Shown: in pieces, positions 1 through 53,369 of the stretch | Position numbering within the stretch: position 1 is the first letter of the stretch | How the letters are laid out: each line of letters begins with the position of its first letter | DNA from: Gordonia desulfuricans NBRC 100010 | GTDB lineage: Bacteria > Actinomycetota > Actinomycetes > Mycobacteriales > Mycobacteriaceae | Assembly: GCF_001485495.1 (NCBI RefSeq) | Contig: NZ_BCNF01000065.1 | Span: 1-53,369, forward strand | DNA: 53,369 nucleotides | Direction of reading: 5' to 3' | Program-made: the position numbers and the translations under genes | The notes under the pieces: model-generated | The model's database searches: none | What the model saw: the letters and a program-made list of their open reading frames with translations, nothing else | Told to the model about the DNA's origin: nothing

Positions 1-123
1 AGCGCGAGGACCCGAGTCGAAATCTCCGCAGCATGCACCGGGAGGTGACCACTCCCCGAGCCCGGCCGGCGGAGTTTCGACACGCCGTCACCACGCTCGG
101 CGTCGGCTCAGCTCGACCAGCAA

Positions 124-273
124 CTACCCCGCCGGCGCGGAGATCAGAACGATCGCAAGCATCAGCACTGCAACAACGCAGGCCAGGGTGAAGAGTGCGG
201 CAGTGGTGGCCCCGAACGTGGAGGGCGTGTCGTCGACGGTCGGCGAGCTTCCCGGTGCGGTATCTGACTGCAT
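124..273 (-). CDS. small single-pass membrane protein, hypothetical
   Basis: This 49-residue reading frame starts at an ATG at 273 and stops with TAG at 124. Residues 1-22 are polar and rich in Ser, Thr, Pro and Asp. Residues 23-46 form one hydrophobic stretch (TAALFTLACVVAVLMLAIVL), a clear single membrane span. A GGTGAAG sequence lies a few bases upstream of the start. Another frame on the same strand (162-359) overlaps it but encodes a basic, Pro/Arg-rich product that looks like noise. No family is recognised. It lies downstream of, and in the same direction as, the membrane protein at 390-914. Confidence 0.5.
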   Translation of the reverse strand: MQSDTAPGSSPTVDDTPSTFGATTAALFTLACVVAVLMLAIVLISAPAG

Positions 274-389
274 GGGAAGAACTTCACCATAGATAACAGG
301 ATGTTTTCAATCATACATCCGAATGAACGTGCAACAGCCCAGGTCAGAGGATCTGACACACTATCCGGTCCGGAACGGTCGGCGCGCGT

Positions 390-914
390 TCAGCCGACGT
401 TGCGCAGGACGTAGAACCAGTAGGCCCCGTCGTGGGCGAAGCACTCGCTCTTGACCGACGGCCACACTGCGTGGCTTCGACCGCATAGCCCATCCTCTGC
501 GTACGGTCCGAGCGGTATCCACTCCCGGCCGGCTGCCGCCGGAAATGGCGGGCTCGGCCAGTCGCCCGCCCGGACCGGAGGTTGCGCCGGTTCCGGCGCG
601 GCTGCGGCCGGAGACTCGGTATAGGTCACCGTGACCGTTCTGGTCGAGGACAGCCGCTCGGTGTGCGTCGTCGTCGTAGTACTCGGCACTGCCGCCGAGG
701 AGGCCGTTGCCTCGACGGTGGCCACCACGGCCCAGACCAGAAAGACTGCGGCGAGGAATGCGCTGATACCGGCCGGCCAGAGCCACATCCTGGTGTCGCG
801 TGAAGGCGGTGTCATCAGCGGCGTCGGCGATCCCTGCGGCACGCCACCGGGCAGTAGGAACTGACCGGTCGTCGAGTGATACGGATGCTGTTGTGGTCCC
901 CCCGGGTACGTCAT
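390..914 (-). CDS. membrane-anchored hypothetical protein with extracellular domain
   Basis: The protein has 174 residues. An N-terminal cytoplasmic segment of about 42 residues is rich in Pro, Gly and Gln. It is followed by one membrane helix (about residues 44-67, WLWPAGISAFLAAVFLVWAV), then a Ser/Thr-rich linker, then a C-terminal domain of about 60 residues with two Cys that could form an extracytoplasmic disulfide. Such Pro-rich single-span proteins are common in Gordonia and Mycobacterium, but I recognise no named family. It ends 116 bases before the next small membrane gene. Confidence 0.7.
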   Translation of the reverse strand: MTYPGGPQQHPYHSTTGQFLLPGGVPQGSPTPLMTPPSRDTRMWLWPAGISAFLAAVFLVWAVVATVEATASSAAVPSTTTTTHTERLSSTRTVTVTYTESPAAAAPEPAQPPVRAGDWPSPPFPAAAGREWIPLGPYAEDGLCGRSHAVWPSVKSECFAHDGAYWFYVLRNVG

Positions 915-983
915 GGCCTGACGATAGGCCGCGACATGCCGACTGACGGGTGCTGCGGGGAGCCTGTGGATAGCTGAAACGAA

Positions 984-1019
984 CCGGACCGGTTCTCGAC
1001 TACTCGAGAACCGGTCCGG
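984..1019 (-). terminator. intrinsic terminator of tRNA-Ser(GGA)
   Basis: A perfect 16-bp inverted repeat (984-999 with 1004-1019) closes a 4-base loop (CTAC). On the minus strand it begins 4 bases beyond the tRNA 3' end and is followed by TTCGTTTC, a weak U-rich tract. Position and symmetry make it the tRNA terminator. Confidence 0.85.
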
Positions 1020-1022
1020 CTG

Positions 1023-1111
1023 TGGCGGAGGATAGGAGATTCGAACTCCTGAGGGCTGTTAACCCAACCCGCGTTCCAGGCGAGCGCCATAGGCCACTAG
1101 GCGAATCCTCC
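1023..1111 (-). tRNA. tRNA-Ser(GGA)
   Basis: Read on the minus strand, the acceptor stem GGAGGAT pairs with ATCCTCC, followed by discriminator G and an encoded CCA (1023-1025). The anticodon stem CTCGC/GCGGG encloses loop CTGGAAC, giving anticodon GGA (serine, codons UCC/UCU). The T loop is TTCGAAT, and the long variable arm expected of tRNA-Ser is present. It lies 47 bases downstream of the HtaA-domain gene. Confidence 0.95.
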
Positions 1112-1122
1112 AACGACGGTCG

Positions 1123-1152
1123 ATCATATCCGAGCCGACCTCACAAACCCAA
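1123..1152 (-). promoter_or_regulatory. candidate promoter for tRNA-Ser(GGA)
   Basis: On the minus strand a -10 like TATGAT (1123-1128) lies 18 bases after a -35 like TTGGGT (1147-1152). Initiation would fall a few bases before the tRNA 5' end at 1111, as expected for a tRNA gene with its own promoter. The -35 is only a partial match to the consensus. Confidence 0.5.
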
Positions 1153-1158
1153 ACCGCC

Positions 1159-2247
1159 TCAGTTGACCGGGAAGTTCAGGTCGAGCGGCGACGCCTGACC
1201 CAGGCTCAGCGCAGCGAGGACCTCCGGGGTGATCCCGGCGCGGAAGCGCACCGGCGCGCCGTGGACGTCGGACCCGTTGCCGATACCGGCGAGGTCGACG
1301 TCGGCGATGTCGACGCGACGCAGTGCATCGGTGCCGTTCATGTTGGTGGTCGAGGTCTTCATGCTCAGCACGCCCTTGCCGCCCTGGACACGGATGATCG
1401 GGTCGACGAGCGCGATCTCCGACAGATGGAACCGGCTCCACGCGACGACGGTCCCCTCGAACCGCAGCTCACCGGTGCCGTTGCGCACAGTCGACGAGGC
1501 CAGGGTGAAGGTCATCGCACCGTTGTCGGTGATACCTGCGCCCTTCGAGCCGGAGATACCGCCCTGCGCGTCCTCGGTGATGGTGCGATGGAACGACGGC
1601 GAGTATCCCCACACCAGGTTGCGCGGGGCCGGTGCCGGCGTGTTGGGGCCGGGGGCGGTGGAGTAGTTGACCGGGACCGACAGTTCCTGTGCCGCGTTGT
1701 CGGCGCCGGCGGCACCGTAGGTGTAGACGCCGTAGCGGGCACCGGCCGGGATGTCCTTCGGGGTGGAGGCGGTCACCGTGGCCGTGAACGAGCCGTCGGT
1801 GTTCAGCGGCACCCACTGCTGCCGGATCGTGCGACGCATGTCGAACGGCACGTCGGGCACCTGGGCGAGTGCCGAGCGCGACAACGCCCAGGCCACACCC
1901 GAACGGTTGGTGGCCCGCGCCGACTCCGGGGCACCCGCCGACGGCTTCCAGTCCGGGGCGAACGCACCGAATGCGATGAAGGTGCCGTGCGGCACACCCG
2001 GCGGGACCGGCAGCGGCAGGCCACTGCGATTGGCGTTCGGGTCGAACCCGGTGCCCTTGACGACGAGCTTGTCACCGGGATGGACGACGGTCTGACCGAC
2101 CGGGGTGGTGCCGTCGGCGAGGAAAACCGAGACCGCCGGTCGCCACGTCGGCGCCGCCGATGCCTCCCCGGTCCCGACGAGTCCGCCGGCCACCAGACCC
2201 ACCAGGGCCACCACGACTCCGACAACCAACCCAAAGCGTGCGCGCAT
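1159..2247 (-). CDS. secreted HtaA-domain protein (heme-associated)
   Basis: The 362-residue product begins with a typical Sec signal peptide (RAR, then a hydrophobic stretch, then ASA-A cleavage near residue 31). The C-terminal part, about residues 208-355, resembles the HtaA family: it opens with LVWGYSPSFHRTI, followed by a Gly-rich strand region and a late RFEGTVVAW...LVDPIIRVQG block, which matches the family layout. In Corynebacterium, HtaA domains bind heme at the cell surface. No C-terminal membrane helix is seen, so the protein is probably released or loosely attached. An iron-box-like sequence overlaps its start codon, which supports a role in heme or iron uptake. Heme binding itself is inferred. 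Confidence 0.75.
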   Translation of the reverse strand: MRARFGLVVGVVVALVGLVAGGLVGTGEASAAPTWRPAVSVFLADGTTPVGQTVVHPGDKLVVKGTGFDPNANRSGLPLPVPPGVPHGTFIAFGAFAPDWKPSAGAPESARATNRSGVAWALSRSALAQVPDVPFDMRRTIRQQWVPLNTDGSFTATVTASTPKDIPAGARYGVYTYGAAGADNAAQELSVPVNYSTAPGPNTPAPAPRNLVWGYSPSFHRTITEDAQGGISGSKGAGITDNGAMTFTLASSTVRNGTGELRFEGTVVAWSRFHLSEIALVDPIIRVQGGKGVLSMKTSTTNMNGTDALRRVDIADVDLAGIGNGSDVHGAPVRFRAGITPEVLAALSLGQASPLDLNFPVN

Positions 2248-2265
2248 GAGGCGACCCTAACCTAC
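2247..2265 (-). promoter_or_regulatory. DtxR/IdeR-like iron box at the HtaA gene start
   Basis: Read on the minus strand, the 19 bases ending at the A of the start codon match the IdeR/DtxR consensus (TTAGGTTAGSCTAACCTWA) at 14 of 19 positions by my count. The left half TAGGTTAG is perfect and the right half is weaker. Binding here would block transcription or translation initiation when iron is plentiful, which fits a heme-acquisition protein. Confidence 0.5.
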
Positions 2266-2289
2266 GAGTCACGGGCCGGACCAGGGTAT

Positions 2290-3372
2290 TCAGTCCTCGA
2301 TCCGGTTGCCCTCGGCATCCCAGTGCGCGGCGACCTTCTTGCTGGGCTGCACCCGGGGCGGCTCCCCCGGCATCTTCGGATAGCTCGGCGGATACGGCAT
2401 GTCCCCCAACCCGTCCGCGTCGTCACGCTGCACCATCTCCAGCAGCGGTTCCAGTCCGGCGCGGTGCTCGTCGATGCCCGCCATCGGGTCGCCGCGGCGG
2501 GCGACGAGGTCGGCGACGGTGGCCATGGTGCAGTCGTCGGGATCGACGTCGACGAGTTCGGCCCACGTCACCGGCGTCGACACCCGGCCACGGGCATTTC
2601 GCCGTACCGAATACGGCGAGGCCATCGTCCGGTCGCGGGCATTCTGGTTGAAGTCGATGAAGATCCGTTCGCCGCGTTCCTCTTTCCACCATGAGGTGGT
2701 GACCGAATCGGGGTCACGACGTTCCATCTCGCGGGCCAGTGCGATCACGGCGCGGCGGCCGGCGATGAAGTCCCACCGCGGTTCGATCGGGATGTACACG
2801 TGGATGCCCCGACCACCCGAGGTCTTGGGGAATCCGGTGTAGCCCAGGTCGTCGAGGATCGGGCGCAACACCTCCAGCGCCACGCGACGGACGTCGTCGA
2901 AGTCGGTTCCGGGTTGCGGATCGAGGTCCACCCGAAGCTGATCCGGGTGATCGTGGCCGGAATCGGTTCGGGTGGGCCAGGAATGGAAGGTGACGGTCCC
3001 GAGATTGGCGGCCCACACGATGTCGGCGGGCACGGTGGGCCGGAGGGCATCGCCGGTTCGCCCGGACGGGAACACGATTCGGGTCGACTGCACGTGTTCG
3101 GGACGCTTCTTGGCGATGTGCTTCTGATAGATCTCGTCGCCCTCGATGCCGTCGGGGAAGCGCTGCAAGAAGGTGGGGCGATCCCGCAGGGCGGCCATGA
3201 TCGGCCCGTCCGCCCCGTCGCGGGGCAGTGCCATGGTGCGGTAGTAGCCGACCAGATCGCGCTTGCGCCCGCCGTCGTCGCCGAGTTCGGGGAAATAGAT
3301 CTTGTCCGGGTTGCTCATCCGGACGTCGATGCCGTCCACCTCGAGCTGTTCGGCGGGTGAGCGGGACGCCAT
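2290..3372 (-). CDS. polD: NHEJ-type polymerase/primase (LigD PolDom family, PolD/Prim-PolC)
   Basis: This 360-residue protein is a stand-alone version of the LigD polymerase domain, a primase-polymerase that fills short gaps with a preference for ribonucleotides. Recognisable elements are NPDKIYFPE near the N-terminus, the catalytic metal-binding VDLDPQPGT, the KTSGGRGIHVYIPI block and FIDFNQNARDRTMASPYSVR. Its start overlaps the ligC stop by one base (TGATG), so the two are translationally coupled. The same ligC-PolDom pairing is known in mycobacteria (Rv3731 and Rv3730c), where the pair is linked to excision repair. No ku gene lies in this window. Confidence 0.9.
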   Translation of the reverse strand: MASRSPAEQLEVDGIDVRMSNPDKIYFPELGDDGGRKRDLVGYYRTMALPRDGADGPIMAALRDRPTFLQRFPDGIEGDEIYQKHIAKKRPEHVQSTRIVFPSGRTGDALRPTVPADIVWAANLGTVTFHSWPTRTDSGHDHPDQLRVDLDPQPGTDFDDVRRVALEVLRPILDDLGYTGFPKTSGGRGIHVYIPIEPRWDFIAGRRAVIALAREMERRDPDSVTTSWWKEERGERIFIDFNQNARDRTMASPYSVRRNARGRVSTPVTWAELVDVDPDDCTMATVADLVARRGDPMAGIDEHRAGLEPLLEMVQRDDADGLGDMPYPPSYPKMPGEPPRVQPSKKVAAHWDAEGNRIED

Positions 3373-4442
3373 CAGTCGGTTCCTTCCAGCACATCGTGCA
3401 GGTCGTAGGTCAACGGCACCTCGAGCTGGTCGTATCCACAGCTCTCCGGCTCACGGTCGGGCCGCCAGCGCAGGAACTTCACCGTGTGCCGGAAGCGGCC
3501 CTTCTCCATCTGGTCGTAGGCCACCTCGGCGACCAGCTCGGGCCGGATCGGAATCCACTCCCCCGACTTCTCCGACCGCCACCTCGTGGGTTCGCCGGAC
3601 GCGGGCTTGTCCGGGTCGAGCCGCATCGGCTCGAACTTCGCCTGCAGCTCCTGACGTTTGGCGTCGGTGAAGGCACCCGCCCCGCCCACCATCCGCAGCT
3701 CACCCTCATGGAACAAGCCGAGCAGCATCGACCCGAGCCCGGTCCCCGACTTGTGCACCCGGTAGCCGATGACGACGCAGTCGGCGGTGCGCTTGTGCTT
3801 GATCTTGACCATCTCGCGCTTGTTCTCGACATACGGTCCGTCGAGACGTTTGCCGACCACCCCGTCCAGGCCGGCGCCCTCGAATGCCGAGAACCAGTCC
3901 TGCGCGATCACCGGGTCGGTGGTGACGCGGCTGACGTGGAAATGCCGATCCCGTGACCCCGGCCCGATGGCCTCCACCAGGGTCTCCCGGCGCACCCGGA
4001 ACGGCTCGGCCATCACCGGCTCCGATCCGAGCGCCAGTGCGTCGAAACCGATGAACACCGCCGGGGTCTGTTCGGCCAGCAGGGCCACCCGGGATGCGGC
4101 CGGATGGATGCGTTGGGCGAGACGATCCCAGTCCAGGCGGTGGGTGCCGTCGATCAGATGCGGCACCCCGATTTCGCCGTCGAGCACCACCTTGTACGGC
4201 AGTTCTTCCTTGGCGGCGGCGACGATCTCCGGGAAGTACCGGGCCAGATCCTTGCCGCCGCGCGACCCGATGACCACCTCGTCGCCGTCTCGAAAGATCA
4301 ACGCGCGGAATCCATCCCACTTGGGCTCGTAGGACCATTCCAGGGCATCGGCGGGCTGGGCGGGGACGGTCGTGACCGCCTTGGCGAGCATGGGCGCGAC
4401 AGGTGGTGTGACGGGGAGCTCCACCCGACCATCGTCACCCAC
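3372..4442 (-). CDS. ligC: ATP-dependent DNA ligase, LigC type
   Basis: The ligase motif I, EPKWDGFR with the adenylated lysine, is present, followed by a VLDGEIGVP block and a C-terminal OB-fold region containing VVGKRLDGPYVENKREMVKIK. It has no polymerase or nuclease domain, so it matches the roughly 355-residue mycobacterial LigC. The frame stays open up to 4586, but I place the start at GTG 4442 (356 residues). A TGAGG ribosome-binding site lies just upstream, the homologous N-terminus is ELPVTPPVAPMLAKAV, and the divergent gluQ starts at 4459. The intergenic gap is therefore only 16 bases. It seals nicks left by the coupled polymerase. Confidence 0.92.
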   Translation of the reverse strand: MGDDGRVELPVTPPVAPMLAKAVTTVPAQPADALEWSYEPKWDGFRALIFRDGDEVVIGSRGGKDLARYFPEIVAAAKEELPYKVVLDGEIGVPHLIDGTHRLDWDRLAQRIHPAASRVALLAEQTPAVFIGFDALALGSEPVMAEPFRVRRETLVEAIGPGSRDRHFHVSRVTTDPVIAQDWFSAFEGAGLDGVVGKRLDGPYVENKREMVKIKHKRTADCVVIGYRVHKSGTGLGSMLLGLFHEGELRMVGGAGAFTDAKRQELQAKFEPMRLDPDKPASGEPTRWRSEKSGEWIPIRPELVAEVAYDQMEKGRFRHTVKFLRWRPDREPESCGYDQLEVPLTYDLHDVLEGTD

Positions 4443-4458
4443 TTGTAGCCTCAGGGCA

Positions 4459-5391
4459 ATGACCTCGGACTCCGGAACCCTCCGACCGGCCGGCCCCGCC
4501 GGCCGGTATGCGCCGTCGCCGTCGGGTGAGCTGCACGTCGGCAACCTCCGGACGGCGGTGCTCGCATGGCTGTTCGCCCGCACCACCGGACGCCGATTCC
4601 TGCTGCGTATGGAAGATCTGGACCGTACCGCCGCCGGCGCCGACCGGCAGCAGATCGCCGACCTGATCGCCCTCGGTGTCGAGTGGGATCCGCCGATCGT
4701 CTATCAGACCGATCGGCTCCCCCGATACCGCGAGGTGATCGACGAGCTCACCGCCGCGGGCCGCACCTTCGAGTGCTTCTGCACCCGCCGCGAGATCCTG
4801 GAGGCACCGAGTGCCCCGCACACCCCGCCGGGTGCATATCCGGGGACGTGCCGTCGGCTCGGCGAGGCACAGCTGGCGGCGAAGCGGGCATCCGGTCGCC
4901 CGCCGGCCATCCGGATCGTCGCCGACGTCACGCAGTTCACCGTCACCGATGTGCTCGCCGGCCAGTACACCGGAGCCGTCGACGACTTCGTCATCCAACG
5001 CGGCGACGGCACCCCCGCCTACAACCTCGCCGCCATCGTCGACGACGCCGAGCAGGGTGTCGACCAGGTGTGCCGCGGCGACGACCTGCTCGCCTCGGCG
5101 CCGCGCCAGGCGTATCTGACGGCACTGCTGGGCTATGCCCCGCCGGTATACGCCCATGTCCCGATGGTGTTGAACGCCGACCACATTCGGCTGAGCAAAC
5201 GCGACGGGGCGATCACCCTGGCCGATCTGTCCGCCCGCGGGGTGGACACCGCCACCGTGCTCTCGCACATCGCGGTATCGCTGGGCCTGGGCGCCGTCGG
5301 TGAGCGGGTGGACCTGCCGACGCTGGCCGAACGATTCGATCCGGCGACCCTACCCAGACACCCCTGGATTCTCACCGACGACGAGTGGTGA
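4459..5391 (+). CDS. gluQ: glutamyl-Q tRNA(Asp) synthetase
   Basis: This 310-residue protein is the truncated GluRS paralogue that attaches glutamate to queuosine at position 34 of tRNA(Asp) without an anticodon-binding domain. The class I signature is APSPSGELHVGN, the KMSKS-like motif is RLSKRDG, and the GluQRS-specific zinc site is visible as CFC, then Y and C about 20 residues on (CFCTRREI...GAYPGTC). The family is usually about 290-310 residues long. The ATG at 4459 follows the ligC start on the other strand. Its substrate needs queuosine, which the tgt gene at 8167-9450 could install. Confidence 0.93.
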   Translation: MTSDSGTLRPAGPAGRYAPSPSGELHVGNLRTAVLAWLFARTTGRRFLLRMEDLDRTAAGADRQQIADLIALGVEWDPPIVYQTDRLPRYREVIDELTAAGRTFECFCTRREILEAPSAPHTPPGAYPGTCRRLGEAQLAAKRASGRPPAIRIVADVTQFTVTDVLAGQYTGAVDDFVIQRGDGTPAYNLAAIVDDAEQGVDQVCRGDDLLASAPRQAYLTALLGYAPPVYAHVPMVLNADHIRLSKRDGAITLADLSARGVDTATVLSHIAVSLGLGAVGERVDLPTLAERFDPATLPRHPWILTDDEW

Positions 5392-5465
5392 GGTGCGCGC
5401 GGACCGAACACCGAGAGACACCGGCGACGATGCGGCCGTCGAAACCTCCTGCGGCCGAAGCGCGT

Positions 5466-5492
5466 AGGTGACCACCTCGGCGGCGGTCACCT
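5466..5492. terminator. candidate hairpin between convergent gluQ and CNNM gene
   Basis: An 8-bp inverted repeat AGGTGACC/GGTCACCT (5466-5473 and 5485-5492) with an 11-base loop lies between two convergent genes. There is no clear U-tract, so it could be a weak bidirectional terminator. Confidence 0.35.
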
Positions 5493-5529
5493 GCTGGCGC
5501 CACCCGCCGGCGGGCCGCTTCACCGAGGA

Positions 5530-6531
5530 CTATCGCGCGGTGGCCAGCAATCTGGTCAGCACGTCGTCGATGGACAGGATGCCGGTCGCGACCCCGTCCT
5601 CGACCACCACGGCGATGTGGTTGCGGCTCTGGCGCATCCGGTTGAGCACGTCGTAGACCGGTACCGTCGGCGACACCTCGAGAACCGGATGCATCAGATC
5701 CACCGCGGTGGCGCCGGCGGGAGCCTCCAGGCTGTCCCGCACGTGCACCACCCCGCAGATGAGGCTGCCGTCGCGCACCACCAGGCGGCGATGCCGCGTC
5801 ACCCTCGACAACTCCTGGATCTCGCCGACACCCGCGGTGCGATCCACGCCGCTCGGCTCTCCGACGCCGGCGACATCACCGACGGTCAGAGACGCCAGAT
5901 CCAGTGCGCTGGTGAGGTGCTCGCTGTAACGATCCTCCAGGGTGCCGACCATCACGGAATGCTCGACGAGCTGGCGCAGCGTCTCCGGATCCTGGCCGGA
6001 ACCGACCTGGTCGACGGCCTCCACACCCACCTTGCGCAACACCCAGTTCGCAAGCTTGTTGAGCTGCACGATGATCGGGCGGGTGAACCACATGAACACC
6101 CGCATCGGGACCGCCAGCATCATGGCCGAGCGCTCCGGGTGGGCGATCGCCCACGACTTCGGTGCCATCTCGCCGATCACCAGGTGCAAGAAGGTCACGA
6201 TGATCAGGGCGAGGATGAAGCCGGCCACGTCGGCCAGCCACAACGGTGCGCCCAGGTGCTCGATGGCCGGGGTGATCCAGTGATGCACTGCGGGTTTGGT
6301 GATCGAACCGAGAGCCAGGGTGCAGATGGTGATACCCAGCTGCGATCCGGCCAGCAGTACCGACAGCTCCGATGCGCTGCGCAGGGCGGCGCGGGCGGAT
6401 CGACTGGTCGGGGCGGCGTCCTCGAGGCGATGACGACGTGCCGCGATGAGTGCGAACTCGACGGCGACGAAGAAGGCGCTGGCCGCGATCAGGACGACGG
6501 TGGCGACGAGCACCACCCACGGGTTGCTCAT
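5530..6531 (-). CDS. CNNM/HlyC-family membrane protein, short form (DUF21 plus CBS)
   Basis: This 333-residue protein has the CNNM transmembrane domain (DUF21) with about four hydrophobic segments over residues 1-175, including the family-typical AGSQLGITICTLALG and VIGEMAPKSWAI. It is followed by a CBS-like region (about 200-330). It lacks the C-terminal CorC_HlyC domain found in its longer neighbour. CNNM and CorC proteins are linked to Mg2+ or divalent cation efflux. The start overlaps the upstream paralogue by 4 bases (ATGA), so the two are one operon and may act as a heterodimer. Tandem CNNM genes also occur in mycobacteria (Rv1841c/Rv1842c). Confidence 0.85.
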   Translation of the reverse strand: MSNPWVVLVATVVLIAASAFFVAVEFALIAARRHRLEDAAPTSRSARAALRSASELSVLLAGSQLGITICTLALGSITKPAVHHWITPAIEHLGAPLWLADVAGFILALIIVTFLHLVIGEMAPKSWAIAHPERSAMMLAVPMRVFMWFTRPIIVQLNKLANWVLRKVGVEAVDQVGSGQDPETLRQLVEHSVMVGTLEDRYSEHLTSALDLASLTVGDVAGVGEPSGVDRTAGVGEIQELSRVTRHRRLVVRDGSLICGVVHVRDSLEAPAGATAVDLMHPVLEVSPTVPVYDVLNRMRQSRNHIAVVVEDGVATGILSIDDVLTRLLATAR

Positions 6532-7922
6532 CGCGGGTCCTCCTCGGGATCGGCGGTGGCCGTGGCCGGTTCGGCGACACTCACCCGGACCCGGCCGGGC
6601 ACCCGGTTGACCACCTCGACCACGGTCGCGATCAGGCGGGGCGCCTCCGGCACATCGGCTTCGGCGAAGTCGCCCGGATCCTGTTCCACCGGGAGTTCGA
6701 CGGTGTCGCCGACCGCGGGCAGGGTGCCGGCCGCGGCGATCACCAGACCGCTGAGGGTCTCGTAGTAGCCCTCGCGCAGTTCGTGTCCGATCGCCCGCGA
6801 CACCTCGTCGAGGTGGGTGTCACCGAGGATCAGCCAGCCACCGTCGATGGGTTCGACCGGTTGCGGCGCATCCGGGTCGTGCTCGTCGTCGATCTCGCCG
6901 ACCAGTTCCTCGGCGATGTCCTCGGCGGTGACGATGCCGGCCACACCGCCGTATTCGTCGATCACCACCGCCATCTCGTCGCCGGCGGCGACGATCCGGT
7001 CCAACACCTGCGGCAGCGGCAGCGTGGTGGGCACGATCACCGCCGACCGCGCGAGGTCACGTGCGGTACGTGCCGTCGCGTCGCCGTCGGCCGACCAGTC
7101 GAGGATGTCACCGAGGTGCACCACACCGATGATGTCGTCGGAGGCGTTGTCGAGCACCGGGTATCGCGTGTGACCGGTGGCCATCCGGGTGCGGACCTCG
7201 GGCAGCGGGAGGTCGGCGTGCACGGTGTCGACCTTGGGTCGCGGCACCATCGCGTGCTCGGCGTTGCGGTCCGGGAAGTCGAGCACGCGGTCGAGCAGCT
7301 GCGACAGTTCGGCGGGCAGTTCACCGGATTCGGCCGACTCGGCGACGATGTGCTCGAGGTCGCGAGGGGTGGCCGAGTGTTCGACGTCATGCACCGGTTC
7401 GATCCGCAGCAGCTTGAGCAGCAGGTTGGACGATGCGTCGAACAGGGTGATGATCGGTCCGAAGATGCGCAGGTAGATGTTGGTGGAGAGGGCGAGGCGG
7501 CGCGCGACGGGCTCGGGCCGCGCGATCGCGAGGTTCTTGGGGAACAGCTCACCGAAGACCATCTGGACCACGGTGGACACCAGCAGCGCGACGATCGCGC
7601 CGATCGCGACTCCCACCGCCACCGGCACACCGGCGTCACCGAGGAGGTCGCCGACGCCGGCACCGATCAGCGGTTCGGCCACATAGCCGACGAGCAGGCC
7701 GGTCACGGTGATGCCGAGCTGGGCGCCGGAGAGCATGAACGACGTTCGGCCGGTCACCGACAGGACGCGCTTGGCAGTGGCGTCACCGGCCTCGGCACGG
7801 GCTTTGAGGCGGGAACGGTCGACCGCCATGAAGGAGAACTCCTGCGCCACGAAGTAGCCGGTCAGGGCCGTGATCACGACCACCACCAGGACTCCGAGCA
7901 GGATGCCGAGCACGGTCATCAT
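6528..7922 (-). CDS. CNNM/HlyC-family membrane protein, long form (DUF21, CBS pair, CorC_HlyC)
   Basis: This 464-residue protein is the first gene of the pair. Its DUF21 membrane domain covers about residues 1-200 (LSGAQLGITVTGLLVGY and VFGELFPKNLAIARPEP). A CBS pair follows (about 210-345, with DEYGGVAGIVTAEDIAEEL at its end), and then a CorC_HlyC domain (about 365-450, DGGWLILGDTHLDEV). This full architecture is that of bacterial divalent-cation exporters related to CorC. Cation export is inferred from the family. Confidence 0.88.
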   Translation of the reverse strand: MMTVLGILLGVLVVVVITALTGYFVAQEFSFMAVDRSRLKARAEAGDATAKRVLSVTGRTSFMLSGAQLGITVTGLLVGYVAEPLIGAGVGDLLGDAGVPVAVGVAIGAIVALLVSTVVQMVFGELFPKNLAIARPEPVARRLALSTNIYLRIFGPIITLFDASSNLLLKLLRIEPVHDVEHSATPRDLEHIVAESAESGELPAELSQLLDRVLDFPDRNAEHAMVPRPKVDTVHADLPLPEVRTRMATGHTRYPVLDNASDDIIGVVHLGDILDWSADGDATARTARDLARSAVIVPTTLPLPQVLDRIVAAGDEMAVVIDEYGGVAGIVTAEDIAEELVGEIDDEHDPDAPQPVEPIDGGWLILGDTHLDEVSRAIGHELREGYYETLSGLVIAAAGTLPAVGDTVELPVEQDPGDFAEADVPEAPRLIATVVEVVNRVPGRVRVSVAEPATATADPEEDPR

Positions 7923-8166
7923 CGGCCATCACCGCGTGGGTGGGCGGAGACCAGGGCTCGCTCAGGAATGGTTGCCCCCGATTGGGGGCCGGTTCGTCGG
8001 GGTTTCTTGCGTTTGCGCTGCGCGCGGGACATCGCATCTTTCGTGGTCGGTGGACAAGATGTGAGGGACCGGGGTCCATCGGGACATCAGGGTACGCACC
8101 CCCAACGTCGCAGAACGCGGCGGAGTTCCCGGATATCGCAGACCTCCGGATATCCGCTTTGTACGG

Positions 8167-9450
8167 TTATGCCTTCTTCGCGTAGTAGCGGCCGAGGAAG
8201 TCGTCGCGGTAGGCCTCGTAGTCGCCGCTCTCGATCGCCTTGCGGGCACCGTCGACCAGGTCGATCACGAAGGCCACGTTGTGCAGGGTGGCGAGGGTCG
8301 CGCCGAGACCTTCCTTGGCCTTGAACAGGTGATGCAGGTAGGCCCGCGAATACTGCGAGGTGTAGTTGGTGGTCTCCGGATCGATCGGCCCGAAGTCGTT
8401 ACGGAACCGGGCGTTGGTGATGTTGAACCGGCCGTCGCGCGAGTACACCGCACCGTTGCGGGCGACGCGGGTCGGCGAGACGCAGTCGAAGGTGTCGGCG
8501 CCGTTCTCGATGGCGGTGAAGATGTCGTCGGGTTCGCTGATCCCGAGCAGGTGTTTCGGGGCGTCCTCGGGCAGTTCGGAGTTCACCCAGCCGACGATGG
8601 TGCCCAGATTGTCCTTCTCCAGCGCTCCACCGATCCCGTACCCGCCGAAGCCCTTGCCACCGGCGTCCCGGTCGCGACGGCTCAGTTCGGTGAGGTCGCG
8701 GGCGGCCTTGCGGCGCAGATCCTCGTACTGGGCGCCCTGGATGACACCCCACAGTGCCTGCTGCGGACGGTGTGCACGCTCCACCGACAGCCGATTGTGT
8801 TCGGCCAGACAGCGGATCGCCCACAGCCGGGTGCGTTCCAGCGAGTTCTCCTGGTATCCACGGGTGTTCATCAGGGTGGTGAGCTCGTCGAACGCGAAGA
8901 TGATGTCGGCGCCGAGCTGATGCTGGATCTGCATCGACACCTCGGGGGTGAACCGGTGGAACGATCCGTCCAGATGCGACTTGAACGTCACCCCGTCGTC
9001 GTCGACGCGGGAGAGCCGTTCCTTGCCCTCGGCGATGATGTCGTCGTCCTGCTGACCGGTGACATCCATCGAGATGACCTTCTTGAACCCGACGCCGAGC
9101 GACATCACCTGGAATCCGCCGCTGTCGGTGTAGGTGGGTCCCGACCAGTTCATGAACGCGCCGAGACCGCCGGCCGCGTCGATGATCTCCGGGCCCGGCT
9201 GCAGGTAGAGGTGATAGGCGTTGGCGAGCACCGCCTGGGCGCCGAGCGCGGCCACCGATTCCGGCAGCACCGTCTTGACCGTCGCCTTGGTGCCGACCGG
9301 GACGAATGCCGGTGTCGCGATCTCGCCGTGCGGGGTGGAGATCACCCCGGTGCGGCCGAGGGTGCCGGGCAGCCGGGTGCCGACGCGGAAGCCGTGCGTG
9401 TCGGTGGAGGTGCCGGCCGGACTGTCGATCGGGGTGTCGTGCGAGCTCAC
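8167..9450 (-). CDS. tgt: tRNA-guanine transglycosylase, divergent, zinc cysteines missing
   Basis: This 427-residue protein is a TGT-family enzyme, which exchanges guanine 34 for a queuine-type base in GUN-anticodon tRNAs. It keeps the substrate-binding YTDSGGFQVMSL (D109) and the nucleophile region FDCVSPTRVARNG (D322). The usual zinc site, a C-x-C-x2-C followed by His, is changed: residues 360, 362 and 365 are Thr, Asn and Ser, one residue is deleted, and only His390 remains. The base-selectivity loop, usually GGLAVGE, reads GGALEKD (274-280). An insertion of about 15 residues follows residue 130. GluQ, which acts on the product, is encoded 2.8 kb away. Activity without zinc is untested. 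Confidence 0.88.
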   Translation of the reverse strand: MSSHDTPIDSPAGTSTDTHGFRVGTRLPGTLGRTGVISTPHGEIATPAFVPVGTKATVKTVLPESVAALGAQAVLANAYHLYLQPGPEIIDAAGGLGAFMNWSGPTYTDSGGFQVMSLGVGFKKVISMDVTGQQDDDIIAEGKERLSRVDDDGVTFKSHLDGSFHRFTPEVSMQIQHQLGADIIFAFDELTTLMNTRGYQENSLERTRLWAIRCLAEHNRLSVERAHRPQQALWGVIQGAQYEDLRRKAARDLTELSRRDRDAGGKGFGGYGIGGALEKDNLGTIVGWVNSELPEDAPKHLLGISEPDDIFTAIENGADTFDCVSPTRVARNGAVYSRDGRFNITNARFRNDFGPIDPETTNYTSQYSRAYLHHLFKAKEGLGATLATLHNVAFVIDLVDGARKAIESGDYEAYRDDFLGRYYAKKA

Positions 9451-9553
9451 GGGTGCATCTTCCCAGGACGGCCCGGCTCACCCAAACCGGACGGCCTCGC
9501 GACGGCAGGCCGCCGGCCGGGAGCCGATCGGTGTTTTCGATACGGTGAAGACC

Positions 9554-10000
9554 ATGTCGCACCGCATCACCCGCTGGACCCTCGCCGCGGTGGCCGGGGC
9601 CGCCGCGCTCACCCTCGCCGCCTGTGGCAGCGAGCAGGAATCGTCCTCCGCCGAGTCCGCCCCGTCCGCATCTGCGCCGGTCGGCGCGGGTCCGTCGGGC
9701 TCGGCCCCGGTGGTCGCCGGTCCCCGCCCGGCCAGCCCCACCCGCTCGGTCTCCGACACCGTCGCCGCCTCCCGTGAGGTCTGCGGCACCACCCCCGGCC
9801 CCGACGGCGCGCTGCGCGTGATCATCCTCGAGGGCTCCACCAGCTGCACCGACGCGAAGGCGCTCGCCGAGGCGTACGGACCGAAGATCGCCACCGGCGC
9901 CCCGCAGACCGTCGACGGATGGGACTGCGAGCCGTCGTCGCAGGCCGGTTTCCTCTCGACCTGCACCAAGGACGGCGCAACGGTCGGATTCGCACCCTGA
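9554..10000 (+). CDS. putative lipoprotein, hypothetical
   Basis: The 148-residue product begins with a lipoprotein signal peptide: basic HRITR, a hydrophobic stretch, then lipobox LAAC with Cys22. A Ser/Ala/Pro-rich linker follows to about residue 70, then a small domain with four Cys (EVCGTT, STSC, DGWDCE, STCTKDG) that probably form disulfides outside the membrane. GGTGAAG lies just before the ATG at 9554. No specific family is recognised. It is divergent from tgt. Confidence 0.75.
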   Translation: MSHRITRWTLAAVAGAAALTLAACGSEQESSSAESAPSASAPVGAGPSGSAPVVAGPRPASPTRSVSDTVAASREVCGTTPGPDGALRVIILEGSTSCTDAKALAEAYGPKIATGAPQTVDGWDCEPSSQAGFLSTCTKDGATVGFAP

Positions 10001-10035
10001 GCTGCCGGTCGCCCGGCAACGCACACCGGCGGTAC

Positions 10036-10056
10036 TTGACCCTCACGCCGCGTGAG
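10036..10056 (+). promoter_or_regulatory. MerR/TipA-type operator with -35 element
   Basis: A perfect inverted repeat CTCACG-CCG-CGTGAG (10042-10056) directly follows a -35-like TTGACC (10036-10041), 18 bases upstream of the regulator's start codon. The arms are those of TipA-type MerR operators (CTCACGT/ACGTGAG), which suggests autoregulation. No convincing -10 is seen. Confidence 0.55.
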
Positions 10057-10074
10057 CCCCGAAGGTGGTGAGTC

Positions 10075-10863
10075 GTGAGCGAAGGAGATCCCCGCGACGA
10101 CGGGCGGTGCGAACTGACCGTCGGCGCCACCGCCGGGCTCGTCGGTGTCAGCGTGCGCACTCTGCACCACTACGACGCCATCGGGCTGGTGGTCCCGTCC
10201 GGGCGTACCCCGGCGGGCTACCGCGTCTACCACGACGCCGACGTCGAACGGCTCCACCAGGTACTCATGTACCGGGAGTTGGGATTTCCGCTCGAGCGGA
10301 TAGCGACCCTGCTCGACGATCCGACCGCCGATGCACTCGAGCATCTGGCCGTCCAGCGCGACCTGCTGAACGAACGGATCGCACGCTTGCACCGGACGGT
10401 CGCAGCCGTGGAGGCGATGATGAACGCGAAGAAGACCGGAATGTATCTGTCGGCGGCCGAGCAGGCGGAGATCTTCGGCGACGACTGGCTCGGCGAGCAG
10501 TATGCCGAGGAGGCCGAACAGCGCTGGGGTGACACCGATGCGTGGGCGCAGAGCCGCGAACGCAGCGCGTCGTTCACCACACAGGACTGGCAACAGGTCA
10601 AGGCCGAGACCGACGAGTTCGAGGCCCGCCTCGCCGACGCGATGACCCGCGGGGTGCGGCCGGGCTCGACCGAGGGCAATGCCCTGGCCGAGGAGCATCG
10701 CGCCCAGATCGCACGCTTCTACGACTGCGATCACGCGATGCAGGTGTGCCTGGCCGACATGTACGTCGCCGACCCGCGGTTCACCGCGCACTACGACGAC
10801 ATCGCATCCGGCCTCGCCGGATACCTCCGTGCGGTGATCCGCGCGAACGCCGGAGCCGAGTAG
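10075..10863 (+). CDS. MerR-family regulator with TipAS ligand-binding domain
   Basis: The 262-residue protein has an N-terminal MerR winged helix-turn-helix (about residues 13-82; TAGLVGVSVRTLHHYD and RTPAGYRVY are diagnostic), a long dimerisation helix (about 85-120) and a C-terminal TipAS-like domain (about 130-255). That domain recognises and may covalently trap peptide-like drugs in the TipA family. The start is GTG 10075, preceded by GAAGGTGG. A matching palindromic operator lies immediately upstream. The ligand and other targets are unknown. It converges on murF, with 13 bases between the two stops. Confidence 0.9.
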   Translation: MSEGDPRDDGRCELTVGATAGLVGVSVRTLHHYDAIGLVVPSGRTPAGYRVYHDADVERLHQVLMYRELGFPLERIATLLDDPTADALEHLAVQRDLLNERIARLHRTVAAVEAMMNAKKTGMYLSAAEQAEIFGDDWLGEQYAEEAEQRWGDTDAWAQSRERSASFTTQDWQQVKAETDEFEARLADAMTRGVRPGSTEGNALAEEHRAQIARFYDCDHAMQVCLADMYVADPRFTAHYDDIASGLAGYLRAVIRANAGAE

Positions 10864-10876
10864 GGCGCGACCCGCC

Positions 10877-12193
10877 TCAGGCGAGTCGGTCGGCGACGCG
10901 TTCGAGGGCGGCCACACGGCTGCCCTTGACCAGCACGGCGTCACCGGCGGCGGTGCCGGCGAGTGCGGCGACCGCCTCGTCGACGCCGGCAACATGGGTG
11001 GCCGACGGCCCGTAGGCCGGTTCGTCGACGGCGATCACCTCGATGCCCAGGTCACGGGCCTGTTCGGCAACGGCGACGTGGTGGCGGTCGGAGTCGTCGC
11101 CGAGTTCGGCCATGCTGCCCAGCACCGCCACCCGACGACCCGCGTTCAGGGTGGCGAGGGAGCGCAGCGCCGCCGACATCGACGTCGGGTTGGCGTTGTA
11201 GGCGTCGTTGATCACGATCACCCCGGCCGCGGTGGTGGTCATCTCCATCCGCAGCCCCGACAGCGCGGCACCGAGCAGACCGCCGGCCATCGCCTCCACC
11301 GGCACACCCAGGCCACCGGCCGCGGCGGCCGCGGCCAGGGCGTTGGCCACCTGGTGCTCGCCGCGGGCACCGAGGCGCACCGCGGTCGATCCCCACGGGG
11401 TGTGCAGCCGGAACGATGCGCGCAGCTGGTCGTCGAGGGTGATGTCGGTGGCCGACACATCCGCCGACGGTGTCAGCCCGTAGCTGAGCACCCGCGCACT
11501 GGTCCGCGGCGCCATCCCGATGACCACCTCGTGGTCGGCGTTGAGCACGGCGATGCCGTCGGCGGGCAGGGCCTCGATCAGCTCCCCCTTGGCCTGGGCG
11601 ACGGCGTCGATGCTGCCGAACAGCTCCAGGTGCACCGCCTCCACCCGGGTGATCACGCCGACGGTGGGATGGGCGATGGAACACAGATGCGCGATGTGGC
11701 CGATCCCACGGGCACCCATCTCGGCGACGACGGCCTCGGTGTCGTCGGGGGCGTTGGCCAGGGTCAGCGGCAGGCCGAGCTCGTTGTTGAACGACTTCTC
11801 ACTCGCCGCGGTCACGAACGTGGTCGCGAGCACTCCGGCGAGGAGATCCTTGGTGGAGGTCTTGCCGACCGATCCGGTCACGCCGACCACCCGCTCGGGC
11901 AGCCGACGCCGCACCGCGCGGCCCAGATCGGAGAACGCCTCGGCGGTGTCGGCGCAGGTGATGGCGGTGGCATCGACCCCGGCGACCGGTCCGGTGGCGG
12001 TCAGGTAGGCACTCGCGCCGGCCTGGACCGCGGCCGGGATGAAGTCGTGTCCGTCACGGGCGGCGACGATCGGGACGAACAGCCGGCCCTCGGCCACGGC
12101 CCGGGAGTCGATACTCGCCCCGGTCACGGTCACGTCGGGTCCGATCAGTTCTCCACCGACCGCGTCGGCCACATCACTCGCCTGGATACGCAC
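10877..12193 (-). CDS. murF: UDP-MurNAc-tripeptide--D-alanyl-D-alanine ligase
   Basis: The 438-residue protein is a Mur ligase. It has the N-terminal MurF substrate domain (ASIDSRAVAEGRLFVPI), the ATP-binding GVTGSVGKTSTKD (about residues 105-117), a central domain with SFNNELGLPLTL and the C-terminal NDAYNANPTSM. MurF adds the D-Ala-D-Ala dipeptide to complete the cytoplasmic peptidoglycan precursor. It lies apart from any division-cell-wall cluster and is divergent from ddl, which makes its dipeptide substrate. Whether the genome carries a second murF in the usual cluster cannot be told from here. Confidence 0.93.
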   Translation of the reverse strand: MRIQASDVADAVGGELIGPDVTVTGASIDSRAVAEGRLFVPIVAARDGHDFIPAAVQAGASAYLTATGPVAGVDATAITCADTAEAFSDLGRAVRRRLPERVVGVTGSVGKTSTKDLLAGVLATTFVTAASEKSFNNELGLPLTLANAPDDTEAVVAEMGARGIGHIAHLCSIAHPTVGVITRVEAVHLELFGSIDAVAQAKGELIEALPADGIAVLNADHEVVIGMAPRTSARVLSYGLTPSADVSATDITLDDQLRASFRLHTPWGSTAVRLGARGEHQVANALAAAAAAGGLGVPVEAMAGGLLGAALSGLRMEMTTTAAGVIVINDAYNANPTSMSAALRSLATLNAGRRVAVLGSMAELGDDSDRHHVAVAEQARDLGIEVIAVDEPAYGPSATHVAGVDEAVAALAGTAAGDAVLVKGSRVAALERVADRLA

Positions 12194-12253
12194 GCCACAA
12201 CCCTAGGCCCCATGCCGAGAACTGCCACGGTCGGTGGCCGTAAGGTGACAGGC

Positions 12254-13330
12254 ATGTCGACTCCCCTGCTGCGTCTGGTTGTTCTCTACGGTGGCGCGTC
12301 CGCAGAACACGACGTCTCCCGGGTGACCGCGGCACATGTCATCGCCGCCGCCGATCCGGCCAAGTACTCGGTGGTCCCGATCGGCATCGGCAAGGACGGC
12401 ACCTGGGTTCGCAACGACAAGGTGATCGCCGCGCTCTCCGACGGCACCCCGCTGCCGTCGGAGCTGGAGATCGCCGGCACCATCGTCGCCCCGCTCGCCG
12501 AGCTGCGCGCCCATTCCGAGGCCGCGCTCACCGTCGTGCTGCCGCTGCTGCACGGCCCGCACGGCGAGGACGGCACCATCCAGGGGATGCTCGAACTGTT
12601 CGGTCTGCCCTACGTCGGCACCGGGGTGCTCGGCTCGGCGGTGTGCATGGACAAGGCGATGGCCAAGGTCGTCGCCGCACAGGCCGGAATCCCGCAGTGC
12701 AGGTGGGTCGAGTTCCGCGACGGTGTGGACGACTCGAAGACCATCACCTTCCGGGCGATCGAAGAACTCGGTCTGCCGGTGTTCGTCAAACCCGCCAACA
12801 TGGGCTCGTCGGTGGGGATCACCAAGGCCCACGACGCCGCCGAGCTCGATGCCGCGATCAACCTGGCGCTGCGCTACGACGACGTCGTGGTGATCGAGGA
12901 GATGGTGACCGGCCGCGAGATCGAGGTGGCCGTGCTCGGCAACACGCTGCCCGAGGCATCGGTGCCGGGCGAGATCGTGCCGGGCAGCGAGTTCTACGAC
13001 TACGAGGACAAGTACGTCACCGGTGCGGCCGAACTGGTCATCCCGGCACCGCTTCCCGGCGCCGACGCCGCACAGGTGCGGGAGCTCGCCGCGCAGGTGT
13101 TCGGCGCGATGCGGTGCACCGGGCTGGCCCGGGTCGACTTCTTCTTCGAGGAGAACGGCCGTGGCTGGCTCCTCAACGAGGTCAACACCATCCCCGGCTT
13201 CACCCCCGGATCGATGTACCCCAAGCTGTGGGAGGCCACCGGCGTGCCCTACGCCGACCTCATCGACCGCCTGGTCACTCTGGCACTGGAGTCCCATCAG
13301 CGACGCTCGGGTTTCTCCACCGAGCACTGA
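12254..13330 (+). CDS. ddl: D-alanine--D-alanine ligase
   Basis: This 358-residue ATP-grasp enzyme joins two D-alanines. The N-terminal GGASAEHDVS, the ATP-grasp block VKPANMGSSVGI, the omega-loop FYDYEDKY and the C-terminal NEVNTIPGFTPGSMYP are all present. The Tyr ending the EDKY motif is kept, as expected for D-Ala-D-Ala rather than D-Ala-D-lactate ligases. ATG 12254 is preceded by TAAGGTGACAG. It is divergent from murF with a 60-base shared regulatory region, so the two consecutive steps can be co-controlled. Confidence 0.93.
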   Translation: MSTPLLRLVVLYGGASAEHDVSRVTAAHVIAAADPAKYSVVPIGIGKDGTWVRNDKVIAALSDGTPLPSELEIAGTIVAPLAELRAHSEAALTVVLPLLHGPHGEDGTIQGMLELFGLPYVGTGVLGSAVCMDKAMAKVVAAQAGIPQCRWVEFRDGVDDSKTITFRAIEELGLPVFVKPANMGSSVGITKAHDAAELDAAINLALRYDDVVVIEEMVTGREIEVAVLGNTLPEASVPGEIVPGSEFYDYEDKYVTGAAELVIPAPLPGADAAQVRELAAQVFGAMRCTGLARVDFFFEENGRGWLLNEVNTIPGFTPGSMYPKLWEATGVPYADLIDRLVTLALESHQRRSGFSTEH

Positions 13331-13360
13331 GACCGATTGTGGTGTCGTAACATCGGGGAC

Positions 13361-13774
13361 GTGACCGACGTGCAGCCGCGCCCGCCTTCGGTGTTGCGCG
13401 TGCTGGTGTACTCCGACGACGCGACCACCCGACGTGAGGTGATCGGCGCCCTCGGGCACCGTCCCGACCCGGAACTGCCGGAGCTGAGTTTCGTCGAGAT
13501 CGCCACCGGTCCGATGGTGTTCTCCCAACTCGACGCCGGCAACATCGACGTCGCGATCCTCGACGGGGAGGCCAGTCCGCAGGGCGGGATGGGGATCGCC
13601 AAGCAGATGAGCGACGAGTACGACCCGCGCCCGCCCACCCTGGTGCTGCTCGGCCGCGCCGACGACCGCTGGCTGGCCGACTGGTCGCGGGCCGACGCCA
13701 CCGCATCCCTGCCGGTCGATCCGATCGGCCTGCCGCAGGCCTTCGTCACGATGCTGCGCACCGCCGAGTTCTGA
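13361..13774 (+). CDS. orphan response-regulator-like receiver protein
   Basis: The 137-residue protein is a stand-alone receiver domain with no output domain. The acidic pair D19-D20 and the phospho-acceptor-like D68 (VAILDGEAS) are present. The conserved Ser/Thr after strand 4 (VLLGRADD) and the Lys before Pro at the end (VDP instead of KP) are not. Phosphorylation may therefore be absent or unusual. A comparable protein, Rv3143, sits upstream of nuo in M. tuberculosis, so the position is probably functional. The start is GTG 13361, after GGGG. Confidence 0.75.
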   Translation: MTDVQPRPPSVLRVLVYSDDATTRREVIGALGHRPDPELPELSFVEIATGPMVFSQLDAGNIDVAILDGEASPQGGMGIAKQMSDEYDPRPPTLVLLGRADDRWLADWSRADATASLPVDPIGLPQAFVTMLRTAEF

Positions 13775-13986
13775 GCGCGGCCCGATCGCGGGCACCGGCG
13801 GGTCACGAGCACTGCCCCACTCCCCGGATCGAGGTCTCTGACCACCGGTTTCGGCTCCTCGGCGGCCGAGAACGCCGAAATCAGCACGGCAAACTCGGTG
13901 AATACAGTCGACTTCCCCGACACCGCTTGTAAGGTTGTGGTGTACCTCACACCAGTCCCGGTGGAGTACTCGGAGGGCTCGATCGT

Positions 13987-14376
13987 ATGAACGCTTACGT
14001 CCCGATCCTGGTGCTCGGGGCGATCGCTGTGGCGTTTGCGGTGTTCTCGGTGTTCATCGCATCGGCGGTCGGCCCGCGCCGAGACAACCGTGCCAAACTC
14101 GAAGCCTACGAATGCGGCATCGAGCCACTCGGCAAAGGCGCCTTTGCCACCCCATCCGGTTCCAGACCGTCGGTGGTGCAACGCATTCCGGTCAAGTACT
14201 ACCTCACCGCCATGCTCTTCATCATCTTCGACATCGAGATCGTGTTCCTGTACCCGTGGGCCGTCGCCTTCGACGCCCTCGGCTGGTTCGGCCTGGCCGC
14301 GATGGCCCTGTTCATCGTCAACGTCTCCGTTGCCTACGCCTACGAATGGCGCCGCGGAGGACTCGCTTGGGATTGA
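13987..14376 (+). CDS. nuoA: NADH-quinone oxidoreductase subunit A
   Basis: This 129-residue membrane subunit has three hydrophobic helices and the conserved loop [15 protein letters not shown], whose Cys marks the quinone-site loop. It is the first gene of the nuo operon. A GGAGGG ribosome-binding site lies about 9 bases before the ATG. The 212 bases upstream (13775-13986) must hold the operon promoter, but I could not identify it with confidence. Confidence 0.97.
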
Positions 14377-14447
14377 CCGTTCCGGCCGGTGCCCGACGCC
14401 CCTGAACCGGGGCCGACAGCACGGCCGGCGACACGAGGAGGTGCCCG

Positions 14448-15002
14448 ATGGGTCTCGAGGAGAGACTGCCCAGCGGATTCCTGCTGAGTACCGTCGAGGA
14501 ACTCGCCGGATTCATGCGCAAGGGCTCGTTGTGGCCGGCCACCTTCGGGCTCGCGTGCTGTGCGATCGAGATGATGGCCACCACGTCGGGCCGCTACGAC
14601 CTCGCCCGCTTCGGCATGGAGGCCTTCCGCGCATCCCCCCGGCAGGCCGACCTGATGATCGTCGCCGGCCGGGTGAGCCAGAAGATGGCGCCGGTGCTGC
14701 GGCAGATCTACGACCAGATGACCGAACCCAAATGGGTTCTCGCGATGGGGGTGTGCGCGTCGTCGGGCGGCATGTTCAACAACTACGCGATCGTCCAGGG
14801 TGTCGACCACGTGGTCCCCGTCGACATCTATCTGCCCGGCTGCCCGCCGCGCCCCGAGATGCTGCTCAACGCGATCCTCGCGCTACACGACAAGATCGCA
14901 CAGACCCCGCTCGGGGTGAACCGCGAGGAGGCGATCTGGGCCGCCGAACAGGCTGCGCTGCAGTCGGCTCCGACCATCGAGCTCAAGGGGTTGCTGCGAT
15001 GA
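14448..15002 (+). CDS. nuoB: NADH-quinone oxidoreductase subunit B
   Basis: The 184-residue peripheral subunit carries iron-sulfur cluster N2, the last electron carrier before quinone. The tandem Cys pair is visible in [11 protein letters not shown], and the other ligands lie in VCASSGGMF and [10 protein letters not shown]. It follows nuoA after 71 bases and has a strong GAGGAGGTG ribosome-binding site. Its stop overlaps the nuoC start (ATGA). Confidence 0.97.
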
Positions 15003-15685
15003 CCGAACACAACCGGCAGGCCGGTGACGAGGTGATCGGCGTACGCCGCGGCCTGTTCGGGGTGCACGGCAGCGGCGACACCTCCGGCTACGGCGGCCTG
15101 GTGGAGCCGGTCACCCTGCCCGCCGCGGCACGCCCGTACGGCGGGTACTTCGACGCCGTCGCCGACGACCTGGCCACCGCACTCGCCGACGCCGGCGGTC
15201 CGGCCTACGACGCCGCGATCGAGAAGGTGGAGATCCACGCCGGCGAGATGACGCTGTACGTGGTGGCCGAACATCTGCCCGCGGTGGCACTGACCCTGCG
15301 TAACCATCCGGCGCTGCGTTTCGAGTTGTGCTTGGGCGTCAACGGGGTTCACTATCCCGACGACGCCGGCCGCGAGCTGCACGCGGTGTATCCGCTGGCC
15401 TCCATCACCCACAACCGCCGGCTGCGGCTGGAGGTGGCCGCATCCGACGCCGATCCGCACATCCCCAGCCTGTGCGATGTCTACCCCACCAACGACTGGC
15501 ACGAGCGGGAGACCTACGACTTCTTCGGGATCGTCTTCGACGGGCACCGCGCCCTGACCCGGATCGAGATGCCCGACGACTGGGTCGGACATCCGCAGCG
15601 CAAGGACTACCCGCTGGGTGGTGTCCCGGTGGAGTACAAGGGAACCCGCATCGCGCCCCCTGACCGGCGGAGGTCGTACTCATGA
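14999..15685 (+). CDS. nuoC: NADH-quinone oxidoreductase subunit C
   Basis: The frame is open much further upstream, but ATG 14999 overlaps the nuoB stop by 4 bases and gives 228 residues, the usual size. The 30-kDa subunit signature [16 protein letters not shown] is present, ending with [14 protein letters not shown]. It is separate from nuoD here, unlike the NuoCD fusion of E. coli. It helps shape the peripheral arm around the quinone site. Confidence 0.95.
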
Positions 15686-17007
15686 CGAAGGTGGAGCACC
15701 GTCATCCCGAGCACACCTACACCGTGTCGGGACAGGACTGGGACGAGATCGTCTCCGAGGTCGCCGCGCGGGCCGCCGAACACCACGGCGAGGAGCGCAT
15801 CGTGGTGAACATGGGCCCCCAGCATCCCTCCACCCACGGGGTGCTGCGCCTGATCCTGGAGATCGAGGGTGAGACGGTCACCGAGGCCCGCTGCGGAATC
15901 GGCTACCTGCACACCGGGATCGAGAAGAACCTGGAGTACCGCAACTGGATTCAGGGGGTCACCTTCGTGACCCGGATGGACTATCTGTCACCGTTCTTCA
16001 ACGAGACCGCCTACTGCCTCGCGGTGGAGAAGCTGCTCGGTATCACCGATGCGATCCCCGAGCGTGCGTCGGTGATCCGGGTGATGCTGATGGAGCTCAA
16101 CCGGATCGCCAGCCACCTCGTCGCCCTGGCCACCGGCGGGATGGAACTCGGTGCGGTCACCGCGATGTTCAGCGGATTCGGCATCCGGGAACGAATCCTG
16201 GACCTGTTCGAGCTCGTCACCGGCCTGCGGATGAACCACGCCTACATCCGGCCCGGCGGTGTGGCCGCCGACCTGCCCGACGGCGCCACCGACGCGATCG
16301 CGGCCACCCTCGCCGACCTACCCGGCGAACTCGACAAGCTCGGGGATCTGCTGACCGACAACTACATCTGGAAGTCACGTACCTGCGACGTCGGATATCT
16401 CGACCTCGCCGGATGCATGGCCCTGGGCATCACCGGACCGGTGCTGCGGTCCACCGGCCTGCCCCACGACGTCCGCAGGTCCGAACCCTACTGCGGCTAC
16501 CAGGACTACGAGTTCGACGTGATCACCGACACCACCTGTGACTCCTACGCCCGGTACGTGATCCGGGTACGGGAGATGTACGAGTCGGTGCGGATCGTCG
16601 AGCAGTGTCTGGCCCGGCTGCGGCCCGGCCCGGTGATGGTCGCCGAGGCCGACATCGCCTGGCCCGCCGACCTCACCGTCGGACCCGACGGTCTGGGCAA
16701 CTCGCCCGCACACATCGCCGAGATCATGGGCGAGTCGATGGAATCGCTGATCCACCACTTCAAACTGGTCACCGAGGGGATGCGGGTCCCGCCCGGCCAG
16801 TGCTACGTGGCGGTCGAATCGCCCCGCGGCGAACTGGGCGTACACATGGTCTCCGACGGCGGAACCCGGCCCTACCGAGTACATTTTCGCGATCCGTCGT
16901 TCACCAACCTGCAGGCCGTCGCCGCGATGTGCGAGGGCGGCATGGTGGCCGACGTGATCACCGCGGTGGCCAGTATCGACCCCGTGATGGGAGGGGTGGA
17001 CCGATGA
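15682..17007 (+). CDS. nuoD: NADH-quinone oxidoreductase subunit D
   Basis: The 441-residue 49-kDa-type subunit carries the quinone-binding motif [18 protein letters not shown] and [20 protein letters not shown]. In this subunit the catalytic His and Tyr line the quinone pocket. The C-terminus [13 protein letters not shown] is intact. It overlaps nuoC and the following nuoEF by 4 bases at each end. Confidence 0.97.
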
Positions 17008-19085
17008 GTGAACCCGTCTTCGTCGAGCTCGGGGTGGGCCCGCCCGACCCCGTCGCCGAACCCCCGGCCACAGGCGGCCCCGGCGCCCATCCACCGATTA
17101 CGTTCTCCGGACCCGATTCCTACCCCGACGACGTCCTCGCGCGGTTGCGTGCACAGGCCGGTCCGGTGATCGCCCGCTATCCGCAGTCCCGCTCGGCACT
17201 GCTGCCGCTGCTGCACCTGGTGCAATCGGAGGACGGACTCATCTCCCGCGCCGGAATCGGCTTCTGCGCCGAGGTTCTCGGACTCAGCGACGCACAGGTC
17301 GCCGCCGTCGCCACCTTCTACTCGATGTTCCGGCGCACGCCCACCGGCGAGTACCTGATCGGGGTGTGCACCAACACGCTGTGCGGGATCGTCGGCGGCG
17401 AGGAGATCCTGCGCCGGCTGTGTGATCACCTGGGCGTGGAACCCGGTGGCACCACGTCGGATTCGCGGATCACCGTGGAGGAGATCGAGTGCAACGCGGC
17501 CTGCGATCGCGCGCCGGTGGTGATGATCAACTGGGAGTTCTTCGACACCCAGACCCCCGAGTCGATCGTCGAGATCGCCGAGGATCTGCGTGCCGGGCTG
17601 GTCCGGGCGCCGTCACGCGGGTCGTCGACGCTGTGCGGATTCCGCGACACCGAACGGATCCTGGCCGGGGTGGACGTGGGGGCACGCCCGGCCTCAGATC
17701 CCTCTGCACCGGATTCGTCCGAGGCCACCGCCGAACCCGAACCCGAACCCGCCGAGGTTCCGGTGCTCACCCGGCACTGGGGTGAGCCACAGTCGTGGAC
17801 GCTACCCAACTATCTGCGGCACAACGGCTATCGCGGCCTGCGCACCGCACTCGGGATGGCACCCGACGAGGTGATCGAACTGGTCAAGGCCTCCGGGCTA
17901 CGCGGGCGCGGAGGCGCAGGCTTCCCGGTGGGCATGAAGTGGTCGTTCATCCCCCAGTCCGACGACCCGCACGCGCCGCCGCACTACCTCGTGGTCAACG
18001 CCGACGAATCCGAGCCGGGCACCTGCAAGGACATGCCGCTGATGCTGGCCGACCCGCACTCGCTGGTGGAGGGCGCGATCATCGCCGCCTATGCCATCCG
18101 GGCCCGGCATGCGTTCATCTATCTGCGCGGCGAGGTGGTCGGTGTGCTGCAACGGCTTCGCGCCGCCGTCGACGAGGCCTATGCCGCAGGCTATCTGGGC
18201 GAGAACATCCTCGGTTCCGGGGTCGACGTGGAACTGCTGGTGCACGCCGGGGCCGGTGCCTACATCTGCGGTGAGGAGACGGCACTGCTCGACTCGCTGG
18301 AGGGTCGTCGCGGGCAGCCCCGACTACGACCGCCGTTCCCCGCGGTCGCCGGACTGTATGCCAGTCCGACGGTGGTCAACAACGTCGAGTCCATCGCGAG
18401 TGTGCCGGCGATCCTGCGCAACGGGATCGACTGGTTCCGGGCGATGGGCACCGAGAAGTCGCCGGGCTTCACGCTGTACTCGCTGTCGGGACATGTGCGC
18501 AACCCCGGCCAGTACGAGGCCCCGTTGGGGATCACGTTGCGGGAGTTGCTCACCCGGGCCGGCGGGGTTCGACCGGGGCACACCCTGAAGTTCTGGACCC
18601 CGGGCGGCTCGTCCACCCCGATGTTCACCGCCGGGCACCTCGACGTCCCGCTCGACTACGAGGGGGTGGGTGCGGCCGGTTCGATGCTGGGCACCAAGGC
18701 ATTACAGATCTTCGACGAGACCACCTGCGTGGTGCGGGCAGTACTGCGGTGGACGAGGTTCTACGCCCACGAATCGTGCGGCAAGTGCACGCCCTGCCGC
18801 GAGGGCACCTACTGGCTGGTCCAGCAACTACGCCGGATCGAGTCCGGGCAGCTCACCGAACCGGAGATCGTCGCGGCCCTCGACGTCCTCGCCGACGTGA
18901 CCGACGGGGTCGTCGGGAAGTCGTTCTGCGCACTCGGTGACGGCGCAGGCAGCCCCATCACGTCCTCGCTCGCCCACTTCCGCGACGAGTATCTCGCCCA
19001 CGCGCGCACCGGCCACGGCCCCGGTGGCTGTCCGTTGGATCCAGCCGCGGCCACGGTGTTCGCCGATCACGGAGGTGTCCGATGA
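17004..19085 (+). CDS. nuoEF: NuoE-NuoF fusion, NADH dehydrogenase module (N1a, FMN, N3)
   Basis: One uninterrupted frame of 693 residues encodes both subunits. Residues 1-225 are NuoE, the thioredoxin-like [2Fe-2S] subunit with Cys122, 127, 163 and 167 ([16 protein letters not shown]). A low-complexity linker (about 226-253, ending PEPEPAEVP) leads into NuoF: FMN/NADH-binding [16 protein letters not shown] (298-313), [12 protein letters not shown] and the N3 cluster ESCGKCTPC plus Cys642. Relatives encode NuoE and NuoF as separate overlapping genes. The GTG at 17763 (residue 254), with GAGG just upstream, could still allow separate NuoF translation. No stop codon ends NuoE. The fusion is tied to the rest of nuo by 4-base overlaps. 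Confidence 0.93.
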
Positions 19086-21472
19086 CCGCGTTGTCCGACC
19101 GCCCCACCGGCACCGAACAGGCGAATCCGGTGTCGGCGACCATCGACGGCATCGAGATCCACGTCCGCCCCGGCACCCTGGTGATCCGGGCGGCCGAGCA
19201 GGTGGGCATCACCATCCCCCGCTTCTGCGATCATCCGCTGCTCGCACCGGTCGGTGCGTGCCGGCAGTGCCTCGTCGACGTCGAGGGTCAGCGCAAACCA
19301 CTCGCCTCGTGCACCACCACGGTCACCGAGGGCATGGTGGTGCACACCCAGTTCACCTCCGGCGCCGCGGCCAAGGCGCAGGGCGGGGTGATGGAGCTGC
19401 TGCTGATCAACCATCCCCTCGACTGCCCGATCTGCGACAAGGGCGGCGAGTGCCCGCTGCAGAACCAGGCGATGACCGCCGGTCGCGCCACCTCACGGTT
19501 CACCGGGACCAAACGCACCTACGTCAAGCCGGTGCCGCTGTCCACGGCGATCCTGCTCGATCGTGAACGATGTGTGCTGTGCGCCCGCTGTACCCGCTTC
19601 GCCGATCAGGTGGCCGGTGACCCGCTGATCGATCTCGCCGATCGCGGTGCGCTGCAACAGGTCAGCACCGCCGACGGGACACCGTTCGACTCCTACTTCT
19701 CCGGCAACACCGTGCAGATCTGTCCGGTGGGGGCGCTCACCGGCACCGACTACCGCTTCCGGGCCCGGCCGTTCGATCTGATCTCCACCCCGAGCGCGTG
19801 TGAGCACTGCGCGAGCGGCTGCGCCCAGCGGGTCGACCACCGGCGCGGAACGGTGTTGCGCCGCCTGGCCGCCGACGACCCCGAGGTCAACCAGGAATGG
19901 AACTGCGACAAGGGCCGCTGGGCGTTCGCCTATGCCACCGCCGCGGACCGGCTGACCACCCCGCTGGTCCGTGACGCCCACGGCGAACTCCGCGAGGTGT
20001 CGTGGGCCCATGCACTGCGCGCGGCCGCCGACGGTCTCGCCACCCGCCGCACCGGGGTGCTGACCGGTGGCCGGGTCACCGTCGAGGACGCCTACGGATA
20101 CTCGCGGTATGCGCGAACCGTGTTGCAGACCAACGACATCGACTTCCGAGCCCGCGCCCACAGTGCGGAGGAGAGCGCCTTTCTCGCCGACCGGATCGCC
20201 TCCCGCACCGACGATCTCACCTACGCCCAGCTGGTCGCCGCGCCGACGGTCCTGCTGGTCGGATTCGAACCCGAGGAGGAGTCCCCCATCGTCTTCCTGC
20301 GGTTGCGGCGGGCGGTACGGGAGTCCCGCACCCGGGTGGTCACCATCGCCCCGTGGCGCAGTCCCGGGAACGCGAAGCTGTCGGCGACGCTGCTGCCGAC
20401 CGCCCCCGGCGGCGAGGCAGCACTCCTCGAGAATCCCGACACCGCAGCGCTACTGGATGATCCGGCCTCGGTGATCGTCGTCGGTGAGCGTCTGGCCACC
20501 AGTCCCGGAGGACTGTCGGCGGCGGTGTCGCTCTCGGCGCGCACCGGCGCCCGACTGGTCTGGATTCCCCGGCGGGCCGGGGAACGCGGCGCCCTCGAAG
20601 TGGGTGCGACGCCCGGCCTGCTGCCCGGAGGGCGCCCCGTCTCCGACGACACCGCCCGCACCGAGATGGCGGTGGCCTGGGGGGTGCGGTCCCTACCGAC
20701 CCGCCCCGGCCGCGACACCTCGGACATCCTGGCCGCGGCCGCCGCCGGCGACCTCGACGCGCTGCTCGTCGGCGGGGTCGACCCCGCCGATCTCGCGAAT
20801 CCCGATCTCGCTGTGCGAGCGCTCGACACGGCCTTCGTGGTGAGCCTGGAGATCCGACGTTCGGCGGTCACCGATCGTGCCGACGTGGTGCTCCCGGTGG
20901 CCACCGTCGCCGAGAAGTCCGGCACCTTCCTCGACTGGGAGGGACGGGCCCGCAGTTTCCCGGCCGCGCTGGGTGAGACCGGCCGGATCTCCGACCACCG
21001 GGTCCTCGACGCGCTGGCCGCCCACACCGGTGTCGACCTGGAATGCGATGACGCCGAGGACATCCTGACCCAACTCGGCACCATCGGGCCGTGGAGCGGA
21101 CCCCGGGAGCTCCGCTCGTCCACCCCGGCATCCGGCCCACCCGATGTCGGTGACGGACAGGCGGTCCTGGCGTGCTGGGCCCACCTGCTCGATCACGGCC
21201 GGATGCAGGACGGTGCACCGCATCTCGCCGGCACCGCCCATCCCGCCCGCGCACGGCTGTCGGCGACGACCGCTGCACGCGTGGGCGTGGGCGACGGGGA
21301 CCGCCTCGAGATCCACACGGCCACCGGATCGCTGGTCCTTCCGCTGGCGGTCACCGAGATGGTCGACGACGTGGTGTGGGTGCCCACCAACTCCGCCGGC
21401 GCCCCACTGCCCGCGCTGTTGGGGGCCGGAGCCGGGGACGTCGTCGGACTCCGACCGGGAGGTGACCGATGA
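19082..21472 (+). CDS. nuoG: NADH-quinone oxidoreductase subunit G
   Basis: The 796-residue subunit carries an N-terminal [2Fe-2S] ferredoxin domain ([20 protein letters not shown]), the His/Cys-ligated N5 cluster ([14 protein letters not shown]), the N4 cluster ([14 protein letters not shown]) and a further cluster motif CEHCASGC...NCDKG, the N7 type. A degenerate molybdopterin-oxidoreductase domain follows. It relays electrons from NuoEF to NuoB/NuoI. ATGA overlap with nuoEF. Confidence 0.96.
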
Positions 21473-22803
21473 CCACCTCGTTCTCCGCTGCCACCGAGTA
21501 CCCGACACTCACCGACTTCGGGCACGATCCGTGGTGGCTGGTGATCGTCAAGGCGGTGGCGGTGTTCGCCTTCCTCATCGTCAACCCGCTGGTCGCGATC
21601 CTCGCCGAACGAAAGATCATGGCGCGCATGCAGAACCGGATCGGACCCAATCGGGTGGGTCCACGCGGACTGTTGCAGAGCCTGGCCGACGGCGTGAAAC
21701 TGGCCCTCAAGGAGGGGATCACCCCGAGCGGCGTCGACAAGGTGATCTACCTGCTCGCCCCGATCATCGCGGTGGTGCCGGCGGTCATCGCGTTCGCGGT
21801 GATCCCGTTCGGCCCGATGGTGTCGGTGTTCGGTCACCACACGCCGCTGCAACTCACCGATCTGCCGGTGGCCGTGCTGTTCATCCTCGCGATGGCCTCG
21901 GTCGGGGTGTACGGGATCGTCCTGGCCGGATGGTCGTCGGCGTCGACCTATCCGCTGCTCGGCGGGCTGCGGTCCACCGCGCAGGTGATCTCCTATGAGA
22001 TCGCGATGGGGCTGACCTTTGCCGCGGTCTTCCTCGACGCCACCACCATGTCGACGTCGGGAATCGTGGCCGGCCAGCACAATTACTGGTACGCCCTGGT
22101 CCTGCTGCCGTCGTTCGTGATCTATGCGGTGTCGATGGTCGGTGAGACCAACCGCGCCCCGTTCGATCTGCCCGAGGCCGAGGGCGAACTCGTCGGCGGC
22201 TTCCACACCGAGTACTCGTCACTCAAGTTCGCCATGTTCATGCTCGCCGAATACATCAACATGGTCACCGTGTCGGCGCTGGCCACCACCCTGTTCCTGG
22301 GCGGCTGGCAGGCCCCGTGGCCGCTGTCGCTGATCGACGGCGCCAACTCCGGATGGTGGCCGATCCTGTGGTTCACCATCAAGGTCTGGGTGTTCCTGTT
22401 CGTGTTCATCTGGCTGCGCACCAGCCTGCCGCGACTGCGCTACGACCAGTTCATGAATCTGGGCTGGAAGGTACTGATCCCGGTGTCGCTCATGTGGGTG
22501 ATGGTGGTGGCGCTGATCCGGGTGTGCATCCCCGGAGCCGACAACACGGTGCCGCGGGCGCTGGTGTCGGCGGCCGCCGGACTCGTCGTCACCGTCGGCC
22601 TGCTGCTGATCATCCGTCGGGTGATGCGCCCCCGCCGTCCCGCAGCTCCCCCGGCTGCAACCGCCGGTGCGACAACCGCATCCGGTCCGCCTGCCTTCGA
22701 TGCCTTCGCCGGTGGCTTCCCGGTACCCCCGCTCCCCGGCCAGTCCCTACCCGGCCACACACCGGGTCCCACGCCGACCGCAAAGGAGACCTCCGATGCC
22801 TGA
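21469..22803 (+). CDS. nuoH: NADH-quinone oxidoreductase subunit H
   Basis: The 444-residue membrane subunit has eight or so hydrophobic helices and the conserved [19 protein letters not shown] loop and [17 protein letters not shown] motif that join the quinone cavity to the proton channels. The C-terminal tail (about residues 385-444) is a Pro/Ala/Gly-rich cytoplasmic extension not found in E. coli NuoH. Its end overlaps nuoI by 8 bases. Confidence 0.97.
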
Positions 22804-23449
22804 CACCTCGCGTACAGAATCGGCCGGCGCCGCACCGCCCCCCACCGACGCACCCCGGCCGGGGACCACCCGCACCGATGCACCCCGGCAGGATCCGTTC
22901 GGCCCGGTCGGCGGTCTGCGCCGCACCTTCGAGGCGATGTTCGGCCCCACCGTCACCGAACAGTATCCGGAACAGAAACGGCCCCCGGCACCGCGCTATC
23001 ACGGTCGGCACCAGCTCAATCGGCATCCCGACGGGCTGGAGAAATGTGTCGGGTGCGAACTGTGTGCGTGGGCGTGCCCCGCCGACGCGATCTTCGTCGA
23101 GGGCGCCGACAACACCGACGCCCAACGCTTCTCGCCCGGGGAACGCTACGGCCGGGTGTACCAGATCAACTACCTGCGGTGTATCGGCTGCGGGTTGTGC
23201 ATCGAGGCGTGCCCCACCCGGGCGCTGACCATGACCGGCGACTACGAACTCACCGACGACAACCGCGCCGACCTGATCTACGAGAAGAACCAGCTGCTCG
23301 CACCGCTCCCGCCGGACACCGAACCGACGCCCCATGATGTGACCGCGCAGGTCGCCGCCGGCACCGCCCCCACCGAATCCGACTACTACCGTGGCCGGGT
23401 CGGCGCGGACGGCATGGTGCACGACACCACCGGGACGGTCTCGGCATGA
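22796..23449 (+). CDS. nuoI: NADH-quinone oxidoreductase subunit I
   Basis: The 217-residue ferredoxin-like subunit has two [4Fe-4S] motifs, [12 protein letters not shown] and [12 protein letters not shown] (clusters N6a and N6b). An unusual Pro/Thr-rich stretch of about 40 residues precedes the core, and an acidic tail follows. The start at ATG 22796 has AAAGGAG about 8 bases upstream and lies inside the end of nuoH. Confidence 0.96.
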
Positions 23450-24207
23450 CCGGGGAGGGCGTCCTGTTCTGGATCGTCGCGGTGATCGCCGTGGCCGGCG
23501 CCCTCGGTGTGGTGTTCGCGGCCAAGGCGGTGTACTCGGCGATGTTCCTGGCCACGACGATGATCGTGCTCGCCGTCGCCTATGTGGCCCAGGGCGCGCT
23601 GTTCCTGGGTGTGGTGCAGGTGGTGGTCTACACCGGTGCGGTGATGATGCTGTTCCTGTTCGTGCTCATGCTGATCGGCGTCGACTCGTCGGATTCGCTG
23701 GTGGAAACCCTTCGGGGCCAGCGTATCGCCGCAGTGATCATCGGGATCGGCTTCGGCGCCCTGCTGTGCGGCGGGATCGGTACCGCCGCGGTTGCCGCGA
23801 CCACCTCCCCCACCACCGGGGTACCGACGGCCACCCAGGGCAACATCGAGGCGATCGCCGAACTCATCTTCGTCCGGTACCTGTGGGCATTCGAGCTGAC
23901 CGGGGCGCTGCTGATCACCGCCACCCTCGGCGCGATGGTCCTCACCCATCGGGAACGCTTCGGCCCCAAACGGTCTCAACGGGAACTGTCGATCGAGCGG
24001 GTGCGCCGCGGAACCGGCATCACCCCGCTGCCGAGCCCGGGTGTGTTCGCCCGGCACAACGCCGTCGACGTGCCGGCGCTGCTGCCCGACGGCCATCCCA
24101 CCGATCTGTCGGTGTCGGCGATCCTGCGTTCGCGAGAACCCGATGCCCCCTCGGCTCCCGCCCCGGCCGATCCCCTACCGGCGCCGCGGACGGAGGACCG
24201 GCGATGA
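23446..24207 (+). CDS. nuoJ: NADH-quinone oxidoreductase subunit J
   Basis: The 253-residue membrane subunit has five hydrophobic helices (residues 1-175), including the [19 protein letters not shown] segment with the pi-bulge region typical of NuoJ. A hydrophilic tail of about 80 residues extends beyond the last helix. It overlaps nuoI and nuoK by 4 bases each. Confidence 0.96.
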
Positions 24208-24518
24208 ACCCCGACAACTATCTGTATCTCGCGGCGGTGCTGTTCGCGATCGGCGCCGCCGGAGTCCTGCTGCGGCGCAGCGCGATCGTGGTGTTCATGT
24301 GTATCGAGCTGATGCTCAACGCGGCGAACCTCTCGTTCGTGTCGTTCGCCCGCAAGCAGAGTTCTGGTGGCATACCGAATCTCGACGGTCAGGTGATCGC
24401 CTTCTTCACCATGGTGGTCGCCGCGGCCGAGGTGGTGGTGGGTCTGGCCATCATCATGATGATCTTCCGGTCCCGGCGGAGTGCTTCCGTCGACGACGCG
24501 GCGCTGCTGAGGCGATAG
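24204..24518 (+). CDS. nuoK: NADH-quinone oxidoreductase subunit K
   Basis: The 104-residue protein has three hydrophobic helices. The two conserved membrane glutamates of this MrpC-like subunit are visible in [15 protein letters not shown] and [17 protein letters not shown] 24204 overlaps the nuoJ stop, which sets the start. Confidence 0.97.
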
Positions 24519-24531
24519 CGGAAGGGGCGGC

Positions 24532-26448
24532 ATGAGTACCGAAACGTCCGGGAACATCCTGTGGTTGGTGCCGCTGCTGCCGCTTGCCGGGGCGCTGGTG
24601 CTGCTGGTGTCCGGGCGCCGCACCGACCGCTGGGGCCATCTGCTCGCCTGCGTCCTGGCGGTCGCGTCGTTCGTGGTGGGACTGGCCCTGTTCATCGGGA
24701 TGCTCGGGCGCCCCACCGCCGACCGTGCCGTCCACACGGTGGCCTACACCTGGCTCGACGTCGCCCCGGCCGGCGGGTCGAGTGGGCTGTCGGTGGACAT
24801 GGGGCTCTACCTCGATCAGCTGTCGATGTGTTTCGTCCTGCTGATCACCGGCGTCGGCAGCCTGATCCACATCTACTCGGTCGGCTACATGGCCCATGAT
24901 CCCGACCGCCGCCGATTCTTCGCCTACCTCAACCTGTTCCTGGGCGCCATGCTGGTGCTGGTCCTCGCCGACACCTACCTCGGGCTCTATCTCGGCTGGG
25001 AGGGTGTGGGTCTCGCCTCCTATCTGCTGATCGGGTTCTGGCAGCAACGGCCCGCGGCGGCGACCGCCGCCAAGAAGGCGTTCGTGGTCAACCGCGTCGG
25101 CGACACCGGCCTGGCGGTCGCCCTGATGGTCATGTTCGCCACCTACGGGTCGGTCTCGTTCCAGACGGTGTTCGCCGGTGCCGAATCCACCGGCCGCGCA
25201 ACGCTCACCGCGATCGGACTGTTGCTGCTGCTGGCGGCGTGCGGAAAGTCCGCCCAGGTGCCGCTGCAGTCGTGGCTCGGGGATGCGATGGAGGGCCCCA
25301 CCCCGGTGTCGGCGCTGATCCACGCCGCCACCATGGTGACCGCCGGGGTGTATCTCATCGCCCGCTCCAATCCGATCTTCGATCTCGCCCCCGACGCCCG
25401 GCTGGCGGTGTGCGTGGTGGGTGCGGTCACCCTGCTGTTCGGTGCCGTGATCGGTTGCGCCAAGGACGACATCAAGAAGGCGCTCGCCGCGTCGACGATG
25501 AGTCAGATCGGCTACATGGTGCTGGCCGCCGGGCTCGGTCCGGCCGGGTACGCCTTCGCAATCATGCATCTGCTCACCCACGGATTCTTCAAGGCCGGGC
25601 TGTTCCTCGGTGCCGGGTCGGTGATGCATGCGATGGACGACGAGACCGACATGCGGCGCCTCGGCGGATTGCGGTCGGTCATGCCGATCACCTTCGTCAC
25701 CTTCGGGATCGGCTATCTGGCCCTGATCGGGGTGCCGCCGTTCGCCGGGTTCTTCTCCAAGGATCTGATCATCGAGGCGGCATTCGGTTCCGGCGGGGCA
25801 CGCGGTGTGATCTTCGGTTGTGCCGCACTTCTCGGCGCCGGGATCACCGCGTTCTACATGACCCGGATGATGCTGATGACGTTCTTCGGGGAGCGCCGCT
25901 GGGCACCGGATGCGCACCCGCACGAGTCGTCGCCGGTGATGACCGGCCCGATGATCCTGATCGCCGTCGGCTCGGCGATATCGGGAGCGTTGCTGGTGGC
26001 CGGGGACTCGCTGGTGAACTGGCTGACACCGGTTGTCGGCGAGCACCATTCGGAGTTGCCGATGCCGACCTGGGTGCTCACCGTGATCATCCTGGCGGTG
26101 GTGGCGGTGGGCTTCGCCGCCGGATATGCGGTGTACGCGCGCCGCCCGATCCCGGTGACCGCCCCCGAGGAGGTGAACGCACTGACCCGCGCGGCCCGCC
26201 GCGACCTGTACGGGGATGCGTTCAACGAGAAGGTCCTGATGGTGCCCGGGCAGGCCCTCACCCGGTCTCTGGTGGGCGTGGAGGCCGGTGCCGTCGACGG
26301 CGCCGGTCAGGGGGTGGGTGCGCTGGTCACCGCGTCGTCGAATCGAATCCGGGTCTGGCAGAGCGGATATGTGCGCTCGTATGCGTTGTCGATGCTCGCC
26401 GGGGCCACCGTGGTGGTGGCCGCGCTGATGCTGGTGAGGGGGTTGTAG
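24532..26448 (+). CDS. nuoL: NADH-quinone oxidoreductase subunit L
   Basis: The 638-residue antiporter-like subunit pumps protons at the far end of the membrane arm. Key elements are [17 protein letters not shown] (transmembrane Glu), [10 protein letters not shown], and [26 protein letters not shown]. The lateral-helix region occupies the C-terminus. The spacing of 13 bases after nuoK includes GGAAGGGG. Confidence 0.97.
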
Positions 26449-26451
26449 GCG

Positions 26452-28032
26452 ATGAGCTGGTTGACCATCCTGTGGCTGGTGCCGGCCGTGACCGCGGTGG
26501 GGGTGCTCGCCGTGCCCGCCTCCCGGGCCGACGTGGCGAAGTGGATCGGGCTCGGCGGATCGCTGGTGACCCTCGCCCTCTCGATCGGCCTGGCCGTCGG
26601 ATTCGATCCGAATGGCGCTCGCTACCAGTTCATCTCCGATGTGGAGTGGATTCCGTCGTTCGGTGCGCGCTACCAGCTGGGTCTCGACGGTATCGGCCTG
26701 GTCCTCGTGCTGCTCACCACCGTTCTGCTGCCGCTGCTGATCCTGGCCGGGTGGCCGGATGCCGACCACACGGGCTCGCTGGATCATGCGGGCGGGCGCC
26801 GCCAGAAGGGCCCGCATGTCTACATCGCGTTGATGCTGTCGGTGGAGGCGATGGTGGTGATGAGCTTCGTCGCCACCGACGTCCTGCTGTTCTATCTCGT
26901 GTTCGAGGCCATGCTCATCCCGATGTACTTCCTGATCGGCGGGTTCGGGAGCGGCCCGGCGCGCTCGGCGGCCGCGGTGAAGTTCCTGCTGTACAACCTG
27001 TTCGGCGGTCTGCTGATGCTCGCGGCGGTGATCGGACTCTACGTGGTGACCGCGAATGCGTCGATCGGCGAGGACGGGCACGGGACCTTCGGGTTGCCGG
27101 CCATCGCCGACGCCGTCGCCGACGGTCGGCTGCACTCCGATTCCGGTGTGATGATGCTGCTGTTCGGCGGGTTCATGATCGCCTTCGCGATCAAGGCGCC
27201 GTTGTGGCCGTTCCATTCGTGGCTGCCCGACTCCGCGGTGGCCGCCACCCCGGCGTCGGCGGTGCTGATGATGGCGGTGGTCGACAAGGTGGGCACCTTC
27301 GCGATGCTGCGGTTCTGTCTGTTGCTGTTCCCCGAGGCATCCAAGACCTTTGCGCCGCTGATCATCACCCTCGCGGTGATCGGCATCGTCTACGGCGCGA
27401 TCCTCACCATCGGGCAGACCGATGTGATGCGGCTGATCGCCTACACCTCGATCTCGCACTTCGGGTTCATCATCGTCGGGATCTTCGCGCTCACCCCGCA
27501 GAGCCAGGGCGGGGCCACGCTCTACATGGTCAATCACGGAATCTCCACCGCCGCACTGTTCCTGATCGCGGGGTTCCTGGTGTCGCGGCGCGGCAGCCGG
27601 ATAATCGCCGACTACGGCGGAGTGCAGAAGGTGGCACCGGTCCTCGCCGGCACCTTCCTGGTGGCCGGACTGGCGACGCTGTCCCTGCCCGGCCTGGCCC
27701 CGTTCGTCAGTGAGTTCCTGGTGCTGGTGGGTACGTTCACGCGGTATCCGATGGCGGCGGTGGCGGCGACGAGCGCGCTGGTGCTGTCGGCGATCTACAT
27801 CCTGTGGCTGTATCAGCGGATGATGGGTGGGCCGGTCCGGCCGGTCGAGGGACCGGGCGCGGCGCGGGCGGCCATGCCGGATCTGCGGCTGCGTGAGCGG
27901 GTGGTGGTGGCACCGCTCCTCGTCCTCCTGCTGGTCCTCGGCTTCTATCCGCAGCCGCTGCTCGACCTGATCGATCCCGTCGTCGATCACACGATCTCGA
28001 CGGTGCAGCCCGAGTCCGGAGGTGCGCGATGA
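26452..28032 (+). CDS. nuoM: NADH-quinone oxidoreductase subunit M
   Basis: The 526-residue antiporter-like subunit has about 14 hydrophobic helices. The conserved transmembrane Glu lies in LFYLVFEAMLIPMYFLIG and the channel Lys in FAIKAPLWPFHSWLPD. It starts 3 bases after the nuoL stop and overlaps nuoN by 4 bases. Confidence 0.97.
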   Translation: MSWLTILWLVPAVTAVGVLAVPASRADVAKWIGLGGSLVTLALSIGLAVGFDPNGARYQFISDVEWIPSFGARYQLGLDGIGLVLVLLTTVLLPLLILAGWPDADHTGSLDHAGGRRQKGPHVYIALMLSVEAMVVMSFVATDVLLFYLVFEAMLIPMYFLIGGFGSGPARSAAAVKFLLYNLFGGLLMLAAVIGLYVVTANASIGEDGHGTFGLPAIADAVADGRLHSDSGVMMLLFGGFMIAFAIKAPLWPFHSWLPDSAVAATPASAVLMMAVVDKVGTFAMLRFCLLLFPEASKTFAPLIITLAVIGIVYGAILTIGQTDVMRLIAYTSISHFGFIIVGIFALTPQSQGGATLYMVNHGISTAALFLIAGFLVSRRGSRIIADYGGVQKVAPVLAGTFLVAGLATLSLPGLAPFVSEFLVLVGTFTRYPMAAVAATSALVLSAIYILWLYQRMMGGPVRPVEGPGAARAAMPDLRLRERVVVAPLLVLLLVLGFYPQPLLDLIDPVVDHTISTVQPESGGAR

Positions 28033-29744
28033 CCCCCGATCCCACGACCGTCACCACACTGGCGGCGATCACCCCGCCCGATGTCGAATACTCGCTGCTC
28101 TCACCGATGTTGATCGTCTTCGGGGTCGCGGTGGCGGGTGTGCTGGTGGAGGCCTTCGCATCGCGTTCGGGACGTCGGCGGATTCAGCCGGTGCTGTCGC
28201 TGGTCGGCCTGGTGGCCGCGCTGGCCGCGGTGATCTGGGTGGCGGTGATCCTGACCCGCGACGGCGGTCAGGGCCGTACCGCGATGTCCGGGGCGGTGGT
28301 GCTCGATCGTCCCGCGATGTTCCTGCAGGGTCTGCTGCTGGTGATCTCGGTACTCGCGGTGGCGTTCATGGCCGAACACGGCCTCGAACGGGTGGTGACC
28401 CCGTCGAAGCGGTTCAGCAACGGCCCCGGTGCGGCTGCGCAGGCCTCGCTCGAGGGCGCCGACGCCGACCTGTTCACCCCGTCGGGGGCCAGTGTGCCCA
28501 ACTCCGACAACGAGTTCGAAGCGACCCGCGCCGGCGGGGTGACCACCGAGGTGTTCCCCCTGACCCTGCTCGCCGTCGGCGGCATGATGCTGTTCGTCGC
28601 CTGCGGTGACCTGCTGACCATGTTCATCGCCCTCGAGGTGTTCTCGCTGCCGCTGTACCTGCTGTGTGCACTGGCCCGCCGACGCCGCCTGCTCTCCCAG
28701 GAGGCGTCGCTGAAATACTTTCTGCTGGGCGCCTTCTCGTCGGCATTCTTCCTGTTCGGTGCGGCCTTCGCCTACGGGTCGACGGGGTCGCTGAACCTCA
28801 CCGAGATCGGTGCCGCACTGGCGGTCGGGGGCAACGACGTCACCCGCCTGGCCGTGATCGGCCTGGCCATGCTGGCGGTGGGATTGCTGTTCAAGGTGGG
28901 CGCCATGCCGTTCCACGCGTGGGTGCCCGACGTGTATCAGGGTGCGCCGACGCCGGTGACGGCCTTCATGGCCGCGGCTACCAAGGTCGCCGCATTCGGC
29001 GCGCTGCTGCGGGTGTTCTGGGTGGCCTTCGGACCGCTCGTCGACGAGTGGCGGCCGGTGCTGTGGGCGGTGGCCATCCTGACCATGATCGTCGGGGCGA
29101 TCATGGCGGTCACCCAGTCGGATGTGAAACGCCTGCTGGCGTATTCGTCGGTGACCCACACCGGGTTCATCCTGCTGGGGGTGATCGCCTTCGATCCCAC
29201 CCGCACCGATCAGCCGGGATTGTCGGCGACGTTGTTCTACCTTGCGGCGTACGCCTTCTCGACCTTCGGCGCATTCGCCACCACCGCGGTGGTCCGTGAG
29301 CCGGTGGACGCCGGCCGACGGTCAGGAGTGTCGGGACCGCACCTGTCCGGGCGGGAGGCCACCGGACTCGACCAGTGGGCCGGGCTGGGCCGGCGGTATC
29401 CGCTTGTCGGCGCGATGTTCTCGATGTATCTGCTCGCCTTCGCCGGAATCCCGCTGACGAGTGGCTTCATCGCCAAGTTCGACGTCTTCGCCGCGGTCGC
29501 CGGAAACGGCGGCGCGGTGCTCGTCGTGATCGGCGTGATCGGCAGTGCCATCGCCGCCTACTTCTACATCCGGATCATCGTCGCGATGTTCTTCGACGAC
29601 GTCCCCCTCGACGCCCCGCACGTGGTGCGGCCGAGCCCGCTGACAACCGTGCCGATCGCGGTGTGCACCGCGGTCACGATCGTCCTCGGGTTCTACCCAC
29701 AGCCACTGCTGGACCTGGTCGGCAACGCGGCGTCGTTCCTGTGA
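28029..29744 (+). CDS. nuoN: NADH-quinone oxidoreductase subunit N
   Basis: The 571-residue antiporter-like subunit is the last gene of the operon. LFKVGAMPFHAWVPDVYQGAPTPV and MAVTQSDVKRLLAYSSVTHTG blocks identify it. It is longer than the E. coli protein (485) because of a hydrophilic insertion at about residues 125-175 and an extra loop near 420-450. No strong terminator is visible in the 34 bases before the convergent DUF4234 gene. Confidence 0.96.
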   Translation: MTPDPTTVTTLAAITPPDVEYSLLSPMLIVFGVAVAGVLVEAFASRSGRRRIQPVLSLVGLVAALAAVIWVAVILTRDGGQGRTAMSGAVVLDRPAMFLQGLLLVISVLAVAFMAEHGLERVVTPSKRFSNGPGAAAQASLEGADADLFTPSGASVPNSDNEFEATRAGGVTTEVFPLTLLAVGGMMLFVACGDLLTMFIALEVFSLPLYLLCALARRRRLLSQEASLKYFLLGAFSSAFFLFGAAFAYGSTGSLNLTEIGAALAVGGNDVTRLAVIGLAMLAVGLLFKVGAMPFHAWVPDVYQGAPTPVTAFMAAATKVAAFGALLRVFWVAFGPLVDEWRPVLWAVAILTMIVGAIMAVTQSDVKRLLAYSSVTHTGFILLGVIAFDPTRTDQPGLSATLFYLAAYAFSTFGAFATTAVVREPVDAGRRSGVSGPHLSGREATGLDQWAGLGRRYPLVGAMFSMYLLAFAGIPLTSGFIAKFDVFAAVAGNGGAVLVVIGVIGSAIAAYFYIRIIVAMFFDDVPLDAPHVVRPSPLTTVPIAVCTAVTIVLGFYPQPLLDLVGNAASFL

Positions 29745-29778
29745 GAACTGCTGCGGCCCAACCGAACAGGACTATCTG

Positions 29779-30768
29779 TCAGACGAACAGGGGAACCTGG
29801 GTTCCGGGTTCGACGCCGTAGCGGTCGACCACCTTGTTCAGTTCGGTCTGCATGTACCAGGTGTGGAGACCGAAGGCGAACATCAGCAGCCAGCACAGCA
29901 GCGGGTTGCACGTCTCGGGAAGCCCCGCCGCACGCTGCGCATCACGAATCCGCTTGCCCGCGTTGTTGTAGCTGATGATCGGCGCGATGATCGTCCAACC
30001 CAGGAAGATGATCACCAGCAGCGGCCCTGCCACCGGGATCTCCTTGCGCGGATCGAACTGCGCCATCTCCTTGTGGATCTTGTAGTACCAGACCAGCCCG
30101 TAGATGCCGAAGGTGATCAGCGGCAGACCGATCCACACGCCGAGCGGATTGCGATGCTTCATCGACAGCCCGTCGGCCACCGGACGCCCCGCACCGGGGG
30201 CGGGCTGCTGCGATGCGAGATGGGCCGGCACACCGTCCGACGGCGGCGGGACATGCGGCGCAGGCACATTCGGTACAGAAGCGCCGGGTGCAGGAGCGCC
30301 GGGTGCAGGAGCGCCGGATGCGGGACCGCTGGGCGGCGGTCCCGGCTGGAAGTGCGGCGGCGGACCCGGGCGGAACTGCGGCGGCGGTCCGGGCTGGAAA
30401 CCCTGGGGCGGCTGACCCTGCGGCCCCTGATGCTGGGGTGCCTGATGCTGGGGTGCCTCATGTTGAGGTGCCTGATACCGGGGCGGTTGCTGCGGGGATG
30501 GTTGATGCCGGGGCGGCTCCGCGTGCCGTGGCGCATCCGCCGGAACGCCGGTCTTGGTGTAGACCGCGGTCGGGGCCGCACTCGGCGGTGGCGGGGCCGG
30601 GCGCGACACGAACTCCGTCTTGGCCTCCGACGCGGCATCCGGTGGCAATTGCGGCGGGATCGGCGTCGGGGGCGTGACCTTCTGGTTCAGGCGGGTGGCC
30701 GCTTCCGATGGACCGGCCGGTCGCTGCTCGTCTTCCGGGTTCTGCGGAGTGCTCACGCGTCGTATCAT
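29779..30768 (-). CDS. DUF4234 membrane protein with Pro/Gln-rich N-terminus
   Basis: The 329-residue protein has a long low-complexity N-terminus (about residues 1-200, Pro-, Gln-, His- and Ala-rich, with short tandem repeats). A C-terminal DUF4234 domain with three hydrophobic helices follows (about 210-310, GVWIGLPLITFGIYGLVWYY, GPLLVIIFLGWTIIAP). The function of DUF4234 is unknown. Disordered tails of this kind often bind other membrane proteins. GTG 30756 (STPQNPEDEQ) is an equally plausible start. It converges on nuoN. Confidence 0.8.
   Translation of the reverse strand: MIRRVSTPQNPEDEQRPAGPSEAATRLNQKVTPPTPIPPQLPPDAASEAKTEFVSRPAPPPPSAAPTAVYTKTGVPADAPRHAEPPRHQPSPQQPPRYQAPQHEAPQHQAPQHQGPQGQPPQGFQPGPPPQFRPGPPPHFQPGPPPSGPASGAPAPGAPAPGASVPNVPAPHVPPPSDGVPAHLASQQPAPGAGRPVADGLSMKHRNPLGVWIGLPLITFGIYGLVWYYKIHKEMAQFDPRKEIPVAGPLLVIIFLGWTIIAPIISYNNAGKRIRDAQRAAGLPETCNPLLCWLLMFAFGLHTWYMQTELNKVVDRYGVEPGTQVPLFV
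30431..30475 (-). repeat. 15-bp coding tandem repeat, three copies
   Basis: Three adjacent 15-bp units (30431-30445, 30446-30460, 30461-30475) with few differences encode an AP-Q-H-Q/E pentapeptide repeat in the Gln-rich segment of the DUF4234 protein. Slippage here would change the length of the disordered tail in frame. Confidence 0.8.
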
Positions 30769-31015
30769 CCCCCACCAGCGGGGCCGGGACCAGCGATATC
30801 GTGCGAACGGTGGACCCCGAATCGGGCGTTCTCCCCTATCCCTTGTCTCGCCGATCCCCGAACGCGATCATCACGCCTTCCACGCGTCGCATGTCACGGC
30901 GGAGCCGATCCGCAGGTCACGGCGACGGCTTGTCGATCGGGCCGACGTCCGAGCCTTTTCGCTCAGCGTGAGCCGGAAGTCGCGACGGCTCGCTCGTGGG
31001 CGTCCCCGTCGAACT

Positions 31016-32692
31016 GTGACCAGGACACGCCGCGACGAAGGTCAGTGGGCGGTCGGCGGACAGGTCCCCCTCAACGACGCCGAGCAGATCAAGGCCGACG
31101 ATGACGGATTGAACGTCCGTGCCCAGATCGAGGAGATCTACTCCGAGCAGGGGTGGGCGAGCATCGAGAAGACCGACCTCCGCAACCGCTTCCGATGGTG
31201 GGGTCTCTACACACAGCGCAGACCCGGCATCGACGGCGGCAAGACCGCGACCCTGGACATCGCCGACCTCGAAGACGAGTACTTCATGTTGCGCGTGCGG
31301 GTCGACGGCGGCCGTCTGTCCACCGAACAGTTGCGGACCATCGCCGACGTCTCGACCGAGTTCGCGCGCGACACCGCAGACATCAGTGACCGCCAGAACA
31401 TCCAACTCCACTGGATACGGGTCGAGGACCTACCGGAGATCTGGCGCCGGCTGGAGGGTGTCGGGTTGACGACCGGCGAATCCGCCGGTGACACACCACG
31501 AGTCATCCTCGGGTCACCGCTCGCCGGAATCGCCGCCGACGAGGTCCTCGACGGGACACCGGCATCGACCGCACTGCGAGATCTCCTGCTCGCGAATCCC
31601 GAGTACTCCAACCTGCCGCGCAAGTTCACGACCGCGGTGTCGGGACTCCACGAGGTCGCACACGAGATCCAGGACGTCGCCTTCATCGGCGTCGACCACC
31701 CCGAGCACGGCCCGGGCTTCGACGTCTGGGTGGGTGGTGGACTGTCGACCAACCCGATGCTCGCCGTCCGGCTCGGCGCCTGGGTGCCGAGCGAGGACGT
31801 ACCAGAGGTGTGGGCCGGGATCGTGTCGGTGTTCCGTGACCACGGATATCGTCGGGTCCGGACCCGTGCCAGACTGAAGTTCCTCGTCGCCGACTGGGGT
31901 GCGCAGCGGTTCCGCGACGTACTCGAAACGGAGTACCTCGGCCGCACGCTCGCCGACGGTCCGGGTCCGACCCGAATGGCGCGACCCCGCGACCATGTCG
32001 GGGTACAGCCACAGAAGAACGGGCTCAACGCCATCGGGGCCGCACCCACCGCCGGCCGATCGAGCGGTACACAGCTGCGGGCCGTCGCCGATGCCGCCGA
32101 GGCCGCCGGCTCCCACCGGGTGCGACCGACCCCGATGCAGAAGCTCGTCGTGCTCGACGTCGACGACGATCACGTCGCACCGCTCACCGGCGAGTTCGAC
32201 CGGATCGGCCTGGCCGTCGAGCCGTCACCGTGGCGTCGCTCGACAATGGCGTGCACCGGGATCGAGTACTGCAATTACGGCCTCGTCGAGACCAAACACC
32301 GTGCAGCACAACTGATCACCGAACTCGAGCAGTCGCTGGCCGGCATCGCCGGTGGGCTCGGGACCCCGATCAGCATCCACCTCAACGGCTGCCCGAACTC
32401 GTGTGCCCGCATCCAGGTCGCCGACATCGGGTTGAAGGGGATGCGTGTCGCCGCACCGAACGGCGAGATCGTCGACGGTTTCCAGGCACATCTCGACGGT
32501 TTCCAGGTACATCTCGGCGGAAGCCTGGGCTTCGACGCGGGGATGGGACGCAAACTGCGGGGACACAAGGTGCTCTCGTCGGATCTGCACGACTACGTGA
32601 CCCGCGTGGTCACCCACTACCTCCGAGAACGACTGTCGGACGAGACCTTCGCCACGTGGGTCGGCAGTGCCGACGAGCAGAAGCTCCGCTGA
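31016..32692 (+). CDS. siroheme [4Fe-4S] sulfite/nitrite reductase (SirA/NirA type)
   Basis: The 558-residue product aligns over its whole length with mycobacterial ferredoxin-dependent SirA (Rv2391), a six-electron reductase of sulfite. The two half-domains are visible (GRFRWWGLYTQR; DISDRQNIQLHW; HPEHGPGFDVWVGGGLS). The four cluster/siroheme cysteines are present (ACTGIEYC at 413 and 419; NGCPNSC at 459 and 463). Tyr65 of the Tyr-Cys cross-link is present, but its partner Cys161 of Rv2391 is Ala157 here, and Cys164 is Thr160. A GFQxHLD heptapeptide is duplicated at 487-500. GTG 31016 gives the family length; the upstream frame is open but unlikely. No cysH or chelatase gene is adjacent, so nitrite remains a possible substrate. 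Confidence 0.88.
   Translation: MTRTRRDEGQWAVGGQVPLNDAEQIKADDDGLNVRAQIEEIYSEQGWASIEKTDLRNRFRWWGLYTQRRPGIDGGKTATLDIADLEDEYFMLRVRVDGGRLSTEQLRTIADVSTEFARDTADISDRQNIQLHWIRVEDLPEIWRRLEGVGLTTGESAGDTPRVILGSPLAGIAADEVLDGTPASTALRDLLLANPEYSNLPRKFTTAVSGLHEVAHEIQDVAFIGVDHPEHGPGFDVWVGGGLSTNPMLAVRLGAWVPSEDVPEVWAGIVSVFRDHGYRRVRTRARLKFLVADWGAQRFRDVLETEYLGRTLADGPGPTRMARPRDHVGVQPQKNGLNAIGAAPTAGRSSGTQLRAVADAAEAAGSHRVRPTPMQKLVVLDVDDDHVAPLTGEFDRIGLAVEPSPWRRSTMACTGIEYCNYGLVETKHRAAQLITELEQSLAGIAGGLGTPISIHLNGCPNSCARIQVADIGLKGMRVAAPNGEIVDGFQAHLDGFQVHLGGSLGFDAGMGRKLRGHKVLSSDLHDYVTRVVTHYLRERLSDETFATWVGSADEQKLR
32474..32515 (+). repeat. 21-bp in-frame tandem duplication inside the reductase gene
   Basis: Bases 32474-32494 and 32495-32515 are direct copies with one mismatch, encoding DGFQAHL then DGFQVHL. 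The M. tuberculosis homologue has a single copy, so this looks like a recent tandem duplication that kept the frame. Confidence 0.85.
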
Positions 32693-33163
32693 TCACAACG
32701 ACTCCCGCACAGCCGCTTTCGCCTTACGGCGAGAGCGGCTGTGCACTGTGCGTTCCGCCACGAGCCGACTCGTGCCGGGCGGTGACAAGCCACCGCTGGT
32801 CCCATCGCCCAGGTGCGGGACCGAGCGTCCTCGGGCCGCCTCGACCATCGCGGTCCACCCCTGCACCCACTGAGCAGAAGCCGGGCGCTGCTGCATCTCG
32901 TCGGGTTCGGCGCCCACCACTCGCCGCACCATCGTGCGGTCATCGACCGTCGACAACTGCTCACCGGCGCGGATCTGGATGACATCGAGGGTGATCCGCC
33001 ACCGTCGTCCTCGCACCATACCCGGCAGGCTCGGCGTCGGTGGGGTCAAGATCTCGCTGCGCGCGACCCCCGGCATGGCGAACCCCGGTTCTCGGCGGCA
33101 CACCCCGATCGGAGCACCTTCAGAGCTCTCGGTCACCGTGCTCGCCGCGTCGTCGGCCACCAT
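32693..33163 (-). CDS. conserved-looking hypothetical protein
   Basis: Minus-strand codons here have strong third-position G/C bias, so the frame is probably real. With the start at ATG 33163 it has 156 residues. GTG 33184 and an internal ATG before PGVARSEILTPP are alternatives. The core (about GRRWRITLDVIQIRAGEQL to VQGWTAMVEAARGR) reads like a small alpha/beta domain. The tail is basic (RSRRKAKAAVRESL). No family is recognised. It converges on the reductase with its stop adjoining that gene's, and is divergent from the fasciclin gene. Confidence 0.5.
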   Translation of the reverse strand: MVADDAASTVTESSEGAPIGVCRREPGFAMPGVARSEILTPPTPSLPGMVRGRRWRITLDVIQIRAGEQLSTVDDRTMVRRVVGAEPDEMQQRPASAQWVQGWTAMVEAARGRSVPHLGDGTSGGLSPPGTSRLVAERTVHSRSRRKAKAAVRESL

Positions 33164-33300
33164 GCTCGCCACATCGTCGGCCACCGGCCGAAAGAAATTC
33201 TTCGATTCGACCCATCCGGATCGTCGATGGCCGCGAATGGCCCTGTGACCCACCACCGTGCCGGGCCCGCCGGGCCCTCCACACAGAAAGTTGATCAACG

Positions 33301-33963
33301 ATGGCGAACAGGACACGAAAGAGCTTGGCGCTGAGCGTTATCGCCGCAGGAGCGGTGATCGGTCTGGCCGCATGCTCCTCGGAGGACACGACCACATCCG
33401 CCGAGTCGACCTCGATGGCGTCCGAAATGACGTCGACCTCCTCCATGGCGACGAGCACCATCCCATCGGCGACCGAGCTCGTCGGACCGGGATGCGCCGC
33501 GTACGCACAGCAGGTCCCCACCGGCCCCGGCTCGGTGGCGGAGCTGCGTGATCAGCCGGTGGCCACCGCCGCAGGTAACGTCCCGGTACTGACGTCCCTG
33601 AGCGCGGCACTGTCCGGGCAGCTCAATCCGAACGTCAACCTGGTGTCGACGCTCAACGGCGGCCAGTTCACCGTCCTGGCACCGGTCGACGAGGCCTTCG
33701 CCAAGGTCGACGCCGCCACGATGGAGAAGCTCAAGACCGACTCCGACCTGCTCACCTCGGTCCTGACCTACCACGTGATCCCGGGTCAGATCGCACCCGC
33801 CGACATCGCCGGCGACCAGACCACCGTCGAGGGCGCGAAGGTCACCGTCACCGGGTCCGGAGACAGTCTGAAGTTCAACGATGCCGGCCTGGTCTGCGGT
33901 GGTATCAAGACCCAGAACGCGACCGTGTACCTGATCGACGGCGTGCTGCTGCCCCCGCAGTGA
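33301..33963 (+). CDS. fasciclin (FAS1) domain lipoprotein, MPT83-like
   Basis: The 220-residue protein has a lipoprotein signal (basic start, hydrophobic stretch, lipobox LAAC with Cys25), a Ser/Thr/Met-rich linker and one FAS1 domain (about residues 90-220: GGQFTVLAPVDEAFAKVD and VLTYHVIPGQ are diagnostic). It closely resembles mycobacterial MPT70/MPT83, which are surface adhesion-type antigens. A pair of Cys (65 and near 200) fits the disulfide of that family. AGAAAG-like purine bases precede the ATG. Confidence 0.9.
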   Translation: MANRTRKSLALSVIAAGAVIGLAACSSEDTTTSAESTSMASEMTSTSSMATSTIPSATELVGPGCAAYAQQVPTGPGSVAELRDQPVATAAGNVPVLTSLSAALSGQLNPNVNLVSTLNGGQFTVLAPVDEAFAKVDAATMEKLKTDSDLLTSVLTYHVIPGQIAPADIAGDQTTVEGAKVTVTGSGDSLKFNDAGLVCGGIKTQNATVYLIDGVLLPPQ

Positions 33964-34000
33964 TCACCGCATCCACGAGGCATCGAGAAACGGAGATCCG

Positions 34001-34582
34001 ATGAGGAGAATTGTTCTGGGACTGTTCACCGCAGTCCTCGCCGCGGCCGGTTTCGCGGTGTCCGCCGCTCCCGCTCACGCGGGACCGCTGACACCGGTAC
34101 CGCAACTCGACGTCGAACGCTACGTCGGGACGTGGTATCAGCTCGCCGCCAATCCGGCGCCCTACAACCTGGATTGTGTGCGCGACACCACCGCGAAGTA
34201 CACCCTCCTCGGTGAACGGGATGTGCGCGTGGAGAATTCGTGTACGACGATCACCGGCCAGCGGCGGGGGATCGTCGGCAACGCACGCGTCAACGGCGTT
34301 GCGTCACTGCACGTCTCCTTCCCCGGAGTGCCCACGCAGGAGTCGCTCGACGGACCCAGCAACTACCTGGTGACCTACCTCGCCGATGATTACTCCTGGG
34401 CACTCGTCGGCGATCCCAGCCGTGTGTCCGGCTTCGTCCTGTCCCGGTCTCCGGCGGTCGACAAGGCGGCCTGGCAGAAGATCCGTCGAGTCGTCGAGGC
34501 CTCGGGGTACAACTCGTGCCTGATGCTGACGTCGCCGACCGCGCAGGGTCTACAGGAGATCAAGCCATTGTGCACCGTGTGA
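34001..34582 (+). CDS. secreted lipocalin, Blc-like
   Basis: The 193-residue product has a Sec signal peptide (cleavage near APAHA-G, residue 28). A lipocalin domain follows: the structurally conserved region 1 is VERYVGTWYQLA, and NYLVTYLADDYSWALVGDPSR matches region 3 of bacterial Blc. Cys pairs suggest disulfides. Bacterial lipocalins bind lipids or hydrophobic ligands. It lies 37 bases after the fasciclin gene in the same direction, so the two may be cotranscribed surface proteins. A strong hairpin follows. Confidence 0.9.
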   Translation: MRRIVLGLFTAVLAAAGFAVSAAPAHAGPLTPVPQLDVERYVGTWYQLAANPAPYNLDCVRDTTAKYTLLGERDVRVENSCTTITGQRRGIVGNARVNGVASLHVSFPGVPTQESLDGPSNYLVTYLADDYSWALVGDPSRVSGFVLSRSPAVDKAAWQKIRRVVEASGYNSCLMLTSPTAQGLQEIKPLCTV

Positions 34583-34608
34583 GCGGGCCGAGGGACTGAC
34601 CCGTCGAG

Positions 34609-34640
34609 GTGGCCGGTGACCCGGTGAGGTCACCGGCCAC
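34609..34640. terminator. bidirectional terminator hairpin
   Basis: A perfect 13-bp stem (34609-34621 with 34628-34640) with a 6-base loop lies between the convergent lipocalin gene and the SRPBCC-epimerase gene. It has no long U-tract, as is usual in actinobacteria. Confidence 0.8.
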
Positions 34641-34675
34641 TCGTGCGTTCGGCTCCGACGACCGCGGCCGCGCAG

Positions 34676-36037
34676 TCACCCCGACCCACGAATGTGGCCG
34701 AGTTGGTGACGCAGGCTGTCCTCGAGATCGGGGCGTCGGAAGGCGTGACCGCGCTCGAGCAGTATACGCGGTTGCACCCGCTGGTCGGCAAAGGCCAACT
34801 CCCGCGCGCCCTGTCGGCCCAGGAGCAACTCCGGGACCGGCGACGGCACCGGCAACAACGCCGGTCGGTTGAGTACACGCGCCAGGGTCCGGGTGTACTC
34901 GTCGTTCCGAACCGGTTCGGGTGACACCGCGTTCACCGGTCCGGCGAGCTCCGGATCGAGAATCGCCCGGTGGTAGACGTCGACCAGATCCTCGATGTCG
35001 ATCCAGGACGTCCACTGCCGGCCGTCGCCGAGCCGGCCGCCGATACCCGCGGTGAACAACGGGCGCAGCAATGCAACCGTGCCGCCCCGCCCGGACTGTA
35101 CGATGCCGGTGCGTACCTGCACGACGCGTAGGCCCCCGGCCTGCGCCGGTGACGTCGCCGCCTCCCAGCCGGCGACCACGTCTGCGAGGAATCCCGCGCC
35201 GCGAGAACTGCTTTCGTCGAGGAGCTCGTCGCAACGGTCGTAGCCGTACAGCCCGATCGCCGACGCCGACACGAACACACCCGGTCCGCCGCTGACCGCG
35301 GCACGCTCGGCCAGCAACCGGGTGGGTGTGATCCGGCTGTCACGGATCGCGGTGCGGTGGCCGCCGGTGAAGCGACCGGCAATCGACGCGCCGGCCAGAT
35401 GGACGACGGCGTCGACCCCCTGCAGGAGGTGGTCGGCCGGATCCATCGGGTCCCAGTACCGTTCATCCGGCCCCGACGCGGGTCGCCTCACCAGTCGGAC
35501 GACCCGATGCCCACCGGTGGTCAGAAAGGCGGTGAGCGCACTGCCGACGAGCCCGGATGCGCCGGTGACGGCGACGGTCACCGGGGTCGCGGCCCAGCTC
35601 CGTGCCCGATGATGGGCATCGACGTCGTCGGCGAGTTGCCGGTGCCGGTATCGGAACGTCTGCCGGAGAAGTCTCCCCGGGATCGGCGTGTCCACCCGGT
35701 CGATGACCCGCGTCCGCCCCGGATCGACCGACTCGAACTCATGGTCATGTCGCCATCGGCCGACCAGACCGACCGGGAGGGAGGCCAGACCATCGCGGCC
35801 GAGTTCATCGACGAACCGCCACGGCGGGTCGTAGGCCGCGGGTTGGTGGTCGGCGGGCCAGCGCAGACCCCCGGGCAGCCCGAGGATCGCGCGGCCGCCG
35901 GCCAACGACGACGCCTCCTCGATCACCCGCATCGGCTGCCACGGCGGCACCAGCCGCCGGATCGCACCCGGTCTGCCGTGCCAGGCGAAGACCTCATCCG
36001 GTGGCGCGTCGACGACACTCGAATACTCGATACCCAT
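34676..36037 (-). CDS. SRPBCC domain fused to TIGR01777-type NAD(P)-dependent epimerase
   Basis: The 453-residue protein joins an N-terminal START/SRPBCC-like lipid-binding domain (about residues 1-145, SSVVDAPPDEVFAWHGRPGA) to an SDR-type epimerase (about 150-453). The nucleotide-binding motif is VAVTGASGLVGSAL, and SASAIGLYGY and SWIDIEDLVDVYHRAI are family-typical. Substrates of this family are unknown. The start ATG 36037 has GAAGGGAAG upstream; the frame is open to 36307 but runs through the tRNA gene, so that is not the start. Confidence 0.88.
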   Translation of the reverse strand: MGIEYSSVVDAPPDEVFAWHGRPGAIRRLVPPWQPMRVIEEASSLAGGRAILGLPGGLRWPADHQPAAYDPPWRFVDELGRDGLASLPVGLVGRWRHDHEFESVDPGRTRVIDRVDTPIPGRLLRQTFRYRHRQLADDVDAHHRARSWAATPVTVAVTGASGLVGSALTAFLTTGGHRVVRLVRRPASGPDERYWDPMDPADHLLQGVDAVVHLAGASIAGRFTGGHRTAIRDSRITPTRLLAERAAVSGGPGVFVSASAIGLYGYDRCDELLDESSSRGAGFLADVVAGWEAATSPAQAGGLRVVQVRTGIVQSGRGGTVALLRPLFTAGIGGRLGDGRQWTSWIDIEDLVDVYHRAILDPELAGPVNAVSPEPVRNDEYTRTLARVLNRPALLPVPSPVPELLLGRQGARELAFADQRVQPRILLERGHAFRRPDLEDSLRHQLGHIRGSG

Positions 36038-36150
36038 CGTGCTTCCCTTCACGCGGACCGCCCCAGCGTGGCCGGCGAATCTGCGGTTGCCTATGTCTGA
36101 GGCCCCGGGTCGGTCGCCCCAGGACTGCAGGGCGCGGGAACAAGAAATGA

Positions 36151-36175
36151 CCCCGTACTCATCGAGAGTACGGGG
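36151..36175 (-). terminator. terminator of tRNA-Ser(CGA)
   Basis: A perfect 10-bp stem (36151-36160 with 36166-36175) and 5-base loop is followed on the minus strand by TCATTTCTTGTT, a U-rich tract. It lies 8 bases beyond the tRNA 3' end. Confidence 0.85.
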
Positions 36176-36182
36176 CCATTTC

Positions 36183-36273
36183 TGGCGGTGGCGGAGGGAT
36201 TTGAACCCTCGGTACGGGGTTACCGCACACAGCATTTCGAGTGCTGCACCTTCGGCCGCTCGGACACGCCACC
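36183..36273 (-). tRNA. tRNA-Ser(CGA)
   Basis: On the minus strand the acceptor GGTGGCG pairs with CGCCACC, followed by discriminator G and encoded CCA. The anticodon stem CAGCA/TGCTG encloses loop CTCGAAA, giving anticodon CGA (serine, UCG). The T loop is TTCAAAT and the variable arm is long. A TACAGT sequence 8-13 bases upstream may be its -10. Confidence 0.95.
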
Positions 36274-36362
36274 GCGGAAAACTGTACCGCAGCACCTGCC
36301 TGAGCATTAAATCGGCTGGTCAGCGAGATGAATCGCCGGTATCAGCCCTCCCCGCGCCGATG

Positions 36363-36629
36363 TCAGCCGCCCAGCTTGCCCTTCAGCTCGTCGAACTTGC
36401 CCTTGGCCGCGCCGAGCGCGTCGTGCACCTTGGGGTTGGCGGCCAGCTCGTCGATCTTCTCCTTGGCGGCCCCGATGACCTCGTTGACCTTCTCGTTCTC
36501 GGCCAGCTCGGAGATCTTGCCCTTGGCCGAGTCGATCGCCTCGTTCACCTTGGGGCTGCCGGCGAGCTCGGTGATCTTGTCCTTCGCGGTGCCGATGACC
36601 TCGTTGACCTTGTCCGTCGCATCGGACAT
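36363..36629 (-). CDS. small protein of four 20-residue amphipathic helix repeats
   Basis: The 88-residue product is built of four consecutive 20-residue repeats (about residues 7-86), each following KVNEVIGtAKdKItELAgsP. The spacing of Val, Ile, Ala and Leu makes amphipathic, highly charged helices. The nearest named group I can suggest is CsbD/MT0933-like stress proteins or LEA/apolipoprotein-like helices, but no match is certain. A strong AGGAGG ribosome-binding site precedes the ATG. It lies between tRNA-Ser and tadA. Confidence 0.75.
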   Translation of the reverse strand: MSDATDKVNEVIGTAKDKITELAGSPKVNEAIDSAKGKISELAENEKVNEVIGAAKEKIDELAANPKVHDALGAAKGKFDELKGKLGG

Positions 36630-36725
36630 GGCGTCCTCCTGTGGTCTGGATGATGTGCCGGATTCCCCGGCCCCTCACCAGCCTCCCACCGACGACCGAT
36701 CAGCGCACCACTCCGGCGACAACCG

Positions 36726-37199
36726 CTACCGGCGGTCGGTGAAGAAGTCCACCATCAGGGCGCGGCACGGCTCTTCGAGGATGCCGCCGCGCACCTGCGG
36801 CCGGTGCGGATGTCGCGGATCGCGCACCACGTCGTACAGCGATCCGACGGCCCCGGTCTTGGGTTCCCAGGCACCGAAGAGCAACAGTTCGACACGCGAC
36901 AGCGAGATGGCCCCCGCGCACATCGTGCACGGTTCGACGGTCACCGCCAGGGTGCAGCCGGGCAGCCGCCAGCCGTCACCGAAGGCGTGGGCCGCGGCCC
37001 GCAGCGCGAGGATCTCGGCGTGGGCGGTCGGGTCTGCGTCGGCCTCGCGCCGGTTGGCCGCCCGCGCCAGTTCCACCCCGTCGGGATCGAAGACCACCGC
37101 CCCGATCGGGACGTCGTCACCCCCGGAGAGCGCGGCCGCCTCGAGCGCGGAGGTCATCATCGCCTCCCACACGACCTGCCGGCTCGCGCCGCCGGGCAT
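36726..37199 (-). CDS. tadA: tRNA-specific adenosine deaminase
   Basis: The 157-residue deaminase converts A34 to inosine in tRNA-Arg(ACG). The zinc site is HAE (with the catalytic Glu) and PCTMCAG, and PIGAVV and ANRREADADPTAHAEI match TadA. The first 14 residues may be excess; an internal ATG (MTSALEAA) is possible. Its start overlaps the stop of the upstream partner gene by one base, which indicates coupling. Confidence 0.93.
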   Translation of the reverse strand: MPGGASRQVVWEAMMTSALEAAALSGGDDVPIGAVVFDPDGVELARAANRREADADPTAHAEILALRAAAHAFGDGWRLPGCTLAVTVEPCTMCAGAISLSRVELLLFGAWEPKTGAVGSLYDVVRDPRHPHRPQVRGGILEEPCRALMVDFFTDRR

Positions 37200-37738
37200 C
37201 AGTGACCGAGGGTGTCGAGGACCCGCCCGAGCTCGTCGGCGAAGCCCAGACGCGCGGCGATCATCCCGATCTGCTCGTCGGCGTAGAGGTCGGTGTCGCC
37301 GACGATGACGCCCATCACCGCATCGGGCAATCCCAGGTCCGACAGGATGCCGAGATCCCCCTCCTCCCAGGGGTCGACGTCGTCGAGCTCATCGGGGTCG
37401 ATGTCGGGGACATCGATGTTGAGGGCCTCGAGGACGTCGGCGGCGACGTCGTAGTCGACTCCGGCGGTGGCGTCGGAGATCAGCATCCGGGCGCCGCCGG
37501 GGGCAGGCCGGATCACGATGAAGAACTCGTCGTCGACGTCGAGCAACCCGAACACCGCGCCCGCCGCGCGCAATTCGAGCAACTGCCGTTCGGCTGCGGC
37601 GAGGTCGGACAGCGCCGGCTCCTTGAGTGCCGTCACCTTCCACTTCGCGTCCTCGCGGACCACCGCGACCGCGAAACCCTCGACGCCGTCGACGACGTCC
37701 TTGCTGTTGGAACCCGAAACCGCGCCGGCACCTGCCAT
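37199..37738 (-). CDS. tRNA adenosine deaminase-associated protein
   Basis: The 179-residue protein matches the actinobacterial family always found beside tadA (Rv3753c type). It has an N-terminal GFAVAVVREDAKWKV strand region, a DLGILSDLGLP segment after an acidic stretch (DIDPDELDDVDPWEEGD), and a C-terminal helix. Its role is unknown; the context suggests helping TadA. The start is ATG 37738; the longer open frame to 38128 would run into tyrA. Confidence 0.85.
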   Translation of the reverse strand: MAGAGAVSGSNSKDVVDGVEGFAVAVVREDAKWKVTALKEPALSDLAAAERQLLELRAAGAVFGLLDVDDEFFIVIRPAPGGARMLISDATAGVDYDVAADVLEALNIDVPDIDPDELDDVDPWEEGDLGILSDLGLPDAVMGVIVGDTDLYADEQIGMIAARLGFADELGRVLDTLGH

Positions 37739-37841
37739 GCGGTCACGGTAGCCGGAATCGGGGGTCCTCCCCAAGTCCCGAATGGTCACATCCGCCGAAC
37801 TGCCGTGCCCCGGACACCGCGCGTGTGGAAATCTGGAGGGC

Positions 37842-38804
37842 GTGACTGAGCTCCCCAACCGGCCGGTGTGCATCCTCGGACTCGGACTGATCGGCGGATC
37901 GATGATGCGCGCGCTGCACGATGCGGGCCGAGAGGTGTTCGGCCACAATCGTTCTGCGGCCACCGTCGAGGCCGCGACCGCGTCGGGACATGATGCGTCC
38001 ACAGATCTGGTCGCCACCCTGCGCCGCGCCGCAGACTCCGACGCGGTGATCGTGCTGGCCACCCCGGTCACCACGATCGAGCCGATCCTCGCGGCGATCG
38101 CCGAGCACGCACCCGGCGCTCTGGTCACCGACGTGATCAGTGTGAAGCGTCCGGTCGCCGAGATCGTCCACCGCGTGCACCCGCAGGCCCGCTACGTCGG
38201 CGGGCATCCGATGGCCGGCACCAGCCACTCCGGGTGGGCGGCGACCGACCCGGCACTCTTCACCGGCGCGATGTGGATGGTCACCACCGAGGACACCACC
38301 GACGCCGCCGACTGGGAGACCGTCGCCGACATCGCGCTGCTGCTGGGCGCCGCGGTGGTACCGGCGGCCGCCGATGCCCACGACCGGGCGGTCGCGGCCA
38401 TCTCGCACCTGCCGCATCTGACCGCGGCGGCCACCGCGACGGTCGGGGCCGGGGAGAGCGATCTGGCACTGCGGCTGGCGGCCGGCAGCTTCCGCGACGG
38501 CACCCGCGTGGCCGGCACCGCACCGGCATTGCAGCGGGCGATGATCGAGGCCAACGGGGTCGCGGTCCTCAATGTGCTCAGCGAGACCATCGACCGGCTG
38601 ATCGCCGCCCGCGACGAGCTGCGCGATCACGGGACCACCAGCGTCCTCGTCGACGACGGGCATCGCGCCCGGCTGGCCTACGAGTCGATGGCGCAGTCGC
38701 CGCGTGCACTGATCGCCGACGTCGAGATCGGCGCGCCCGGATGGCAGGCCGATATGCGCAGGCAGGCCCATCAGGGGCGTGTCTGGCTGGGCCGGGACGA
38801 CTAG
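37842..38804 (+). CDS. tyrA: prephenate dehydrogenase
   Basis: The 320-residue enzyme makes 4-hydroxyphenylpyruvate for tyrosine. The NAD-binding LGLGLIGGSM and the substrate-site HPMAGTSHSGW are present, and the C-terminal helical dimer domain is complete. The start GTG 37842 follows TGGAGGG. It is divergent from the tadA pair, the same arrangement as in M. tuberculosis (Rv3754). No ACT regulatory domain is seen. Confidence 0.93.
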   Translation: MTELPNRPVCILGLGLIGGSMMRALHDAGREVFGHNRSAATVEAATASGHDASTDLVATLRRAADSDAVIVLATPVTTIEPILAAIAEHAPGALVTDVISVKRPVAEIVHRVHPQARYVGGHPMAGTSHSGWAATDPALFTGAMWMVTTEDTTDAADWETVADIALLLGAAVVPAAADAHDRAVAAISHLPHLTAAATATVGAGESDLALRLAAGSFRDGTRVAGTAPALQRAMIEANGVAVLNVLSETIDRLIAARDELRDHGTTSVLVDDGHRARLAYESMAQSPRALIADVEIGAPGWQADMRRQAHQGRVWLGRDD

Positions 38805-38813
38805 TCGGGACGA

Positions 38814-38846
38814 CCCGGCCGGGACCGCACACCGCGACCGGCCGGG
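38814..38846. terminator. candidate terminator after tyrA
   Basis: A 9-bp stem CCCGGCCGG/CCGGCCGGG (38814-38822 and 38838-38846) with a 15-base loop lies between convergent genes. There is no U-tract. Confidence 0.4.
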
Positions 38847-38882
38847 AGCCCCTGGCGGGACCACACCCGACGCGGACGGGAC

Positions 38883-39488
38883 CTAGACGCGGGTGGCCAG
38901 GCCCGGGTAGTCGATGACGAACCCGTTCTCGTCGACGGTCAGGGCCGAGTTCGCGACCGGGGAATCCACGGTGATGGAGTCGGGGCCGGCGGTGTAGGTC
39001 AGCGTCGCCGGTTCGATCCGCGACGACGGCAGGTACACATACAGCACCGGGACCTCGACGGATCCGGTGCCGCCCGCGAGGCGGTGACGGCGGATCGGCA
39101 GTGCGTTGAACATCGGCGAGAGCGCCACGTCGACGTCCTCGGCACCGTCGAAGTCACTGCGGATCATCTCGCCACCGGCCCGGACGAGCCACTTGTTCTC
39201 CTCGTCGCGGGTGATCCCGATCTGGCTCTCGCCGTCGGCGCGGACGAGGTGGATCGACAGCCGCTTGGTGACACCGGCGTCGTTGGTGACCAGCTCATAG
39301 GAGCAGGAGAAGGCTTCTTGATCGCCGTGGGCTGCGGCGATGATGCGTCCGTAGGCCTTGACACGGGCGCCGTTGACGTTGAGCCGAACCTGCTCGAGGC
39401 GGTTGACACCCTCGTCGCCGCGCCACGTGAGCAGGGTCTTGAGGTCGCCGGCGGTGGACGTCTGGCCGGCTGTCTGCGGAGAACTCAC
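38883..39488 (-). CDS. putative glycolipid-binding protein (DUF1089 type)
   Basis: With the start at GTG 39488 the protein has 201 residues. The family pattern is visible: LLTWRGDEGVNRLEQVRL near the start, GRIIAAAHGDQEAFSCSYEL in the centre and a C-terminal IDYPGL. No signal peptide is seen, so it is probably cytoplasmic. GTG or ATG codons up to 39521 are alternative starts. The ligand is unknown; glycolipid binding comes from family naming. Confidence 0.72.
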   Translation of the reverse strand: MSSPQTAGQTSTAGDLKTLLTWRGDEGVNRLEQVRLNVNGARVKAYGRIIAAAHGDQEAFSCSYELVTNDAGVTKRLSIHLVRADGESQIGITRDEENKWLVRAGGEMIRSDFDGAEDVDVALSPMFNALPIRRHRLAGGTGSVEVPVLYVYLPSSRIEPATLTYTAGPDSITVDSPVANSALTVDENGFVIDYPGLATRV

Positions 39489-39551
39489 ATGACCACGGTA
39501 GCGACCCGGGGCCGCGCCCACACCACGAGCACCGCAAAACGACCACGGCGA

Positions 39552-40448
39552 TCAGGCGATGCAGCTGGCGGTTCGCCTCGTCGAATCGGCTGCGACGGTG
39601 TCGGTGACCACCTGCTCCTGCCCCACGTTGATCGAGCACTGCGCCGACGATCCCTGCCCGACCACCACCACCAGCCGCAGCGGATTGGTGTCGGCGGTGA
39701 AGGTCAGCGTCCACGTGGGCGGCGGGCTGAACTCGGTGTGCACGCCGGTGTCGTCGACGTAGAGGATGGTGCCCGACCCCTCGATGGTCACCGTGTAGGT
39801 GACCGACTCGCCGACCGGACCGACTCCCCCGCCGGGAACCGTCGGCCGGGTGGTCCGCGGTCGGCTGGGCGTGGGTGTCCGGTTCGGGGTGAGGGTCGGC
39901 AGGGTGTACTCGTCGGTGATCGTGGCCGGCGGCAGGGTGATCTCCTCCGGCCGGTCGCGCAGCGAGTTCACCGCGACCAGCAGCAGGCCCACGACCAGCG
40001 CACCCACCACGACGAACACCCCGACGGTGGTCCCGACCCCCGGTTCGATGCCGAAGAGGCGGCGGGGCGGCGGGGTCGGTCCGTCACCGTCCGGAGGTCC
40101 GGCGGGGCCGCCCGCAGATCCGGTGGCCGGTCCGGACAGGGTCGTCGGAGAACCGGTCGCCGACGCGGCCGGCGAGCCCGGTCCGGTCGAGCCCGGGGTC
40201 ATGAGGCCGGAGGCAGTGGGACCGGTCGCCGATCCTGGGATGCCCGTGCCGAGGTCGGCGGGGGTGAAGCGGGGCGCACCGGTCGGCGAGTATCCGAGCG
40301 GCGGGTAGCCGCCGGGCAGCAGCGGGACGCGGTAGTCGTCACGCGGACCCTTCGTGCCCCCGGATCCGCCCCCTTCGGATCCACCGGCAGCGGGTCCACC
40401 CACTGCGGATGATCCGCCACCGTGTGGCCGCCCGTCGGGCCCTGCCAT
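39552..40448 (-). CDS. single-span membrane protein with MmpS-like extracytoplasmic domain
   Basis: The product (298 residues from ATG 40448, which has GGAGGG just upstream) begins with a Gly/Pro/Ser-rich cytoplasmic region of about 125 residues. One membrane helix follows (TTVGVFVVVGALVVGLLLVA), then a Pro/Thr linker, then a C-terminal domain of about 85 residues. That domain follows the MmpS pattern: VTYTVTIEGSG, a TWTL strand and two Cys (QCSINV, TASC). In mycobacteria MmpS proteins assist MmpL lipid exporters. No mmpL gene is adjacent. Confidence 0.7.
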   Translation of the reverse strand: MAGPDGRPHGGGSSAVGGPAAGGSEGGGSGGTKGPRDDYRVPLLPGGYPPLGYSPTGAPRFTPADLGTGIPGSATGPTASGLMTPGSTGPGSPAASATGSPTTLSGPATGSAGGPAGPPDGDGPTPPPRRLFGIEPGVGTTVGVFVVVGALVVGLLLVAVNSLRDRPEEITLPPATITDEYTLPTLTPNRTPTPSRPRTTRPTVPGGGVGPVGESVTYTVTIEGSGTILYVDDTGVHTEFSPPPTWTLTFTADTNPLRLVVVVGQGSSAQCSINVGQEQVVTDTVAADSTRRTASCIA

Positions 40449-40533
40449 CGTGCCCTCCATCGAATCCGGTCCCGGACATCGTGGGTCCGGTCGTCTTCCC
40501 TACGACCTTACGGGCCGGCGTCGGGCGCGGCCG

Positions 40534-42228
40534 CTACAGGCGACTCTCCAGGCGCGCCGACAGCCCGGCCTCCTGCAGGTCGAGGCGTTCGAGCATGGCG
40601 CGTACCGCCTCGTCCTCCACCGTCCCGGCGTCGCGCTGGTCGACCAGGGCGACGCGCTGTGCGGCGAGCACGTCGCGGTAGAGCGCGGCGAAGGCGTCGT
40701 TGCGGGCGGTGTGCGCCTCCGGATCGGGCATCTCCTCGGCATCACGGGACTGCCGGGCGACGGTCTCCTTGATGAAGGCGACGGTGTCCTCGTCGAGTCC
40801 GGCGGGCGGATTGTGCACGAAGTCGTCGATCACCTCGTCGGCGGCACCGTGCACGATCTCCTCGGCCCTGGCGGTCTGCTCGAAGTCGTAGCGCTCCTCG
40901 TCCTCGTTACGCAGGTGCAGCCGGGCGATCAGCCACGGCAGGGTGGGGCCCTGGATGAGGATGGTGCCCACCGCGACGACGAAGGCGATGGCCTGGATGG
41001 CCGACCGTTCCGGGAACGGCGAGCCGTCGGCGATGGTGAGCGGGATACCGGAGGCCGCGGCGAGGGTGACCACACCGCGCATGCCGGTCCAGGCCACCAC
41101 CGTCGACTCCTGCCAGGTGAGCGGACGATTGTCGATGCGTTTGCGCCACTTCTCGCGCAGCGCAGACGGTTTCGTGTCGCGTCGGCCGGCCGCGGGCCGA
41201 CGCGGATTGGACGGGACCGCCACGTCCACGGCGGTGTCGAGACGGCGGCTGACCACGCCGCGCCCGAACATCGCGAAGATGCACAACGGACGCACCACCA
41301 ACACCACGACGAGCACCAAGAGTGATGCGATGATGATGTGCCACAACGATTCTCGAGCTTCACGGAGGTCCTCCACGATGAATCTCAGTTGCAGGCCGAT
41401 ATAGGCGAAGACGAACGCCTCGAGCAGCACGTCCACCGAATGCCAGACATACCGTTCCTGGAGTCGGGTCTGGTATCCCGCATGCACCGATCCCGATCCG
41501 ACGACGAAGCCGGCCACGACCACCGCGAGCACTCCGGAGGCGTGGATGTGTTCGGCGGCGAGGAACGCCGCGAACGGCACCACGAAACCCTGCACGGTCT
41601 CCAGGGCCGGATTCTGCAGATGGCGACGAATCCAGAGGGTGAGGAAGCCGACGACGAGCCCGACGATCGGGCCGAGTACCGCGTTGTAGCCGAACAGCAG
41701 CAGCGGATTCTCGATGAAGGCGTGGGTGCTGGCGATCTGCGAGATGGCGATCGCGAACAGCGACAGCGCCGCGGCGTCGTTGACCAGGCTCTCACCGGTC
41801 AGGATGGCCATCAGTCGCTTGGGCAGCCCGAGTTTGCGGCCGATCGCGACGGCGGTGACCGCATCCGGTGGGGCGACGATGGCGCCGAGCAGCAAGGCCA
41901 GCGCGAAGGTGAACTCGGGCAACACCAGCGAGGTGATCCAGCCGACCGCGAAGGCGGTGATCACCACCATCGCGACACCGAGGCCGAGGATCGGTTTGAT
42001 GTTGCGGATGAAGTTGGGCACCGAGAAGCCCAGCGCCGCCGAGTAGAGCAGCGGCGGCAGCACGACGGTGAGCAGGATCTCCGATTCGAGTTCGACGTGC
42101 GGCATACCCGGGATGAACGAGACCGCCAGGGCGACCACGACGATGATCAGCGCGGGCTGCATGCCACGCCGGTCGGCGATCGCGGTGACGATCACGGCGC
42201 CGACGAGGACGAGGATCAGCAATTCCAT
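40534..42228 (-). CDS. CPA1-family Na+/H+ antiporter
   Basis: The 564-residue protein starts directly with a membrane helix (MELLILVLVGAVIVTAIAD). About 12 hydrophobic segments follow, with the family motif LTGESLVNDAAALSLFAIA, whose Asp binds the exchanged ions, and TGMRGVVTLAAA. A cytoplasmic tail of about 110 charged residues ends it and could sense pH or bind partners. Sodium or potassium export against protons is inferred. The frame is open to 42402, but ATG 42228 fits the family N-terminus. No clear ribosome-binding site is seen. Confidence 0.9.
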   Translation of the reverse strand: MELLILVLVGAVIVTAIADRRGMQPALIIVVVALAVSFIPGMPHVELESEILLTVVLPPLLYSAALGFSVPNFIRNIKPILGLGVAMVVITAFAVGWITSLVLPEFTFALALLLGAIVAPPDAVTAVAIGRKLGLPKRLMAILTGESLVNDAAALSLFAIAISQIASTHAFIENPLLLFGYNAVLGPIVGLVVGFLTLWIRRHLQNPALETVQGFVVPFAAFLAAEHIHASGVLAVVVAGFVVGSGSVHAGYQTRLQERYVWHSVDVLLEAFVFAYIGLQLRFIVEDLREARESLWHIIIASLLVLVVVLVVRPLCIFAMFGRGVVSRRLDTAVDVAVPSNPRRPAAGRRDTKPSALREKWRKRIDNRPLTWQESTVVAWTGMRGVVTLAAASGIPLTIADGSPFPERSAIQAIAFVVAVGTILIQGPTLPWLIARLHLRNEDEERYDFEQTARAEEIVHGAADEVIDDFVHNPPAGLDEDTVAFIKETVARQSRDAEEMPDPEAHTARNDAFAALYRDVLAAQRVALVDQRDAGTVEDEAVRAMLERLDLQEAGLSARLESRL

Positions 42229-42391
42229 GGAGAGTGATTCTGTCAGCCGGTGTCCGTTTCCGTCGGACTCGCACCGGCCGACCGAACGACCGACGACGCC
42301 GCGAACCGCCCAGGGGATGTCCGTGCGGCGGACATCGGGATCCGGACGGTTCGCCTGGTGAGGGGCGATTTCTGCCCCGGCGTCGAGTGTT

Positions 42392-43165
42392 CTAGGAAGC
42401 ACTCACCTCCTGCTTTGCCGCACCGAACCGGAACTTTCCGTCCTCGAACAGCAGCGGGTAGACCAGGCCCCCGACGAGGCCGCCGATCAGCGGCGCCACC
42501 CAGAAGACCCACAGCTGGCCGGGTGCGCCGTCACCGTTGAAGAAGGCGACCGCGGTGGAGCGGGCAGGGTTGACCGAGGTGTTGGAGATCGGGATGGAGA
42601 TGAGGTGGATCAGGGTGAGGGTGAGACCGATGGCCAGCGGCCCGAAGCCGCCGGGCGCCCGGCCGTCGGTGGCACCGAGGACCACGATCAGGAAGAACGC
42701 GGTGAGCAGGATCTCGGCGATGATCACCGCTGCGAGGGTGTAGTGGCCGGGACTGTGCTCACCGTAGCCGTTGGCGGCCATGTTGCCGGTGGCCTCCCAG
42801 CCGGGCTTGCCGGATGCGATCCCCCACAGGGCGAGGCCGGCGAGCAGGCCGCCGGCGACTTGTGCGATCCAGTAGCCGGGTAGGTCCTTCCACGAGAGCC
42901 GGCCGCTGATGGCGGCGCCCAGGGTGATGGCGGGATTGAAATGTGCACCGGAGATGTGTGCCAGGGCGTAGGCCATGGTGACGACGGTCAGACCGAAGGC
43001 CAGCGCGACACCGAGGAAGCCGACGCCGAGCTGGATCAGCGTGCCCTTGTCGTCGCCCTCGGCCACCTGCTTCGCCGCGAAGATCGCGGTGCCACAGCCA
43101 CCGAAGACCAGCCAGAACGTGCCGAAGAGTTCGGCGAGATATTTGTTGATCGGTTCGGGGATCAT
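42392..43165 (-). CDS. aqpZ: aquaporin Z
   Basis: The 257-residue channel has six membrane helices and both NPA boxes, [14 protein letters not shown] and [14 protein letters not shown]. The Arg after the second NPA and the narrow-filter neighbourhood fit water-selective AqpZ rather than GlpF. An insertion of about 20 residues after helix 3 ([20 protein letters not shown]) enlarges an extracellular loop. Two palindromic operator-like sites lie 37-83 bases upstream. Confidence 0.93.
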
Positions 43166-43201
43166 TCGCGATACCTTCCACAGAACGGGGAATGTGAGGC
43201 A

Positions 43202-43224
43202 TGCTGACGTGAGTCACATCAGCA
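43202..43224. promoter_or_regulatory. 23-bp palindromic operator upstream of aqpZ
   Basis: Arms TGCTGAcGTGA and TCACaTCAGCA meet around one central G (43213), matching at 10 of 11 pairs. It sits 37-59 bases before the aqpZ start, where a repressor or activator would act. The GTGA/TCAC core recalls CRP-type sites, but the spacing is too short, so the regulator is unknown. Confidence 0.6.
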
Positions 43225-43235
43225 ACTCCTGAGAC

Positions 43236-43248
43236 TTGCGTAACGCAA
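43236..43248. promoter_or_regulatory. second palindrome upstream of aqpZ
   Basis: TTGCG-TAA-CGCAA is a perfect 13-bp inverted repeat 11 bases beyond the first operator. The region 43166-43473 contains no convincing gene; it holds this site, the 23-bp palindrome and a 14-bp direct repeat. Confidence 0.5.
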
Positions 43249-43438
43249 TTCAAACATCCGCCGGCGTGAATCGCCTAGGCGGAACCGGTCCCGGTGACCA
43301 CTCTGAGACCAGACCGTGCCATCCCGTTGGCGCCCATGTCACCGAACCGATGCCAAACGGTCGAATCGCCCATCCGATGAGTCCTGCGCCGCCCACCGGT
43401 CTGTCCCCACAGCCGGGTGCCGCAGTCCCGGCGCCCGG

Positions 43439-43466
43439 CGAACCATCCGGGACGAACCATCCGGGA
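43439..43466. repeat. 14-bp tandem direct repeat before the DUF899 gene
   Basis: Bases 43439-43452 and 43453-43466 are identical (CGAACCATCCGGGA). The second copy supplies part of the GGGAGG ribosome-binding site of the gene starting at 43474. Confidence 0.8.
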
Positions 43467-43473
43467 GGACACC

Positions 43474-44262
43474 ATGACCTTCATCTCCACCCCGCGCCCT
43501 GACGATCTGCCCGGCCGGCCGGCGATCGTCGACCACGCCACCTGGCAGAGCGCCGTCGACGACCTGCTCGTCCGCGAGAAGGCCCACACCCACACCGGCG
43601 ACCGGCTCGCGGCCGAGCGGCGCCGGCTGCCGATGGTGGAGTTCGACGGCACCGTCGAGGTGGTCGGCGCGGCCGGCCCGATCCGGTTCATCGACCTGTT
43701 CGACGGGCGCGACGAGCTCGCCGTCTACAAGCACATGTGGCATGACGGTGCGCCGCATCAGGGCCAGTGCGAGGGCTGCACCGTCACCGCATGGCATCTG
43801 CAGGACGCCACCCCGTATCTGGCCGCACGCGGGGTCTCGTCGGCGATCTTCACCGTCGGCGTCCAGGACGAGGTGGAGCCCTACACCGATTTCATGGATT
43901 ACCGCGTCCCGTGGTTCTCGGTGCGCGGGCTCGACGAGCCGATCGGCGGTGACATGGGTTTCTACACCGTCTACCTGCGCGACGGCGATCGCACCTTCCT
44001 CACCTACCGGACCACCGGCCGCGGCCTGGAACCCCTGGCCGGCGCCTTCGGAGCGCTCGACCGGACACCGTACGGACGCGGCGAGACCTGGGAGGACACC
44101 CCGCAGGGCGGGCCCGAGGGCGACCATGCGTGCTGGTACTGGCGCCGCGACGCCGACGGCAACGCGACCTGGGGTCCGACGGGACGACCGACACCGCAGT
44201 GGACCCGGCCCGACGCCACACCGGAGACCACCCTCGGACGCGACGGGTCGGATGCGGGGTAG
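43474..44262 (+). CDS. DUF899 family thioredoxin-like protein
   Basis: The 262-residue cytoplasmic protein follows the DUF899 pattern: WQSAVDDLLVREKAHTHTGD and RRLPMV at the start, a DLFDGRDELAVYKHMW block, CEGC in the thioredoxin-like position, and VPWFSVRG. The function is unproven; a redox role is inferred from the fold and the CxxC. The start has a strong GGGAGG. The acidic C-terminal tail is variable. Confidence 0.85.
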   Translation: MTFISTPRPDDLPGRPAIVDHATWQSAVDDLLVREKAHTHTGDRLAAERRRLPMVEFDGTVEVVGAAGPIRFIDLFDGRDELAVYKHMWHDGAPHQGQCEGCTVTAWHLQDATPYLAARGVSSAIFTVGVQDEVEPYTDFMDYRVPWFSVRGLDEPIGGDMGFYTVYLRDGDRTFLTYRTTGRGLEPLAGAFGALDRTPYGRGETWEDTPQGGPEGDHACWYWRRDADGNATWGPTGRPTPQWTRPDATPETTLGRDGSDAG

Positions 44263-44427
44263 ATCCACCGCGCTGCGACACGGCCCACGATCGCCGTTCC
44301 GAGCCGAGCGGATGCTCGTGACGTCGATTCCCGGGCCAACCGCAGCGCGATTCGCGAATCCATGAGACAATGGACACGTGGGGTCCAGTCTTTGGCCCTA
44401 CGCACTGAAGAAAGTAGCAACAACAGC

Positions 44428-44634
44428 ATGGAACAAGGAACCGTCAAGTGGTTCAACGGCGACAAGGGCTTCGGCTTCATCGCCCCCGACGACACCTCGA
44501 AGGGTGACGTCTTCGTCCACTACTCCGCCATCGCGGGCAGCGGATACCGCAATCTCGAAGAGTCCCAGCGCGTTCAGTTCGAGATCGAACAGGGCAACCG
44601 CGGGCCCCAGGCCGTCAACGTGACCGTCGTCTGA
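44428..44634 (+). CDS. cold-shock protein, CspA type
   Basis: The 68-residue OB-fold RNA chaperone carries RNP1 ([10 protein letters not shown]) and RNP2 (VFVHYSAI). It starts [12 protein letters not shown], the standard start for this family. The 165 bases upstream hold the promoter and leader. A strong terminator follows, so it is a single-gene transcript. Confidence 0.95.
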
Positions 44635-44657
44635 CCTCTGGTCGACGTCTGACACCT

Positions 44658-44684
44658 CAACACCCCGGCAGTGCCGGGGTGTTG
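44658..44684 (+). terminator. intrinsic terminator of the cold-shock gene
   Basis: CAACACCCCGG (44658-44668) pairs with CCGGGGTGTTG (44674-44684) around a 5-base loop, followed by TGCATTT. It lies 23 bases after the stop codon. Confidence 0.88.
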
Positions 44685-44909
44685 TGCATTTCCGGGGTGG
44701 GTCAACCACCGTGGCGGCCGCCACCGGTGAGCGCCCGCCCCCGCCTTTTCCCTGTCACCGGCCCCGAGAATCGGCGTGGCCGGCACCATCGCTCCTGTAC
44801 TGTCGAGACAACAGAAGGCGTATCCGCCCGAGCGGCCCCATTCCGTACATCCACGCACCGACGTGCGTTCTCAACCCTCCGCCTTGACACAACCGGTCTC
44901 GGTGTCCCA

Positions 44910-46016
44910 ATGGACGAATTCCATGTACCCAGCCGAAAGCATCGAGGCGCCTTGTCGCACACCGACCAGACCCGTACCCGCAGCAATCGCTATGTGAGCA
45001 CCTACACCGAGTTGGCCGCAGAGGTCCGCGCCTCGGGGCTCCTCGAACGCAGGCGCACCTACTACCTCGTCCGCATCACTGCCACCACGGTGAGTTTCGT
45101 GGCCGCGTGGGCGGCGGTCGTGCTCATCGGGAGCTCCTGGGCACAGATCGGCATCGCCGTCGTGCTCGCCGTGATCAGCACCCAGTTCGGGTTCCTCGGA
45201 CACGACGGCGCACACCAGCAGATCTTCGCCTCCAAGGTGGCGAACGAATGGACGGCACGCCTCGTCGCGTCCCTGGGCGCCGGGCTGTCACTGCACTGGT
45301 GGCGCAACAAGCACAATCGTCACCACAAATCGCCGAATCAGATCGGCGTCGACCCCGATATCGACGGCGGCCCGATCGCATTCGTCCCGGAGGTCGCCGC
45401 CACCCGCTCCGGTGCATATGCATGGTTCACCCGACGGCAGGGGTGGTTCTTCGTCCCCCTGCTGACACTGGAGGCGGCGGCACTCCATTCGGCAAGCATC
45501 CAGGGCCTTCTGTCGAGAACTCCTGTCCCGCACCGGATTCTGGAGTTGTCTTTGGTCATCGTTCGGCTCGCCGTGGGATTCGCGGTGCCCTTCCTGGTCA
45601 TGACCGTCGCCCAGGCAATCGTGTTCATCCTGGTCCAGCTGGCGGTCTTCGGCCTGCTGCTGGGTGGTGCTTTTGCACCCAATCACAAGGGAATGCCGTT
45701 GGTTCCCAAAGATATTCGTGTGGACTTCTTGCGCAGGCAAGTCCTGATGTCACGCAATATCCGAGGCGGGCGGGTCACCGACTTCATGATGGGCGGCCTG
45801 AACTATCAGATCGAACATCACCTGTTTCCGAGCATGCCTCGCCCGAACCTGGCCAAGGTCCGCCCACTCGTCCGAGCCCATTGTGCGCGCCATTCGGTGA
45901 CCTACACCGAGACTTCGCTCCTCGAGTCCTACGCGATCGTCATCCGCTACCTCAATCAGGCCGGTCTCGGCGATCGCGACCCCTTCACCTGCCCGCTCGT
46001 CCGGATGTACCGGTGA
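44910..46016 (+). CDS. membrane acyl-lipid fatty acid desaturase
   Basis: The 368-residue di-iron enzyme has the three histidine boxes: GHDGAH, HNRHH and QIEHH (NYQIEHHLFPSMPRPNL), and four membrane helices in two pairs. The QxxHH third box places it with delta-6/linoleoyl-CoA-type or acyl-lipid desaturases rather than stearoyl-CoA types. The start is uncertain: ATG 44910 or TTG 44952. The TTG has GAGG 5 bases upstream, and a TTGACA at 44884-44889 would suit it. It follows the cold-shock gene, a context that suggests membrane fluidity control. No electron-donor gene is adjacent. Confidence 0.9.
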   Translation: MDEFHVPSRKHRGALSHTDQTRTRSNRYVSTYTELAAEVRASGLLERRRTYYLVRITATTVSFVAAWAAVVLIGSSWAQIGIAVVLAVISTQFGFLGHDGAHQQIFASKVANEWTARLVASLGAGLSLHWWRNKHNRHHKSPNQIGVDPDIDGGPIAFVPEVAATRSGAYAWFTRRQGWFFVPLLTLEAAALHSASIQGLLSRTPVPHRILELSLVIVRLAVGFAVPFLVMTVAQAIVFILVQLAVFGLLLGGAFAPNHKGMPLVPKDIRVDFLRRQVLMSRNIRGGRVTDFMMGGLNYQIEHHLFPSMPRPNLAKVRPLVRAHCARHSVTYTETSLLESYAIVIRYLNQAGLGDRDPFTCPLVRMYR

Positions 46017-46095
46017 CCCGACGATCCACCGGGCTCACGGAGGCCTGCGCGCTCATCCCGGTGCCGTCCGAGGTCGTCGGGGTGCACAATCCACC

Positions 46096-46281
46096 TCACC
46101 GAGTGTCCTGACGCCGGCCAGGCCTACTGCGGCGGCCACCCCGAACCGGCCCCTGCGGACCGAGACCGTCGTTCAGAAGGTGCACGCAGAGCTGCCCGTC
46201 GCATGCGCCGTTCACGCAACCGGCAACTCCCGTGGACCACAGCAGTGCGGGTTCAAGGTGCCGCGAGAGCAACCGGATCAC
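46096..46281 (-). CDS. small cysteine-containing hypothetical protein
   Basis: GTG 46281 is preceded by an excellent ribosome-binding site (GAGGAGG, 7 bases away), and codon third positions are GC-rich. The 61-residue product has three Cys close together (GCVNGACDGQLC) and a basic tail (RGGRRSRPGRRQ). No family is recognised. It lies between the desaturase gene and the prophage boundary and converges on the desaturase. Confidence 0.5.
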   Translation of the reverse strand: MIRLLSRHLEPALLWSTGVAGCVNGACDGQLCVHLLNDGLGPQGPVRGGRRSRPGRRQDTR

Positions 46282-46306
46282 AGTTGAACCTCCTCGCACA
46301 GAAAAA

Positions 46307-46355
46307 GCCCCAGGCGATCCGACCATCGAAATGGTGTCTCACCTGGGGTTTCTTT
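46307..46355 (-). terminator. terminator downstream of the interrupted tRNA-Arg
   Basis: CCCCAGG (46308-46314) pairs with CCTGGGG (46342-46348); an inner ACCAT-CGAA-ATGGT hairpin fills the loop. The minus strand then has CTTTTTC, a good U-tract, and the plus side has TTTCTTT. It is probably the host tRNA-Arg terminator, left beside the att site. Confidence 0.75.
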
Positions 46356-46356
46356 G

Positions 46357-46391
46357 TGCGCCCGTAGGGATTCGAACCCCAAACCTTCTGA
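46357..46391 (-). other. tRNA-Arg 3' fragment, probable prophage attachment site
   Basis: Read on the minus strand this is the 3' half of an actinobacterial tRNA-Arg: anticodon-stem remnant TCAGAAGG, T arm GGGGTTCGAATCCC and acceptor CGGGCGC with discriminator A. The matching 5' half (GCGCCCGTAGCTCA...) is absent from the bases upstream on that strand, which turn into unrelated sequence. This is the pattern left when a phage integrates into a tRNA 3' end; the intact tRNA should be at the far prophage end outside the window. Confidence 0.75.
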
Positions 46392-46532
46392 CCCAATCCG
46401 GCGGTGACATCAGGACCAAGGAAGTCCGACCTGAGACATAGGGGCAGGTCACCGCGCGCGCCGAGTCGCGTCCAGTCCGGGACACTGGCGTAAATCCGAC
46501 CATTTCGGGTGGGTTAGGGGGGCCCCACTCCG

Positions 46533-46982
46533 TCAGTGAGCAGTGCTGGCCAACGCAGCGACAGACGCCTCGGTGATCAGATTCCGGCCACCGACCATCT
46601 TCGCGGTCAGGCGCCCCGCCCCGATGGCCTTGTGGACGGCCTGCCTGCTGATCCCGAGACGTTCCGCAGCGGCCGCGACCGACAACGTCGGCACTGACGT
46701 CAGGCGGTCGACCATCGTGTCCCAGTCCGCCGTCGGCAGCACGTGCAACGACCGCAGCGATACGCCCGTCGGGATGAGTACCCGCGCCGCGATGACCGAG
46801 TGGGCCGTGGTGACAGCCTCCGAGCCGTCCCGGGCCCCGAGGGTGTATGTCACCTCGATCCTTCCGTTGTCGTCCTCGCTCACCGCCGGCGAATACGTCG
46901 TCAGCGCGTCGACGATGGTGTCGATGTTCTCGTCGGTGGCTGCGACGTCGCCGAGAACGGCGATCGCGTTGAACTCCTCCAT
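46533..46982 (-). CDS. phage helix-turn-helix protein
   Basis: The 149-residue protein ends in a DNA-binding region like excisionases and MerR-type winged helices (LSVAAAAERLGISRQAVHKA, about residues 97-145). The N-terminal 90 residues are a small alpha/beta domain (IEVTYTLGARDGSEA). The start has GGGAAGGAATC upstream. A role as excisionase or regulator is inferred from its position next to the att site. Confidence 0.7.
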   Translation of the reverse strand: MEEFNAIAVLGDVAATDENIDTIVDALTTYSPAVSEDDNGRIEVTYTLGARDGSEAVTTAHSVIAARVLIPTGVSLRSLHVLPTADWDTMVDRLTSVPTLSVAAAAERLGISRQAVHKAIGAGRLTAKMVGGRNLITEASVAALASTAH

Positions 46983-47078
46983 GATTCCTTCCCTCTCTGT
47001 GTTGCGAGGACGTGGCGTGATGGTGCACCGTGGGTGGTGGTCCGGGGGCGGCTCCTACGCCCCCGGACCCCAGCATCC

Positions 47079-47276
47079 CTACTGCCGCGGTACGTACCCC
47101 GCGCGCTTGAGGGCTGCCATCGCGTTCAGCGATGCGCGCCGATCGCTCGGCGTGCCCGACAGGGTGGTCACCCTGCGACCGTCGCGGTAGACCATGATGT
47201 GGCTTTTCGCGGTGGTCCTGATCTCGAACCCCTGCTGCTGAAGGTCTTTCAGCAGCCTCTTGGTGTCCTTGTCCAC
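47079..47276 (-). CDS. HicA-like small phage protein
   Basis: The 65-residue product has the dsRNA-binding-like pattern of HicA-related phage proteins: KDLQQQGFEI, TTAKSHIMVYRDGRRVTTL with the His after Ser, SGTPSDRR, and a C-terminal helix. The start is taken as GTG 47276 because GAGGAGG sits 5 bases upstream; the earlier GTG at 47282 overlaps that site. There is no HicB-like partner next to it, so a toxin role is doubtful. A two-operator promoter precedes it. Confidence 0.65.
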   Translation of the reverse strand: MDKDTKRLLKDLQQQGFEIRTTAKSHIMVYRDGRRVTTLSGTPSDRRASLNAMAALKRAGYVPRQ

Positions 47277-47305
47277 GCTCACCTCCTCTCTTGAATTGTG
47301 TCTAC

Positions 47306-47346
47306 AGCTTAACCCGTTTGGTTGTCGTGTGTCAACCCATTCGGTT
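47306..47346 (-). promoter_or_regulatory. phage promoter with two AACC-N5-GGTT operators
   Basis: On the minus strand a -35 TTGACA (47330-47335) and a -10 TAAGCT (47306-47311) are 18 bases apart, in front of the HicA-like gene. Two 13-bp palindromes of form AACC-N5-GGTT (47311-47323 and 47334-47346) are 23 bases apart centre to centre. One lies between the elements and touches the -10; the other overlaps the -35. Binding would block RNA polymerase. Confidence 0.65.
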
Positions 47347-47363
47347 TACGGATCGAAGAAGGG

Positions 47364-47387
47364 GCCCCGACCCTTTCAGGCCGGGGC
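47364..47387 (-). terminator. candidate terminator
   Basis: GCCCCGACC pairs with GGCCGGGGC (47364-47372 and 47379-47387) with one mismatch and a 6-base loop. It lies directly downstream of the gene remnant at 47396-47452, as a terminator should. Confidence 0.5.
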
Positions 47388-47395
47388 GGGGGTTG

Positions 47396-47452
47396 TCAGG
47401 CCGCGTACTCGGCGAGCTCCATCAGGATTTCCATCTCGGCCTGGGCGGTGGC
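47396..47452 (-). pseudogene. 3' remnant of a minus-strand phage gene
   Basis: A short minus-strand frame (ATAQAEMEILMELAEYAA, then stop) begins right after an in-frame TAG. It looks like the helical end of a larger protein whose 5' part is gone, and it is followed by a terminator-like hairpin. An alternative is a 12-residue peptide from ATG 47434. Confidence 0.35.
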
Positions 47453-47475
47453 CTACAGCCCCCCCACTGCTCGCC

Positions 47476-47541
47476 GTGTGGGCGGCATGGGCCGGGATCA
47501 CCGGGTGGGCGGCCGTCGTCGCGCACCGCAAGCACGCGTGA
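47476..47541 (+). CDS. very short membrane peptide or truncated gene
   Basis: The frame that ends at TGA 47539-47541 overlaps the next start as GTGA, which implies translation of an upstream gene. The only start codon near by is GTG 47476, giving 21 residues with a hydrophobic stretch (WAAWAGITGWAAVVAH). The frame stays open leftward to about 47260 without a plausible start or ribosome-binding site. The 5' end may have been lost in a deletion near 47453. Confidence 0.35.
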   Translation: MWAAWAGITGWAAVVAHRKHA

Positions 47542-47702
47542 CCTACCAGGTCGGCGACCGCGTCCGGGTGATCGAACTCGACACCGCGGGCCGGGTCGTC
47601 GATGTGCTCGATGACAACTCCCCAGCGCTGGTGATCGTCGACCTGCACGGCAGTGACGACCGGATGTGCCTGATGGTCGACAGCATCGAGCACATCGACT
47701 GA
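47538..47702 (+). CDS. small hypothetical phage protein
   Basis: The 54-residue product starts at GTG 47538, coupled to the preceding stop. It has a beta-rich pattern (YQVGDRVRVIELD, PALVIVDLHG, MCLMVDSIEHI) like small SH3-type barrels. No family is named. After its TGA the same frame stays open for another 63 codons. Confidence 0.6.
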   Translation: MTYQVGDRVRVIELDTAGRVVDVLDDNSPALVIVDLHGSDDRMCLMVDSIEHID

Positions 47703-47894
47703 CCGTGGACCACCATCAACGACGGCGAAACGGTACTGCTTGGCAGAACTCGCGGGCGAACCGACACTCATCGCCACTGGCGTCGGCGGGTAGACGAGAT
47801 GCTGGCCAATGGTGGCCGATGGGTCCAGCCGGACCGGGTGATTATCGGACTCGCCGTCGAGTGCGACGACGTTAATTTCACCGCTGTGATCTAA
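47703..47894 (+). pseudogene. open frame continuing in phase after the stop at 47700
   Basis: Directly after the TGA the same frame runs 63 codons to TAA 47892-47894 with coding-like content (TINDGETVLLGRTRGRTD, then DEMLANGGRWVQPDRVII). The only internal start is ATG 47799 (31 residues). Either a nonsense change split a longer gene, or a separate short gene starts at 47799. Confidence 0.4.
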
Positions 47895-47989
47895 CGCCGT
47901 CGGCCTCTCGCGTTAAATCTCGCTGTTAGTATTAACGTCGACCGCCACCTGGCGGATGGGTTTGAACGCGTGAGGGGCGTGACGTTAAT
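47868..47989. promoter_or_regulatory. three copies of GACGTTAAT around the fic gene start
   Basis: The 9-base element occurs at 47868-47876 (direct), 47931-47939 (inverted) and 47981-47989 (direct); a CGTTAA core also occurs at 47911-47916. The last copy lies within the first codons of the assigned fic gene and overlaps a possible -10 TAATAG (47986-47991), with TTGAAC (47962-47967) as -35. They are candidate operators, perhaps for the winged helix of the Fic protein. Confidence 0.5.
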
Positions 47990-49166
47990 AGTGCAGGTAG
48001 ATCGGTTTGAAAACTCGCCTATCGGACGTCTCGTTCCCATCGCGGGCATGGATCACATGCTCGGAGAGGCTTACGCGCATCACGCGTACGTACCCGCGCC
48101 ACTTCCATCGGACATCACGTTGGCCGCTCGGTCCGTCAAGCTATTGGAAGAGGCCGCCAGGGCGCTCGGCGCGCTGGATAGCAAAGTGCAACTCCTACCC
48201 AATCCGACGCTCCTAGTACGGCCGTCACTGCGGAAGGAAGCGGTATCGACGACGGCGCTCGAGGGTACGTTCGCACCACTCGCGGAAGCGCTCGGAGCCG
48301 ACTACGTCGATGAGAAGCGCCAAAGCGCCGAGATCCGCGAGGTTATGAACTACGTGCGCGCGGCAACCCAGAGCATCACATTGCTGGACAAACTGCCGAT
48401 CTGCGTCAAGATGCTCGCCCAGCTGCAGGCGACTCTCGTGCGCGGCACGCGCGGCGACCAGTACGATGCTGGCCAGCTACGCCAGCGGCAGGTTTGTATC
48501 GGGCAGCAGGGACGCGGCGTCTCGGCGTCTCGGTTCGTCCCCCCTCCGAACGGCGACATCCTGGTCGACGGCATCAGCGAGTGGGAGAAGTGGGTCAACG
48601 CGGAAGATGATCTTCCCCTGTTGGTGAAGGTAGCTTTGGCTCACTATCAGTTCGAGACCTTGCACCCGTTCAGCGATGGCAACGGGCGTCTTGGACGTCT
48701 CATCATCACCCTCCAGCTCATGCAGGCCGGCGTGTTGAAGTACCCCATCTTGAACCTCTCGCCCTGGTTCGAGCCGCGTCGGGATCAATACATCGATCAC
48801 CTGCTCGATGTCAGCGCCAGCGGCGACTTTGAGCCGTGGATCAATTTCTTCTGCGATGCGGTCGTTGCGCGCGCCAAGGCGGCAACCGAGGCGATCTCAG
48901 CAATGCTCGACATCCGCGAGACGTTCGTAGACATGCTCAAACGCAAGCGCGCTTCGGGGATGGTGCTGGACTTGGCTTCGGACCTGATCGGCTTCCCTTA
49001 CATCTCAGCGAGCGAAGCCGCGGAGATGTATGACGTCAGTTACCCCACGGCGAACAACGCGATCGCGAAGTTGGTTGATCACGGCATCCTTGAGGAGATC
49101 ACCGGTCGGGACTACGGACGGGTCTTCCGGTGTCCTCGCGTGTATGAGATTATCGCTCGCGCGTAA
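47970..49166 (+). CDS. Fic-family protein (AMPylator type) with winged helix
   Basis: The protein has up to 398 residues; GTG 47979 or 47991 are alternative starts. The core Fic motif HPFSDGNGRLGR (232-243) is intact, with catalytic His232. The inhibitory helix motif T-x3-E-G (94-99, within STTALEG) lies before it, so this is an N-terminally self-inhibited Fic. The N-terminal domain (ENSPIGRLVPI, YVPAPLP) is standard for this group. Residues about 340-395 form a winged helix (ASEAAEMYDVSYPTANNAI). Such enzymes transfer AMP to protein hydroxyls; the target is unknown. Codons are less GC-rich than in the chromosome, so it is probably cargo. No antitoxin gene is adjacent. Confidence 0.9.
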   Translation: MRGVTLIVQVDRFENSPIGRLVPIAGMDHMLGEAYAHHAYVPAPLPSDITLAARSVKLLEEAARALGALDSKVQLLPNPTLLVRPSLRKEAVSTTALEGTFAPLAEALGADYVDEKRQSAEIREVMNYVRAATQSITLLDKLPICVKMLAQLQATLVRGTRGDQYDAGQLRQRQVCIGQQGRGVSASRFVPPPNGDILVDGISEWEKWVNAEDDLPLLVKVALAHYQFETLHPFSDGNGRLGRLIITLQLMQAGVLKYPILNLSPWFEPRRDQYIDHLLDVSASGDFEPWINFFCDAVVARAKAATEAISAMLDIRETFVDMLKRKRASGMVLDLASDLIGFPYISASEAAEMYDVSYPTANNAIAKLVDHGILEEITGRDYGRVFRCPRVYEIIARA

Positions 49167-49202
49167 ATAGCGGTGAGCTCAACAACACCACAGAAAAGTG
49201 AA

Positions 49203-49242
49203 CACCGCCCCGACCGTGATGGCCGGGGCGGTGTCGTGTGCG
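49203..49242 (-). terminator. terminator hairpin, copy 1 of a repeated element
   Basis: CACCGCCCCG (49203-49212) pairs with CGGGGCGGTG (49224-49233) around an 11-base loop, followed by TCGTGTGCG. It lies just downstream of the DUF2690 gene on the minus strand. The same sequence recurs at 50015-50053 and in part at 50613-50644. Confidence 0.8.
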
Positions 49243-49246
49243 CTCG

Positions 49247-49714
49247 CTACCAGACCGTGCAGCCCGTGCTCCAGCCGCCGTAGACAGCTCGGGAGCACTT
49301 GTTGCGGCTGTAGATCTGGGCGGTGTAGTAGGTACCCGGTTCGCGCGGCTGCCATGCGTGTGCCTTTCGGTACCCGTCGCTCTGAACAACCGCGAGGATG
49401 CTCCCACTGGACGCAGCGTGGTCAGTGAGAACCAGCCGCGCCCACCGGGTAGCGCATGAGCGTGAGATCCACAGTTCCAGACGGCCGGCCGAGGCGCTTT
49501 GATCGTAGTAAGAGCTGCCTGGGGAGGATGTTCGAACGGTGGCAGAACCCCACCGGTAGGAGTTCGCCGAGCAGCCTGTCGAGTAGGGATTCTTCCCCGA
49601 GCAGTAGTCGCCGTAGCAACTCGGAGCCGCCGCCGCCTGCGGCGCAGCGGGCAAGATCGCGAAGACCATAAGAGCACCGAGGACAACACACAGTCGCAGG
49701 ATGAATCGATTCAT
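49247..49714 (-). CDS. secreted DUF2690-type cysteine-rich protein
   Basis: The 155-residue product has a Sec signal peptide (about residues 1-30, cleavage after AAA-A). A DUF2690-like domain follows: SCYGDYCSGKNPYSTGC matches its Cys pattern, and further Cys lie at SRSCATRW, SRNKC and STGC. DUF2690 proteins are secreted in actinobacteria and of unknown function. Inside a prophage it is a candidate lysogenic-conversion factor, expressed independently behind its own terminator. Confidence 0.8.
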   Translation of the reverse strand: MNRFILRLCVVLGALMVFAILPAAPQAAAAPSCYGDYCSGKNPYSTGCSANSYRWGSATVRTSSPGSSYYDQSASAGRLELWISRSCATRWARLVLTDHAASSGSILAVVQSDGYRKAHAWQPREPGTYYTAQIYSRNKCSRAVYGGWSTGCTVW

Positions 49715-49791
49715 GCTCCGACGCTATCGGCCACACCTCGTGAGTACGCTGCACCTGGCGACAATTCAGCCGATCGAGTGAACCGTGATTG

Positions 49792-49823
49792 ATCGATCGT
49801 CCTGATCAATCGATCGTCCTGAT
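49792..49823. repeat. tandem 15-bp direct repeat, period 17
   Basis: ATCGATCGTCCTGAT occurs at 49792-49806 and again at 49809-49823, separated by two bases. Each copy contains the palindrome ATCGAT. The site is upstream of the secreted DUF2690 gene and could bind a regulator as a pair. Confidence 0.7.
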
Positions 49824-50014
49824 GATGAGAGTGACGACGCGGCCGTCGAAGAACGGGCCGCGTCGCCGCTCAACCGGCGTCAGCCACCCCGAACGTCTCC
49901 GCGGCGGGCGTCGCGCACGATCACCTTATGTCACGAATCGGTCACGAGTCCGGATAGTTCGAGATCATCGGTCCCGCAGTGGATGAGTACGTGCGATACA
50001 GCCCCAACGACAAA

Positions 50015-50053
50015 ACCGCCCCGACCGTGATGGCCGGGGCGGTGTCGTGTGCG
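50015..50053 (-). repeat. terminator-like element, copy 2
   Basis: These 39 bases repeat 49204-49242 exactly as far as I can read, including the loop and the TCGTGTGCG tail. No gene ends immediately beside it, so it may be the remains of a lost gene's terminator. Confidence 0.8.
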
Positions 50054-50199
50054 GGGTCGTCGGACTTCGTATTTGGGGCGGGGAGTACCTTCTGAGGCGT
50101 AGTGTTGTGGCTACGTCGGATTTCACACCTGGCGGGCACCCGCCAGCGGCCCCGATGAAGCAATGGCCACACGCACTGCGGTCAGTCAGGTGAACTCTC

Positions 50200-50622
50200 A
50201 TGATCACCACTTCCCGAATTCTCAACACAACCCCACGCAGCCATCTCTATGGGCACGCCCGCGACTACCACCGAGCACGACCAGGACACTCCGCCCGCCC
50301 AGAGATCATCGTGTCGAGCATTCAAGAAGAAGATGCCCGACACGTACCCGGGGACCTGCTCGCAGAATGGGACATCTTGTTCCACGCCGACACAACCTCC
50401 GAACGCGCCATTGGTGACCTCCTGGCCCGCCGGACCGTGCGGCGCGCCCGCCACTCACGAACATCGGTCCTCGATGGCGACTCACACCCCATCATTCTGC
50501 TAGCCACCGACATACCCCGCTCAGCCGCAGCCGACGTGTGGCAACGAGTGTTCTTGGCGGCCGAACGCGGCGGAACCCTGTCCGATGTGCTGCTCGAAGC
50601 CGACACCACGCGCCGACCGTGA
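50200..50622 (+). CDS. hypothetical protein in prophage, plus strand
   Basis: ATG 50200 follows AGGTGA at 7 bases and gives 140 residues. GTG 50311 (103 residues) is an alternative. The second half is helix-rich and better organised (GDLLAEWDILFHADTTSER, ADVWQRVFLAAERGG). No family is recognised. Its stop codon lies inside the third copy of the terminator element, so its C-terminus is partly encoded by the repeat. It is oriented against the tail genes, as a cargo gene would be. Confidence 0.55.
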   Translation: MITTSRILNTTPRSHLYGHARDYHRARPGHSARPEIIVSSIQEEDARHVPGDLLAEWDILFHADTTSERAIGDLLARRTVRRARHSRTSVLDGDSHPIILLATDIPRSAAADVWQRVFLAAERGGTLSDVLLEADTTRRP

Positions 50623-50644
50623 TGGCCGGGGCGGTGTCGTGTGC
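50613..50644 (-). repeat. terminator-like element, copy 3, left arm lost
   Basis: Bases 50613-50644 match the other two copies from the loop side onward (CCGACCGTGATGGCC to GTGTCGTGTGC). The CACCGCC part of the left arm is replaced by the end of the plus-strand gene, so the full stem cannot form. It lies 11 bases after the minus-strand tail gene at 50655. Confidence 0.75.
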
Positions 50645-50654
50645 AGGGCGGGGG

Positions 50655-51020
50655 TCAGAGTCCGCGGTACCGCAGGATCGGCGTCACATCGACAGAGAAG
50701 GCCTGCGATCCGTCATTCACCGTGAGCGCGACGGGCAGGGCCTCGGTGCGGAGCAGGGTTGTCCCGTTGTGCACGCCGTAGCGGTCGATGACGGTGCCGT
50801 TGGCCACCGTCGACGCCGGCACCGTGATCGTGCCCGTCGACCCGATGATCTTGGCCCAGTCGTAGCCGTCTTCGGTGACCTTTGCCGCCGATCCCCAGGT
50901 GGTGTCGGCGTAGACGGTGCCGACGCGGGTGGCGCCGACGTACAGGCCGATCCGGTTGCCGAGGGCGGCGATCGCGTTGGCACACGCATTCCGGTGGGCG
51001 TCGGTGTAAGTGCTGGCCAT
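50655..51020 (-). CDS. phage tail-associated protein
   Basis: The 121-residue protein is beta-rich, with a helical N-terminus (HRNACANAIAALGNRIGLYV) and TITVPASTVANGTVIDRYGV. It resembles small structural proteins encoded after minor tail genes in actinobacteriophages. Its start overlaps the preceding stop by one base (TGATG), so it belongs to the tail operon. It is the last gene of that operon. Confidence 0.65.
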   Translation of the reverse strand: MASTYTDAHRNACANAIAALGNRIGLYVGATRVGTVYADTTWGSAAKVTEDGYDWAKIIGSTGTITVPASTVANGTVIDRYGVHNGTTLLRTEALPVALTVNDGSQAFSVDVTPILRYRGL

Positions 51021-51280
51021 CAGATGGTCCTTTCAGCGATGTAGATCGGGATCTGCGGGTCCGGATAGCGGCCCGCGGTCAGGGAGTAGCTGTGCTCGGT
51101 GGCGTCAGCGGCGGTACGCATGGTCAGGACCTCGCCGCTCCTGCGGGCGCGGTACTCACTGTCGCCGACCTCGGTCCACGAGTCGGTGACGGTGTCGGCC
51201 CACTCGCCATTGAGCAGGAACGCGGTCGGCCAGTAGTCGTCGTGGGGTGGCGAATCAAATGCGGTGGGATCGACGATCAT
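51020..51280 (-). CDS. small phage tail-operon protein
   Basis: ATG 51280 overlaps the stop of the upstream tail gene (ATGA) and gives 86 residues; an ATG at 51298 is possible but less likely. The sequence is polar with several aromatic residues (PPHDDYWPTAFLLNGEW). No family is recognised. Confidence 0.65.
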   Translation of the reverse strand: MIVDPTAFDSPPHDDYWPTAFLLNGEWADTVTDSWTEVGDSEYRARRSGEVLTMRTAADATEHSYSLTAGRYPDPQIPIYIAERTI

Positions 51281-52308
51281 TGGCCCACCCTCACCCATGC
51301 CTGACCTCGTGCTCCCTTGACTCCGTTGCCGGCGGCAGCCGCACCACCCTGCCCACCCGCCCCCGGTACACCCGAGTTGGCGGCACCGCCCGTGTAGGTG
51401 ACGCCCCAGAAGGTGGTGTCGCCGGGTGATTCGCCGGTACGTGACCCGCCGGTCCCCGCACCACCCGCACCGCCGACCGCGGTCAGCGTGCCGACGCCGG
51501 TGATCGTGGCAGTGGTGGCCGACCCGGGCGATGAGTTGGTGGGGAACGCGCCACCGTTGGTCCCCGCACCACCGTCACCGACGGTGATGGTGATCGCGAT
51601 GACAGTCCAGCCGATGTCGACACCACGCACGAGACGGACAGTCGACCATCCGGCAGCCTTCCCGCCGTTACCGGAGAGCACGAACCCGGCACCGTTACCG
51701 CCGCCACCCCCACCGATGAGGACGATGTCGACCCACAACGCCCACACCGGGATCGTGAACGTCGAGGTACCGACCGTGGTGAACGCGACCGTCCACGGCG
51801 CATCGACCGGGGCGCGGAATCCGGCTGTCGCGAGGTCCCCTGTCCCGCCGGCGTCCCGGACGGTCATGCTCGGCCGGAGCGTGGTCAGATCACCCAGCAG
51901 CGCGCTGTCCCGGCCGGGCACCGAGAGTCGCGCAGTCGCGCGGTCCGCAGCCACACCACTGTCGGTGCCACGCACACCGAGACGAGCAGCACCGTCGGCG
52001 ACACCGGCCTCCCGGACAGGCAACCTAGCTCGCGCGGTCGCCGCATCCCCGAGCAGGACGCCGTCGCGCGCCACCAGCCGGGGTGTGATCACCGCGCGGC
52101 CATCCGCGACAGCGTTGTCCCGGACCGGGGTGTCCAGGACGGCGACCGCCGAGTCCGCGGCGACCGCGTCATGTCTGGCCGAGGATTGCGGCACCCACCA
52201 CCAGCCGCGGCGCACCTCGGCGACCGCGTGGTCGGGGCCGTCGATCGTCCAGCCCTGGCGGGTGAGGGCGTCGACGGTGGGGCCGTCAGGGGTCCACATG
52301 ACTGTCAC
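51277..52308 (-). CDS. minor tail protein with repeats and glycine-rich end
   Basis: GTG 52308 overlaps the upstream stop as GTGA (343 residues). Residues about 40-165 contain six or so degenerate repeats of about 18 residues, each like RDxAxxxDxATxRLxVP. The C-terminal half has a beta-rich core (FTIPVWALWVDIVLIGGGGG) and a glycine-rich tail typical of actinobacteriophage receptor-binding or tail-tip proteins. Host binding is inferred. Confidence 0.75.
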   Translation of the reverse strand: MTVMWTPDGPTVDALTRQGWTIDGPDHAVAEVRRGWWWVPQSSARHDAVAADSAVAVLDTPVRDNAVADGRAVITPRLVARDGVLLGDAATARARLPVREAGVADGAARLGVRGTDSGVAADRATARLSVPGRDSALLGDLTTLRPSMTVRDAGGTGDLATAGFRAPVDAPWTVAFTTVGTSTFTIPVWALWVDIVLIGGGGGGNGAGFVLSGNGGKAAGWSTVRLVRGVDIGWTVIAITITVGDGGAGTNGGAFPTNSSPGSATTATITGVGTLTAVGGAGGAGTGGSRTGESPGDTTFWGVTYTGGAANSGVPGAGGQGGAAAAGNGVKGARGQAWVRVGQ

Positions 52309-53360
52309 CACTGGTAGTAGAGGACGACGCCGCCGGCCTGAGCCGGGGTCGAGCCGACACCGCCGGCTCCCAGTCCGTGCGTGAAAGAGGTTGCGCCGAA
52401 CTGGATGCTGGCCGCTGACACGTTGCCGCCGGTGCCGCTGGACACACCGGAGAAACTTGTGTGCCCTCCGTAGCCGCCGACACCACCATTGCCGCCACCC
52501 GACCCTGTCGCGTCACCGCCCGCACCGCCGGGACCACCATCCTTGGATGCGGCCGTGCCGGCCGTGCCGACAGCACCGGTCGCACCGTTTGACCCGCCGG
52601 CGGCTGCCCCCGCGGCCCCCACAGTGCCGGCCGTGCCGCCAGTGACAGTGTCGCTGGCGCGGAGGATGATCGCCACCTCGACCAGACCTCGACCGCCTTG
52701 TCCGCCAGCTCCACCAGAGCCCTGCCCTCCGCTGCCCCCGGCACCACCAGTACCGCCGGCGTTGGTTGTTGCGCCGCCGCCGACGACGCCGTTGGATCGT
52801 CCACTTGACCCGGAGCTCCCCGAACTCCCGGCTGAGCCATTGTTGCCACCCTGGCCTCCATCACCACCGGCAGTCCCATACCCGCCCCAGCCTCCCCGGC
52901 CGCCATCTCCGTGGTTGGCGAGGTTGCCCGCCGCGCCGGTGTATCCATTTCCGCCGCGCCCGCCCGTGCCGCCAGACCGGCCCGCCGCCCCGTTACCGCC
53001 CCATCCGCCGCCGCCCTGGATCACCCAGGCGCGGGCGTACCGGAGTCCGTCCGGCCTCGTCCAGGATGTCCCGGGAGACAGGAGATCCCAGGTGGCATTG
53101 TTGATGAACGCCTCCCGGAATTTGGTGTCGTCGACGGGGATCGTCGACGAGGACCCCCACCCGAAGAATCCTGGATCAGCTTCGGCGAACCAGGACCATC
53201 CGGCCAACGAGTTGCACGTGACGGTCTTGCCGTCCGTCGTCAGGCCATCACCGAACAACGCGCCGGTGGCGATCAGCTCTTGGGTCTGGCTGAAGTCGAC
53301 CATCGCGGTGACGGTGATCTGGTTGCTGACCAGGCCACTGATCACACCCTTGACATACAC
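52305..53360 (-). CDS. glycine-rich minor tail protein
   Basis: The 351-residue product starts at GTG 53360; a TAG lies in frame at 53367-53369, so the start is inside the window. Residues 1-110 are an ordinary domain (FSQTQELIATGALFGDG, GWSWFAEADPGFFGWG). Residues about 115-340 are runs of GGxGG and GxAG triplets reminiscent of PE_PGRS proteins, ending in VVLYYQW. Such proteins form tail tips in Gordonia and Mycobacterium phages. It is coupled to the next gene. Confidence 0.78.
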   Translation of the reverse strand: MYVKGVISGLVSNQITVTAMVDFSQTQELIATGALFGDGLTTDGKTVTCNSLAGWSWFAEADPGFFGWGSSSTIPVDDTKFREAFINNATWDLLSPGTSWTRPDGLRYARAWVIQGGGGWGGNGAAGRSGGTGGRGGNGYTGAAGNLANHGDGGRGGWGGYGTAGGDGGQGGNNGSAGSSGSSGSSGRSNGVVGGGATTNAGGTGGAGGSGGQGSGGAGGQGGRGLVEVAIILRASDTVTGGTAGTVGAAGAAAGGSNGATGAVGTAGTAASKDGGPGGAGGDATGSGGGNGGVGGYGGHTSFSGVSSGTGGNVSAASIQFGATSFTHGLGAGGVGSTPAQAGGVVLYYQW

Positions 53361-53369
53361 GTGGCTCTA

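Follow-up and report, generated by a model that had tools for sequence, protein, structure and literature searches.

One gene for NuoE and NuoF in Gordonia desulfuricans, joined at a junction that varies across the genus

The DNA analyzed here, referred to as the window, is a stretch of 53,369 nucleotides from Gordonia desulfuricans NBRC 100010 (contig NZ_BCNF01000065.1). It carries a cluster of nuo genes in which nuoE and nuoF appear as a single gene, nuoEF (Table 1). The original prediction of one stop-free frame for NuoE and NuoF was borne out, as 17004-19085 is open for 693 amino acids and encodes both sets of domains. As in other natural single-chain fusions, no stop separates the two parts and NuoE comes first: the product runs from the NuoE domain through a flexible junction to the full NuoF. 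In Pfam, 2Fe-2S_thioredx (NuoE) matched residues 55-195, Complex1_51K residues 294-468, SLBB residues 494-539 and NADH_4Fe-4S residues 579-666. All four exceeded their cut-offs; SLBB_2, matched fifth, fell marginally short (26.7 vs 27). The NCBIfam model for NuoF, TIGR01959, scored 605.6 bits (cut-off 558.65). Together with the FMN-binding, SLBB and 4Fe-4S domains, this identifies the C-terminal half as a predicted complex I NuoF. The N-terminal half is a predicted complex I NuoE, with the NuoE model NF005721 (309.4; cut-off 308) and PF01257 above their cut-offs and the general NuoE model TIGR01958 slightly below (134.8; cut-off 142.4). The calculated mass of the product is 73.5 kDa.

Table 1. 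Features of the nuo cluster and of the fused nuoEF gene in the window.
Feature	Position	Strand	Remark
nuoA-N gene cluster	13987..29744	+	names from Pfam families and order
nuoA	13987	+	
nuoB	14448	+	
nuoC	about 14999	+	
nuoD	15682..17007	+	stop overlaps nuoEF ATG at 17004 as ATGA
nuoEF fused gene	17004..19085	+	693 aa plus stop, stop-free translation
NuoE-like thioredoxin-type 2Fe-2S domain (PF01257)	17166..17588	+	Pfam
NuoE C-terminal tail, residues 213-225	17640..17678	+	homologous to separate-NuoE tail; predicted helix 213-221
Variable junction part, about residues 226-240	17679..17723	+	boundaries by eye
Counterpart of separate-NuoF N-terminal leader, residues 241-254 region	17724..17765	+	by eye
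In-frame GTG with GAGG five bases upstream	17763..17765	+	not conserved as start
NuoF domains: FMN-binding Complex1_51K, SLBB, NADH_4Fe-4S	17883..19001	+	Pfam
nuoG	19082..21472	+	ATG overlaps nuoEF stop 19083-19085 as ATGA
nuoH	21469	+	
nuoI	within 22667-23449	+	
nuoJ	23446	+	
nuoK	near end of 23391-24518	+	
nuoL	24532	+	
nuoM	26452	+	
nuoN	28029	+	

The cluster ligands had been described as intact in both halves, and the expected cysteines, four per half, were indeed present: C122, C127, C163 and C167 in the NuoE half and C592, C595, C598 and C642 in the NuoF half. These residues are the putative cluster ligands. The draft genome (5.43 Mb, 246 contigs) gave a single Complex1_51K match and a single 2Fe-2S_thioredx match, both within 17004-19085. 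The genes of the other complex I (NDH-1) subunits lie alongside nuoEF. In contrast to the nuoD/nuoEF and nuoEF/nuoG borders, the E/F junction alone lacks an ATGA overlap. The longest open frame was a poor guide to gene starts in this part of the window: the NuoC and NuoK domains take up just the end parts of far longer open frames (14036-15685 and 23391-24518, + strand). Similarly, a 778-aa frame at 10994-13330 (+ strand) matched D-Ala-D-Ala ligase at residues 427-762 only, with no Pfam match in its first 426 residues, and its true start is probably further in.

Separate Gordonia NuoF proteins open with leaders such as MIAVSLPSSTPEPAEIPVLSRHW. The 3' part of the window junction looks, by eye, like such a leader, leaving a new stretch of just about 15 residues ahead of it. 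The PEPEPAEVP stretch, which had been taken for a new linker, is therefore largely the leader already carried by separate Gordonia NuoF. An AlphaFold2 model of the product (mean pLDDT 85.4, pTM 0.88) placed the last helix of NuoE at residues 213-221 and the first helix of NuoF at residues 267-272, with pLDDT below 50 at residues 1-25, 232-242, 434-449 and 690-693. Its input comprised 61 rows, five of them fused, and in most NuoE-only rows a stretch of about 15-40 residues was wrongly aligned to NuoF, which weakens the model. No second copy of the window junction was found in its own genome: apart from its own position, a 90-base query hit 25 short stretches at chance level (E values of 0.009 or worse).

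The state of the gene was read from the DNA of 59 Gordonia genomes, of which 26 were fused and 28 split, one was cut at contig ends and four lacked the gene. All 28 split nuoE/nuoF pairs overlap by four bases (ATGA in 18, GTGA in 10). Since genes were classed as fused by their open frame, the keeping of the frame is partly circular as evidence; free of this circularity is the observation that every one of the 54 genes was either fused or overlapping, with no third state. G026, G030 and G031 are fused at the same junction, with 78-79% identity to the window, and G031 is a single-contig assembly, as are the likewise fused G020, G034, G043 and G055. G014, G047, G050 and G056 gave two separate search matches each, yet are fused through longer junctions. 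The assembly of G046 breaks between NuoE and NuoF (L131 and L142, two contig ends); this gene is probably fused but unassembled, since its rpoBC neighbors carry fused genes whose junctions are in some cases long and rich in repeats. Among the genomes without this nuoF, G019, G027 and G053 gave no match and G001 a weak paralogue only. These four form one rpoBC clade (support 100), and complex I was therefore probably lost once.

The fused gene could yield a separate NuoF of about 440 aa from the GTG at 17763 in addition to the full-length NuoEF, as the original prediction had suggested. Of this claim, the presence of the GTG and of GAGG five bases upstream stood; the product from 17763 would hold every NuoF domain, and G033 has a similar site. 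We scanned the fused loci (L158 left out) for ATG, GTG and TTG from 15 codons before the matched NuoE end to 10 codons into the NuoF core. At the 17763 position, the fused relatives closest to the window (G026, G030 and G031) all have GTC. GTG occurs there in 8 of the 26 fused Gordonia genes, and only two of these eight (the window and G033) also have a GAGG/GGAG-like site. Other start codons with such a site lie in the junctions of G040, G055, G009 and G047, at differing places, whereas no in-frame ATG, GTG or TTG was found across the junction of G051, nor in that of G169 from another genus. Moreover, the bases concerned belong to Ala-Glu-Val-Pro-Val codons and can arise by chance. We consider a separate NuoF from this site very unlikely; internal initiation is, as judged from these junctions, no conserved part of fused nuoEF.

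The junctions of the 26 fused Gordonia genes, counted from about residue 216 to 255, span 33-160 aa in 15 different lengths. They are rich in Pro, Ala and Glu, with tandem repeats in some. In six species of group C (defined below), a dispersed repeat lies inside the open nuoEF frame (e.g., L127 and L012). Two 14-mers taken from group-C junctions were counted in 17 of the 59 Gordonia genomes. CCCTGAGGTGCGAG occurred in 187 copies in G055, 183 in G014, 176 in G021, 109 in G047, 14 each in G008 and G040, and 4 in G050, and GAGCGTCACGAAGG in 92 copies in G040, 53 in G021, 30 in G014, 25 in G050, 5 in G033 and 2 in G051. Their reversed-letter controls gave at most one copy. With one mismatch allowed, a search of the 54 junctions (6,989 bases) with these two sequences and a third core gave 18 hits, which fell exclusively in six of the 26 fused genes, those of G008, G033, G040, G047, G050 and G051. 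The DNA encoding the NuoE and NuoF cores at these loci gave none over 93,592 bases. As the repeat sequences were picked from these junctions, the junction hits arise by construction; the informative results are how many copies the genomes hold and that the NuoE and NuoF cores hold none. In G014, opposite repeat copies recur about 80 bases apart, which suggests a short inverted-repeat element. The repeat is absent from the nuoEF junctions of the window and of the genomes with the most copies (G055, G014 and G021). Neither CCCTGAGGTGCGAG nor GAGCGTCACGAAGG had a copy in the genome of the window, which rules out the window junction as a copy of these group-C repeats. A further 14-mer, GAGCGCAGCGAGGA, which came from other linkers, was set aside, as it gave 0-9 copies per genome in the 17 genomes and its reversed-letter controls up to 4.

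The number of fusion events was addressed with a NuoEF genus tree (54 loci plus six outgroups, all six split), an rpoBC tree (57 of 59 Gordonia genomes, fragments G010 and G039 left out) and a NuoD-E-F-G tree (56 loci, 1515 columns). The fused genes fell into group A (G006, G009, G010, G039 and G043), group B (the window, G026, G030 and G031) and group C, which has 17 fused members with the split G012, G017, G024, G041, G049 and G054 nested inside. The fewest state changes were four on the NuoEF genus and NuoD-E-F-G trees and five on rpoBC. In AU tests, whose p values are too sharp because the groups were named after the trees had been seen, rpoBC rejected a single clade of all 24 fused rows (p 3e-44), of B and C (p 2e-5) and of C (p 8e-4; G046 counted in for the latter two), and of A and B (p 7e-4; three of five A genomes), while NuoEF gave p 0.027 for all fused, 0.08 for C and 0.08 for B and C. 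One clade of the fused C members was also rejected on NuoD-E-F-G (p 4e-4), but not on NuoEF alone. A single clade of the six split species within C was not rejected on rpoBC (p 0.18). The fusion in Gordonia arose, as far as these trees tell, more than once.

In two-state models on rpoBC, rooted by our choice on a group of 16 split genomes, both rates with a split root gave lnL -15.27 and fusion only gave -24.61 (9 gains). A fused root with losses only fitted as well as the split root (lnL -14.91, 6 losses), as would be expected if the fusion were ancestral in Gordonia and the split genes had arisen by repeated re-splits. However, the NuoEF tree with its outgroups favors a split root (-15.59 vs -18.09; 4 gains vs 7 losses), all six outgroup loci are split, and the same four-base overlap would have to be rebuilt at each re-split. 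We therefore regard an ancestral fusion as highly improbable. Reversal brought no gain in the two-state models on NuoEF (with outgroups) or NuoD-E-F-G, and the split root on NuoD-E-F-G takes four changes with reversal and five without. Repeated fusion from a split ancestor might be extended to a reading in which the Gordonia nuoE/nuoF junction is a fusion hotspot with at least three independent fusions. In one of these, a dispersed repeat would have inserted between the overlapping genes, initiating or lengthening the fusion and coming to encode linker, and the nested six species would have gone back to the split state and rebuilt the overlap. We find this full scenario conceivable but rather doubtful, and that a repeat element caused a fusion is conjecture.

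In the family scan, 334 of 401 genomes had a match, and 53 of the listed rows were Gordonia. From the best-scoring rows we took, non-randomly, 69 loci outside Gordonia, namely the 28 whose listed match covers NuoE as well as NuoF, plus 41 others, a route that would miss fusions with long junctions. All 41 others were split, with ATGA or GTGA in 18. One apparent fusion, L158 (G258, genus code g30), has nonsense before a normal NuoF leader; it is probably a frameshift error and was dropped from the counts. The 27 remaining fused loci belong to genus codes g9 (11), g27 (7), g13 (4), g21 (2), g23 (2) and g14 (1), of which g21, g23 and g27 have split members too, and in most of the 27 the NuoE tail resembles RPGALEAGGGAGPATLAGL. 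NuoEF-length proteins, proposed as a check on the fusion, were thus found both in Gordonia and elsewhere in the family. A family tree was built from the NuoEF cores of 138 loci. On NuoEF in the family sample, one clade of the 27 was not rejected (p 0.83), and one clade of Gordonia and non-Gordonia fused loci was (p 1.6e-7). The first count of nine state changes in the family sample fell to eight when L158 was dropped. The tree joining the non-Gordonia fused loci surpassed the free tree by 29.7 log units, meaning that the free search had missed it and that the count of nine was too high. The fused genes outside Gordonia may therefore form one clade.

The statement that nuoE and nuoF are separate in mycobacterial relatives held for the loci inspected, as the Mycobacterium loci L045, L047, L051 and L065 and the loci L190, L194 and L211 (g29, which groups with Mycobacterium) were all split. 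The fused genes nevertheless correct the picture of a separate NuoE and NuoF throughout the relatives of Mycobacterium. Among the best 80 named loci, four were fused, from Gordonia, a Rhodococcus MAG, an Acidimicrobiia MAG and a Gemmatimonas MAG. In the phylum scan (351 of 396 genomes with a match), all matches listed from other families start at query residue 195 or later, though distant fusions may appear there as two matches. That an error of sequencing or assembly joined two genes in the window, as the 246-contig draft and the artefact-like L158 might suggest, is practically excluded by the fused relatives, since the same junction is fused in 25 other Gordonia genomes, five of them single-contig, and the window junction reads as sensible protein matching a NuoF leader. 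The NuoE-NuoF fusion in Gordonia is real.

Taken together, nuoE and nuoF in the window very probably form one gene, whose full-length product would be a single subunit of the NADH-input module of complex I. From what is known of complex I, each half would fold and work as usual: the FMN in the NuoF half would be the site of NADH oxidation, the 4Fe-4S cluster of that half would pass the electrons on to NuoG, and the NuoE half would carry the off-path 2Fe-2S cluster. The NuoE tail, the variable insert and the old NuoF leader would together serve as a flexible tether. The ancestral state was most likely split, with a four-base overlap in another frame, and small insertions or deletions would have removed the overlap and brought NuoF into frame with NuoE, more than once. 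The covalent link would then replace translational coupling. A fixed 1:1 stoichiometry, also proposed originally, follows from such a link; any gain from it is less certain, since split Gordonia genes already overlap by four bases. The fusion is probably close to neutral because both tails are free ends, and it probably changes little in the working of the enzyme. In closely related species with a fused or a separate complex I module, effects on assembly and stoichiometry could be compared. In some relatives, moreover, a gene for a core respiratory enzyme has taken dispersed-repeat sequence into its reading frame.

The best solved relatives of both halves are complex I subunits from one structure, PDB 8e9g, which we take to be from Mycobacterium smegmatis. 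Chain F (NuoF) scored 748.5 bits over query residues 252-690 and chain E (NuoE) 267.4 bits over the NuoE part. There, NuoE and NuoF are two chains of 245 and 443 residues, in contrast to the one chain of Gordonia. Single-chain arrangements of a NuoE-like part followed by a NuoF-like part, as in the window, are found in PDB 7e5z_B (572 aa), a subunit of a tungsten formate dehydrogenase, and in PDB 5xf9_A (591 aa), a subunit of an NAD-reducing hydrogenase. Each gave two matched stretches (among 60 of 117 PDB matches listed), and the NuoE part alone matches both too. These belong to other enzyme complexes and are weaker matches than the complex I subunits (277.9 and 298.5 bits, respectively, vs 748.5). 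A role of the window gene as the diaphorase of an NAD-dependent formate dehydrogenase or NAD-reducing hydrogenase was rejected, as its best matches are complex I subunits and its neighbors nuo genes. No published Gordonia NuoE-NuoF fusion was found in our literature search. Such a fusion is described in some bacterial NADH dehydrogenases (PMC6993867) and, among heliobacteria, in Heliobacterium modesticaldum, whereas Heliorestis convoluta has separate genes (PMC7143216). These fusions are from lineages other than Gordonia, and the likeness is by description rather than sequence. As in Gordonia, a single gene encodes the two subunits in these fusions, and the heliobacteria likewise include related species that differ in whether the genes are joined (PMC7143216). 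The Gordonia fusion leaves the known mechanism of complex I unchanged; it is genuine and ordinary, of a kind already known, at a junction that is unusually changeable.
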